Source of the DNA: Ovis canadensis
Taxonomy: Eukaryota; Chordata; Mammalia; Artiodactyla; Bovidae
DNA: 64,000 nt
Direction of reading: 5' to 3'
Assembly (NCBI RefSeq): GCF_042477335.2
Contig: NC_091253.1
Span: 92,332,501 to 92,396,500 of the forward strand
The notes under the pieces were generated by a model. It was not told where the DNA came from. It did no database searches and worked only from the letters and a program-made list of their open reading frames with translations. The position numbers and the translations under genes were made by a program. Numbering within the stretch: position 1 is the stretch's first letter; each line of letters starts with the position of its first letter. Below are positions 1 to 64,000 of the stretch, piece by piece.

Positions 1-445
1 TTAGAACAACCACCATTTATTTGCTCATGATTCTACAGTTTTGGGAGGGCTCAGTGAGGATGGCTCATCTTTGTTCCACGTGGTATGTGCTGGCCTTGGA
101 CCTTCCTAAGCGGTTTTTCACTCACAAGTCTGGTACCTCAGCTGAGACAGGTTGAACAACTAGGGGCCAGTCAGTCATCTCTCTCTTTCCAGGTGGCCCC
201 TCCACATAGCTTAGATTTCCTCACAGCATGGTGGGTTCTCCTTAAGTGGTGGTTGGTGTTCCCCAGAATGCAAAGCAGAAGCCATCAGGCTTGTTTAACA
301 TCTGGTCTTGGAAGACCTCGAACACTATTTTTGCCACATTCTATAGGTCAAAGCAGTCATAGGGCCAGCCCCAATTCAAACAGAAGAAAACACAGACTTC
401 ATGATGGAGATACCGGTGTGACCATCTTTGGAATCAGCATCTACC
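1..445. repeat. Old interspersed repeat, family not assigned
   Basis: The stretch reads like a diverged ancient mammalian interspersed repeat: a 'ttatttgctcatgattct' start and a 'gccacattctataggtcaa' block near 338-356 resemble phrases common in such copies. I cannot name the family from memory. Any open frame through it is incidental. Confidence 0.35.
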
Positions 446-1600
446 TCAGGTCATTTTCTCTGTCGTAACAAGGTATTATATGCTTCCACATTTTGCCTTT
501 AATAATGATAAATCTTATCACACTGGAAAAAGGTAGGTCTCGCTGTGACCTTTTAAGAAATCAGACTCTTAGAATTATCATCATGCCTGGGTTCTGAATG
601 ACAAGACGGTCTTTTGGTAAATTCCTAAGAAGAAACGAGATTTGGGGGCATGTAATATTAGCAATGACAATCAAGAGAAAATACGAAGATGAGCTTGATT
701 TGCCAAAACCCAAGTTAATGCTTTGCTCTATCTTCTGAGAAAAAAGTCACGTGGCCCCTGAATTTTGGTTATTACTCCTGGGTGTCAGACCGCCCCCATG
801 TTTTACACCCTTTAAAACTAGTACTGCTGGAAACAGACTGGCCACAGGATGCCCCTGAGGATCAGGAGGCCAGAGCCTTTCAGATCCTTAACGTGTGACA
901 CACCTGTTCAGGGTCTCTATCCAAATTTCATCCTGGGTCAGAGAACTGCATCTCAGTCCAAACAAAAGGCACGTGAAGGTGGAGACACGTCGAAATGACT
1001 ACTTTGCCTTTGCCAGACAGTGTGAATCCGTCTATACCGGACAGAGCTTTGGTTTGGAAAATATTTTCAAGCCCCCTGTCTTACATTCCTCTCACTATAA
1101 ATAACCAGGTGGGCAAGATAGGCCTCTGGTAAATGCCCATGGTTTTGTGCTGTGTAAACACCAGAACAGAGGCCATCGGCTTCCTGGGTCAGAGCAGAGC
1201 CTGGACGGGGACCCGTCTTCTTCCTCCGGGTTCTCCTGTCTTCTGGAGCTGAGAGCCTACATCTCCTGGCGTCTCTGCCTTCAACGTCTGGTCTCACGGG
1301 CCTCTTCTGCCTCGCCGGCTTGCGTCCCGAGCCAGTAGACAAGGTCAGCCAGCTCCCAGAGTCAGCGACCACAGCAAGGTGGGCGCCTGGCTCCTGGTCT
1401 TAAGGAGGTTGGGTGGGCGGCACGCCTGTACCCACGGGGCCCAGCCCTTCCTTCCCACGACGGCCAAGACGTGAAGCGGACCTGCCTCACCGTCTTGGGC
1501 TTTCATCACTCCCAAGGCCCTTAGCTTTCCTCTCACAGCAACTCTGTGTCCCTGTGTGCCCCCAGACGCTCGGCCAAAGGGACAACTGGGGTCAGGGTTC
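446..1600. other. Upstream flank of TP53INP1, no gene seen
   Basis: No exon-like structure or recognisable protein. GC content rises toward the right as the CpG island approaches. Distal promoter or enhancer function is possible but nothing specific can be shown. Confidence 0.5.
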
Positions 1601-1782
1601 TTCTTTTCGGCGTGCAGGTCTGCTTGGTCCTCACCCTCCGGGGCGGGTTTCCGCGTTGGTTCGCCCCCGGCCCAGCCCCCAGCACCCCCGCCTTCCGCGG
1701 GCCCCTCTCTCCCCGCTGGGCGCCCGGGCGTTGTTGCCCGGGCTTGTTTCTAGCTCCGGAGCATCGCCCGGCCCGGCGCCAG

Positions 1783-1790
1783 GTCACGTG
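1783..1790 (+). promoter_or_regulatory. E-box GTCACGTG (MiT/TFE- or USF/MYC-type)
   Basis: The 8-mer GTCACGTG matches most of the palindromic CLEAR/M-box consensus bound by TFEB/TFE3/MITF, and also USF and MYC. It lies about 130 bp upstream of the inferred start site. The motif is seen directly; occupancy is inference. Confidence 0.45.
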
Positions 1791-1839
1791 CGTTAGTGAC
1801 AGCCTCTCGCAGGGTGGCCCCAGGGCCCGCGCGCCGCTG

Positions 1840-1879
1840 ATTGGTGGGGCCGGGCCTGGCCCCGCCCCGGGGCGGGGCG
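1840..1879 (+). promoter_or_regulatory. Inverted CCAAT box and palindromic GC boxes
   Basis: ATTGG (inverted CCAAT, NF-Y type) at 1840-1844 is followed by a near-palindromic pair of Sp1-type GC boxes at 1860-1879. This is a typical core arrangement for a TATA-less CpG-island promoter. Confidence 0.55.
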
Positions 1880-1914
1880 TCCGGGCGGGCGGGCCCGACG
1901 GGCGGGCGCAGCGG

Positions 1915-2112
1915 CGGATCAGCTGTTCCGAGGCTGCACAACAACAAAAGGAGCGGGACGCGCCGGCGGCGGCCAGCGGCGCGGCCTCAGGAGGGCTGGA
2001 GCGGCCCAGCGCCCCGCGCCCCGCCGTCCGGGAGCCGCAGCTACCTCAGCCGCCCGCGCGCGGGTCCCCGCCGGCTGCCTTCGCCGCCCGTCCGGCCGCC
2101 GGTCGGGCCCAC
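1915..2112 (+). other. TP53INP1: TP53INP1 non-coding exon 1 (5' UTR)
   Basis: The 3' boundary is well supported: the exon ends ...cccac at 2112, followed by the consensus donor GTAAGT at 2113-2118. The 5' boundary is a guess based on promoter motifs at 1783-1879. The exon would be spliced to 8341. It carries no start codon used for the protein; translation begins in exon 2. Confidence 0.6.
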
Positions 2113-2671
2113 GTAAGTGCGGGCGGGGCCGGCGTCCAGGGCCACTCGCTCCGGATCGCCCCTCGGGCCGCGGTCGGTGCGGCCCCACCCCGGTCTCCAC
2201 TCGCACCCGCGGGCCGGCAGCCCACCACCTCGGCGGCCCCGGGGGTGCGCGCGGGCGCGGGGCGGCGGTTGGGTGTTTGGTTTCTGCCTCCCCCCACCCC
2301 GAGCGTGGCCTGTTTTCCCGGGGCCGCCGCGGGACCGACCTCCTCTTCTCTCTCCTCCTCACTCCGCCTCCTGCCCTCCGCCGTTGGACTGGGGCTGCCC
2401 GCCCAGGACTGGGCGTCGGGGGCCCCGGGCCCCGGAGGGGCGAGCGCGGCGGCCCCCGCTACCCCGGGGCGCAGCCTGCAGGGCTCTCGGCTGCTCGGCC
2501 AGCCCTCCCGGCGCGCGGCGGCTCCGCCACCCCGCGACCGGCGCTCGCCCGCCTGTCGTTGGCAGGTTCCTTGACTCTTGCTTTGATCTTACTTACCTAT
2601 CACTGGTGGAGGTTGCACCTGTGGTAGGCACTTTATCTCTCATCGTAGTTAAAATCCTCATCATTTTGATC

Positions 2672-2835
2672 ACGCACGCTCATTGGGTGCTTAGTGTGGG
2701 CCACAGACTCGGTGAGGATTTTACGTGCATTAACTCAATTCCCACAATAATCCTGTGAAGTTAGGCTGTATTACAGATAGGAAACCTGAGGGCCCAGAGA
2801 GATGGACTTAACTTACTCAGGACCACACAGCCAGG
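2672..2835 (+). repeat. MIR SINE
   Basis: Follows the MIR core and 3' half in order: '...cattgggtgcttagtgtgggcca...', then 'attaactcaattcccaca', a diverged 'acagataggaaacctgagg' and 'accacacagccag'. Strongly diverged, as expected for a pre-placental-radiation SINE. Confidence 0.7.
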
Positions 2836-3894
2836 TAGAAGGAAATGGTGTTTCAAGTTGAAGATGAGTTTTCTGTAGGGATTCCTTGTGTGTTTTCTTT
2901 TTTAATTGTATTTCCTAATTACATCTGCTCATTGTCTCCTGTGTTAATTCCAATTTCGAGGAGATTAAGGAGGAGGGCCTCTCCCCCTTTCCATCACTGA
3001 GACAAGAACCCTTTCTGAGGACAAAGTAGTTTTGAGAAAGGGGAGTGGAAAGTGTCCCCTGGGGTGGTTGAACAGAGGTAATAATGAGGAGCCCCAAGAT
3101 CTGGAAATCACTTGCTTGGTAACTGAAATATCTTTTTCACTGCAGATGCAAAAAACGCTAGGAAGCTTTTGCTTTTAAGGCACGGTCACTATAACCCTAA
3201 ACTGGCAGCATAATTTTGGAAGGTTCCAGCCTGGAACCAGGACCTTGCTAATTTCTAAGACTAAGGTCTGGTTTGTTTTTGTATCTTTATCTTTTGTTCT
3301 TTTCTGTGAATGCTTCATCGATTGCTCATAGTTCTCTTGGGAATGGTCCCACTTTCAAACTTCAGGGTTAACAGGCTGTGAATTACTGTTTATTGCTGTC
3401 TTTGTTCACTGTCATTCAAGGCTTCAGAGCCAACCGGGTGGATCCTGGGGAGAATAACCTCCTTGTAGTTGGTTGAGTAGGCTGGATAGAGTGGAACAAG
3501 CGAAGACAACTTTCTTGGCTTGGTTTTTCTCCAGTTTAAAATTGATATAAAATTACTTGAATCAGCACATTTATTCTTCTAAACTAGTGAGAGAGGGTGG
3601 GATAAAGAGATCATTTTGAGCTGCTTTTTGATGATGATGTGTTAGTTTGGCCACCTGATATTTCGAAACTGTCAAGAAGCCACAACTGTACACATAGTTA
3701 GGAGTTAAATCATCAAAGTTGTGGTGTTTTTTTTTTTTTTAATTTAAAATGTTTTTGGAGCCGCCTACTGGCAGCCAAAACCAACTGAAAAGTGCAGTTC
3801 TCCAAAGTTCATAGAGCCAGAGTTGAGGCTGGAAGGAGCCTGAGACATCCCGCGCTGGGGGTAGGGGGCAAGAGCGCAAGGTCCTGGGAACCAG

Positions 3895-4050
3895 AGAGAC
3901 TTCCGCTCCAACGCAGGCCCCACTCCTGAACAGCTCTGTCACTTTTGAGCAAGTTACTTAATTTCTGAGCTTCAGTTTCCTTATTAGTCAAATGGGACAA
4001 ATAAGTGCCTCAGATCTGTCACATACAATAAACATTGAGTAAATCACAAC
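3895..4050 (+). repeat. MIR SINE
   Basis: Contains the MIR order 'agcaagttacttaatttctgagc' (split here for length), 'ttcagtttccttattagtc', 'aaatgggacaaataa' and a trailing 'aacattgagtaaat'. Confidence 0.65.
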
Positions 4051-4149
4051 TCTGATGACTATAGGAACATTTGCCAATAAAGACACTCAGACCCACAGAT
4101 GCTAAGTGAGTTGCTCACAGTCATACACCTGGTTTGAAGTGAACTTGTG

Positions 4150-4320
4150 GTTAATATTTGCTGGGTGCCTGCTGTGTGCCTGCTTCTAAGTGATACACAC
4201 TTATTCCTCATGTTGGCCCTATCTCCCCATTTTAGAGATGAGAAAACCGAGGCACTGAGAAGTTACTGTATATCCTAAATACATACAAGTTCTGAGGAGC
4301 AAAGTCAAGATTTCAAACTG
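4150..4320 (+). repeat. MIR SINE
   Basis: Recognised by 'tgctgggtgcctgctgtgtg', 'ccccattttagagatgag' and 'aaaaccgaggcactgagaag', which follow the MIR core consensus. Confidence 0.65.
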
Positions 4321-5187
4321 AGCAGGCTAACTCCAAAGCCACGTGGCCTCAAGGTTGGTTACCTGTCTTAAAAATGAGAACTCATACCAATAAACTCTTC
4401 CCAGCCCAGTAACTCCTTTTCTAAGTTCTCAAACTAGACTGCTTTACCCCATGAGTGTTAAACTCAGCCACCTTTCTCTGCTCACAGAGCATTTCTACTC
4501 ATGTCATACGAAAAATATTGATCATAAAATGTTAAGTAACAAAGCAGGATACAAAATTGTGGGCCTACAGTTGTGATAAAAAAAGAAACTATTGGTAGAA
4601 GAAAACACGCAGTGTACTAACAATGATTGCAATAAAGTATGGAGTAACAGTTTCCTTATTGATTTTCTAAACTTTCTGTAATGTGCTTTGGTTCATTTTA
4701 TAATGAAGGGAGGGAATGGAGGTATTTAGAGCCAAGCCTAAGAGGCCAAGCTGCCTCCTTGAAGTGCTGGGGCACAGACACTTTGTTTCTTTTCTCCAGC
4801 AGGGTGAGACTGCCAGGCTGGCAGGTGCCCGGGACAACAGCAGCGCCTTCCCCCTTGCCTTCATCCCCCCCCCCCCCCCCCACCTTGCCTTCATTCCTCT
4901 ACCTCTTGGCTAAATTCCAGAGCTGTATTTGTAAATTTGTCCCCTTAGGACACTTGCTTTCTCTGGAATTTTCACCTTAGTTTTATCTTTGTCCTAGAGT
5001 TGTGAATATCAAAAAGCCTGTGACCTGCTGAGGAGTGCAGTCTGAAGTTCTCCTTTGCCTTTGGCTGCACAGGACCAGCCCCAAGGAGAGCCTCCATTCT
5101 TGGGCCGAAGCCAAGGTGAAGAGTAGCAGCAGCCTGGTAGGGACAGTCTGGGTCAGTGGGGAGATAGGCCATCAAGACGCTAGAGCA

Positions 5188-5545
5188 GCAGTGTCCAATA
5201 TGCAGTGCGGGCTCTGTATGGAGGTTTGGATCTTTAAGTAGCCACCTTAAGTAAGGAAAAAGAAACAGGTGAAGTTAATTTTGTTAATATATTTTATTTA
5301 ACCTACTATATCCCCAATTAAATTAGATTTAAAATTTAGTTTCTCAGGGAATTCCCTGACGGTCCAGTGGTTAAGACTCTGAGCTTCCACTGCAGGGAGC
5401 GTGGGTTCGATCCCTGGTCGGGATCTAAGAACCCTCAGATCCCACATGCCGTGTGATGTAGCCAAAGAATTTTTTTTTAGTTTTTCAGTTTAATTGCATT
5501 TCAAATAATCGTTCACCTGATGTTCCCAGAGGCCACCTCACTGAA
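5188..5545 (+). repeat. hAT-type DNA transposon remnant, split by a SINE
   Basis: The left part ('gcagtgtccaatatgcagtg', 'agtagccacctt', 'gaaacaggtgaagttaattt', then 'atattttatttaacc') matches a common old non-autonomous DNA element of mammals, probably MER3-like. It is interrupted by a CHR SINE at 5349-5475. Family name uncertain. Confidence 0.45.
5349..5475 (+). repeat. CHR SINE (tRNA-Glu-derived)
   Basis: Starts 'attccctgacggtccagtgg' and has a tRNA-like box B 'gggttcgatccctggtcggg', then the 'cccacatgccgtg' tail and a T/A-rich end. This is the cetartiodactyl CHR family, not a functional tRNA gene. Confidence 0.8.
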
Positions 5546-8340
5546 CAGTGTCAGTGTACTGGGGTTTCTCCAGCAGCTCCTTGTCCTCTGGGACAGCTAC
5601 AGAAAGCGGGGCCGAAGGAACTTGGCAAAGTCACACCAGCCTCACTTTAGGAAACCCAAAGAGGCTTGACTCGTGTGGTCCTGGGGGACGCTCCTCCAGA
5701 GACACCCTTCCCGGGGCAGAGCTGCGTGTGCTCCAGTCCTAGGCTGGCTTCCATGTTACAGAAGAGGGGGCAGTTTGGAACCTGCAGCTGCCCAAGCACA
5801 GTGGTGCTGGCATGACTGCTGCCTTGTAGCTGCCACTTAACTGGCCTGGGCCTCAGTGACTGACCACAGTTGGGGGATAGAGGCATATTCATGATGAGCT
5901 AGGGTTCCCATGGGGTGTTCCCTCCCCATCCGGCAGCTCTCACTGATACAGGGCCTGAGTCCAGCCGGGCACTCTGAAGAATTCATCCAACTAGGTCAGC
6001 AGACCCAGAACTGCACTTGGGGCCAATAATTTAAGAGAAATGGGGGAAAGATTAAAGTATCCTTTCTCCCTCCTAGCTCATATGCTCAAAACTTTTACAT
6101 ATACATCAGCCCTGGGATAGCTCATCTTTTGGGATAATCAAGTCTAGCCAACTACACAGCCCACTTCTCTTGTAAATTCTCTTACATGCAACATAAAGTT
6201 CACTTTGAGTTCTCATCCTCGAGCTCCAGACTATGTGATTGGCCATACTGCTTTCCAGAAGGGTTGTGGGAAGACTGGTTATGCAAGTGACACTTCCTGT
6301 TTACCCGTTTTTCATAATTAATGGCTGAGGATAACAGATTGTGACCACAGAAGTATTCACATGTCATTTAAACACATGTTTGTAGTACTACATGAGTAGT
6401 AGCCTGCCAAACAGTTGTAGCAGTCCAGTGCACACATAAGGACTTGAACCAGGAGTCTCATCACCAGCAGATGTGAACCACATCATTTATAGCTAAGGAT
6501 GATTGTTTTGAAAATGAAGTATCCAGAGTCTGAAGTTAGGGATTCAGGGCTGACGCTCCCTGGATGATCTCCTCCACTCATGGTTTCTGTCACCCCCTTT
6601 GTGTTGGTAACTCGCAGATTCTTGCCCTCAGCAGACACCATGCTCTTGGACTGCAGAGCCCTAGATTCAGCTCCTTACAGACATCCCCAGGACTCGCCAA
6701 CTTCCCCAGTTCCTTGTGTCCAGAGCACATGGCCTACACCTCTGCTGTGCCCCTCTTCCACTGAACTATCCTACCAATCTTCCCCCCCACCCCCCACCCC
6801 GTTGGCCAGGCCAAAAACCTAGGGCATCCTTGACTTTCTCCCTCCCCTTCACTTCTGGCGCACAACGCCTTGCAGGATCCAGTCCTCACGTAGCCCGCAA
6901 GCCTGCTGTCAAGACTGTCCACCTGGATCTTGAGCCATAGGGAAGCGAGCCACATTCTCACTCATCTGCACGTTTCCACGGCATTGTTTCTACTTCGTTC
7001 TTGAGCTTCTCAACGATTCACGATTAAGGTCACGATTGCAGGTGTCCTTCTGTGACCCCTGTCTGTGGATTTGAACCCCCAGTACTTCTCTTCACGTGAC
7101 ACTCATCACACCGGGTTGGTGGGCTTGCTGTGGGAGGTCCTTGTCCACCGCTGTCTCTCCTTCCCTGAGCACTAGGCCTGATGCATGATAGGTGCTCAGC
7201 AAATATTTGCAGAATAATAGTTGACACTGACTAAGAACTCTGTACCAAGTACCTTGCTAAGTAGGTTGCCTGAGTAGGATCAGGAAAGCCATCTAGGAGG
7301 TGGTGATTGGCAAAGTCAAACCAGTTGGCTTCAAGTAGAGCAAGAGTGGTGGAGAGAAATAGGTGGATTCCCGGCATGTGTGTGGCTAGAGTCCACAGGA
7401 TGTGCTGCCAGTTTGGGTGAGGGGCGCGGGGGTGTGGATGAAAGGGAGTTTAGGATGAGGGCTAAGTGTTTGGCCTGAATAACTGCTGCCTCTCCTTCCT
7501 GAGAAGGGGGGCGACGGGCAGCGAGCCTGAGAATGTTTGTGGGAAAGATGAAAAGATCTTGCAATTCGTTAGGTTTGGTCTGCCCATCAGGTAACCAGGC
7601 AGAAATGGGTATATATAAATCTAGAACTCTGGAATAAGATCAGGAGAGGCTGGAGCTCCTCATTAGAACTCACCAGAACTCCAAGGGGTAGCACCCTTGG
7701 AGTAGTGTGACTTCCTCACCCTGGTAGGAGACAAGCCACCTTTGAACCCAGCCACAGTGGTCCTTTTCAGTTCTGGTTGCTGGGCCACCTGAGTTCTCTA
7801 CCGTGTGACTTTTTCCATGCCAGCTGTAGGAATGGTTTTGAAGGTCAAAGTGTGCTGCAGTTAGAGATTTTAGTGGAATTAGGTGTGCTTACAATCATAC
7901 ACAAGAATAGAGCAGGAGAGAAAGGGGGCCAGGGAAAGGGGAGGGCTTGGCGCGGTAGTGGACACGCACCCAGGAGGAGTGCTGGGCTCAGTTGGCAGCT
8001 TCTGACCAGTTGACCATGAAAACGTAGCTTTCACTCTACTTACAGAAAAGTAGTATTTCAGTTGAAATATGTTACCCAGGGATATACTTTTATATCTCTT
8101 ATTATAAAAGCACAGATGTAAAAAAGAACCCCTTCCATTGCGCATTTTGAGATATTTACAGCTTGCGTTTGAGTACTTGATTAATGTTTGTAAAAAAGAG
8201 ATTCTGCATTCTTATGTTTGAAAGAAGGGAAGAGCCAAGCTGTAGGCTAAGGCCTGTGCTTTTCTCTAGGTGTGAGGAGATGTACATGTTATATAAACAT
8301 GTGCTGATTTGAAATAGCCTTTTTTTCTGTTTTATTTTAG

Positions 8341-8599
8341 GGATAATGACTCTTCCAGCTTCTCGCCTAAGTTGAATAAGCACCGTGTGCACTTTAATCC
8401 CGTCAGCAGCATCAGGCTGACCGAAGACAGGTTTTGGAAATCTCAGCTACAAAGATATCCAGCCAAAGTCTCAATCTTGCCTTAAAAATGTTCCAGAGAT
8501 TGAATAAAATGTTTGTGGGTGAAGTCAATACTTCTTCAAACCAAGAACCAGAATTTAGTGAGAAAGAAGATGATGAGTGGATTCTTGTTGACTTCATAG
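8341..8599 (+). other. TP53INP1: TP53INP1 exon 2 (5' UTR and first coding segment)
   Basis: The acceptor is a T-rich tract ending tttattttag at 8340 and the donor is GTAAGG at 8600. The exon holds 147 nt of 5' UTR, then ATG at 8488-8490. An in-frame TAA at 8395-8397 with no ATG between it and 8488 fixes the start. The ATG has A at -3. Coding part 8488-8599, residues 1-37 plus one base. Confidence 0.95.
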
Positions 8600-11500
8600 G
8601 TAAGGGTATTCTTAGCCATTAATCATCACAGCAAAAGTGGAAACTCTTTTATCGAGTTTTTGCATAAGTAAACCAATAACTCTGAAGGTTTTTAAGCCAT
8701 AAAAGTAAATAAGAATTTGTCTAAAAAAATTGCATGAAGCATTCTGTGCCAGATGATCGGGTCAGTGACACTGATGTCAGCCTCTCCAGTATGGCAGCTC
8801 TTATACCCTGATCCAGTCAGAGGCACTTTTATAGGAAACCCCCATCCTCTACAAGCAGTAACCCACTTGGTGCATTATGTGTTTACTCAGCAAAATAGAA
8901 ACCAACCTTAAAAACTGTTCTGTCAAACCAACATAATCCATCGCGTACAGTGACACACACCGCCCCCTAACACTCACACATGCATGCACACACGTGCACA
9001 CTAGGTGCTCAGAAATTATCTTATGATCATTGTGAGTGAATATGAATGGTTTTGTGTCTGATCTAAATAAAGGGAGGACTGAGCATCAGCTAACAGCATC
9101 GTCTCTTCTTTTTCTGTGCTCTGATGTGATCTCAATGTGTCACTCATACCCCGCGGGACTTCGACAACGTGTGTGGACTGCCATCTAGACACTTGCACGG
9201 GTTTCTCAGCAGCAGAGGATGAGGAGGAAGAAGACATCAGTGAAGAGTCACCTCCCGAGCGCCCTTCAGTCTTTTCCTGTCTCCCTGCATCTCTCGAGTG
9301 CTTGGCTGATACGAGTGACTCCTGCTTCCTCCAGTTTGAGTCCTGTCCAATGGAGGAGAGCTGGTTTATCACCCCTCCCCCATGTTTTACTGCAGGTGGA
9401 TTAACCACTATCAAGGTGGAGACCAGTCCTATGGAAAACCTTCTTATTGAACACCCTAGCATGTCCGTCTATGCTGTGCACGAGCCCTGCCCCAGCCTCA
9501 GTGAGGCCCACTGTGGGGCTGAGGAATTTCATAACCCAGGCAGTCCCAGGTATGTTACTGTCTCCACAGACGTTCGTGAAGTGTGTGCCTAGTGTATAAG
9601 GCGGGTGATGCTATGAAAAGATGAACTCATTTGAGATTTTCAAAAAAATTAGTTCTAGCGTGGCCCCAGTTATGTAATGGAGAGCTGCCTCGTTTGTAAT
9701 ATTCTACTACGGAATGGAAAGAAAAGACTGGCATTTCTGCTAAGTATCTTAGAATATAACTCGGGTACTTTATAGGCTGGATTATTTGGGGTATCAAATT
9801 TGACAGGAATGGTATATCTTAAAATAAATCTCATGATCTTCGAAGTAGTCCTAAGTCACATCAGATGGTGCTTAGCCTTGAAAACCTGAGAAATCTGAAG
9901 CATGAGGTAAATAAAATGGCAGATTTAGCAAAGCATTTTGCTGAGAGATTTCTTTTCTGCCTTGCAGAGGGAAGCTTTCATACCCAAATACTGTTTGGTG
10001 GTTATATGGGTGTCCCAAGTGGTCTGAAAGGCTCTGCTTGGATGGCAGATGGGTTGAGCGTCTGGAACGGTTCAGGGAGGGTGTCTAGTCAGTAATCCAT
10101 TCCAGAACAAACTCACAAGTCTGTGGCCTTTATCCAGGGACTATATTCAGGATTGTTCCCACCCACTAAAACAAAGCCCATGGCTGCGTTCAGTGGCTCA
10201 AAGTTCAGCTGGTCTGTGATGCATGTTGGTGGGAGGTCCCCTCTGGTATCAAGGTATCTGTAGGATACTGGCACTGACTTACTTCCCTTCATACCTGTTA
10301 AAGGACAGGTGACCTGGGTTTTGGAGCCTCCCACAGTGTTCCTGTGGTTCAGTGAGGTCACCCAGAGGGCCGCCTTTTCAGTTGTCCAGGCTCTGACTCT
10401 ACTAGCCAGACCACTGTATGCGTATCTCCTTCCATTTCCTGTTTGCCAAATACAAACAAAGCCGAGGCAGCTCATTAACCTGATAACTTTACCAGAGTTT
10501 GCTACACTTTCGACTCTCAATATTGTAGATGTTCTTGAATGAAGATAAACATACACTTGCACCAGACTGAAAAACATTTGCTTATATAGTTACCCAAGCT
10601 TTGTTTTAGGTTGGATCTTTGATGGGAAATGTTACTTTGCCTGGTACTTTATTCCATATTATAAATTTATCAAGAGGTTAATGTTTCAGGCATTCCAACA
10701 GAAGTTTAAAATAAAATTTTTTGAGATGGTTTAATTAATTTCTTTAATTGCTTAACAGTTGATTCAAATTAATTTTTTCAGTTCTTAGAAATTCTTCTAA
10801 CTTTGTTTTGATCTCATCCCTGAGGAGTTCCACTCAAGAATTTAGTGTGATTAATAGCCACTTTAAATTACTAGCATTTGTATATTTATGTTTTCAATAT
10901 TTAAAGTATGTGTATTTACATATGTATATTCAGCAGCTTTGTAGACAACAGAAGCAGTCCGTATGCACTGCAGAAAATTAGAAAGGGCAAAAATTTTTAA
11001 ATTTTAAATGACATTTTTCTCACTACTGAGAGATGAATACTGTCAAGACTGTAGGGCATATCCTTCCAGGTGGTATTTTCTGGATGTGCCCATGCATGGA
11101 TATATAACACCATTTTTAACCTAAATGGGATCAAGCTATAGGTACTGTTTTATAATCTGCTTCCTTAGGCAGTGATTGCTACTTTTTTTTTTTCCCCCTA
11201 ATAAAATTTTACTTTGTGAACTATACAGACCATACTCAGACTTGCCCACTAAAGCCCAGAATACTTCATCTAGTTTGTTCAAACCAGGATCCAGTTCAGG
11301 ACCTTGCATTGAACCTGGTTAAGTGTTTGTAGTTTTGATGCAGTGAGAATGTTCATTTTTTATATCTTGTTTGTCACTGTATATTGTTATATGTTTTGAT
11401 ATAACACTTAGGTAGTTAATTATAAATAAAGGATCAAATGGACATACCTAATTTTATATGAATTCTTTCTGAACATAAGAAAGTGCTATAAATTATTACA

Positions 11501-13330
11501 GTTTTATAATAACCAAAAAATTTTAACATCTTTATATTTGGATTTTAAATTTTTATAAGAAAGGCCCACTAAATCAAGATAGAAATCAGATGTCACCAAA
11601 ATTAGGGAGATGACTATGTAGTAAATATCTGTATTTTCTGAGCAGGAAATAAATTATATGCTTTTCGAAAGTTAAGATTATTTCCATCCTGTATATCCTT
11701 GGAGAGATTACCATAAAGCACATAAAAGTAAGGTGCTTAACAATTAAAGAAGGCTTCATAGTATGTACTTAATTGTATTTTAGCCTTTATAAAATATTGT
11801 ATGTGAAGGTTTATGTGCTATCATAATCTTAAGTAATACATGTTCCTTTAATGACCCATAGTAACCCAGTTTTAATAAAGAAAAGTTGACCTCCTCCTAA
11901 TAGTAAAATTAAATAGCATTTGCAACTTTACTAGTGATTTAATAGTTCACCATTTAACATTTGTAGGGCCAGGAAAAGCTGCTTATAAGACTCACTGGCA
12001 CAGAGTAAGTATGTTTCATTTGAGACTGTGTGATATTGTATTATCAGTCTGAGCAGGAAGGCAAAGGACTCAAGGCATCCAGCTTTTAAAAACCACTGTC
12101 TTTGTTTTGTTTTAACTGCTTTCTATTAGTTTCTTAATGTGACCAGCTTTAATTCTACTATTTAATAAAAATAATATATTAAAAATATAACTGTGTTTTC
12201 CTCTAGCAGTTGTAGGCAGAATATATAACTGCTTTCCTGTGTAAAATAACACTTAAAAATCTTAAAGTTCTTCATTACGTGTTCATGTAGTTTAGAACTA
12301 TCTGATTAGCTTTTAATATAGAAAATACATAGTAATTACATGGTTTGTAGCCATATATTAAGATTATGTGTTCTCCAAGGGTCTTTATAACATTGCTCTG
12401 CAAATACCATTCCAAAGTGTGCCTGTTGTGATATAAATTTAAAACTTAAAGAGTTATGTTTTGTAATAAGCAGATATCTTACCAAGACAAAATTTTTTTT
12501 GATGAGTAGAATTTCCTTATGCATGTTTCTATTAAATTCAGACTTAAAGCTTGTTTTCCTAGAACATTTTGCTTATAGACACATAGAGTCTGTGAAGCTG
12601 CTGTTGGCACAGTGCCTCATAATCAAACCTTGGAGTGTGACTTTTGTTACATTCTTGGTTGAGTCAGTTAATATTTGTGACCTTAACCTCTCTGAGCCTG
12701 AGTTTTCTGATTAGTAAAATTTAGGAATTAAAATAGTTTTCTTTTAAGGTTATAGTGAGAATCAAACTACATGTATAAATGTGTTTGGTGTGTAACTGAA
12801 ATCCACTCAAAGTGTAAAGCATTGTTTTAAAAACTACAGTTCACTTAATTTACCACCTCTGGGTGGACTCTATCACATATTTCATTTGAAAGTTGGCTGC
12901 TGCTTTCTACCGTTATCAGTGTGGTCACAAAATAAAACCTTGTCTGACAGCCATGAGACACTGAGCTCTCATTCAACCATAAACAAATGGGTGTGGCAAA
13001 TTGAATTGCCAAGTAGCTTTTTCAGTTTCATCGATAACATGCTATGTTACGTAATACATGCCCAATTTTTTCTGTTTCAGAGTGGAAGCCGAGAATGAAA
13101 TGGGGCAGCACATTCATTGCTATGTTGCAGCTCTCGCTGCTCATACAGCTTTTCTGGAACAACCCAAGAGCTTTCGCCCTTCCCAGTGGATTAAAGAACA
13201 CAGTGAAAGGCAGTCTCTGAACAGAAATAGCCTTCGTCGCCAAAATCTTACCAGAGATTGCCACTCTCGGCAAGTCAAGCACAGCGGCTGGGCTGTCCAT
13301 CAGCCCTGCCCACGTCAGTACAATTACTAA
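8488..13330 (+). CDS. TP53INP1: Tumor protein p53-inducible nuclear protein 1 (long/beta form)
   Basis: Join 8488-8599, 9189-9549, 13081-13330. Phases fit exactly and give 723 nt, 240 residues plus TAA, the length I recall for human TP53INP1 beta. The protein begins MFQRLNKMFVG. It carries an LC3-interacting motif (W31-I-L-V34 after an acidic EKEDDE stretch), an acidic/PEST-like segment at about 47-65 starting AAEDEEEEDISEE, a conserved middle ESWFITPPPCF, and a basic C-terminal part (NRNSLRRQNL, ending RQYNY). The family shuttles between nucleus (PML bodies) and autophagosomes. It is a p53/p73/E2F1 target that promotes apoptosis with HIPK2 and p53, limits oxidative stress and supports autophagy through ATG8 proteins. 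A shorter alpha isoform in human uses an extra exon between the last two coding exons; I could not place it here. No frame damage is seen. Confidence 0.96.
9189..9549 (+). CDS. TP53INP1: TP53INP1 coding exon 3
   Basis: The acceptor ends catctag at 9188; the donor is GTATGT at 9550. The 361-nt exon encodes residues 38-157 with split codons at both ends: the Asp38 codon is shared with exon 2 and the Arg158 codon with the last exon. It contains the acidic stretch and the SWFITPPPCF block. Confidence 0.95.
9550..13080 (+). other. TP53INP1: TP53INP1 intron 3
   Basis: A 3.5 kb AT-rich intron between GTATGT and tttctgtttcag. It should contain the alternative exon of the short isoform if that isoform exists in this species, but I cannot pick it out by eye. 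An L1-like old fragment lies near 11030-11170 and a MIR near 12630-12800. Confidence 0.6.
12630..12800 (+). repeat. MIR SINE
   Basis: Recognised by 'gaccttaacctctctgagcc', 'tgagttttctgattagtaaa' and 'ggttatagtgagaatcaaac', matching the MIR 3' half. Confidence 0.55.
13081..13330 (+). CDS. TP53INP1: TP53INP1 last coding exon
   Basis: The acceptor is tttctgtttcag ending at 13080. It encodes residues 158-240 (VEAENEMGQH... to RQYNY) and ends at TAA 13328-13330. This segment is specific to the long isoform and includes the conserved CYVAALAAHT block and the basic NRNSLRRQNL segment. Confidence 0.96.
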
Positions 13331-13721
13331 GAATCTGAAGCGTGTTTGGTTGGTTTCTCATAGTTTGTGCATATGTGTGGGCATGTGCATGTATGGATGG
13401 TAAAGCTGCTGTCTCTTTACAGCCAACAGATGACCAATCACATAGTTTTATTGGTGTGTTTAGACACTATCTTGAAAACCAGATTTATATGCTGGGTATC
13501 ACGTAATGCCTTGCTCTTAACATTTGCTTTTTTGTAAAAATTTTTTCAGAATATTTTTGGGAACATATCAATACAGTTAGTGTTTGGGAAGGTCTTTAAA
13601 TCTATTAAGGTGTACATGAATTAGCAGTTTAAAGACGTTTCTTCCCAAGTACGAGAATAGGCATCTTTCAATTTCATTTTATTTGGTATTAATCAGTCTT
13701 TTGAGTAAGCAGAAATTTATT

Positions 13722-13728
13722 CTCAGGG
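13722..13728 (+). promoter_or_regulatory. miR-125-type seed match in TP53INP1 3' UTR
   Basis: CTCAGGG, a 7-mer complementary to the miR-125 seed. TP53INP1 is a reported miR-125b target. The match is seen; function here is inferred. Confidence 0.4.
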
Positions 13729-13804
13729 TCAGCCAAACACTTTATTGACCAGTACTTGATAATCTTTTCTGTATATAATGAATACATTTTTACACACTAA
13801 CATG

Positions 13805-13812
13805 AGCATTAA
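13805..13812 (+). promoter_or_regulatory. miR-155 8-mer seed site in TP53INP1 3' UTR
   Basis: AGCATTAA is a full 8-mer site for miR-155, 475 nt after the stop codon. TP53INP1 repression by miR-155 is established in human pancreatic cancer. The sequence match is exact; use in this species is inferred. Confidence 0.6.
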
Positions 13813-14383
13813 CAGGTGATGTGGTTGCCACAGATAAAATGGAATTATGGCTGAACTTTCTTTTGGAAGAAAACTTGATCTATTTCTGTGTGTACGGGGT
13901 TTTTATTTCCCAGATTGGCCATGCAGTTCATTTTGGAATTCAGGTACATTAAGTGTTAGTGAGCAGTGCATTCAACAATTCTGCTGTGACTGCGTAACGT
14001 GGTACAGACATGACGGCACCGTGGGACAACAGCGCCCGTCTCACATGCAGAGGGATTAAATTCGACCTGTGAAATTGTATTTGGGGAAATGTGTATCTGT
14101 AAGTGATCCATTGGTCCACTGTTTGGATCCTTTCCTGCCAGCTTTGCCTGCTCGCCACCTCACATCAGCTGTAAATTCAGAAGTACGTGTCCTGCACTCT
14201 AGTGGCTTCCTATTTGTATCTGCCCAGGGGAAAAGAGAGAGGCTTTGTATTTCTGATGCAGTGATAGATCCTCTGCTGTGGAGCCTGTTCTGCCAGCTGG
14301 CAAGCAGCGGTGAAGGGCGTTCCTGGTGACATCTATTCACAGCATCTAAATGAAGAGTGACAGGTTGAGTTTTTCCCTGAGTT

Positions 14384-14406
14384 TATATATATATATATAT
14401 ATATAT
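14384..14406 (+). repeat. (TA)n microsatellite in 3' UTR
   Basis: An uninterrupted run of about 11 TA units in the TP53INP1 3' UTR, likely polymorphic. Confidence 0.9.
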
Positions 14407-15997
14407 TTAACTTGGGCTTCAGGCAAATTCCTTAACCACTTTGGCCTTTGGTACCTCCACCGAGGAGGGAGTAGTAACATGTACCTCCCTCCCAGTCGTG
14501 AGGACCGTGTACTGATTTGAAGTGGGGCTGTCCTGAACTGATCTTTGTGTGAAATTCCAAGGGCCTCTCTGCCGAGTCTAGTGAAGGGGCAGGGCCGGGG
14601 CAGCTCTTCGGCCACAGCTCCTCTTCAAAGTGTTGGTGCTCGTGAGGCCAGGGTGCAGGGTTGAGTCACACCGAGGCCAGTTAGCTCAACGAACGCAGAG
14701 AAAACCTATTTCTTTACGTCTAGCCAGTCACTTTATTTTTTCGCAATTGTGATGGGTTTTGCTGAGCCATCTGCACTCTCACCAGTTTCCTCTGAGATTA
14801 AATTAAACACATTTACAATCCAAAGCACATTTTACTGACAGAGCAATAATACTATCACCTTCATAATCAAATAGCTTATTTTTCCATTCTCCTCTGCAGT
14901 CCTAATTGAGTACATGACTAGACAGTGTTGTCAAGGAAAAAGCAGCATATAGTTATGTGAAGTACTGTTTTATTCTTCAGCAACCCTGTAGCAGTTGGGT
15001 GCAGGGAACCATGGGAGACTTTGCAGTGAAGAGCTGTGCTCTTTTCTGACTAGATTGGGATGTGTGGCATTGGAAGAGGTCACATAGCTTAGTTAGGTGG
15101 GGGTGGTAGGTTGTTCCTCCACTACTGGCTGTGCTGAAGGGCCAGGAACGTCTCTTCAGAACAAGGGTATAGATCCCCCTTCTCATCTTAGTCCCCTTCC
15201 GTTTCGACTACCCCTTTATTTATTTGTTTTCCTCATTAGGGGCCAAGTCTGTTAAGTTTTGTCAAACTGAGCTAGAAGTTGTGTTGTTACTATTTGTGTT
15301 TACCAGCCTTGGGAGATAGAGTGTTCATGAAGGTGTGTGTGTTTTATACCATGACTGTTAAAGGGCCATATGTTGCTAACTTGAGCTTAGGTGTAAGCCT
15401 CTAAATACATGGGGGTCTCTTTCTTTCACATACTAAATGTAAGCTGTAGTACCTCATGAGCTCCAGAAGTTCAGCCATGAGAATTTGTTTGGCAGCATGA
15501 ACAGATTTGTATATAAAACTGCAATGGTCTTTTTTAACTATTATTTTTTCAGATTTCCTGATACCTTAAATACATTTACATCTCTATCAGTTACTGACCT
15601 TTCGTTTACCTTATTCGAGCCAGGTTTTGTATGCTTTGTACCTGGAAAACAATTAACTTCAGTCATTTCAGCGTTTTTTCAGGGTAAGGCCTACCACGTA
15701 TCTGTGATATCACACTGTGGTTTCTGCATCAGTGTCTAAGGCTTCTGTCTAAAACTGGCCCATGTAAGAATTGAAGAAAGTGGTCACCAATGCAGTTCTT
15801 GGTCATCACGTGTGTTAGGGATCGACTGTGTGCAAGTTCACAAGACCAATAATAACAGAGTGCTATTGACCTGTTAAGTATTCTTTGAAACAGGGCTGAA
15901 ATGCAGCTTATTATAAGTTAATTATTTTTGCTGTTGTAAATATAAATGGTTTACAGTGTGCTTTAGTGCATACTTCTTAAAAATTTCAGCAGTGAGA

Positions 15998-16003
15998 AAT
16001 AAA
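15998..16003 (+). terminator. Possible internal polyadenylation signal
   Basis: AATAAA about 2.7 kb after the TP53INP1 stop. Use would give a shorter transcript still containing the miR-155-type site. Only the hexamer is seen. Confidence 0.3.
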
Positions 16004-17783
16004 ACCCCTTTGCGTTTAGCACCCTGGTTCTGAACTGAACAGTCTGGACCGTGTGCTGCACACAGCAGCACTTCGTGAATGAGTTTCTTAGTGTTTATAA
16101 TGTACCATGTTTCTCAGAGTTTGTGTGTTTCATTTCTACAACATTTTATGATGTATATCTTACATTTATTACGTTTCTTCCTCAAATAATTTGATTATGT
16201 ACTGCACCATAAGTTGAAGATTAACCACCCATTATTTATCTTCTGTGGGAATTTATATGGTTGGGTTGGGGGGAGGGTAGGGAATTTTTTGCAGAAGGTG
16301 CAGAGTGATTGGAATTATTACTTGCTGTTCCAGGGAGCTTTTTTTACATTGATTTCCTGTGCATTTTTTCCCAGTTCCGATGCAAACTGTTTCTGTTTAC
16401 ATACCTTCTCTGTTGTATCAGTACTTTGATTCTAGAGAGATGACAGTTTACGTAAAACTTCAGAGGGCCATTCAGCATTGGCTAATGTTTTTGCTTCTCA
16501 AATCTGTGTAGTACACTGGTTTGTAATTTTTGTGTCTTCACTGAATCTGAGTGTCTTTGCTATTTCTCTTCTTCCTCAAAGAAATATGTTGTCTTATATA
16601 CTCTTTTAAGAAAAAAGAGTAAAGAAGGATATCTTTCTTTTTCTCATCTTCTTTGAGTTGGAAACAAAACAAAAAAGGACTCTAGAAGATAGACATTTAA
16701 ATTTAAATAGCTTAGTGGAAAAAGTTTAAGAGTTTCCAATTATTAGTCTTTGTTTTTAGAATCAGTTAAGAGACTGCTCCTTGTACTGGAGATACTAGCA
16801 TATGTTTGTAATGTTACCTTACAATTATCTTTTTATTTTATAAGTCCCATACATACTGGTTAAATTCTTTAAAGAGTTGGGCCACTATCATGGATGGTTT
16901 CACTGCCATCAGCCCTGTTGATGTATTATAAATAGCATTCTTATCTACTTATTTTAATGCTTAAAGTTTTATATAAAATGCTTTATTTAGAAAACTTACA
17001 TAATATAGTGGTGTCTGCCTTGCCATGTACCAGTTTAACTTGAAATTTGACACCAATTGCAGTGGTCTGGGGTGGAGAAGGCAGTCCTGGAAAGCATACA
17101 GATAAGTATATCTTTTTCTGTTTGCAACAGTATCCTTTACGTGGGAGGAGAAGTTACTATTCCAAGGAAGGCAGCTTAAGTGGATAATGTTTTGTGTGTC
17201 ACTGACAGTTTTTCTTAAAATATATTTTTAAATTGTGTAATTGCTAAATGCCCAATTTTTCCTCTGTATTTGCCTGAAATTTTAGTATTTGTTTTCTAGG
17301 TTGACTTCTAAAAACCAAACCAGTGCTTGGGGAGGTTAGACGTGTCTGTTTCCAAGCTTGGTGTGTATGAGTGGTTTTGCTTGCTTTTTTGGTTGTGTTT
17401 TCCTCCAGAGGTTTGGAAATCTTAATCAGTAATTGTGTGTATTATTATATTTTAAGTGGCTTTGGTGTTTTTTTTTTCCTCCCTCAAGTAAAGTTGTGAA
17501 CACATTTGCTTTTCAAGGGCAGGGCATCTGTTCTAGAGACTAAAGAGTATTGTAGGTTGTACTCTGCCTTCTTGATGTGTTTCTGGACAGTTTTTTTTTT
17601 TGCAACAACTTGAAAACTTAAAAGGGACATTTGGTTAGGTTATATACTGTACATCAATCTATGCATAAATGGCAGCTTGTTTTCTTGAGCCACTGTCTAA
17701 ATTTTTTTTTTCTGTTTTTATAGAAAATTTTTGTACTGATTGGTTCATAGATGGTCAGTTTTATACACAGACTAAACAATACA

Positions 17784-17790
17784 GCACTTT
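17784..17790 (+). promoter_or_regulatory. miR-17/20/106-type seed match
   Basis: GCACTTT, a 7-mer match about 120 nt before the distal poly(A) signal, a favourable position near the 3' end of the UTR. Confidence 0.35.
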
Positions 17791-17901
17791 GCCAAAACAT
17801 AAGTGTAGCGTTGCTTGAGCATTGCGCACCAATACCAGCTCTTTGTAATTGGGCTCAGTGGCGCATTTTGTACTACCTGGAGTTACAGTTTTTAATCTGT
17901 C

Positions 17902-17907
17902 AATAAA
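17902..17907 (+). terminator. TP53INP1: Distal polyadenylation signal of TP53INP1
   Basis: AATAAA followed about 20-30 nt later by T/GT-rich sequence (cacatttgtcagattctttt). It sits at the expected end of the long 3' UTR; ruminant retroelements begin about 80 bp further on. Confidence 0.75.
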
Positions 17908-17984
17908 AAAAATGTCCTTTGCCTTCACATTTGTCAGATTCTTTTATCTTTACGGTCATTAGTCTTAAAAACTAGGTACAACTT

Positions 17985-18497
17985 AATCAATCAATCAATC
18001 AATTCAGTCGCTCAGTCGTGTCCAACTCTTTGCGACCCCATGGGCTGCAGGACACCAGGCCTCCCTGTCCATCACCAACTCCCAGAGTCTACCCAAACCC
18101 ATGTCCATTGAGTCGCTGATGCCATCCAGCCATCTCATCCTCTGTCGTCCCCTTCTCCTGCCCCCAATCCCTCCCAACATCAGGGTCTTTTCCAGTGAGT
18201 CAGCTCTTTGCATCAAGTGGCCAAAGTACTGGAGTTTCAGCTTCAACATCAGTTCCTTCCAATGAACACCCAGAACTGATCTCCTTTAGAATGGACTGGT
18301 TGGATCTCCTTGCAGTCCAAGGGACTCTCAAGAGTCTCCTCCAACACCACAGTTCAAAAGCATCAATTCTTCGGCGGTCAGCTTTCTTTATGGTCCAACT
18401 CTCACATCCATACATGACCACTGGAAAAACCATAGACTTGACTAGATGGACCTTTGTTGACAAAGTAGTGTCTCTGCTTTTCAATATGCTGTCTTAA
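17985..18497 (-). mobile_element. BovB LINE 3' end with (GATT)n tail
   Basis: On the minus strand this is the C-terminal ORF2 and 3' end of BovB (RTE clade): fragments such as 'MKSRDTTLSTKVHLVKSMVF', '[11 protein letters not shown]' and '[20 protein letters not shown]' are readable. It ends in the 'gacacgactgagcgactg' terminus and a simple-repeat tail, (AATC)n on the + strand at 17985-18004. 5'-truncated; no intact ORF. Confidence 0.95.
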
Positions 18498-18864
18498 AAT
18501 GAATGCTTTTTAGTTTTACTTGTCCAAAAGATATATTTAATATGTACTTTACTTTTTCAAAAAACTTGTATAAATTAAAAATTTTCAGCTAAAATGAATA
18601 ATCATTTACCTGAACATGAATTTGAGAATGATCCCAGCCAGAACATTTTCCCTCCAGCCAATCTGTGTTTAAAAAAAAAAAAAAAAGAATTTAATATACT
18701 GGTTCTTAGCCTTTTTTCAGCAAGCTTGGTTGAATTCTTAATAGCTCCTCTCCCAGAAAAATGCAGACACAGCCTTATGTAAACACTGCAGGACAGTACC
18801 CCTGAGGCCCACTGATGTCCCGCTGTGGCATTCCAGTTCTTTCGCTTCAGTTTCTGTTCTGCCA
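18498..18864. other. Short stretch without recognisable gene
   Basis: AT-rich, with an A16 run at about 18669-18686. Nothing gene-like seen. Confidence 0.5.
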
Positions 18865-19150
18865 TGCTGCACAGCTTGCAGGACCTTAGTTTCTCAACCA
18901 GGGATTGAACTTGGGCCACAGCAGTGAAAGTACCGAATCCTAACCACTGGAGCGTCAGTCGTGTGTGACTTGGCTCCTCTGTCCATGGAAGTCTCCAGGC
19001 AAGGAATACTGGAGTGAGTAGCTATTTCCCTTCTCCAGGGGATCTTCCCAACCCAGGCATCAAACCCAGGTCTCCTGCATTGCAGGCTGATTCCTTACCA
19101 TCTGAGCCGCCAGGGAAGTCCCCTAACCACTGGACCACAAGGGAATTCCT
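18865..19150 (-). repeat. CHR SINE split by a Bov-tA SINE
   Basis: The minus-strand CHR halves are 18865-18951 (with 'agggattgaacttgggccac' on +) and 19122-19150 ('ccactggaccacaagggaat' region). A Bov-tA copy separates them. Confidence 0.8.
18952..19121 (-). mobile_element. Bov-tA SINE nested in CHR SINE
   Basis: A typical Bov-tA read on the minus strand (gacttccctggcggctcaga start; 'cactccagtattccttgcct' middle). It is flanked by a 13-bp duplication CCTAACCACTGGA at 18939-18951 and 19122-19134, proving insertion into the older SINE. Confidence 0.85.
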
Positions 19151-19968
19151 CTGGCACTCTAGTTTTAAAAGGCCAGTAACATTCAGAATACTTGAATAGG
19201 AAGCACAAAGAATAACCAGTGTGAAGGGGTCTTTGACGAAGATCGGCATTCTAGAACAGTAGCTTACTGCAGGATACATTTTTGTTATCTCTTGAAACTC
19301 TCAGCTGAGATGAAAAGATTGGGGGCAGAGGTGAAGAAAAGGGGCGACCCCAAAGATGAAAATAAGGTCATGAAAGTTGATTTGGGATGCAGCAGCATGA
19401 AATGAAAGCGCCTACCCAGGAGGGGCAGGTGGAGGGTTGTTGTTGAGTCTTTAGCAGGCCCACTTCCTGGTGACTGGAACGTCAGGGGTATCCATCAGCT
19501 CCATCACATCTCAAGGGCAGTGACTGCACGGAGTCTAATGAAGGCGACAAGCATCACGGGCTTGTGAGAGATGGGTATCTCAGGGTTCCACAGTTTGACA
19601 TCTGCTAAGATTATCTACGTTTGAATTTATACTGACCAGAAGACTAGTCACTGTGGCACTGTCTGTAAAATGCAAAATGCTAGGAACAACCTAAATGTTT
19701 ACACATAAGAGAATAGTTGAAAATCTTGTGGTACATTACATAATGGTAGTCAATGCTCATTGGTTTTAAAAAATGAGATCAAATCTATGAACTGATTGGG
19801 AGTGATTTCTGAGGCTCTGAAGTGGGAAAAAGGCAAAGTGCAAAAGAGTATTTAAAGTAAGACACCCTGGATGCAAGAAAGAAGGGAATATAAGAAAATC
19901 ACACATGTATCTGGTCATTTGTACAAAATATAGGAAGAGTAAACCAGCAGCTAAAGCTTCAGAAAGAA
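19151..19968 (+). other. Unannotated DNA with an old L1 fragment
   Basis: 19151-19630 shows nothing recognisable. 19640-19840 resembles an old L1 ORF2/3' region ('aggaacaacctaaatgttta', 'cataagagaatagttgaaaa'). Confidence 0.45.
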
Positions 19969-20170
19969 GGTGAAGTTGCTCAGTCATGCCTGACCCTTTG
20001 CGACCCCATGGACTGTAGCTGCCAGGCTCCTCTGTCCATGGGATTCTCCAGGTAAGAATACTGAGGTGAGTTGCCATTTCCTTCTCCAAGGGCTCTTCCC
20101 AACCCAGGGATCAGACCTGGGTCTCCTGCATTGCAGGCAGACTCCTTACTGTCTGAACCATCAGGGAAGT
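19969..20170 (-). mobile_element. Bov-tA SINE
   Basis: Full-length or nearly so, minus strand: 'gctcagtcatgcctgaccct' through 'ctgtctgaaccatcagggaa' on the + strand. Confidence 0.85.
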
Positions 20171-20649
20171 TATTAAACCTTCAGAGGGCAGGCAAAAAAG
20201 CCGAAGAGAGGAATTGGGACAGGTTCCTTGGGATGAAGAAAGAGCAACATTTCTCTTGAGTGTCCCTTTTGTACAGTTTTGGCTTTTAGAAACCATAGTA
20301 ATGCTTCCAGCACCCCCACAAAATAAAAGACGAAAATCAACTGGGGTGTGTGAAGGAGGAATCTCAAATTTGGAACCAATTACAATTGGACCTATTACAG
20401 ATGAGAATATAACCACGCTGAAGGTGTGGTTAAGTAACTGGAAATTAGCATTTTGAATGGGCACTATTAATATAAGGCTAAGATGAAAAGAACCGTAGAC
20501 AAATAAGCCAAGGAGTCGTCTGCTGCTCACAAAGGTATGAGTTAGCAATTCTGTCATTTTGTGTGTATATTAGGACTGAACATGTGAACGGAATATACGG
20601 TGGATAATGAGAGCCAGTTTCACACCCCACGACACAGACACACACTAAG

Positions 20650-20862
20650 GTGACCCCGAGCAAGGCCACAGCTTCTGTAATCCCTTCCCCTTCAGTGAAG
20701 GCTGAACCAGTGGTTGCTTCTAACCAACAGAATATGGCAAAGGTGAAGGGACTTTGTAGATGTAATAAAGTCCCTAATCGGCTGATTTTAAGGTCAAAAG
20801 AGTCTCCTGCATGGCCTGAACAATCAGGCAAGCCCTCTGAAAGAGAGTCTAGCTGCTAAACT
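20650..20862 (+). repeat. Old LTR-like or related interspersed repeat
   Basis: 'ggttgcttctaaccaacaga', 'atatggcaaaggtgaaggga' and 'ctttgtagatgtaataaagt' resemble the MaLR-type LTR consensus. Diverged, no coding capacity. Family call tentative. Confidence 0.35.
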
Positions 20863-20864
20863 TC

Positions 20865-21560
20865 ATTAATTATGACGGGAATGCAAATTAAAACCGTAAT
20901 GAAATACAATTATACATTCACGTGATTGGCAGAAATTCAACACTGGCAATGACTATCGGAGGTGGGTCTGCTGTTGACACAACCTGTGTCCTGGCAGCTC
21001 CGCTCCAGGTGGGGGCCATCCAGAAACGTGTGCTTCTGTGCATTAGCACTCACGTCCCAGTCCTGGCAGCCCCGCTCCAGGTGCGGGCCATCCAGAAACG
21101 TGTGCTTCTGTGCATTAGCACTCACGTCCCAGTCCTGGCAGCCCCGCTCCAGGTGCGGGCCATCCAGAAACGTGTGCTTCTGTGCATTAGCACTCACGTC
21201 CCAGTCCTGGCAGCCCCGCTCCAGGTGCGGGCCATCCAGAAACGTGTGCTTCTGTGCATTAGCACTCACGTCCCAGTCCTGGCAGCCCCGCTCCAGGTGC
21301 GGGCCATCCAGAAACGTGTGCTTCTGTGCATTAGCACTCACGTCCCAGAACTTTCATTTCAGCATTTTTTTCCCAACAGCCAGAAACTGGAAACAACCCA
21401 AACACTCGCCGATGGTAGGCTGGATAAACTGGTGCGCTCATGCAACGCACTGCTACGTAACAGCGACAGCGGACCACCTGCAGCCATACGCATCAGATGG
21501 GAACGGTTCCTGCAATGCGAAGAAGTCACGGGAGCTTGCCGGAGACCTGGGCTCTAGGAG
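20865..21560 (+). mobile_element. Old L1 fragment carrying a minisatellite
   Basis: The left end ('gggaatgcaaattaaaaccg', 'taatgaaatacaattataca') and right end ('agaaactggaaacaacccaa', 'ggtaggctggataaactg') match the L1 ORF2 C-terminal region in order. The middle has been replaced and expanded by a 72-bp tandem array. Confidence 0.65.
20988..21347 (+). repeat. Minisatellite, 5 x 72 bp
   Basis: Units start at 20988, 21060, 21132, 21204 and 21276, each beginning gtcctggcag and ending cacgtccca. Units 2-5 look identical; unit 1 differs by a few bases. Because 72 is a multiple of 3, frames stay open on both strands (e.g. repeated LAAPLQVRAIQKRV); these are by-products, not genes. Confidence 0.95.
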
Positions 21561-22252
21561 CCAGGGTTGGAGAAGATACACTGTTCCCTGTGTACACCCT
21601 TTTGTATTTAACACTTCAGTGAAACTAAGTAACTGGTTTTCAGCTTCTTGGTTCTATTCCAGACCTACTGAACCGGAATCTCCAGAGGATGCCTAGGAAT
21701 CTGGGTTCTTCCAGCTCCCTGTGATTTTTAGGCAACTGAAGTGGAGAACCCCTGGTGGCAGAAGAGGGAGTCAGAGCAGACTGTGCCGTCAGGAATTCCA
21801 GGGACCACATCCCAGTCCTCCTTGTCCCTCCCCAGAAGCTGGGGGCCCTAGCCCTTTCCTTGGGAGCGGACATGCCAGGCACAAGATACTGAGCTCTTGA
21901 AGGCTGGTTCCCGTTGCTGCCCTGGAAATAAGAGGCGCTGGCCCACCCACCACACAGTTGCTCCCTGGTCTCAGGTGACCAGCCAGAGAAGAGTGTGACT
22001 GCTCCCCAGTCCCTGGTTTTGGCGCATCCTTCTGTCTTGCTCTCCCTCCTTCCTTTAGTGGTTCTGCCTCTGTTTCATTAGACCATGGATGATACGCACT
22101 TGAGAATTACTGTAAGACTTGAGCTCTGTGTCTTTGGGTTAATTTTAGGTCTAAAATACTACGGTATCCTTCTTTAGCATGCAAATTTATATTTCGAATA
22201 AAAACTTCTGCCAGAATGTACACTTTTGGATCCTGTAAGACTGCAGACTCTA
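21561..22252. other. No gene recognised
   Basis: Mixed-composition DNA without splice-framed exons or a clear repeat family. Confidence 0.45.
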
Positions 22253-22440
22253 GACCTGGCCTCTCCAGATGGTAGCCCCCAGCCACAAGTGGTTATTTTA
22301 ATTGGAATCAAATAAAATTAAGAGTTCAGCCCCTCAGTCACAGCAGTCATATTCAAGTGTTCAATAGCCACATGTGGCCAGGGGATACCATAATAGACAG
22401 TTTCAGATAAAGAACATTTCCTTCACCCATAACAATCTCT
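22253..22440 (-). repeat. hAT-type DNA transposon remnant
   Basis: 'caagtgttcaatagccacat' and 'gtggccaggggatacca' match the terminal part of the common 'agtagccacatgtggc' element; probably the same family as the copy at 5188. Confidence 0.4.
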
Positions 22441-25313
22441 ACGCCTCGCAACAGTTCCACAGCTCCTGTGTAGCAGTCTGGGACTGCTGCTCTGCCAGGC
22501 AGCTTCCCCACTCTATCAGATAACCTGCTTTAAGTCGTCGGAACGATGCAGCTGTCGTCCTCTTTCTTCACAGCCACTCTCCTTCCCACCCAGCCTCAAA
22601 GCCATTTCGCTCCATCCTGCGCTTAACTCTGCGCCTTCTCTCTTTCAGACATGCCTCCTCTGCTGATCTCCAACCTCATGTTAATCCAAATGCAGGCCTT
22701 TGTTTCTACACTCAAGCTGCCTAAGAGCTCCTGGAGGAAATCACACAACTGTGGGGACTGCGGCCATGAGACACTTGGGGGGTACAAGCTCGAGCGTCAG
22801 TGTTGGGCCATCCTATTGTGCACCCCTGGTCAACTCGACACAATTCCCCTTCTCTGCTCACCTCAAGACTCCTATCCCAGGGCCAGCAAGCTTTAATGTG
22901 TAGACGAATCATCTGGGAGATCTTATGAAGAACGCAGGTTCTGATCCACTAGGTCCAGGGTGGGACCAGACACTCTGCATTTCTTAACGGGCTCACCCTA
23001 GGGCAGTTTGTGAAGCTGAAAAGTAGATTAGCAGTTACAGAGCTGACCAGGCTTTGCTGATGATAAACGGAGCCTCTAAAATAACAGTAACACAGTCTGA
23101 CATGGTGGCTTCCCTGGACAGCTTCTTTCTCAACCAGCCTTCCCAGGACCTGCTTGTCCCTATTATCTCTGAAACCCCGGGAGGCCCTGGCCAAGGTTTC
23201 CTGAGTCACATCAAGCCTGGACCCCAAGGGACATGAACGGCACCTGGCTTTGTCTCCCTGATGAGCCTAGGCTGTGTCGACGGCACCCATCAATAAGGGA
23301 GTCAAACGGATCGGTACGTTGCACTTAGAAGTTCTTGAGTTTCACAGGTCAAGCAGTAGTCTTTGGGGCGGGGGGAGATTACAAATATCTACCCAGAAAT
23401 CCAGAACAAGTTAGAAAGTCTTGGAACTAGGGAACATCTTACAAAAAGTTTTGCTGATCCAAAAACATGTTGCGTTTGGCAAACATGTGCTGCAGAATGC
23501 ATTTGCAGCCCCAGAGTTCTGCAGAAGTACCTGAGGGATTATTAACACAAGAAACTTCCATTAATACTCTTGCTCTTTAGCAAAACCATGAAAAAACTGA
23601 TGTATTTCATATGCTTAAAGCAATGTAAATAAACTCATGAATTCTTTATGTATACTTTGTCATAAAATTGGATTGGTAGAACTTGCGTGAGGTCATAACA
23701 TGCAGGGGAGGACAGGACAAATTAAGGGGACATCAATTTCAGGTTCCAACTAAAAGTTTGCGCCTCCCTTTTAATAGAATCTGTACATTTGACACTTTCT
23801 AAAATCTCTGTAGTGCTGACACACCAAATTTCTTCTAGACAGAGATTCTTTGCGGCTGTATTTTCTATTTTAAAACCATAAAGTGGGGGTGCCGTTGCTT
23901 AGACACTTCTTGGTAATTCAAATACCTGGTTATTACACAAAAATAATCCACTACAGACCCAAAGACCTATTACGTTTCCTGTCAGTTTTGGCAGAACTGA
24001 CTTTTACATCTATTTTCCAGTTGAAATACCCTCGTCAGATACTGGGGAATGTGAGTTCTAGTCATATCCCATAGCTACACCTGTGCTGTGGCTGAAATTC
24101 CAGTAAGTGTGTGAAACGATCCCGAGGAAGTCCAGCTGACTTGAAGATGTGACTAAGCGCCCCCGTGCCTCTCACACGGGGCCCCGGGGAACAGGCAGAA
24201 AGCAGGGGCCTGCCCTCCTTGGGGTGTTGCTGTAGTATTTTTATTGTAGGAACTTAAATATTGACGCTGCCCTTTTCAGTGGTTTGTCCTCTAAACTCAT
24301 TCTTCTGGCTGTTTTTCTGTTTGTTTTTCAATAGGTAAGGTAAGCTAAAATTGAGCCTAGTCTGTAGTAATTTCTTTAAATGTAAATGCTAAATACACAG
24401 AAGTATCTGACAGGATGACAGCTGGGCTGTAGGAGCTGGGTCATGAATGGGGTATGAAAGGCAGGGTGCTGGCCTCTCTCCCTCAGACGGAAGGGAGGGC
24501 CGGAGACAGTGGCTCTCCTAAGGAAGTTTCTTGCTGTTGGGTGGTATTGATCCCATGGACAAGCATTGGCTGGCCCCTGTGTGATTCGTTGTGTTGCTTC
24601 GTGTTGAGCTGCTTCTGAGAAACAGCGTTATGCCATCTTGCTACTTCTCTCAGCTCCTTGAAGACTTGCAAACTCACCGCACATCCCTGCCTCACTGCCT
24701 GAGCCATACACACCGTTTCTGCTTACCTGCCGCTGGCGGAATTTCAGTCGGTGGTCTGTACTAGTTGCAAGGGAGAACGGGAAGTGTATGTGGCCTTTCT
24801 TTCAGCCAAATAAGGGGATCTACTACTGACGAAGAGCGAGGGCACGGACGCCAGGGTGGGATGCCTCCCCACCCGCCCACTGGAAGCCGCTCATCCTACA
24901 AGGTCTAGGACAGGCATCACTTACTCCCACAGGTCTTCCTGTTTCTTCCTGGTCCCCCTCAGCAGACTCCCAGCCACTCATTTCTCTGAAGCCCCACTTC
25001 TACTTCTGCTTGCTTTGGGGCCTTGAGAACCAGATCTATGAACCTTCTCAGGGCTCATGGTACATTTAGGTCCTGAGCCCTGAACACCTGTGGCTCAGTT
25101 TCATGTGGGGGCTCCACATGTTACCCACTCCGTGCTTCTAAGAACCGTATGTTCACGTTTGTGTGGAGAACCTGGGACATGTGTGGCAGTTTGCAGCCTG
25201 AGAGCCCTGGACTTGTGGGAAAACCAGTAAAAAATCTATGCCATTTTCAATATGAATACCGAGGCTGCAATACGTATTAAGCTAACAAATCTTACGCAGA
25301 GCCTGAATCGTAT
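22441..25313. other. 2.9 kb without recognised gene or young repeat
   Basis: No conserved exon, RNA gene or clear repeat could be identified by eye. Open frames here are under 100 codons and look random. Confidence 0.45.
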
Positions 25314-26575
25314 GTTGTTGTGTCAGTTGCTCAGTCGTGTCTGACTCTGTGACCCCATGGACTGCAGCACGCCAGGCTTCCCTGCCCTTCACCATCTCCC
25401 AGAGCTTGCTCAAACTCACATCCATTGAGTCGGTGATGCCATCCAACCACCTCATCCTGTTGTCCCCTTCTCCTCTCACCTTCAATCTTTCCCAGCATCA
25501 GGGTCTTTTCCAATGAGTCAGCTCTTTGCATCAGGTGGCCAAAGTACTGGAGTTTCAGCTTCAACATCAGTCCTTCCAATGAACACCCAAGACTGATCTC
25601 CTCTAGAATGGACTGGTTGGATCTCCTTGCAGTCCAAGGGACTCTCAAGAGGCTTCTCCAACACCACAGTTCAGAAGCATCAATTCTTCAGCACTCAGCT
25701 TTCTTCACAGTCCAACTCTCACACCCATACATGACCACTGGAAAAACCATAGCCTTGACTAGACGGACCTTTGTTGGCAAAGTAATATCTCTGCTTTTTA
25801 ATACACTGTCTAGGTTTGTCATAGCTTTCCTGCCAAGGAGCAAACATCTTTTAATTTCATAGCTGCAGTCATCATCAGCAGTGATTTTGGAGCCCAAGAA
25901 AATAAAGTCTCTCACTGTTTCCATTGTTTCCCCATGCATTTGCCACGAAGTGGTAGGACTGGATACCATGATCTTCCTTTTTGAATGCTGAGTTTTAAAC
26001 CAGCTTTTTCACTCTCCTCTTTCACCTTCATCAAGAGGCTCTTTAGTTCTTTGCTTTCTGCCATAGGGGTGGTGTCATCAGCATATCTGAGGTTATTGAT
26101 ATTTCTCCCAGTAGTCTTTATTCCGGCTTGTGCTTTATCCAGCCCAGCATTGCACATAATATACTATGCATATAAGTTAAATGAACAGGGTGACAATATA
26201 CAGCCTTGATGTACTCCTTTCTCAATTTTGAACCAGTCTGTTGTTTCAAGTCTGGTTCTAACTGTTCCTTCTTGACCTGCATACAGATTTCTCAAGAGGC
26301 AGGTCACGTGGTCTGGTATTCCCATCTCTTTCAGAACTGTCCACAGTTTGTTGTGATCCACACAGTCAAAGGCTTTAGCATAGTCAGTGAAGCAGAAGTA
26401 GATGATTTTCTGGAATCCCCTTGCTTTCTCGATGATCCAGCGGATGTTGGCAATTTGACCTCTGGTTCCTCTCCTTTTTCTAAATACAGCTTGAACATCT
26501 GAAAGTTCTTGGTTCACAAAGTGTTGAAGCCTAGCTTGGAGAATTTTGAGGGTTACTTTGTATACAAGTCAAAAT
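25314..26575 (-). mobile_element. BovB LINE, 3' 1.26 kb (RT core to 3' end)
   Basis: Minus strand. Readable reverse-transcriptase pieces: TDYAKAFDCVDHNKLW and GVHQGCILSP within 26164-26517, then NNLRYADDTT with the catalytic YADD at 26074-26085, then the C-terminal '[11 protein letters not shown]' and '[20 protein letters not shown]' blocks and the BovB 3' end near 25320. 5'-truncated in the RT domain with frameshifts, so not active. Confidence 0.95.
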
Positions 26576-26818
26576 ATTTGTTGTTTCTATAAATGAAATT
26601 TCAGTGCCAATCAGAATTTTTGTTTGGCAGTTAGAGCTCCAAGGCTAAAGAGGTCTCTGGTTAAAAACAGAAAAAAATGCATTCTTACTGTCTTAGGTGC
26701 TCAAGAAACATTTTTTCATGAAGGGAACTATTATTTCTTTCATTACATGAAAAATATCTTCCAAAAAAAGTAGGCCCATGGCATGTCTCTGATATGGACA
26801 GGGACATAACGATGGACA

Positions 26819-26945
26819 TTAAGGATGTCCCTTAATCCAGTGGTTAGAACTCTGCACTGCCAGTGCAGGGGCCACAGGTTCAATCCCTAGTCAGGAACTA
26901 AGATCTCACATGGTGCGAGTCGTGGCCAAAAGATTGTTAAAATGG
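26819..26945 (+). repeat. CHR SINE
   Basis: 'cccttaatccagtggttaga', 'caggttcaatccctagtcag' and 'cacatggtgcgagtcgtggc' follow the tRNA-Glu-derived CHR consensus. Confidence 0.75.
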
Positions 26946-27289
26946 GCCCATAGTTGCTTATCGGCCAATTCTGACATCTGAGAGCTCTTAAAACCAAAAA
27001 TTATTTCATAGCTTTGGCACAAAACTTATTTTGCAGCAAAACTGGTTGAACTGACCTAAGACTCAGTTGTGTCACAACATTCCTCTTAAAATATCTGCTC
27101 AATACTGGTGTTTTGTTGCCTTTTTAATTTTTGGTTCTTTTGTAACCGTAAAAACGTCAAACAGAGTCAAAGATACCCTGTGGTAATAGTGAGAAGATAA
27201 AAAGAAGAAAAGAAGTGTCTCTCATTAACAACAGCACAGCATAGTGACGTTATTGCAGGAGCGTGATCCTGCGGTCTGTGAGGCATCTT

Positions 27290-27870
27290 ACTGGAGATTA
27301 TGAAGTAGAATAATTATGAAATATGACTTAAAGAAACAGATGTTGTTTAAGGTATACAGTGATGATGGACAAAAATTAGTAAAAATAAAAAAACCAGAAA
27401 ATGTTGCATAGAACAAAAAAGTGAAACCCTTGACCAAGTTTTGGCTCAGTGGATTCCACAAGAAGGGGATGTGTATCTGGAACGTATGCCATGAAGAACG
27501 GAACCTGAAGGTCTGTGTGAACATTTATTAGAATCAGCTACAGATAATGCAGAGGGAGGAAGAGCCCTTGGAGGAAGGCAAGGCAACCCACTCCAGGATT
27601 CTTACCTGGAGAATCCCGTGGATAGCGGAGCTTGGCAGGCCACAGTCCATGGGGTCGCAAAGAGCTGGACCCGACTGAAGCGACTTAGTGGGCACATTGA
27701 AGAAGCATCGTTGTGTGAAATGATCTGGAAATCAAGTGGAAAAAGCTTCTAATGATCAGAAAATTCTGTGAGTAAATTTGATAAACTCATGCCTGGTGAA
27801 AACCTTATCCTTGAACAAACTGACAGTGTAGACGAAACAGCTCTTGGAAAGACATGCACAGCCCTGACGA
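27290..27870 (+). pseudogene. Possible Tigger/pogo-type transposase remnant
   Basis: Translation of the + strand gives pieces reminiscent of CENP-B/Tigger transposases: a helix-turn-helix-like 'PLDQVLAQWIPQE' near 27430-27470 and 'QTDSVDETALGKTC' near 27820-27860, which resembles the first catalytic Asp block (VDET). Frames contain stops and the element is split by a Bov-tA at 27567-27692. The similarity is by eye only and weak. Confidence 0.3.
27567..27692 (+). mobile_element. Bov-tA SINE, 5'-truncated
   Basis: Starts at 'ggcaaggcaacccactccag' and runs to 'cccgactgaagcgacttag' in Bov-tA consensus order. Confidence 0.85.
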
Positions 27871-27968
27871 GTGACCACAGGTCGTGGGGGTGCTCTGACT
27901 GCTGCCCCAGTAGACAAGCTAGCAGTGTCTGGAGGGAGCAGCCCCTCAGATGTCAGAAAGGCGCATGC

Positions 27969-28119
27969 GATCTACCTGCGCTGCACGACGCGCACGGGAC
28001 ACAGAAAGCCGGAGAAATGCGGCGGTTTACCTCGGCCTCAAACAGGACACAGGTAACCGGAGAAATACTGTGATTTACCTCGGCTGCGCACAGGACACAG
28101 GAAGCCAGAGAAATACTGT
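27969..28119 (+). repeat. Minisatellite, about 3 x 48 bp
   Basis: Landmark GGACACAG recurs at 27997, 28045 and 28093 (period 48). The last two units are 28024-28071 and 28072-28119; the first has about 7 extra bases. The multiple-of-3 period keeps one frame open (repeated GNRRNTVIYLG). Confidence 0.8.
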
Positions 28120-28289
28120 GATGGGTCAGTCAGGATTTACAGGGGGTATTCCCTGCAAGCAGGCTGCCTGGGAAGGACTGCAAGATTTTACTTATCCTAG
28201 AGAAGTGCTCCACAAGACCACCCTGAATTTCCTGTGATGCCAGTGTGGAATTATCCTCAGTGAAGAGCAAGTCAAATCATTTAACAAGT

Positions 28290-28870
28290 AAGACAAATAT
28301 TGTCCTAGGTGCTTGCTTGTTGAAATTAACAAGGGTCTCAGACTCAAACACTTTTTGGAAAAGTTCAATCTTCAGGATGCCATTAGGTGCTCAGGCTTGG
28401 AATTACAGTGATACATCAATATTGAAAGTGTTTCTCACTGATATGATGCATAAACAGTCACTAGTCATGAGAAAATTCAGACAAACTCAATTCGAGGCAC
28501 ATTTTTCAAAATACCTCACCAACACTTCTCAAGAGTTTTAAGGTTGTGAAAAACAAGGAAAGATGGAAACTGCCATAGGTTCAAGGAGAACCAGGGAGAC
28601 ATGATGATGAAATGCAACAGGGGAAACTGAATTGGATCCTAGACCAGGAAAAAAAAAAAGGGCCATTAATGAGAAAACTGGGGAAATCTGATAGTGTGGG
28701 CCTTAAGGAATAGTACACTACCATTGTTAATTTCTTAATTTTGGCAAATATGCCATGGTTATTTAACATTAGTGGAAGATGGGCTCAGAGTATATGGGAA
28801 CTCCGTTCTATCTTTGCAATTTTTCTGAAAATCTAAGATTACTTCAAAATTAAAATTCTATTTTTAATAA
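28290..28870 (+). mobile_element. Old LINE-like 3' segment (same family as 49640-50490)
   Basis: Ordered phrases such as 'catgagaaaattcagacaaa', 'gttgtgaaaaacaaggaaag', 'gggagacatgatgatgaaat' and 'atatgggaactccgttctat' match a common mammalian repeat end. The same phrases recur at 50041-50440. Probably an L1M-class 3' end. Confidence 0.45.
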
Positions 28871-29074
28871 TGCTTGAATTTTTTGGTTTACAGTGATGTT
28901 TGAAGCTAAATTCACAGATGAGTACTTTAAAGGATTTCCTATCACTAATGAGAAGACTACTTTTTGCTAAAAGTTTATGAGCTAAAAGTATAAAGTGACA
29001 TCAAAGAAGCTTTCCACATTGATGATGATACTTCCATTGGGCATGTCTTAAGTGAGAAAATGCTGAAGTGGCTT

Positions 29075-29098
29075 TGTGTGTGTGTGTGTGTGTGTGTG
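29075..29098 (+). repeat. (TG)n microsatellite
   Basis: Twelve TG units, uninterrupted. Confidence 0.9.
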
Positions 29099-29160
29099 AA
29101 TATATATTTTTTTATTGTGGTAAAATACACATCATAAAATTAATCATCTTAACCATTTTT

Positions 29161-29323
29161 TTGGTAAGTGAGTATTTGCTAAAAATTTTTTTTTAAGGAC
29201 TGGTATTTGTTTATTTGGCTGCACCACAGAGTATGCAGGATCTTATTCTCTGACCAGGGACTGAACCTGTGTCCCCTGCAGTGGAAGCTCAGAGTCCTAA
29301 CCACTGGACTGCCAGGGAATTTC
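29161..29323 (-). mobile_element. CHR SINE in L1, perfect 16-bp TSD
   Basis: Flanked by CATCTTAACCATTTTT at 29145-29160 and 29324-29339. The body shows the inverted CHR consensus ('gaccagggactgaacctgtg', 'ccactggactgccagggaat'). Confidence 0.9.
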
Positions 29324-29538
29324 CATCTTAACCATTTTTAAGTGTACAATTCAGTGGTATTAAAATACAGTTACGCTGTTGCACAACCATCACCATATCA
29401 TCCATCCCCCAAACTCTTGTCATCTTGTGAAAATTAAACTCTTTACCTATAAACACGAACTCCCCAGACTTCCCTCCTCTCAGCAACCACCATTATAATT
29501 TCTGTGTTTATGATTTGGACTACTCTAAGTATCTCAAG

Positions 29539-30266
29539 GAATTAAAGAGCCTCTTGATGTGAAAGAGGAGAGTGAAAAAAGCTGGCCTAGAACTCAACAT
29601 TCAAAAAACGAAGATCATGGCATCCAGTACCATCACTTCATGGCAAATAGATGGGGAAACAATGGAAACAGTGAGAGACTTTGTTTTCTTGGGCTCCAAA
29701 ATCACTGTGGACGGTGACTGCAGCCATGGAATCAAAAGACGCTTGTTCCTTGGAAGAAAAGCAATGACAAACCTAGACAGAGTATTAAAAAGCAGAGACA
29801 TTACTTTGCCAACAAAGGTCTGTATAGTCAAAGCTGTGGTTTTTCCAGTAGTCATGTATGGATGTGAGACCTGGACAATAAAAAAAGGCTGAGCGCCAAA
29901 GAAATCGATGCCTTCGAACTATGGGGTTGGAAAAGACATTGAGAATCCCATGGATTGCAAGGAGGTGAAACCAGTCAATCTTAAAGGAAATCAATCCTGA
30001 ATATTCATTAGAAGGACTGATCCTGAAGTTGAAGCTCCAATACTTTAGCCACCTGATGTGAAGATCTGACTCATTTGGAAAGACCCTGATGCTGGGAAAG
30101 ATTGAAGGCAGAAGAGGGTTACAGAGGATGAGATGGTTGGATGGCATCACTGACTTGGACACGAGTTTGAGCAAGCTCTGGGAAACAGTGAAGGTCAGGG
30201 AAGCCTGGCGTGCTGCAGTCTATGGGGTTGCAAGAGTTGGACACGACTGAGGGACTGAATAACAAC
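29539..30266 (+). mobile_element. BovB LINE 3' fragment in L1, 12-bp TSD
   Basis: Plus-strand BovB beginning within the YADD-downstream region ('MKKAGLELNIQKTKIM', 'VMYGCETWTIKKG') and ending 'gacacgactgagggactgaa' with an (aac)n tail. TSD AAGTATCTCAAG at 29527-29538 versus AAGTACCTCAAG at 30267-30278, one mismatch. Confidence 0.95.
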
Positions 30267-30770
30267 AAGTACCTCAAGTAAGTGGAATCATATAGTATTT
30301 GTCTTTTTTGTGGCTGGCTTATTTCACTTAGCCTAATGTCCTCCCAGTTCATGCATGCTGTAGCATATTGCAGAATTTCCTTCTTTTTTTAAGGCTGACT
30401 TGTATGTATATACTACAATTTGCTTAACCATTCATCACTGATGGATATTTGAGCTGCTTCCATGTCTTAGCTAATGAAAACAGTGCTGCCATGAAAATGG
30501 GGGTACAAATATCTCTGAGACCCAGTTTTAAATTAGTCTGAGTATACAGCCAGGAATGGGATTTCTGGATTATATAGTAATTCCATTTTTAATTTTTTGA
30601 GCAACTGTCACACTGCTTTTGCACAGTGGCGACACCATTTTGCATTCCCACCAGCAGCGCACAGGTGTTCCAGTCTCTCGGCATCCTCTCCAATGCCTGT
30701 CATTTGGTTTCTGATAGTAGCTGTCCTAATGACTGTGTGAAACGGTTTTAAATACAGATAATCATGAGGA

Positions 30771-32254
30771 TAACAGTGATGATGGAGATGACTTTGTAAA
30801 CACGGGTGGAGAAAAATAGCCCTACATGGCATGGTGAAAATGTGTGATTAGTCAGGGCTAGCCTTGAACTATGCCGCATTTATCAGTGAGCGTGAGCTTA
30901 TGGTGATTTTCATAATTTAAGAGGGACTGCTTAGATGGAAACCTAAATTAGCGGAGCATTTGACCTGAGAAGTACTTAAAACGGTCCTTAGTCCTGCTCC
31001 TGCCAGCAGAGGGCGCTCCGGCTGCCGCTGGCGACAGGCACTGAGGTTCCTCCCCTAAGACGCTCAAGCAACCAGGGGCAAGGGATGTTCACCTTTGTCT
31101 TTGGCATATTTAGCTGAATTCAAACCTGTGTATACTGAAAGATTTACAAAATGTTGTCTTAGAAATAAGACTACTAGAATATTTACATTCTGTTTTTATC
31201 CCACTATTTCATTCTGGGGATTTTGTTATTTAAATAAACTACCCACTCTTTGTCCTAATACTTCACTACAGAAATATTAACATATTTGACCATCGTATGC
31301 TACGTCAGACTCTGCTGGGGTTACTACATTACATACTACTGCTTAAGAAACCTGAAAAATTCTGAATTCCAAAAGTGACCAGGCCCCAGGGATTTTCGAT
31401 TATAGACTGTGGATATTCTTTTAGTCAAAAAGCAAATAATGTACTTGCGTGAGATCATTCCGTTGTTCCAAGTTAAAAATCCTGTTTGAACAATTTCTAA
31501 CACCTGCCACACTTGGCTGTCCAGACTTCTAACTATAGGCAGCTATACTATCTTCCCTCATAGGATAAAGACCTCTGTTATATTCTGGCACTAATACCAA
31601 AACAAAACTTACTTTTTTACACAATGGAACTGAAAAGTTTAATCATCTTTGGAGCTAATACTTCTAGACTGTATCACCCTCTAATTAGGGGCCTTTACAA
31701 GATTATATGAAGCATGAATTAATTTCTCCCTAATAATTCAGCATCGTCATTATGAAGACCAGTTATTCATTGTGAAAACAGGGCCTAGCCCCCAGACCAT
31801 CTGGCTCCCTGAGTACTTGTGTTCGCAGTTCAGTCTTCCATGCACGCCTGAGCTCAGACCCTCCTGTCTGCCTTCAGGGTAACTGCCGTAGCATCATTAC
31901 TGGAGAAGCTTGTTGGGGTTATCTAAAGTAAGAATAAATGATCCCACAGGAGCCAGAACGTCAGACATCTGTTTTGGCTATTCAGAGGCGCTCTTCCTCT
32001 CTGCTTTGCAGCTGGGTTACTTGTAACTGAGGCACCAGGTAAATAACGCCAGAGAACCATGGCACCCTTGTACATTATTCTTCATCTCTATAAGGATCGA
32101 GGGGAGCAAAGAGAGACACTGTATCACCCCTTTGGTAGGCCAATGCCACACTGCACACATCAGGATAACACACTCTGGTACCACAGCCAACATATTTTGC
32201 TTGTGTTTTAATATTCTACTACAAAATGCTTGTATAGAGGGAAAAAGAAACTAA
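30771..32254. other. Repeat-poor intergenic stretch with a CTCF-type motif
   Basis: No gene recognised. This is one of the longer intervals without visible ruminant retroelements and contains the CTCF-like motif at 31003. Confidence 0.5.
31003..31017 (+). promoter_or_regulatory. Strong CTCF-type motif
   Basis: CCAGCAGAGGGCGCT matches every position of the core CTCF consensus CCASYAGRKGGCRC. It lies between TP53INP1 and CCNE2, outside any recognised repeat. Binding is inferred. Confidence 0.65.
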
Positions 32255-32640
32255 CACTTACAGAGGGATTACAACGTGCTTTGCATATGTTACTGCCTTT
32301 CATCACACATGGGGATGTAGGTATTACTCCCCTTTTACAGATGCGTGAAAGGAAAAGTCGCTCAGCCGTGTCTGACTCTTTGAGAACGCCATGGACTGTG
32401 TAGCCTGCCAGGCTTCTCTGTCCATGGAATTCTCCAGGCCAGAATACAGGATTGGGTAGCCTTTCCCTTCTCCAGGGGATCTTCCCGACCCAGGGATCGA
32501 GCCTAGGTCTCTCGCATTGCAGGTGGATTCTTTATTGTCTGAGCCACCAGGGAAGACCTTTATAGATGAGAACTGAGGTTAAATACTTTACCAAATCTCT
32601 CACAACTATTAAGTGACAGAAACTAGATTATAACCCATCT
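32255..32640 (+). repeat. MIR SINE split by Bov-tA
   Basis: The left half (32255-32343, 'gggattacaacgtgctttgc', 'attactccccttttacagat') and right half (32559-32640, 'gatgagaactgaggttaaat') of one MIR lie either side of the SINE. Confidence 0.7.
32344..32558 (-). mobile_element. Bov-tA SINE inserted in MIR
   Basis: Complete minus-strand Bov-tA. TSD TTTACAGATG (32334-32343) versus TTTATAGATG (32559-32568), one mismatch. Confidence 0.88.
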
Positions 32641-33203
32641 TTCTAACCTATTCTCTCAAAATTTTTTTCACTTTATTAAAAAAAATCATAAACTCATTGC
32701 GTGCTTATTATAACAAGACAAACAACACAGATATGCTGATGTCTCCTTCCACATTCTGTCTGCCCTCGAAGCATAACTTTCATTAGCTGAGTTGGTATCC
32801 TGCCAATCCCTCTCCATACTCACATACTGATGATGCCTGACTTACTAGGGTTCCACTGACAACTTTAGACTTTACAATACGGCTCAAAAGTGACAGGCAT
32901 TCAGTAGAGTCTGTACTCAAATTCTGAATGTTGGTCTTTTCTCAGGTTCGCGACATGCTATCCAACACTCTCAAACCACAGACCACAGCTACCAGTTAGT
33001 CACACCGTCAGGAAGGTAAACAGCCAATGCCCTTACAATCATCCTGTACCCAGAAAACTATTCCAATGGTCACTTTCAGCATTTAGCAAATTACATGAGA
33101 CATTCTACACTTTATTATAAAATAGCGTTTGTATCAACTTTGCCCAACTGTAGGCTAATGGCAGTGTTCTGAGCATGTTTAAGGTAGGCAACACGAAGTT
33201 ATG
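32641..33203. other. No gene recognised
   Basis: AT-rich intergenic sequence ending at the BovB target site. Confidence 0.45.
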
Positions 33204-33215
33204 AAGTTCAGAAGA

Positions 33216-34967
33216 CTCAGTTCAGTGGCTCAGTTATGTCTGACTCTGTGACTTCATGGACTGCAGCACACCAGGATTCCCTGCCCATCATTAACTCCCG
33301 GAGCTTGCTCAAAATCATGTCCATTGAGTCAGTGATGCCATCCAACCATCTCATCCTCTTTCGGCCCCTTCTCCTCCTGCCTTCAATCTTTCCCAGCATC
33401 AGGGTCTTTTCCAATGAGTCAGTTCTTTGCATCAGTTGGCCAAAGTATTGGAGTTTCAGCTTCAGCATCAGTCCTTCCAATGAATATTCAGGACTAATTT
33501 CCTTTAGGACTGACTGGTTTGATCTCCTTGCAGTCCAAGGGACTATCAAGAGTCCTTTCCAACACCACAGTTCAAAAGCATCAATTCTTTGTTGCTCAGC
33601 TTTCTTTATAGTCCAACTCTCACATCCATACATGACCACTGGAAAAAACCATAACTTTGACTAGACAGAACTTTGTCGGCAAAGTAATGTCTCTGCTTTT
33701 GAATATGCTATCTAGATTGGTTATAACTTTTCTTCCAAGGAGCAAGCATCTTTTAATTTCATGGCTGCAGTCACCATCTGCAGTGATTTTGGAACCCCCC
33801 CAAAATAAAGTAACCATTTCCATTGTTTCCCCACGTATTTGCCATGAAGTGGTGGGACCAGATGCCATACTAGTTTTCTGAATGTTGAGCTTTAAGCCAA
33901 CTTTTTCACTCTCTTTTTTCACCTTCATCAAGAGGCTCTTTAGTTCTTCTTCGCTTTGCCATAAGGGTGGTGTCATCTGCATATCTGAGGTTATTGATAT
34001 TTCTCCAGGCAATCTTGATTCCAGCTTGTGCTTCATCCAGCCTGGCATTTCGCATGATGTACTCTCCGGGGGTTGGTGATGGACAGGAAGGACTGTCGTG
34101 CTGCGGTTCATGGGGTTGCAAAGAGCTGGACACAACTGAGTGACTGAACTGAACTGACTCTGCATATAAGTTAAATAAGCAGGGTGACAATATACAGCCT
34201 TGACATACTCCTTTCCCAATTTTCAAACAGTCTGTTGTTCCATGTCCGGTTCTAACTGTCTTCTTGACCTGCTTACAGGTTTCTCAGGAGGCAGGTCAGG
34301 TGGTCTGGTATTCCCATCTCTTTCAGAATTGTCCACAGTTTGTTGTGATCCACACAGTCAAAGGCTTTAGCATAGTCAGTGAAGCAGAAGTAGATTTTCT
34401 GGAATTCCCTTGCTTTTTCAATGATCCAGCGGATGTTGGCAATTTGACCTCTGGTTCCTCTGCCTTTTCTAAATCCAGCTTGAACATTTGAAAGTTCACA
34501 GTTCATGTACTGTTGAAGCCTGGCTTGGAGAATTTTGAGCATTACTTTACTACTGTGTGAGATGAGTGCAATTTTGCCGTAGTTTGAGCATTCTTTGGCA
34601 TTGCCTTTCTTTGGGATTGGAAGAAAACTGACCTTTTCCAGCCCTGTGGCCACTGCTGACTTTTCCAAATTTGTTGGCATACTGAGTGCAGCACTTTCAC
34701 AGCATCATCTTTTAGGATTTGAAAGAGCTTAACTGGAATTCCATCATTTCTACTAGCTTTGTTCATAGTGATGCTCCCTAAGGCCCAGTTGACTTCACAC
34801 TCCAGGATGTCTGGGTCTGGGTGAATGATGACACCATTGTGGTTATCTGGGTCATGAAGATCTTTTTTGTATAGTTCTTCTGTGTATTCTGGCCACCTCT
34901 TCTTAATATCTTCTGCTTCTGTTAGATCCATACCATTTTTGTCCTTTATTTCTGTCCTGAAACTATA
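33216..34967 (-). mobile_element. BovB LINE, 1.75 kb, with 12-bp TSD
   Basis: Minus strand, from the pre-RT segment (MDLTEAEDIKKRWPEYTEEL) through RT (GFRKGRGTRGQIANIRW; TDYAKAFDCVDHNKLW; YADD at 33972-33983) to the 3' end. Flanked by a perfect AAGTTCAGAAGA at 33204-33215 and 34968-34979. Frameshifts and a nested insert at 34066-34156 break the ORF; 5'-truncated, inactive. Confidence 0.95.
34066..34156 (+). mobile_element. Short Bov-A/BovB 3' end nested in BovB
   Basis: A plus-strand BovB-type terminus ('ggttcatggggttgcaaaga', 'ctggacacaactgagtgact') with a gaactgaactg tail, flanked by ACTCT on both sides (34061-34065, 34157-34161). It lies inverted inside the minus-strand BovB. Confidence 0.8.
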
Positions 34968-35271
34968 AAGTTCAGAAGATTAGGTGTATTAAATGTATTT
35001 TTAACTTTTTACTGTGGGTTTATTGAGATGCATCATTCATCTGTCCATTTCATCATAGGTGATTAGAATGCAAAACTAGGAAGTCACGAGATACCTGGAA
35101 TAACAGGAAAGTTTGGCCTTAGAACACAAAATGAACCAGGAGAAAGGCTAACAGAGTTTTGTCAAGAGAACACACTGGTCATAGCAAACCTCTTCCAACA
35201 ACACAACAGACTCCACACATGAACATCACCAGATGGTCAATACCGAAATCAGATTTTGCAGCTAAATATGG

Positions 35272-35345
35272 AGTTCAGTTCAGTTCAGTTCAGTCGCTCA
35301 GTCGTGTCCGACTCTTTGCGACCCCATGAATCGCAGCACGCCAGG
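35272..35345 (-). mobile_element. Bov-A/BovB 3' end fragment with (TTCAG)n tail
   Basis: 'gttcagttcagttcagttca' followed by the consensus 'gtcgctcagtcgtgtccgac' and 'gcgaccccatgaatcgcagc'. Only about 70 bp, minus strand, inside BovB. Confidence 0.85.
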
Positions 35346-36224
35346 AGGAGCTCTGTTTAATGAGTAAAGACAAAAACTGGAGCTGACTGTGGCTCAGATT
35401 ATCAGCTCCTTATTGCAAAAGTCAGGGTTAAACTGAAGAAAGTAGGGAAAATCACTAGGTCACACAGGTATGACCTAAATCAAGTTCCTTATGATTATAT
35501 AGTGGAGGTGATTAATAGATTTAAGGGGTTAGATTCTGGTAGACAGAGTGCCTGAAGAACTATGGATGGAGTTTGTAACATTGTACAGGAGGCAGTGACC
35601 AAAACAATCCCAAAGAAAAAGAAATGCAAGAAGGCAACGTGGTTGTTTGAAGAGGCTTTACAAATAGCTGAGAAAGGAAGAGAAGCAGAAAGCAAGAGAG
35701 AAAGGAAAAGATATACCTAACTGAATAGCAAGGAGAGAAAGGAAGGCATTCTTAAATAAACAGTGAAAAGAAATAGAGGAAAACAATAGAATGGGAAAGA
35801 CAAGAGGTCTCTTCAAGAAAACTGGAGATATCAAGGGAACATTTCATGCAAGGATGGGCATGATAAAGGACAGAAGGACCTAACAGAAGCAGAAGAGATT
35901 AGAAAGAGGTGGCAAGAATACACAAAATAACTAAAAGAGAAAGGTCTTAATAACTTGGATAATCACAATGGTGTAGTCACTTACCTAGAGCCAGACATCC
36001 TGGAGTGTGAAGTCAAGTGGGCTTTAGAAAGCATTACTAAGAGCAAAGCTAGTGGAGGTGATAGGATTCCAGCTGAGCTATTTAAAATCTTGAAAGATGG
36101 TGCTATTAAAGTGTTACACTCAACATGTCGGCAAATTTGGAAAACTCAGCAGTGACCACAAAACTGGAAAAGGTCAGCTTTCATTCCAATTCCAAAGAAG
36201 GGCAATGCCAAAGAATGTTCAAAG

Positions 36225-36430
36225 GGTAAAAGTGTTAGTCATCCAGTTGTGTCCAACTCTTTGTGACCCCATGTACTGTGGCCTGCCAGACTCCTCTGTG
36301 CATGGAATTCTCCAGGCAAGAATACTGGGGTGGGTTGCCATTTCCTTTTCCAGGGGATCTTCCTGACCCAGAGATAGAAACCAAGTCTCTTGCAGTGCTG
36401 GCAGAATCTTTACCGTCTGAGCCACCAACT
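36225..36430 (-). mobile_element. Bov-tA SINE nested in BovB
   Basis: Minus-strand Bov-tA ('gttagtcatccagttgtgtc' to 'accgtctgagccacca'). It interrupts BovB between 'ccaaagaatgttcaaa' and 'actaccatacaattgtg', which are contiguous in other BovB copies. Confidence 0.88.
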
Positions 36431-37695
36431 ACCATACAATTGTGTTCATTTCACATTCTAGCAAGGTGATGCTCAAAATCCTTCAAGCTGAGATTCAACA
36501 ATACATGGACCAAGAACTTCCAAGTGTACAAGCTGGGTGTCTGAGAGGCAGATGAACTAGAGATCAAATTGCCAACATTCATTGGATTATGGAGAAAGCA
36601 AGGGGGTTCCAGAAAAATATCTACTTCTGCTTCACTGACTATACTAAAGCCTTTGTCTGGATCATAAAAACTATGGAAAATTCTTAAAGAGATGGGAATA
36701 TCAAATCAACTTACCTGTCTCCTGAGAAACCTGTGTGCAGGTCAATAAGCAACATTTGGAACCAGATGTGGAACAATGGACTGGTTTAAAATCGGGGAAG
36801 GAACGAGTCAAGGCTGTATACTGTTACCCTGCTTCTGTAACTTATATGCAGAGTGCATCATGTGAAATGCTGGGCTGGAGGAAGCACAAGCTGGAATCAA
36901 GATTGCTGGGAGAAATATCAACCACCTCAGATATGCAGATGATAACACTAATGGAGTAAAATGAAGAGGAACTAAAGAGCCTCTTGAGAAAGGTGAAAGA
37001 GAAGAGTGAAAAAGCTGGCTTGAAACTCAACATTAAAAAAATTAAGATCACAGCATCTGGTCCCATCACTTCTTGGCAAACAGGAGGAGAAAAAGTAGAG
37101 TGATAGACTTTTATTTTCTCTGGCTCCAAAATCACTGCAGATGATGACTGCGACCGTCAAGTTAAAAGGCACTTGCTCCTTGGAAGGAAAGCTATGAGAA
37201 ACCAAACCTAGATAGCATATTAAAAAGCAGACATGACTTGGCTGACAAAAGTCTCTATAAACAAAGCTATGGTTTTTCCAGTAGTCATGTACAGATGTGA
37301 GAGTTGGAACATAAAGAGGCTGAGTGCCAAAGAATTGAAGCTTTCACATTGCGGTGCTGGAGAGGACTCTTGAGAGTCCCTTACTCTGCAAGAAGATCAA
37401 TTAATCCTAAAGGAAATCAACCATGAATGTTCATTGGAAGGACTGATGTTGAAGCTGAAGCTCCAGTACTTTGGCCACCTGATTCAAAGAGCCAACTTAC
37501 TAGACAAGACTCTGATGCTGGGAAAGACTGAAAGCAAAAGAAGGGGGCGGCAGATGATGAGATGGTTAGATAGGATCACTAACTCAATGGACGTGAATTT
37601 GAGCAAAGTTTGAGCAAAGTCAGAAAACCAGTGGAGGACAGAGGAGCCTGATGTGCTACAGTGCATGGGGTCACAGAGCTGGACACGACTCAGCG

Positions 37696-39045
37696 GCTGA
37701 CGACAACAACAACACACACATACAAAGATTTGGTTTTTCCAAAGGTAAGATCATCCTATTAATGTTACTCTGTTACTTTATGTCTACATTTATATCATAC
37801 AGACAGTTTTCCAAGTGTATACACATAACTCTAACTCATTAAAAAATAACTGCAGGCTATATTCTGAATTACAGATAAACCATAATTTATTCAACATTTC
37901 CTGACAGAAATTCAAATTGTCTTTTAGTTTTTTGGGAGTCACAAACTGAGCTTTAGTAAACTTCCTTGGACATAGAACCTTACATACTGGACCCTTGATT
38001 TCCACAGGATAAACAAACAGAAATGGCATTACTGAACATAACCTCTGTACTTTTTAATAGGTAGCTGGCTGTATGCCCAAAAGGAACAGCAATTCACATT
38101 TACAGCAGCAATGGATGAGTGCTCATCGTCTCACCCTCTTGCCAGATACACTACCAAGGTCTCTGATATAATATTTTGCCTATTTGATAGTCAAAAATGG
38201 TATTTCATTGCATTTGATTACCGATAAAATTTAGATCTATGCTCTTCTGTTATCAGGGTTTAACTCATAAAAAAGAGTGATGTGCAAGGCCAAACAATGC
38301 AATCTGCCTCTAAGGCTGGTAGTTATCCCTATAAGACAAGGGCAAGGTCTGTTGGATTCTGGGCAAAACCCACACTCAGTTAGACAGTAGGGTCTATACC
38401 TGGGGCACCAGAGAAAGAAAGGAAGACACAGCTGAACTCTGAGGTGTGAATAACAGTAAATAAATGAAGAGGGAAGTGGGGTCAGTCTTACTAATGCTCA
38501 AAGGCTGTATCAAAACCAGGTCTTACAGGGGAGGGGGTAAGGAACACTGAAGACCAGATGCCGCTTTTACAGCCTTTGCCCCTCACTTGCAGGGTAAATA
38601 AGAAAGAAGAAAAAGAAATGAGAAAAAGAGAAAGAGGGGAAAAAAAAACCAACAAATACCCAGTTTCCTCGAGTGAGGGCCAGGCTCCTGTAAGAGGGCG
38701 GGTGTCTGGAGCCTCTTGATACAAGAAAGCAGGCAGCACGGCCTCCCACAGCTCAGCCCCGTCTCCAGCTGCGAGTGAAATCTGAGGACCAGCCGGAGGC
38801 CAGTGTGGAGGGGCCGCCATCAGCTGAACCGCGGCTCAACCAGAGGCGTGCCTTTGCACAGGTCGTAGAAGTTCTCTAAAACTTCTTTTTCCATTTTGAA
38901 AAATGAGAGAGGGGTTTGGAATTTCTGATGTGGAAGGCCACTTCCGATTCTAAGATTCTATAATTCCAAAGATAAAATGTTGATAGTTTTCTGATAATTC
39001 CAGCTCATCTGTAAGTGGTATCCATGAAAAAGTTGAAAGGTCGTA
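37696..39045. other. No gene recognised
   Basis: AT-rich to mixed sequence. The purine-rich patch at 38600-38650 gives K/E-rich or S/F-rich shadow frames only. Confidence 0.45.
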
Positions 39046-39049
39046 CAAT

Positions 39050-39220
39050 TTGCAGTCTAGGGTTCAGGTCCCAACCTGCCAGCTATGTGATCTTAGACAA
39101 ACTCTGTGATTCCCCTTAGACTTTCCCCATCTATAAAACTGAAAAAATAAACCTCATAGTGTTGCTATAAGATTTAAGCATTTGAGAGGGTACTTATAAA
39201 CTGCAAAGGTTAAAACAAAC
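39050..39220 (+). repeat. MIR SINE
   Basis: 'ggttcaggtcccaacctgcc', 'agctatgtgatcttagacaa' and 'ttgctataagatttaagcat' follow the MIR order. Confidence 0.6.
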
Positions 39221-39690
39221 TCAGCAGAACATTCTTACTAAGTCAGACACTTGTTCCCATTTCTTCCCTTAGTTTAAACTTCACTAATCAGATACTTACA
39301 TCATTCATTCTGAAAATATTGAAAGAATGTCTTCTGTTTTAGGCACTGGAGATACTTTAGTGAATAAGACGCTGGAGGTCACTGACATCATAGGACTTGG
39401 ACCTGAAGATGTTCTTTTAACATCTGCATCAGACAAGGAGATCTGGGCATGTAAGTATTCTAGGAAGCTACATAAAAGGTAAACAAGTTGTGTCCAGTAT
39501 TGTAGGTATGAATTCAATAAATATGTGCAGAGCTCCTACAATAGCCCCAGACCTAAGGACCAGATACTGTTCTAGGTATTGGTAGGTTGAGCTCTGCACA
39601 AGACAGACCAGGTCTCTGGCCTTTTGAAGCTTACGAGCCACCGGAAGAGTTGAATCAAGCAGACTATCACTAATTATATGAGTACATATG

Positions 39691-39912
39691 ACTTCCCTGG
39701 TGGTTCAGATGGTAAAGAATCTGCCCGCAATTCGGGAGATCCAGGTTCGACCCCTGGCATGGGACAACCCCCTGGAGAAGGAAATGGCAACCCACTCCAG
39801 CATTCCTGCCTGGAGAATTCCATGGACAGAGGAGCTACAGTCCATGGGTTTGCAGAGTTGGACACAACTGAGCGACTAACAAATATATATATATTTTTTA
39901 TTTTTTTTAAAT
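39691..39912 (+). mobile_element. Bov-tA SINE with 8-bp TSD
   Basis: Plus strand, from acttccctggtggttcagat to 'gacacaactgagcgactaac' and an AT-rich tail. TSD TACATATG at 39683-39690 and 39913-39920. Confidence 0.92.
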
Positions 39913-39920
39913 TACATATG

Positions 39921-42900
39921 TAAGGCACAGCCAAAGAGAAGTATGAGGCTGCTGTGAGAAGTCTGAACATGGTTATGGACCCAGGGCTGCGGGCCTCTTC
40001 CCGGGCTACACTCAGGATGGGAGCCATCATAAACTCTGACTTGTCCCCCTCATGTCTCATTTCTCCTTCCAACTATTAAGCCTGGACAAGTTAACCGCCT
40101 TTATCAAGGAATGAGATGTCTGGGTGGAGAAAATAACCACAACTATTTTTCAGGTGTGGTCAGTTGTTATGGCTTAATTAGATTTTTAAACAGCATTCAC
40201 CCATTCTGCTAAAGTGTGACTCAGCTTCATCCTTCTTTCAGGTTCCTCTGAATTTACCCGGTGACTCACTTAACATAACGACTCCACAACCAGTAACGGA
40301 CTATCAGCTGCCCTCTGACCTCTGAAGTATGGATCACTGTGCTGCGTTCTCGGCTGTTCATTCAACAACTGGGATTCTTTTACATGCAACATGGTCCTAG
40401 GTCCTTGCTTCTGGCATCTACAGTCACATTTGAAAACTTATATCAGGTACAGGTCATTTGCATCTCTCTTTGAAGACAGTATGAGTGGATACCATTTGAT
40501 GAAAGGAGATACAGGAGCTCCCACGAAGGAGACCTCACTTCTGGCTCGAGTTAACTAGGGAAGCGGAGGCGGCAGCTCTGATGAGAACCTGCTTCATCCA
40601 GGGCATTTTATGTAGATTCTTGGATCTGATGTGGAATGCTGCACAAAGACCTTGGAGGTGGAGACCTTGAGTAATGGGAAGAACTAGGAAAGGCAAAAAT
40701 GAAGTTTCAACTGAGAATTTATCCACTGCCCAATGCTGGTCAGGCACCCGGGTAAGCAGTGCGGACCTTGCAGCACAGGGCTTTCGGCAGGAGACACACA
40801 CAAATAAACAGGCAATTACAACTACCATATGGTGTAAGGTGTCCTGAGATAGATAAAAACGCCGGGGTAATGGGAGAACACAATAAGGCGTATTTGTCAG
40901 GATTTGTTCAGTTGCACTTAAGCTAAACTGTGACGGACTGGCTTAGGTCACCAGGAACCTCAGTGGATCCAGGACTTAAGGAAGCTCTCTCTGTGTGTCA
41001 CCATGTCCTGTAATTTTGTAGATGGTGTGTTCTTCCAGATGAACGTTCTTTGACACAGTGACCCCAGATGCAAGAGGCAGGATTTCAGCTAGCTCCAGTG
41101 GAAGGAAGTCAGGGAGGGACTTTGGCCCTGCTTGGGCCATTCAGCTTTCCCTTAAACTGTTGCCCAGGGAAAGGGAACTGTGATTAACATACTGGGTTTC
41201 TGCGTCTATCCCTGTTGGTGGGCAGGTAGAGGTGGGGGGCGGGGGTGGGCGGCACCTGGGGTGGGTGGGTGGGTGGAGAAATACATGCTGGGCTACCATG
41301 AAGAGGCCCTAAAGGGAACACGGGCTGGAACAGAGAGCAAGGCGTGTGCACGGTGAGTTCCTGGGCTGCTGGGAGATTAGTCTGGCCAGAGCCGGGGTCA
41401 CACCCAAGAGCAGGGAGGGAAACTGAGGCCAGACCGTGCAGGGCTTTGAATGCCTGGCCAAGGACGCTAGGTCAGCCTGATGGGTACGTGGTGACGGTTC
41501 TGTGCAGAATCTTTCCCATTTTCCTGAAAATCATTCAGAGCAACAAGAACAGAGGTGTGAAACCCCAACAAGCTTAAATCTTTAGTGAATAAAACAAGGA
41601 AAGGAGAAATTTCAGACTGCGTATGGTGTGCTGTGTCACCCCCACCGCCAACAAACACAGGAAACTATAACGGGAGGCTCAGCAGGTGACCCAGGGACGG
41701 GCAGAAATGGCACAAGGGTCCTGAGGAGGCAGGTCTCAGCAATGCCCAGTGAGAAGTCAGCCCAGGAGAGGACTCGGCCTGGGTGGGAACAGCTGGGTGA
41801 GTGGGATAAGGAGGAAGAGGGCAGGGACACTGGGGAGGAAGAAATAAATCTGTGAGTGACTGGGGCAGCCACAGTTGCAGCTCAGGAAAGCGAGGAGAGC
41901 AGGCAGGCAGGAAGGGGCAGGATGCCTGGGAATCAGTGGCTGGGGGGAGGGACCAGGATGAATGACAGGCACTCAGCTGAGCCAGGTTACAGCTCTAAAC
42001 TGAGAGGACACCTTGACACACGAAGGTGCCACAAAGTCAGGTATACGCTACACGACAGAGGCAGGAAGCCTTGAGCCGAGAAATGTGCAAAGCTCCCTCG
42101 TTCCCATCATGGGATTCTCTTGCTAACAGTCATTTTAGAAAACTCCAACTCATTCCAAAATGATAAAATGTTAGAGGTCAACATTCAATCAAAGGCACTG
42201 TCAGGAACACATCTCTACAAAGGTACCGTTAGAAGAAAAATCTGAAGAGGAGCAACAAAACTTCCCTGCAGGCTAAGAAAACTCAACAGAAAAATGTGGC
42301 CACAAAGCAGAAGCAAGTTTTTTCGCAACGTCCCAAGATGAATTTTTACAAATATAACGAGGCAGCGGCAGCTAAGCAGGGAGCTGACAAAGCAGAAATG
42401 GTTCAAGGAGGGGATGGTCAGGTCAAGGACCAGAAGGGGACAGAGAGCGGGAGGGCAGGGGACAGAAACGGGTAGATTTAGGGAATAAGCGTAAGAAACA
42501 TAAATGCTAGACGTTTCAGAACAAAAACCAATTACAAGGAACACAAGAGAGACCAGACACCACTCTGAGGGACGCCACGGAAGATACAGATAAATGAAAG
42601 TGAAGATAAAGTGGAAATTAATAAACATCATTAGAGAGGGGGTGATGGGGAAGAAGACAGGCTAAGGGGAACTGCACAAACATAGGTCAGGGTAACTGAG
42701 GGAAAACCCAGACAAGCCAACAGAACCGATACTTTAAAATGAGCCCAACTTTAAGTAGGGATTGGAGGGAGAGCTAGGCCCAGGTCAGAGGCCTGAATTT
42801 AGTAGCGAGGTGGGGAGGGCAGGCCTGGCAGTCTTCTGCAAGGCTGCTTATCTGGGGGCAGGTCAGAGGCATCTTCCCTGGGGGCTCTGGGGCACTTCCC

Positions 42901-43074
42901 CTGAACTGCGGCATCGTAGGAGGGACACAGTGGGAATGCACCAAGCATTATAGCATTATAGGTATATGTAGCATATACCTGCATATACGTGTTCCCTGGT
43001 CCTGGCTCAGCCCCTTGGAGGGCTTAGATACAAGGTAGCAATCAGAGAACCAAAACTACAGAGACTGATGTAAT
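39921..43074. other. 3.1 kb intergenic, no gene recognised
   Basis: No exon-like or RNA-like signal. It contains a G-rich patch at 41229-41276 and purine-rich DNA from 41.6 to 42.7 kb, some of which is probably old repeat that I cannot name. Confidence 0.45.
41258..41276 (+). other. G-quadruplex-type motif
   Basis: Four runs of at least three G separated by single T, the tightest parallel-quadruplex pattern. No gene lies nearby. Confidence 0.7.
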
Positions 43075-43890
43075 AAACATGTATCCAGCACCCAACTTTA
43101 TAAAATCTTAACCTTTTACCATATTTGCTTCAGATGTTTTTAAGGAGAAAAACAAGTTTACCGATACAGCTGAAGCCAGTTGTGAACCCCTTGGATCCCA
43201 TTCATCTCCACAACCCCCGTGAGATACCAGTAGCCTGAAATTGATCACTGCTTGCTGGCTTTTATGCTATTACTATATAAGTAAGTATCCATAATGATAT
43301 GTAGTATTTCTTTCACAAGCTTTCAAACTTGATATAAAGGTATCATACTGAATGTTTCGACCTAAAATTTGCTTCCCCTCCACCAAATGTTTTTGAAATT
43401 TATCTATGTTGACACATGTGGCTGTACTTCATTTTAACCATAGCACAATATATCACAATGTATCCATCCGGTCTTTTGTCGATGAACCTCTGGAAAAAGG
43501 TCTGCCGGTCATTTTATAAAACTAAAGCATATACCCAGCAATTCACCTCTTAGGTACCACTCAAAAAAAATGAATATGCTTGTTCACAAAAAAGAAAGAA
43601 ATCAGACACAAAATATGTATATGCAAGATTCCATTTCTGCGTGTAATATATGCAAACACATATACATTCATATATATTCATGGTGTGACCAATCTATGGT
43701 GGAAAAAAGAACGGTGGCTGCCTCTACGAAGGTGAAAATGGGAATTAACAAGAAAAGGAAACTGCGGAAGTGACAGTTATAGTCTATAATTTGTCAGGAG
43801 TTTGGGTTATACAAGTGTATCTGTTAAGAATGTATACTCAATATTTGTATTTTTTGTTGAAATTTTATCAAAGAAAAAACTAAACAAATA
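43075..43890. mobile_element. Old L1 fragments
   Basis: 43075-43460 reads like an inverted L1 3' region; 43520-43890 like a plus-strand L1 3' UTR ('ctaaagcatatacccagcaa', 'caatctatggtggaaaaaag'). Boundaries uncertain. Confidence 0.4.
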
Positions 43891-44747
43891 TTGAACAATG
43901 GAGAAAAGACGATCTCTTCAATAAGTAGTACTGGGAAAACTGGACAGCCGTATGTAAAAGAATAAATTTTTAAAAATGTATTAAAACCTACATATAAGAC
44001 CTAAATACCTGAAACTTCTAGAAGAGAACACAGGCAGAATGCTCTTTGACATAAATCGTAGCGATATTTTTTTGGATCTCTCGCCTGAGGCAAAAGAAAC
44101 AAAAGCAAAAACAAACAAGAGGGGCCCAATTAAGTTTACAAGGTTTAGCACAGAAAAAGGAGACAATCAACAAAATGAAAAGACAACCTACTGAATGGGA
44201 GAAAATATTTGCAAATGATATGACCGATAATGGGTTAATAACCAAAATATATAAACAGCTCATACAACTCAATATTAAAAAAAAAATTAAAAATGAGCAG
44301 AAGGCTGAAAAGACTTTTCTAAAGAAGACAGACGGACGGCCACAGGCAAGTGAAAAGATGTTCCAATATCATCAGAGAAATGCAAATCAAAAATCACAAC
44401 GAGATGGCAATTCACACCTGTCAGAATGGCTGTCATTAAAATGTCTGCAAGTAACAAACGCTAGTGAGGATGTAGAGAAAAGGGAAACCTAGAGCACGGT
44501 TGGTGGGGATGCGAACGGGTGCAGTCACTGCAGAAAACAGCATGGAGTCCTCCATAAACTGAAAACAGAACTACCACACCATCCAGCAATTCCACTGCTG
44601 GGTCTAGATCTAAAGAAAACAAACACACTCGTTCAAAAAAGGTACAGCGAGCCCCAAGTTCATAGCAGTGTTATTTACAATAGCCAACACATGGAAGCAT
44701 CCTAAGTGCCCATCAACAGATGAATGAAGATGGATATCTATAAATAA

Positions 44748-44856
44748 TACTGCTGCTGCTGCTAAGTCGCTTCAGTCGTGTCCAACTCTGTGCGACCCCA
44801 TAGACGGCAGCCCACCAGGCTCTGCCATCCCTGGGATTCTCCAGGCAACAACACTA
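44748..44856 (-). mobile_element. Bov-tA2 SINE, short
   Basis: Minus strand, with the typical (GCT)n head 'ctgctgctgctgctaagtcg' and 'gcgaccccatagacggcagc', ending 'attctccaggcaacaacac'. Inserted in L1. Confidence 0.85.
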
Positions 44857-45218
44857 CCCAGACATAAAAAAAGAATGAAATGCTGCCATTGCAAGAGTGT
44901 GGATGGACCTAGAGGGTATTATGCTTCATGAAATAAGCCAGAGAAAGACAGGTACTATATCTTATCACTTATGTGGAGGAATCAAAACTGAATATGACAA
45001 AACAAATGGTCTGTTATACTCTCTCAGATACAGAGAATTAGTGGATACCAGTGGGGAGGTGGAAGGAAAGAGGGGCAAGATAGGGGTAGGCAATTAGTAG
45101 ATACAAACTACCATTATAAAATAAATAAAACACAATGTTATATCCCCTGTGCCCTACTGTACAGCACGGGATATAACAAAGGTTGCATAATAAATTTAAA
45201 TGGAGTATAAGTTATAAA

Positions 45219-45253
45219 GAGTTGGACATGACTGAGTGACTGAACAACAACAG
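45219..45253 (+). mobile_element. 35-bp BovB/Bov-A 3' end insertion
   Basis: Only the terminal 'gagttggacatgactgagtg' and 'actgaacaacaacag' are present, flanked by GTTATAAA at 45211-45218 and 45254-45261. A bona fide but extremely 5'-truncated retroinsertion within L1. Confidence 0.8.
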
Positions 45254-45335
45254 GTTATAAAAATATTGAGTCGCTATGTTGTACACTGGAAACTAATACT
45301 AGAAATCAACTATATTTCAATTAAAACAAAAAACA

Positions 45336-45835
45336 AATGTTGACGTCTGTTAATGCTATGCATGCTGAAGTATTTAGGGGGAAGTAAGTAAGTGTGAGTC
45401 ACTCAGTTGTGTCCAACTCTTTGTGACCCCATGGACTGTAGCCCGCCAGGCTCCTATGGGTTGTATCCAGGCAAGAATACTGGAGTGGGTTGCCATTTCC
45501 TTCTCCAGGGGATTGTCCTTACTTAGGGATCGAACCCAGCTCTCCTGCATTGCAGGCAGATTCTTTACCATCTGAGCCACCAGGGAAAATGTATCCTAAA
45601 TACTAAAACTATCCCAAATTGATATCCCCCAATTTATTTATTTATTTATTGGAAATGCATCAAAAAACAAGATGGAATGATAGAAGAGGCATGGAAAGAT
45701 CAAGCATAACAAAATGTTGATGAAATGTAGGCAGTGAGTATATGGGTGTTTATTATAAAATCCTTTCAACTTTGCTGAACATTTAAAATTTTCCTATTAA
45801 AATTTCCTCCCACATTTTAACATTTAGCTTGTCTA
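45336..45835 (+). repeat. Old repeat split by a Bov-tA
   Basis: 'catgctgaagtatttagggg' before and 'gtgagtatatgggtgtttat' plus 'ttaaaattttcctattaaaa' after the SINE match a common old LINE-like 3' end. A (TTTA)n patch lies at 45630-45650. Confidence 0.45.
45383..45590 (-). mobile_element. Bov-tA SINE
   Basis: Minus strand, consensus order 'gagtcactcagttgtgtcca' to 'accatctgagccaccaggga'; complete except for a short internal deletion near 45455. Confidence 0.88.
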
Positions 45836-45839
45836 AAAC

Positions 45840-46735
45840 CAACTCTTGATTTCATCCTTCCCTGAAGCCACTTTTCCCTTCATCTTCCCCATTCTGGTAA
45901 GTGACAAATGTTCATCTAGGTGCTCCTTTGGGGTGTCCCTGTCCCACACATCTAATCCATCAGCACATCCTTTCAGCTTTACCTTCAGCCTGTGTCCTGA
46001 ATGCAACCACCTCTCCATAAGTCTGCCACAACAGCCCTGTCCCAGTCCACACCATCATCTTTCACCTGGGCCTACTGGTCTAACCGGTCTCCCTGCTTCC
46101 ACTCTCCCCCTCCGAATCTACGCTCCACACAGCAGTCGAGCTGATCACGCTAAAATGCATCCTCCTGCTGCCTCTTCTCCCACTCACTCTATTCCAGCCA
46201 TCCTGATCTCCTCCTCAATGTCTATTAACTATGCCAAGGTTCCTCTGCTCGGAATTTTCTCCCTCCTCATCCACAGGGCTTGTTCTCTCACCTCACGGTT
46301 CTCCACTCATGTCACACCAGAAAGGCTCCTGAACGTCCATCTAATATAGTATTTCCCACCACATCCCCCATGCTGCCTGTATTTTTCCTCTGAGTTTTTA
46401 CTACTATCCGACATGTTTGTTTCCTATGCGCCCCCACTAGAATTAACCTCCGAACGACAGGAATTTTTGTTTATATTACATATTATGTCCTCAGTTCAGT
46501 CGCTCATTGCAACCCCATGGACTGCAGCACGCCAGGCCTCCCTGTCCATCACCAACTCCCAGAGCTTGCTCAAACTCATGTCCGTGGAGTCGTGATGCCA
46601 TCCAACCATCTTATTCTCTGTCCTCCCCTTCTCCTCCCTCCTTCAATCTTTCCCAGCATCAGGGGCTTTCCTAATGAGTCACTTCTTTGAATCAGGTGGC
46701 CTAGTGTTTGTTGAATATATGAAATAGATAAAATA
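45840..46735 (+). repeat. L2 LINE 3' region split by BovB
   Basis: Phrases 'actctattccagccatcctg', 'cccccactagaattaacctc' and the terminal 'tgtttgttgaatatatgaaa' (46705-46724) follow the L2 3' end. A BovB piece at 46491-46700 separates the last part. Confidence 0.55.
46491..46700 (-). mobile_element. BovB LINE 3' end fragment
   Basis: 'cagttcagtcgctcattgca' through 'gcatcaggggctttcctaat' and 'tttgaatcaggtggcc' match the BovB 3' end on the minus strand. Confidence 0.9.
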
Positions 46736-46854
46736 GCACCTTCTCTGAGTCTATCCTGTTTCCCTCCCCATCTTCTCCTGCTAAAGTAGTCCCCTTGCTC
46801 ATATTAGAATATTTTACCTTTTCCATAGCACTTATTTTTTTCACAATGTTTTTT

Positions 46855-47296
46855 AAAATATTTATTTTTATAAAACATTTTTAATTGGAGGACAATTGAT
46901 CACAATATTGTGCTGATTTCTGTCATACATCAACAGGAATCAGGCATAGGCATGTATCTGTCCCCTCCCTCCTGAGTCTCCCTCCCCCATCGCACCCCTC
47001 CGAGTTGTCAGAGAGCATTGGGTTTGAGCTCCCTGCATCATATAGCAAGTTTCCACTGGCTATGTTTTACATATGGTAATATATATATTTCCCTGCTACT
47101 CTCTCAATTTCTCCCACCCTCTCCTTCCCCCACTGTGTCCACAAGTCTTTTTCTATGTCTGCGTCCCCATTGCTGCCCTGCAAATAGGTTCATCTGAACC
47201 ACCTTTCTAGATTTCATATATATGCATTTATATGCAATATTCGTTTTTCTCTGACTTATTTCACTCTGTATAATAGGCTCTAGGTTCATGTACCTC
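46855..47296 (-). mobile_element. Ruminant L1 3' end
   Basis: Minus strand. 'cagagagcattgggtttgag', 'gctatgttttacatatggta', 'gttcatctgaaccacctttc' and 'tgacttatttcactctgtat' match the cattle-type L1 3' UTR. Relatively undiverged. Confidence 0.85.
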
Positions 47297-47299
47297 CAC

Positions 47300-47383
47300 C
47301 TAAAAATAATTTTTATTTATTTGGCTACATCCAGTACTTAGCTCCCACAAAAGTACACGGGGCTACAGGGAAGTCCCCATAGT
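47300..47383 (-). repeat. CHR-type SINE fragment
   Basis: 'tttatttatttggctacatc' and 'ggggctacagggaagtcccc' resemble an inverted, partly deleted CHR SINE. Confidence 0.5.
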
Positions 47384-47416
47384 GCTTATTAACAGTTATT
47401 TGTTATTTATTCTCTG

Positions 47417-47778
47417 TCAGCCAGTCAGTAAAGTCGCTCAGTCGCGTCCAATCCCATGGACTGCAGCATGCCAGGCCTCCCTGTCCATCACCAACTCCAG
47501 GAGCTTGCTCAAACTCATATCCATTGAGTCGGGGATGCCATCCAACCATCTCATTCTCTGCTGACCCCTTCTCCTCCCGCCTTCAATCTTTCCCAGCATC
47601 AGGGTCTTTTCAAATGAACCCATTCTTCGCATCAGGTGGCCAAAGTACTGGAGTTTCAGCTTCAGCATCAGTCCTTCCAATGAACACTCAGGACTGATTT
47701 CCTTTAGGATGGACTGGTTGGATCTCCGTGCAGTGCAAGGGACTCTCAAGAGTCTTCTCCAGCAACACAGTTCAAGCT
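47417..47778 (-). mobile_element. BovB LINE 3' end fragment
   Basis: Minus strand, with the C-terminal '[20 protein letters not shown]' and the 3' terminus at 'cagtcagtaaagtcgctcag'. It ends at the left border of the isolated CpG island. Confidence 0.93.
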
Positions 47779-47799
47779 CTCTGTTGCCGACCCCTCAAA

Positions 47800-48560
47800 A
47801 ATGTAGGCCCTTGTGGGCAGTTCACGTCCTGCAGTTAACCGCGCCTGGCCCAGAGGGGGCCGATCCAACTCTCACCCTCCTGTCTGTTTCAACCTCCACG
47901 CAGAGCTGCTGGATTTCCAAGGCTGCTGTTTACCCCTGTTCTTTCCCTGCACTGGGAGCGGGGCCGGCCCCGCCGGCTTCAGGGCCAGCTCGCGCTCCCA
48001 CCCGCTAGAGGCCGTCCTCCTCACGGGCCCGCCTCCCAGGTGACAGCCGCGAACAGCGCGGCCGAGCGGGCGCCCTGGGCCCCCGAGCCCGGGAGCAGCT
48101 CCGCCTCTAGCGGGCTGCGCTCAGCCGCGGCCCGGCCGGCCCTCCGAGCTGCCCGCGGCGAAGCGCTTCCCCCGGGCGTCCGCCGGAGTCCCGGCAGGAG
48201 GGCCGCCCCCCGGCGAGCACAGAGGCCGCCGTCGGCCAGGCCCCAGGCCCAGCGTGAGGGGCCCCCAGAGGCAGCCTCTGTCTCCCCAGCCCCCTGCAGC
48301 CTGGGAAGGGCCGTGGGAGAGGCCGGAGGCAGGAGGCCGAGGGGTGAAGGGGCGCCCTGCCTCCGGCCGCTGGGACACCTTCTAGAGGAGGCGTCTCTGC
48401 GTCTGGACGGATTCCCGGGGGGAGCTGGGGAAGACAGTAGAGGTGGGGGGAGAGGTGCAGGCGCAAAGGTCGGAAGTGAAAAAGGCAGGGAGGGGCAGGA
48501 CGGCACCCCGTTGAATTTCGGCACCCCGCTGAATTTCCTGGGTTCGAGAGGCTATGTGTG
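47800..48560. promoter_or_regulatory. Isolated CpG island between BovB fragments
   Basis: About 0.75 kb of strongly GC/CpG-rich DNA, 5.5 kb upstream of the CCNE2 CpG island. Open frames on both strands (up to 174 codons) are a consequence of composition. I recognise no protein. It could be an alternative promoter, a non-coding RNA start or an enhancer-type island. Confidence 0.6.
48502..48537 (+). repeat. 18-bp tandem duplication at CpG-island edge
   Basis: GGCACCCCGTTGAATTTC followed directly by GGCACCCCGCTGAATTTC, one mismatch. Confidence 0.9.
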
Positions 48561-48790
48561 TTAAGTAGGGGCCTTGGCCTTTAACCCAAAGTGATCCACA
48601 ACAGGCCCTTGGCTGGGTGGTTAGATCTGTGCTTTAGAGAACGTGGGAGATACACTAGAACACAAAATAGAAGGGGCAACACATGTCAGGAAAACCACTT
48701 AGGAGATTACTGCAGTATTTAAGGAAAGAATGGAGTCCCGAACTAAGGGGGTGGGGCGGGGAGAGAATTTGGAAATGATGTGATGGTTAG

Positions 48791-49076
48791 GTCAGTTCAG
48801 TCGCTCAGTCCTGTCTGACTCTGCAACCCCATGGACTGCAGCATGCCAGGCCTCCCTGTCCATCACCAACTCCCGGAGCTTGCTCAAAGTCATGTCCCTT
48901 AAGTCGGTGATTCCATCCAACTATCTCATCCTCTGTCATCCCCTGCTTCTCCCACCTTCAATCTTTCCCAGCATCAGGGTCTTTTCAAATGTCAGTTCTT
49001 CGCATCAGGTGGCCAAGGTTTTCAGCTTCAACATCAGTCCTTCCAAAGAACACCCAGGACTGATTTCCTTTAGAGA
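48791..49076 (-). mobile_element. BovB LINE 3' end fragment
   Basis: Minus strand: 'gttcagtcgctcagtcctgt' to 'cccaggactgatttccttta', with a small internal deletion near 48990-49020. Confidence 0.92.
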
Positions 49077-49179
49077 TGCAAAGGTAATTGGAAGACAACA
49101 CAGCACAGGGGGGCTGGAATCAGATTCCACTAGGGGACCAAGATGACTCCTAGCATTCTGATTTGGAAACTAGGTCTGC

Positions 49180-49460
49180 CCTTCTCAAAGTGTGTTCCAT
49201 AGATGTCTGCGGGGGCGAGGATTCCGAAGCCCCTTTCAGAAGGACCAAAAGGTCACAACTATTTTCACAAAAAAATTAAGATGTTTGACTTTTTCAACAC
49301 ATTACTGTTGGCTCTGATGATGCAAATGCAACATCAGTTAAAACCACAGGTGCCCTAGAACAAATCAACTCAGCCAACTATACTAGCAGTCCTTGTACCA
49401 CCACCCCCCAGGTCAAAAATAAAGCCAGTATACTGAAAAATATCCATAATGAAGCGATAT
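49180..49460 (+). pseudogene. hAT transposase-derived remnant
   Basis: 'ctcaaagtgtgttccataga', 'aaggtcacaactattttcac' and 'gatgatgcaaatgcaacatc' followed by 'gcagtccttgtaccaccacc' resemble hAT (Zaphod/Charlie-like) DNA transposons coding the 'DGA...SSHCILHR' part of ZBED/FAM200-type transposases. Badly degraded. Confidence 0.5.
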
Positions 49461-49639
49461 AAAGAACAGTCTGATGGGTAATCCATTATTACAATCTGGA
49501 AGGATTGTTTTTCTGTAGTTTCGTTTTGGCTAATACAGATAATAAGGAAGTCTAATGAAATGGGGAGGGGGAGTTTTATTCCTCTCTTATATGTGAGAAA
49601 TGTTATCATTTAGCCACATTCATTGTTGTTTAACTTTAA

Positions 49640-50490
49640 ATCAGCCCTGAAACAATAAATAGGTATTACCCTGACAAAGTTAGAATTTGAGCAACAAGAT
49701 ATAAAGAAATCATTGGATGACTTAATAAATGAAGAGGAGACAATTTCCCACATGGAAGAATTCCAAATGAACCATGTAGATACTTTACCCTGAAGGAGGG
49801 GGCATAAGGACCCACTCCTTAGGTGTGGGCTAAATACGGTGACTTCCTTCCCAAGAGTAGGTATATAGTGGGGTGTGGGGGGCAACTTTACAATGGAAAA
49901 GCCTGACAAACAGGACCAGATGATCAAGGTCAACATCAGCAGTTCATAAACCATGATGATCGCATGGAGCTTCGATATGATGTGATGAAAATGACACTTT
50001 ACCTCTGTGATCTTCTTTCTCCAAACCCATAAACATCTAATCATGAGAAAAACATCAGATAAATTACCATAGAGACATCCTCCAAAATACCTGATCAGCA
50101 CTCCTAGAAACTGTTGAGGTCATCAAGAACAAGAGTCTGAGATACAGTCACAGCCAAGAGGAACCATAAGGAGACATGACTTCTAAATGTGATGTGTGTA
50201 TCCTGCCACAGTAAAAAGATATTAGGGTAAACTAAGGAAATCTGAATGAAATACAGACTTTAATTGTTCTCAACTTTGCATAACAATAATATAATGCATC
50301 GATATTGGTTCATATGGTAACAAACATACCACAGTAAAGTGAGATGTCAATGATATGGGAAACTGCCATGGTGGGGGAGGGTGGAAGAGACGAGAGGAGT
50401 TTATGGAAGCTCTGTTCTACCTGCTTGATTTTTCTGCAAAACTTTTCTGAAAGATAGTTTATTAATTTTAAAAATCCTAATATTAATTGG
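49640..50490 (+). mobile_element. Old LINE-like 3' segment (same family as 28290-28870)
   Basis: 'catgagaaaaacatcagata', 'ctgttgaggtcatcaagaac', 'cagccaagaggaaccataag' and 'ggagacatgacttctaaatg', then 'agctctgttctacctgcttg', run in the order of the shared consensus. Confidence 0.5.
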
Positions 50491-51256
50491 GAATAATTCT
50501 ACCATCCATCACTCTAACCTTACAGAATTTAAGTTCTATAATGAGATATCCTATCCATAATTCAATTCAGTATTTACCAAGCTCCTATCAACCATGCCTC
50601 TGAACAGGTGGGTACTGGCTGTAAAAAAGAAAAAAAAACAAGGCCCACCGCCTAGTTGAAGACAAAAGACATTTTAATTGTTTAATTGGTAATTACTCTC
50701 CTGAGAGGTGAGCATAATTGAAGAGCACAGAGGTAGGGCAGAGAAAAGGGGCAGAAGCAAGAAATAATTGGGACTGGGCCTAATTTTTTTTCTTTTTTTA
50801 AATCTGTCCTAGGAATCTCCCCCCCACCCCCTTTTCTTTCCTTTTTGCTGAAAATGAAAGCACTGTAGAGGCAACAGTTTATTTACCATGGTGTTTTAAC
50901 GTTGCATGTACAATGGACAAAATATACTTTAGAAAAGGCCAAAGTTTCTAAAACTGTTACAAGTATAAAGAAATTTCATACATTTCAAAGTAAGTGAATA
51001 TTAAAACTGGGATGAGTAGAAAGAAGAGGGAGCTAAAAATGAACATATACAAATACAAAACAAAGAGAATATATTGAAAGATGATACCTAAAATAGGTAC
51101 CCAAAAGGACGACTACGAGGGCAAAACTTTGGGAAACAGCAGTTTTATAACCTGCATGTCTGTGAGTATAAACTAGGAAGGGGGGTGGATAGGAGAGTGA
51201 AGATAGCACTTAGCATCTGCTCTCTGATAGGTACGCATGCAAGAGGGTCTCTATTG
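50491..51256. other. No gene recognised
   Basis: AT-rich DNA with a C/T-rich patch near 50820. Nothing gene-like. Confidence 0.45.
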
Positions 51257-51368
51257 TAGCTGCTCAGTGGTTAAGTCGTGTCTGACTCTGCAGTCCCCAT
51301 GGACCGAACCATGCCAGGTTCTTCTGTTCTCCACTGACTCCAGGAGTTTACTCAAATTAAGGTCCATT
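51257..51368 (-). mobile_element. Diverged BovB 3' end fragment
   Basis: 'cagtggttaagtcgtgtctg', 'ccatggaccgaaccatgcca' and 'caggagtttactcaaattaa' follow the BovB terminus with many changes. Confidence 0.75.
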
Positions 51369-51985
51369 GTGTATACAGAGGGTGTCTATACACATTATAA
51401 AATTTAATCTGAAACAGCCCTTGAAACGAGGGTCTGTTTTCTTTTCTCCGTAAAACTCAGGTTTACAAGGATTAAGATGACTTACAGCAGAGCAAAATGC
51501 CACGATTTGTCCACCTGAAAGGCAAGCCCTGATCATTTTGGTTCTCATTTAAGGTCCTGGTAATATGGCAGAATTCACCCTGTCCCTTTCCACACAAAGC
51601 AGTCTTAGGATTTTAATGTCTCCTCTACTAGGATCCCACCCTGTTCACTTTCCGGCATGGTCCACAAAACACTTCTAATAATGGTGTCTCATTTACTAGT
51701 TGGCCCGACGCTGGGCTTCCAAACTTCCGGGAGTGGTTTTCAGAGTCACTACCAAATTCACTCACGGAGACCACCAGTTTTGCTTACGTTCCAGTCATAA
51801 GCTTGTTGGAACCTCCCATTTCTTACTATCACGCTATTAGCTCCCTAAGCTTTACACTGGAACAGCACAGCGTTTTGAGGTGACTACAAAAAGGAGCCAG
51901 CTCCCCTCTCATCGAGAAGACCATCATAAACCATCCTAAGTAGTATGAAGTTTCCTGGGCCTCTTCTGATTCCATGACACCTTTT
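51369..51985. other. No gene recognised
   Basis: Unassigned flank between two retroelements upstream of the CCNE2 CpG island. Confidence 0.45.
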
Positions 51986-52210
51986 TGTGCGCTAAGTCAC
52001 TTCATTCGTGTCCGACTCTGTGCGACCCCATGGACTGTAGCCCAGGAGGCTCCTCTGTCCACGAGGACTCTTACAGGCAAGAAACCTGGAGCGGGTTGCC
52101 ATTTCCTCCTCCAGCGCATCTTCCCGACCCAGGGAATCGAACTTGCATCTCTCTTGCCTCTCGCACTGACAGGCGGGTTCTTTACCACTTAGCGCCACCT
52201 GGGAAGCCCG
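51986..52210 (-). mobile_element. Bov-tA SINE (ART2A-like) at CpG-island border
   Basis: Minus strand. The variant end carries 'accacttagcgccacctggg' rather than the usual 'ctgagccaccaggg'. It ends about 60 bp before the CCNE2 CpG island begins. Confidence 0.88.
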
Positions 52211-53380
52211 TGTCACCTAAGACAAGACCTTTATTTCCTCACGGGTAAATCTGGGAGGGAAACAAATAAATTTGCCGGCGTCCGGAGACTGTGATGGGAA
52301 AACAGTGAAGGAGGGCTTAGCCTGAAGCGCACGCGTGATTTCGAGGCTCCGCGGGCCGCGCGGCACAAAAGGCGCGGAGCCGAGAGCCCGGGGCCACCGC
52401 CTCCCGGTGCATCTCGGGAAGGCCCCGGGCCGCGCCGCCGCGCCGGGGCTCCCGGCCTCCCCCGGCGGCTCCACCCGGGCCCGGGCAGAGAAGAGAGCAC
52501 GGCCTGCCGGCGTCCTGTGGGAGCCGCCGCTGGGCCCAGGAAGCTCCCGCAAGGCTCCTCCCGCCCCGGGGGTCTTTGTTCCCGCCTGGCGTCCCCCACC
52601 CCACTTTCTCGTCCCGCAAACCCGGGCTGCGGGAGGGTCCGCGGCTGGTCCTACTTGGAGATACCCTGATCTTGGGGGCTCGTCGGGGCGGAACATAAGC
52701 AGAGGCAGCGAAGGGAACCCCAAACTTGGATGCTAGGGGAAAAGGAGGGAAACACGCGCCGGACCGCCTCCTCGGCTGACCGCTCGGAGGCGGGCGGCGA
52801 GCTCCCGCGCTGGCGGCTGGCGCGGGCTCCGCAGGGCGCGCTGGCGGCTGCAGCGGCGGGGCGGGGCGCGGCGGGCCGGCCCTGGGCCTGCACGTGGTGG
52901 AACCGCTGTCCCCGTCGGGCATGGCCCCCCGGAAAGCCACCGTTCTCTTGGGGAAAGGGACAATGCCACCCGCCCACCCACACCCGGCCCCGTTCCGGAG
53001 AGATGTCTACGCTTCCTCTTAAAGAGCTCCAGAATTGGAGGTTGGGAAGAGAGAGGGACCGCGCGGCTCGGCGCGAGTATTTTGTTTCCTGCGCTGGGAC
53101 CACTGAATGGGGAAGCTGCCAGGCAGGGGCTCGGTGACACGGGGTGCAGGGACCCACCCCCACGAAGAGCCATGACCGAGTCCGCAAAACAGGGCGGGGA
53201 AAATAAGAGGGTTGATGCATACCTCGGCGGGGGCGCTGGAGAAAAGTGCAAGACAGGCATCCCTGTGTCGTGGGGCTCCAGGGGTCCCAGTGGGCCCGGG
53301 TGGGGCGCGCGGCGACACACGCGGTGCGCGGCGACACATGTGGTCCGCGGCGCACCGCGCTGTGTTTACATTCTGCAGCA

Positions 53381-53479
53381 GCTCCACGTTGTGCCGCCGT
53401 CCCCGCCTCCCATTGGCCAGCTCGCCAGGCGGCTCCACGCTGTGCCGCCGTCCCCGCCTCCCATTGGCCAGCTCGCCAG
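53381..53479. repeat. 51-bp tandem duplication with CCAAT and GC boxes
   Basis: Unit 1 53381-53431 and unit 2 53432-53479 (48 bp) differ at one base (ninth position, T versus C). Each holds cccgcctccc (GC box) directly before ATTGG (inverted CCAAT). Confidence 0.93.
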
Positions 53480-53997
53480 TCCCCCGGCGCCGCGCTCCGC
53501 CCGCAGGGGGCGGGCCTTTCGGGTCCTCGCGTCTCCTTAGAAAACCCGGGTTCCTGGAGGCCTAGGCGGGACAGCCAGCCTGCGCCACAGGATGGCCACT
53601 TCCTAGCCGCTCTGTGCCTCCCACCCCCACCCAATCCCCACCCCCGAGCCGCCTCCACAGTGCCGTACGCCAGGGCTGGGGGCTGCGGCCTGACACCCCG
53701 ACCTTCGAGAGTAGAGAGAGGAGGGAGGGAACAGAAACGTACTGGCGGGAGATTGATGAAGTCGAGCGGCGGGGAGCAGGGCTGAGGCGGCGGCGGGGGA
53801 GCGGAGCCCTCTTGAGAGGGTCTCTCCTGCCGCCGGGCCGCACGGGCAGGAGAAGGGCACGGGGCCGCGGTGAGCCAGCCCTGCGGGCCCTCGAGCTGGG
53901 CGGGCGCGGACGGAGGCCAGGGCGCGGCGCGGCGCGCGCGGGCGGGTGGCGGGCGTGCGGGGGAGGGGAGCGCGCTGTCCGGAGGTGTCAGTCTGCG

Positions 53998-54007
53998 GCG
54001 CATGCGC
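53998..54007 (+). promoter_or_regulatory. NRF1-type site GCGCATGCGC
   Basis: Perfect palindromic NRF1 core, 23 bp upstream of the TATA element of CCNE2. Confidence 0.6.
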
Positions 54008-54029
54008 GCGGGGCGGGCCAGGCCCGGCC

Positions 54030-54055
54030 TATATATTGGGTTGGCGCCGGCGCCA
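54030..54055 (+). promoter_or_regulatory. CCNE2: CCNE2 core promoter: TATA box and E2F palindrome
   Basis: TATATAT at 54030-54036 is followed by TGGCGCCGGCGCCA at 54042-54055, an exact 14-bp palindrome made of two opposed TGGCGCC E2F-type half elements. Cyclin E2 is an established E2F target induced at late G1. The TATA position predicts a start near 54058-54062. Confidence 0.75.
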
Positions 54056-54057
54056 GC

Positions 54058-54085
54058 TGAGAGCCGAGCGGTAGCGGGTCTGGCG
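54058..54085 (+). other. CCNE2: CCNE2 non-coding exon 1
   Basis: A short 5' UTR exon from the TATA-predicted start to the donor GTGAGG at 54086. It is joined to the acceptor at 55078. The start is approximate; the donor is clear. Confidence 0.6.
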
Positions 54086-55078
54086 GTGAGGAGGTGCGGG
54101 GCGCAGGGCGGGATGCGGGAGGAAAGAAACCCCTCACCCCTACCCCACTCCTCACCCCCGGGGCGATCCATCTCGCGGGCGGGAGCTTGGGGGGGCAGGG
54201 AAAGCGGGCAGGGCTGAGAAGCAGGCGTCTGGGGACGCCGGGTTCCCGCGTTCCGCTTCCCTGTCAGGACCCTTGGCAGGGGACCTGGGAGGTGGTAGGG
54301 GATGGAGGGCTGCCGCGGAGCAGCCCGTCATTCTCGGGGCTTCTCTGTGCCGCCCCCATTGGGGGAGCTATCCCCTCAGGAAAGAGGGTTGAGGGTCAGG
54401 GTCTCCACGCGGAGAAAAGTTCCCAGAGCCGACCGGTTGCCCCACACCACCCCGGTTTCTCCCCCCTACCCCCACTTTTTAAATGGAACTACCTTTTCTT
54501 CGTCCTCATCTCCCATCTGGAGTCGGGGTCGCAGTGCCCCTCCAGGCGGTGGGCAGGGGCCGGCGGGGCCGGGAAGGAGGGAAAGGAGACTGAAGGACGT
54601 GACACAAGTTCCCTCCGCCCCCTGCTCCCCCGCCACCGCCGCTCTCCAAATTGGCGCGGAACCGGCTTCTCCTCAGCGTCTCGCCTCCACAACCCCCTCT
54701 CCCCGCGGCTTGTGCAGGGTGGGAGGTGGGGGAAAGTGGGGGCGCTGCCCAGGCCCCGCTCGGGGTGGGGGTCCGGGGAGAGGGGTGCAGGACGCAGAAA
54801 AGATCCCATCTGCTTCCCTGCGCGTTCTGAGGGGCTCTCAGGGAGCTTTGCAAAATGTTTTTTGAACACTCCCCATCCGGGCTGTACCTTGAGTTGTGGG
54901 AATACAGGCATGTGTCTAAAAAATCCTGCGCTAATATAGTGCAGAAGTCATCGCGGTAAAATGGCTCGGGTCATCTCCTGAGGAATCTAGGTGTGAGCCT
55001 CTGACTGGCACTTGGAGACTATGACCACGTATTTGACTCTGGTTTTTCCTCCCCACCCCCCGCCCCCCCCCCCCCCAG
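54086..55078 (+). other. CCNE2: CCNE2 intron 1 (CpG island continuation)
   Basis: GC-rich intron from GTGAGG to a C-homopolymer acceptor tract ending ccccccag at 55078. Long open frames inside it are composition artefacts. Confidence 0.6.
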
Positions 55079-55118
55079 AGGTTTCCTTCACCTGAAAGAA
55101 GAGAATGTCAAGACGCAG
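55079..55118 (+). CDS. CCNE2: CCNE2 exon 2, start codon at 55105
   Basis: 26 nt of 5' UTR and 14 coding nt (residues 1-4 plus two bases). The donor is GTAACG. The acceptor polypyrimidine tract is almost pure C, with C14 at 55063-55076. Confidence 0.93.
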
Positions 55119-58100
55119 GTAACGTTATTTGTCTTGGAAATATGTTTCAAAGTTAGTTGCTGCCTTTGAGACGAATCACTTTCTAATTAAACTTCCTTCT
55201 TAAAAACTCTATAGTAGCCGTTTACAAGCTAAACAGCAGCCCCAGGCCAGTCAGACGGATTCCCCGCAAGAAGCCCAGATAATTCAGGCCAAGAAGAGGA
55301 AAACGGCCCAGGTGAGTTAAGGAGGGGAAGAGAGGAGAGAGAAAATTCCTTGCTGGGACCTTAGTGTAACCATGACTTTTTTATTTTCCAGGATGTCAAA
55401 AAAAGAAAAGAGGAGGTCACCAAGAAACATCAGTATGAAATAAGGGTAATGCAGAACTGGGCTGGGTTTGGGGGACACAAATGCGGGACCGAAAAAAAAA
55501 AAAAATTGTGTTACTGCTTTGGGGTAGGAAGATTCCTGACACTTTTAATGCCCCTAGGGGTCAGCAGGAAGGCGCTTGTCTTTGGGTGGTTTTTATGTCC
55601 CTGAATCCTACTACAGCTGCAGAGTAAGTTTGCCTTGACGCAGCTGGTTCCTCTTTGTAAATCCCTCCCTCTAGGAGCTGCCTGGTGCACAGGGCCCGCC
55701 TAATCTGTCCAATGTAGTGCTCTTTGTTCCCTCTCTGACTATAGTGGAGGGACCTAATAGTGCTCCTAGGGCATAAATAGATTGTAAAGTCGGTGACAGA
55801 CTGGCACCCAGCCCTTCACTATCTACTCTGCCTACGTGTTGTACGGAAAACACTGTAGAAATAGTGGTTCTCTTTGAAGCCAGCATTGACTGGAGAAAGG
55901 GCCCTTAAGATATTTAAGTAATTGTTTCTACTTTCAAGGTTTTGCTTTCATGTATTCTAAAGTTTAAGGCCTGAAACAGGCCTTAAAGGAGTGGAGAGGG
56001 TGGGGAAGTGCCCTGGACACTATTGTTAAATATAGGAGAATTTTATAATATTGAAAGTGGTATTTGACTACAGATACGTTTTGTTGTTCTTTCTCCTCTC
56101 CCTCAATACCTAATGTCTTGTATTTCCAGAACTGTAATTTGTTGTCTAAAACATCCTGTTACTATTTATGAACACTGATATGACTTATAGGGCTAATTAT
56201 TAAATATGAATGTCAGCTTGAATTAACCAGACTGTCAGCACTGTTAGCAAATGATGGTGTTTGGGGGAAACTATAGACTGTTTAGAAGTATTAGCTTTCA
56301 TTTAGAAAAGATCTCAGACAAAAGCTGGTTTCTTACTGTACAAATATAGTTTTTTTCTTTAAATGACAGAATTGTTGGCCACCTGTATTATCCGGGGGGA
56401 TCAGTCCTTGCATTATCATTGAAACACCCCACAAAGAAATAGGAACAAGTGACTTCTCCAGATTTACAAATTACAGATTTAAAAATCTTTTTATTAATCC
56501 TTCACCTTTACCTGATTTAAGGTAAGAAAATTTTCAGTAATTTAATGTCAAAGATTAAAATTTACTGATGTAATATATGGTGCTATTTTGTTTTTGTTTT
56601 TTTGCCTTCATTATACGATAAAACTTTGTAAAAACTGCTTTTTAAAAAACTAGTCTTTAAGCACATGTTTTCTGGCAGTAGTCCTATTACAGATGACATA
56701 GGTATTTAAAACATTGATTGTATAACATTTTCATTTGCTTGCTGAAGACTTGTAAGCCTTATCAGAACTGAATCACCTTTTTAATAGCGTTTTAAGTAAT
56801 TTATGTACATTGTTAAGCTGGGAAGTATTTTAACATGTACAGCATTTTCATTTGATAGATTAGCTCCTCTTCTTACCAAGATTAGTTATTAAGGTCTATA
56901 CTTTTTTATAGTTAATGAATGACTAAGAGGTACAGCTTATATAAAATATGTAGTAATTTATATTTGGCTTTAATAAGCAAATTAATGGACTCAGATGTTT
57001 AAACTCACCCATCTTCCTTTTGTCCTGTCCCACCTAACTCCCACTGCAGAGTACTGACAGTCTGTTTGGAGGTGATTGAGACTATCTCTACTGGGATCAT
57101 ACCTTCTAAGTGCTTACTTTTTTAGTATTGTTCTCGAGAAGACATGGTTATCTTAAATCAATGCCTTTGCAAAATATAAGTAAATGGGGACTAGAAGGTA
57201 TTCTTGCTGCTGCTGCTGCTAAGTCATTCTTGAAATCTGTCAATTTAGATTATCATAGTCCAAGTTCTTTGTATAATTTCATGTTAAAGAAATGGTTTCT
57301 TAAAGTAGCAATTTTTCCTAATTTAAGAGCTGTTCCTTCCAAATTCTAATTCAGTGTTTGGAAGTTCAGTCTATTCAATGTGAAACAGATAGCCATATAT
57401 TATGTAGATCACACAATATTTTTCGCCTTTCCATAGCTGGGGATGTTCACAAGATGTTTGGCTAAACATGTTAAAAAAAGAGACCAGATATGTTCACGAC
57501 AAACATTTTGAAGTTCTGCATTCTGAGTTGGAACCACAGATGAGGTCAATACTTCTAGACTGGCTTTTAGAGGTATGTTCTAGCAGTACAAAATTCCTTT
57601 TTCTCTGTATGATGGAAACGTATTTAAACATAATATGCTTTCCATGTGCCCTCATGGTATATTACCTATTTCCAGGAGCCTTTTTGTTGTTGTTTAGTAC
57701 TTATTTGGCTGTACAGCGTCTTAGTTGTGGCATGTAGATCTTCAGTTGCAGTATGTGAACTCTTAGTTGCAGCATGTGGGACCTAGTTCCCTCAAATCCC
57801 TGCACTGGGAGCACAGGCTTAACCATTGGACCACCAGGAAAGACCTCAGGAGGCATTTTTTGGGTGCTGTTCACCAGCAGATGATAAGAGTAAAATCTTG
57901 ACACAGCCACTATATCCCATACAACCCAAACACAATTTAGAAGTCCTGGTATCTGAGTATTGCTGTGTACTAGGCACTGTTCTAGGTGCCAAGCATACTC
58001 GAGATGAACAGAATTTGACAAGGTTTTGAAGTCTGCCGTGCAAAGTGAAAAGCCAGGACTAGGCTTCAGACCTCAGAAGTCCTTCATCACCAAAATCAAA

Positions 58101-61100
58101 TTATGATTTGGAATCCTAATTTCTATATCCTAAATGATAAGGAGGCTTTGAATATCCAGTAGCCCTAAGCCCAAAGGAAGCCATGTAACTTCCTTTTATT
58201 ATATCCCTCTGTTCCTTTCAGAAATAAACTGTACCATTAAAGAAATAATTAGTGACCCAGAAGTCCCTAAATATCTGTGCCAGAATGTCTGCTCTCATTT
58301 AGGCCCCATATCCTTTCTGGATAATAATTCTGAAAGAATCTCAAATTGAGAAAATGATTACCTGTATTGATAACAAATTGATTTTCCCACAATCCTTGGA
58401 TATTTGCTCTGTAATTTCCGTTTTGTATAGAGACAGTGAATTTTAAGGGGGAAGTACCACATGGCAGAATAGATCTCAGAAGCCATCAGAAAAGTTCTTA
58501 TGAGTACAAAATGTTGTCCTTCTGAATCTGGTCATCTTATTCCTTATTCTGACTAGAAGGGAAGATTATATTTCAATCATATGTGTACAAGACTGTAGTT
58601 GATTTCTGACTTTTTCTGAATGTCTAGTGATCATGAATGCAACTTTTCAGCATAATTATGTTGATTTTATTTTTCCTTTTTATGTTAAATTGATTTTTAT
58701 TCGGTGGTTGTCTATCAAATTTATCCCTATTTTCCCTTAAATATATGATTTCATATACAAAACCAAATAGAATATAGTAAGTCAAATCCAGCAGAGCACT
58801 AATCTCTACTTTGTCTTAGTATATTCTTTCAGTCTAGGAATGCAAAAATGGTTCAACATTTGAAACTCTATTTATAGTTTAAGAAAAATCATAAGGTTAT
58901 ATATCATGGATGTAAAAGGTATTTTTTGAAATTCAATATACATTCCTGATTTTAAAATGTGTAATTAACTAGGAATAAATTTCCTTAACACGTTAAATGT
59001 TTATTAGAAACACATTGATGTCTATCCCTCTGTTTCCTCCCTGCTTCATAAAATTATTTTGAGAATTAAAAGCTTTCCCTATGTTGTGGAAATGACAGAG
59101 ATTACTTATTAGTGATAATAATAGTGTAACATTAGGGGAACTCCCATTACAGTCAGAAACAAGGAATACAATAAAAATTTTGACTATCACCAATGTTATC
59201 CATTCCGTTTTCTTCTTTAATTCTTAAATGAGGTAAGAACACTGAAGAAACACTTGTCATTTTGTAGTTAAATGTATATCTAGAATGATGAAAAGGAATC
59301 ACTTGGAACTATCAGAAGACAAACTAAGCATCATGAAAACACCCACCCATTTATCATCAATAAAAATTTAAAAGTTAATAGGAAAAAAGTTCTTATCCAT
59401 AGTTAGCAAAATGTACCTGGGAATAAACACATTAAATCCATGTGGGGAAAAAACCTATGAAACTAATTAAGAGTCAGTGAGGATGGTAATAGATTTATTT
59501 ATCCTATTAGCACACGTTAATTTTTTCCTGCATTTGTGATTTGGTATCCTAAAAAGTTGGGCTTCAGAAAACTGTTCTTTAGTATGCTAAGAGGAACTTT
59601 GTAATTTGGAGAAATTAATGGAATAGTATTTAAATGTTTGGATTCTTCTCCAGGTATGTGAAGTATACACACTTCATAGGGAAACATTTTATCTTGCACA
59701 AGACTTTTTTGATAGATTTATGTTGACACAAAAGGATATAAATAAAAATATGCTTCAACTGATTGGAATTACCTCATTATTCATTGCTTCCAAACTTGAG
59801 GTAAGCTCTCAGAGTTTATCCCTAGATATATTTACCCCAAACTCTTAAATTATAAGTCTCTGGTTTGATTCTGGGACTAGAATCTAGGTGAAATGTTCCA
59901 TGACTCACTGTGCCAAACAAAACCACCAATGCTGTCTCTATATACCTAGTTATAGTGCTTGGATTCAACAAAATGGTCTGTGAAACCTACTTAACCAACC
60001 AAATGGAATAAATGCTACACTAGGTTAGAATAATGATCTATATCCAGCCTAATATTTCTGTATCTGATAATAGTGCCAGGATAGAAGGAAATAACTTTTC
60101 TGCCTGAAATCTTTTTTCACATAGTTTCAATCTAGTTTTCTTAAATTCAGCACAGATCATTAGTGACTTCATCTGATGTTTTCAAAGCCTGTACAGTTTT
60201 GAGGGTACGGGAGGGACTGAATCATGCATTAATTTCCTTAAGTGTATTTTTCTTCCACATTTTATCTTTTGAGGTTTACGGGCTGTCCCCAAATTTTATA
60301 AGTTTGTATTTTCAGTATTTCCTTACCTGAAATAATACTGTATGTTTCAAATATTTTTCTAGACTGAATCTTGATCTTTAGCCTGTTCTCACCTGTGGCA
60401 GGCATCTCTTCTACTCCTCTGATCATTCTCGTTCTTGTTCTCTAACTGTTAAGACAGATCTGTCATCAACACACTGCACAAATTACTGTCTGACTAGCCA
60501 TTCTTTTGTACTTAAGGTTGACAGTTTCAGTTTCTAGACTTTGTTGAGTATCCTGTTCTAGTCTAGTATGCTAGGCAGTCCTAAAACAAGTTTGGCTTTC
60601 TGCTTTAACCAGTTGCTGAAATCACTGATTAAAACACTCTAATTGTTTATTAACTAAGATTTTAAATCAGTTCTATACAAATCTTTCAATCAATACAGGT
60701 TGGCTAATTTAGATACCTAGATATGAAAAATATCATTAAATGTAAGGTTGTTTTGGCTATCATAGAATTATTTTATAAAGATTTATAATCACTGTGAAGC
60801 TGTCTTTTAAAAACGAAGCCTAGATGTGGTCTGTATATGTGTATATATGAGGTTTGTTTTAGTCTCAATCTCAACTGTGCTTGATATTAATTAAATTCAT
60901 TTTAAAGGAAATCTACGCTCCTAAGCTCCAAGAGTTTGCTTATGTCACTGATGGTGCTTGCAGTGAAGAGGATATCTTAAGGATGGAACTTGCTATATTA
61001 AAGGTAATAATAATTATATCTTTATTATTTCTACTTGCAATTTAGTAACTGTAGTTTACCAAAACTCAAAGACTACAATGTAAGTAGTGAAAACTGAGGT

Positions 61101-64000
61101 TTTAGTATTAGGATCCAGTTCTAAGATGGGAGGGGAATTTGCTTAACCTGTAAACTATTCTTCTGCATCTTTTAAATTTTCCTATATTGAGAATATTATT
61201 TGTTAATTTAAAAGTGTTTAGCAACACTTTTAAAACTTACAGGTAGTTAGCACAGTGTGTGTACTAAATGAATCTCAACAATGATTCTCAAATCTGAGTT
61301 GTTTTTCTACTTCCAGCAGATAGAAAATGAGAAATATTTTACTGCCTTTTTTTCTTCTCTATATGTATGGCAAGGGCTATTAATAGAGGGTAGAGGAGAG
61401 AAGCATAAAGGTGTTTAATTGGGCCTTGAATTAGAAATTAAAGGGTGAATGTTAGCTACTACAAAGTATGTTATGGAATTTGAGCATCACGGCTTTATAA
61501 ATAGGACATAGAGGAGAACACAATATGACTTTCATTTGTAAGTTATCTATAAACTATATGCATTGAAATATAAATTACAAATTTGTTGTAAAATATTTAT
61601 AAACATTCAGATTGATAGCTCTGTTAGAATGTGATCTTGTTGGCATGCTGATACTGTTCTTTTTAAAAAAAATTTATTGACTTACAGTTGACTTTCTTTT
61701 TTTTTTTTTTTTTTTTTTTTTACAGTTGACTTTCAAATGTTAGTTTTAGCTGTACAGCAAAGGTGATTCAGCTCTATATATGTATATGTACACACACACG
61801 TTCATATTATTTTTCAGATTTTTTCCCATTATAGGTTATTATATTTAGTATAGTTCTGATATGTTCTAACAATCAAGTTATCTAGATTCAAACTTCAAGT
61901 ACAGTGTATGCATACATGTATGCTAAGTCACTTTAGTCATGTCCAACTCTTTGCAACGCTATGGACTGTAACCTGCCAGGCTCCTCTGTCCATGAGATTC
62001 TCCAGGCAAGAATACTGGAGTGGGTTGCCATGCCCTCCTTCAAGGGATCTTCCCAACCCAGATCTCTTGCATCTCCTGCATTGGCAGGTGGGCTTTTTAC
62101 CACTAGCGCCACCTGGAAGCCCTAGGTATACTATAAAGATATATAAAGAGAAGATGGAATTCTCTGGGTGGTCCTACAGGCATTAAGACTGTTCTATCCT
62201 AACTATTGTAGACTTATAAATGGTAAAGTCCCAGGGCTTCGTGGCGGGAAAGCTATCATAAATTAGGATTTGTCTTTTTTTTTTTTTAACTTTTACACTT
62301 TGAATAGAAGCCACTGGAGATCACAGAAAGAAAGAAAAAGTGTAGAATCAGTTCTTGGAAGACTTGAATGGAATTAGCTGTGGAGTCATTGAATACAATT
62401 AAAAAGGGCAGTTTCAATAAAGTAGAGAACACTTTTGGAAGACAAGGGGCTGCTGGAAATGAGAAAAACAGAAATGAAAAACAGGCCCAATGAACTTTGT
62501 AAATAAAGATAACTAGAGTATAATAAAGGGGTCTATATTGATAATAGACTAAAACACAAGCCACTTTAGATAGTGAGATACCTATAAATATTTTCATTAA
62601 AATAAGAAATAAGCCTAAAGCAGAAAGTTTCTTAAAACAGCTATTTAAGGAACTACCCATATAATGTGGTGTATATATAACTACACTTGTTAACAGGCAT
62701 TTTAATTTCATTAACAGGCTTTAAAATGGGAACTTTGTCCTGTAACGGTCATCTCCTGGCTAAATCTTTTCCTCCAAGTTGATGCTCTTAAAGATGCTCC
62801 TAAAGTTCTTCTACCTCAGTATTCTCAGGAAAAGTTCATTCAAATTGCTCAGGTATTGATATTTTTATTGTATTGCTCAGGTATTGATATTTTTATTGTA
62901 TATATGCTAATGTTATTAATTACAGGTTTTGTTTAGTGTATTTCTTTAGTGTTAAATAGGCTAGACAACAAAATGACAACATACTGAATTAAATTCACTC
63001 CTTAACTGACTAGAACAAAGCTCCTGATGCATAAAATTCTGTCTCAGTATTTACATTGCTAACTGAAAATTCTAGAAAAGTTTTTAAACTTGAGTTTAAA
63101 TATATCATGAGCACTTTTCACTAGGAGTATGAATGAGGTAGACAGTTAAATCCCTCTTTTTGATTTAACAGAGAAAAATATTTTTCGGCCAGTTGTTTCA
63201 GGTTTTAAATGGTATAAAAATTATTGCAATATAAATTATCTTACCGGCTTATATTTGAATACATATGGAACCTATTTTACATATTGGAATTAAAATCACC
63301 TAATTTAGTTATAACATTATTTAAAAATTTAAGTTTAAATTAAACTTTCCTAGGCCAGTGTGTAACAAATATTCTAAGAAAGTACAGGAGGAGGGTACTA
63401 TTCTTTCCTGCCTGCTTCTCATAAGTAGAATAATCAGAACTATAAAGGTCTGACTTCTTAAAAGACCCTTTCTAGGCCGTAACTCTCTAGCAGCTCCCTT
63501 TTTAAAAACATGAGGGGAAAATATTCCTTATTTCATATTTTTTGTGTTCTGAAATACTGGAGTTCCACAGAAAAGTAATACTTTCACACTTTTGTAAATT
63601 ATGTTTCCTGTATCTAGAACATTCTCTACCCCCCAGTCTCTCTGGCTGCCTCCTCTGTTAAGACTGATTTAAGCAGTCTTCCCTGCTCTGCATCAGGGCA
63701 CTTCCTAATAGGATATGCATGCTACATTGTAACAGTCCTTTACTTGTCTGTTAACAAGACTGGAACTTCCTTTGGATGGCGATTTATTTATCTTTGGATC
63801 CCTGCAGTTTTAGCAATTCTTGGCATATGGTCCACACTGTACGCACTTTAAAATGCTAGCTGACTAATGACATGTAGTACTCATTCTTTCCTAAAGTCTT
63901 ACACTTTTTCCTCTGTTAGCTTCTAGATCTGTGTATTTTAGCCATCGATTCATTAGAGTTCCAGTACAGAATACTGGCTGCTGCTGCCTTGTGCCACTTT
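55105..64000 (+). CDS. CCNE2: G1/S-specific cyclin E2 (C-terminus beyond window)
   Basis: Join 55105-55118, 55215-55311, 55392-55445, 56370-56521, 57437-57572, 59654-59800, 60908-61003, 62718-62852, 63920-64000 (partial). All phases agree and give residues 1-304 of a protein that is about 404 long in human. It starts [13 protein letters not shown]. An in-frame TGA at 55093-55095, four codons upstream, fixes the start; A is at -3. A basic NLS-like [15 protein letters not shown] lies at 31-45. The cyclin box begins around 110; [12 protein letters not shown] (141-152) is the cyclin signature and hydrophobic patch that binds RxL partners such as p21/p27. SWLNLFLQ (245-252) corresponds to the cyclin E centrosome-localisation motif. 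Cyclin E2 activates CDK2 at G1/S in the nucleus. No frame damage; the exon 9 donor is duplicated. Confidence 0.96.
55215..55311 (+). CDS. CCNE2: CCNE2 exon 3
   Basis: Residues 5-37, acceptor ctatag, donor GTGAGT. Encodes [14 protein letters not shown] to KKRKTAQ. Intron 2 is only 96 bp. Confidence 0.95.
55392..55445 (+). CDS. CCNE2: CCNE2 exon 4
   Basis: 54 nt, residues 38-55 ([18 protein letters not shown]), acceptor tattttccag, donor GTAATG. Lysine-rich. The adjoining introns 2 and 3 are very short (96 and 80 bp). Confidence 0.94.
56370..56521 (+). CDS. CCNE2: CCNE2 exon 5
   Basis: Residues 56-106 ([14 protein letters not shown] to LPDLS, last codon split), acceptor aatgacag, donor GTAAGA. 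Confidence 0.95.
57207..57225 (-). mobile_element. Possible 19-bp Bov-tA2 end insertion
   Basis: CTGCTGCTGCTGCTAAGTC equals the extreme end of Bov-tA2 (compare 44752-44770) and is flanked by ATTCTTG at 57200-57206 and 57226-57232. Suggestive but short. Confidence 0.4.
57437..57572 (+). CDS. CCNE2: CCNE2 exon 6 (cyclin box start)
   Basis: Residues 106-151, acceptor tttccatag, donor GTATGT. Contains [15 protein letters not shown] and the signature [11 protein letters not shown]. Confidence 0.96.
57690..57842 (-). repeat. CHR-family SINE
   Basis: 'cttatttggctgtacagcgt', repeated 'cagttgcagtatgtg'/'tagttgcagcatgtg', and 'taaccattggaccaccagga' identify an inverted cetartiodactyl CHR SINE with an internally duplicated middle. 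Confidence 0.7.
58830..59480 (+). mobile_element. Diverged L1 ORF2 fragment
   Basis: 'cagtctaggaatgcaaaaat' with 'ggttcaacatttgaaactc', 'ttgaaattcaatatacattc', 'attaactaggaataaatttc' and 'aaaatgtacctgggaataaa' follow the L1 RT region in order, with no open frame left. Confidence 0.6.
59654..59800 (+). CDS. CCNE2: CCNE2 exon 7
   Basis: Residues 152-200 ([16 protein letters not shown] to ASKLE), acceptor cttctccag, donor GTAAGC. Cyclin box helices 2-3. Confidence 0.96.
60908..61003 (+). CDS. CCNE2: CCNE2 exon 8
   Basis: Residues 201-232 ([15 protein letters not shown] to MELAILK), acceptor ttttaaag, donor GTAATA. Carries the KLEEIYAP junction typical of cyclins. Confidence 0.96.
61660..61860 (-). 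mobile_element. L1 3' end fragment in CCNE2 intron 8, holding a bare poly(A) insert
   Basis: Minus-strand ruminant L1 terminus: 'tttagctgtacagcaaaggt', 'gattcagctctatatatgta', 'ttcagattttttcccattat'. A T24 block with flanking duplications interrupts it at 61697-61720. Confidence 0.7.
61697..61720 (-). mobile_element. Poly(A)-only retroinsertion with TSD
   Basis: T24 on the + strand lies between two copies of TACAGTTGACTTTC (61683-61696 and 61721-61734). No element body is present. Confidence 0.75.
61918..62125 (-). mobile_element. Bov-tA SINE (ART2A-like)
   Basis: Minus strand, 'tgctaagtcactttagtcat' to 'ccactagcgccacctggaag', in CCNE2 intron 8. Confidence 0.88.
62718..62852 (+). CDS. CCNE2: CCNE2 exon 9
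   Basis: Residues 233-277 ([16 protein letters not shown] to EKFIQIAQ), acceptor cattaacag, donor CAG|GTATTG. The last nine exonic bases and first 19 intronic bases are duplicated in tandem, so an identical donor lies 28 bp downstream. Confidence 0.96.
62844..62899 (+). repeat. CCNE2: 28-bp tandem duplication across the exon 9 donor
   Basis: Copy 1 62844-62871 and copy 2 62872-62899 are identical. Each includes ATTGCTCAG|GTATTG. The duplicated exonic end and donor create a second equivalent splice site. Confidence 0.97.
63600..63880 (+). repeat. L2 LINE 3' end
   Basis: 'tagaacattctctacccccc', 'aagcagtcttccctgctctg', 'caagactggaacttcctttg' and a trailing 'cttggcatatggtcca' follow the L2 3' end, just upstream of CCNE2 exon 10. 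Confidence 0.55.
63920..64000 (+). CDS. CCNE2: CCNE2 exon 10 (cut by window end)
   Basis: Residues 278-304 ([17 protein letters not shown] to AALCHF), acceptor tcctctgttag. The donor and the last exons are outside the window. Confidence 0.95.

Follow-up and report, generated by a model that had tools for sequence, protein, structure and literature searches.

Introduction

Splice donors lying close together have been described in several settings. In human tandem splice sites within 30 nt of each other, one site usually dominates, and minor sites that disrupt the reading frame are said to be suppressed by nonsense-mediated decay (NMD) (PMC8055015). Among tissue-specific minor sites in coding sequence, almost half break the reading frame. 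These may adjust expression levels, and some are conserved (PMC8055015). In a reporter library with native donor spacings of 2–77 nt, the first of two 5' splice sites was predominantly used when both were consensus and was favoured when the two were of equal strength, with exceptions that depended on context distant from the site (PMC6783452).

A human patient allele gives the opposite answer to the question of how equal sites are chosen. MSH6 c.3936_4001+8dup is a germline allele in which the end of an exon is tandemly duplicated together with its donor, and the normal transcript was not detected from that haplotype; the second donor was used or the exon was skipped, with the second donor ahead by 7:1 in one blood sample (PMC9818763). 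The authors allowed that a low normal fraction might have gone undetected (PMC9818763). Duplications of this kind also figure in a model of intron gain, in which tandem copies of a segment containing AGGT supply both borders of a new intron (PMC4974935). An entry for BARD1 labelled as a splice donor duplication proved to be a one-base table entry and is not comparable, and the passages of PMC1876488 that were searched make no mention of duplicated sites. No report of a tandem duplication of the CCNE2 splice donor was found in the literature searched, which does not prove its absence elsewhere.

Here we describe such a duplication at exon 9 of the cyclin E2 gene, CCNE2, of the bighorn sheep, Ovis canadensis. 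It lies in a window of 64,000 nt, the whole stretch of DNA that was analysed (contig NC_091253.1, positions 92,332,501 to 92,396,500; coordinates below are those of the window), in a genome assembled into 42 contigs with 2,974,185,958 bases. Twelve matches to a ruminant SINE tail, against a mean of 0.01 in shuffled sequence, agree with a ruminant source. Over 9 exonic and 19 intronic bases the two donors do not differ, and the locus is thereby a natural test of the effect of position alone on the choice between equal splice sites.

Results

CCNE2 exons were located on the + strand by tblastn, using a human CCNE2 protein sequence as the query. Joining the ten coding exons that could be placed (exons 2 to 11) yields a single uninterrupted open frame, with exon 11 and the remainder of exon 10 supplied by the adjoining downstream locus. 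The numbering takes the exon with the ATG as the second; no first exon could be located, and exon 12 was partly seen. Exon 9 (62718–62852, + strand) is 135 nt long and encodes residues 233–277, as delimited by tblastn, its AG and GT borders and the open frame. Exon 10 starts at 63920 on the same strand, placed by tblastn and exon joining, and runs to the end of the window at 64000, with 31 nt more beyond it. Pfam places Cyclin_N at residues 112–239 and Cyclin_C at 241–361, so that residue 277, the final residue of exon 9, sits in the second cyclin fold and outside Cyclin_N. Searches of the window with Rfam (gathering thresholds) and ARAGORN gave no match.

The end of exon 9 is duplicated. The first copy of a 28-bp unit occupies 62844–62871 (+ strand) and carries the exon-proximal donor CAG/GTATTG, cut after 62852 (the slash marks the cut); the second copy, at 62872–62899, repeats it base for base and carries an identical distal donor, cut after 62880. 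TRF found 100% identity at period 28 across 62844–62901, and direct comparison agreed. This identity reaches beyond the second copy into two further bases, AT (62900–62901), and the unit can therefore be drawn in three registers, starting at 62844, 62845 or 62846, with AT as a 2-bp microhomology at the junction. The preliminary description had reported an exact 28-bp duplication of 9 exonic and 19 intronic bases with two identical donors 28 bp apart; all of this stands, the division into 9 and 19 bases belonging to the register that starts at 62844. No degraded third copy with at least 17 of 28 matches was present within about 400 bases downstream.

Chance is excluded in practice as the origin of the repeat: none of 40 simulations under an order-1 Markov model of the local 8 kb contained an exact two-copy repeat of period 15–60 with more than two letter types, against the 28-bp one in the real 8 kb. 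Two adjoining identical copies of a unit that is not a microsatellite make it a short tandem duplication, and like other microduplications it is an exact head-to-tail copy with a 2-bp microhomology. Elsewhere in this genome, 20 random 10-kb stretches on five contigs (200 kb, including 348 bases of N) contained one comparable event, an exact, non-simple tandem duplication of period 15–100; the count rose to ten, including the exact one, when up to two mismatches were allowed. In the window the corresponding counts were two and six. One of the two exact cases is an array of five 72-bp units at 20988–21352 (5.0 copies, 99% matches by TRF), distant from the located CCNE2 exons, which looks like a young minisatellite. 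TRF also reported a 51-bp unit at 53381–53479 (1.9 copies, 97% matches), in a 2-kb stretch of 69% G+C upstream of the CCNE2 ATG and possibly within a promoter CpG island.

At one event per 200 kb, some 18 donors are expected to have been duplicated across the genome in the absence of selection, a very rough figure that assumes a 28-bp unit and 180,000 donors and, resting on a count of one, is uncertain more than tenfold. Including the window (3 in 264 kb) raises it to about 41, a biased value because the window contains the finding itself. The duplication is thus ordinary in kind, and only its location, on a coding splice donor, sets it apart from other microduplications. Zero differences over 28 paired bases (or 21, a rough intronic count) give a 95% upper bound on its age of 18–48 Myr, assuming 1.5–3e-9 substitutions per site per year. 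The earlier conclusion that identical copies must be recent or held by conversion does not follow from their identity, given so wide a bound, and there is no need to assume gene conversion.

On a frequency matrix rather than a trained splice model, both exon 9 donors score 4.4, the lowest value among the CCNE2 donors that were placed, which number ten and span 4.4 to 12.5; neither site has a G at +5. On the same matrix no further GT scores 4 or more between 62718 and 63219. The donor of exon 4 (55392–55451), where the exon ends in AAATAAGG and the intron begins GTAATG, is likewise weak at 4.9. For the exon 9 pair, mean unpaired values of the first and second donor were 0.52 and 0.40, 0.41 and 0.27, and 0.35 and 0.40 with flanks of 60, 90 and 150 nt; RNA accessibility varies with the chosen flank and allows no conclusion on the two donors.

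Translation of the joined exons gives the normal cyclin E2 frame for a cut at 62852, as had been proposed. The predicted consequence of the distal cut also agrees with the computed frame, with the refinement that the affected cyclin box is Cyclin_C and not Cyclin_N: cutting at 62880 would add 28 nt and shift the frame, and 39 foreign residues, which contain no Pfam domain, would replace everything past residue 277. Translation would then end in exon 10, with a stop at codon 317. This stop lies 20 nt upstream of the junction between exons 10 and 11, and the exon 11/12 junction follows 178 nt after it. Under the 50-nt rule, a premature stop far enough upstream of a junction predicts NMD, and the distance to the exon 11/12 junction leads us to predict NMD of this transcript. 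Skipping of exon 9, computed from the sequence, would keep the frame and remove 45 residues.

A human CCNE2 isoform without 45 residues would fit such skipping; we do not rely on it. No isoform of this description was found in the literature passages searched, and the table of one review gives a single CCNE2 isoform (PMC2835679). An own-genome DNA search for CCNE2 retrocopies with joined exons 8–11, which scores best candidates only, returned four matches, all at the gene itself. Mammalian relatives of exons 9–10, present as contaminants, were sought in genome contigs (125 pattern matches, none confirmed) and in viral contigs (9 matches, none confirmed, and no exact 30-mer), and phage sequences had no match. 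These searches yielded no other ruminant sequence to serve as an outgroup.

Discussion

The locus shares features with each of the systems outlined above. With two donor-type sites, identical as 9-mers, 28 nt apart, it is a candidate for the donor-type tandem sites, defined as two donor-like sites within 30 nt (PMC8055015), and the distance between them is frame-disrupting; what sets the CCNE2 sites and their flanks apart is that they are identical through duplication. It resembles MSH6 c.3936_4001+8dup (PMC9818763) in being a tandem copy of an exon end and its donor. The MSH6 duplication, however, is 74 bp long and mostly exonic, with 8 intronic bases, whereas that of CCNE2 is 28 bp and mostly intronic (19–21 bases copied). 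The first MSH6 donor soon meets exon sequence, while each CCNE2 donor has 19 or more intronic bases after it, and for this reason the first CCNE2 donor is expected to stay active. Aberrant splicing of the MSH6 allele has been demonstrated in transcripts; the CCNE2 case is known here from genomic sequence.

We consider it probable that this is a tandem-donor allele, in which a microduplication copied a weak CCNE2 donor and the first donor predominates. The 28-bp unit may have arisen by slippage or by end-joining that used the 2 bp of microhomology, placing an identical second donor 28 nt downstream as a tandem alternative. The exon-proximal donor, being transcribed first, would be used in most transcripts and would yield normal cyclin E2. 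The distal donor would give a minor transcript with 28 additional nt, which would be cleared by NMD. The preliminary description held that splicing must discriminate between the donors by exon definition alone. That account is incomplete, as order in the transcript would also count, the first of two equal donors having been favoured in reporters (PMC6783452). The exon 9 donor has the lowest score and no G at +5, and findings from strong sites may therefore not carry over to it.

The MSH6 allele is the one comparable patient allele that we found, and by analogy it counts as a warning against predominance of the first donor. It lends weight to an alternative in which normal exon 9 splicing is disabled and the distal donor or skipping dominates, making this a loss-of-function or hypomorphic allele of CCNE2. 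The weakness of the donor points the same way, as do the possibility of skipping a 135-nt exon in frame and the finding that mice tolerate loss of cyclin E2 apart from male fertility (PMC2835679). We nevertheless regard this outcome as unlikely: the first donor is preferred at equal strength (PMC6783452), its close context remains intact with at least 19 intronic bases retained in each copy, and a null allele, if common, would be expected to face selection. Since E2-null mice are alive, with reduced male fertility (PMC2835679; PMC3937215), survival of the animal probably says little about the function of its CCNE2 allele and does not decide between the donors.

The second copy might instead help the first. 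As an extra intronic U1 site it could boost recognition of exon 9 while the cut stays at 62852. The donor is weak, lacks +5G and is followed 28 nt later by an identical copy, and a downstream 5' splice site has been reported to recruit SRSF1 and to stimulate the upstream 3' site in an enhancer-like manner through exon definition (PMC8724738). Extra U1 sites may equally compete, and we think such a helper role quite improbable. About as doubtful is the idea that the duplication, possibly fixed in a wild sheep lineage, acts as a splicing valve. A set share of transcripts would be spliced at the distal donor and lost to NMD, or would skip exon 9 in frame, and the resulting control of cyclin E2 levels would affect male meiosis. 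Birth of an intron is the most remote of the outcomes considered and scarcely credible. As in the AGGT model (PMC4974935), CAGGT is present in each copy, and the GT of the first copy and the AG of the second would delimit a new intron at 62853–62880; but the CCNE2 unit, unlike that of the model, spans an existing exon–intron border and allows only this 28-nt intron. The shortest known mammalian introns are about 43 nt long. The finding rests on one haplotype, and an error of assembly would explain it away. A clean, exact 28-bp duplication is untypical of long-read errors, and if the sequence belongs to the bighorn T2T assembly, the reported base accuracy is QV 63.76 with 3 gaps (PMC12747268). 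We regard an error as very unlikely; a true private variant would still suit the tandem-donor reading. According to that preprint, the autosomes are the haplotype that an interspecies fetus received from its bighorn sire, domestic ewes having served as dams (PMC12747268).

In itself, the allele probably matters little.

As a separate observation on the same genome, a search for the cytochrome b family returned 31 matched stretches, some of which may be parts of one copy. Thirty of these lie outside contig C42, which carries the cytochrome b gene and was taken as the mitochondrion, and several are nearly full length. The protein encoded by the C42 gene is closest to PDB 6q9e, an ovine structure (852 bits; 4 of 379 residues differ in the alignment), followed by 5j4z (843 bits) and the bovine 1be3 (798 bits). 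The stretches outside C42 are mitochondrial copies in nuclear contigs.
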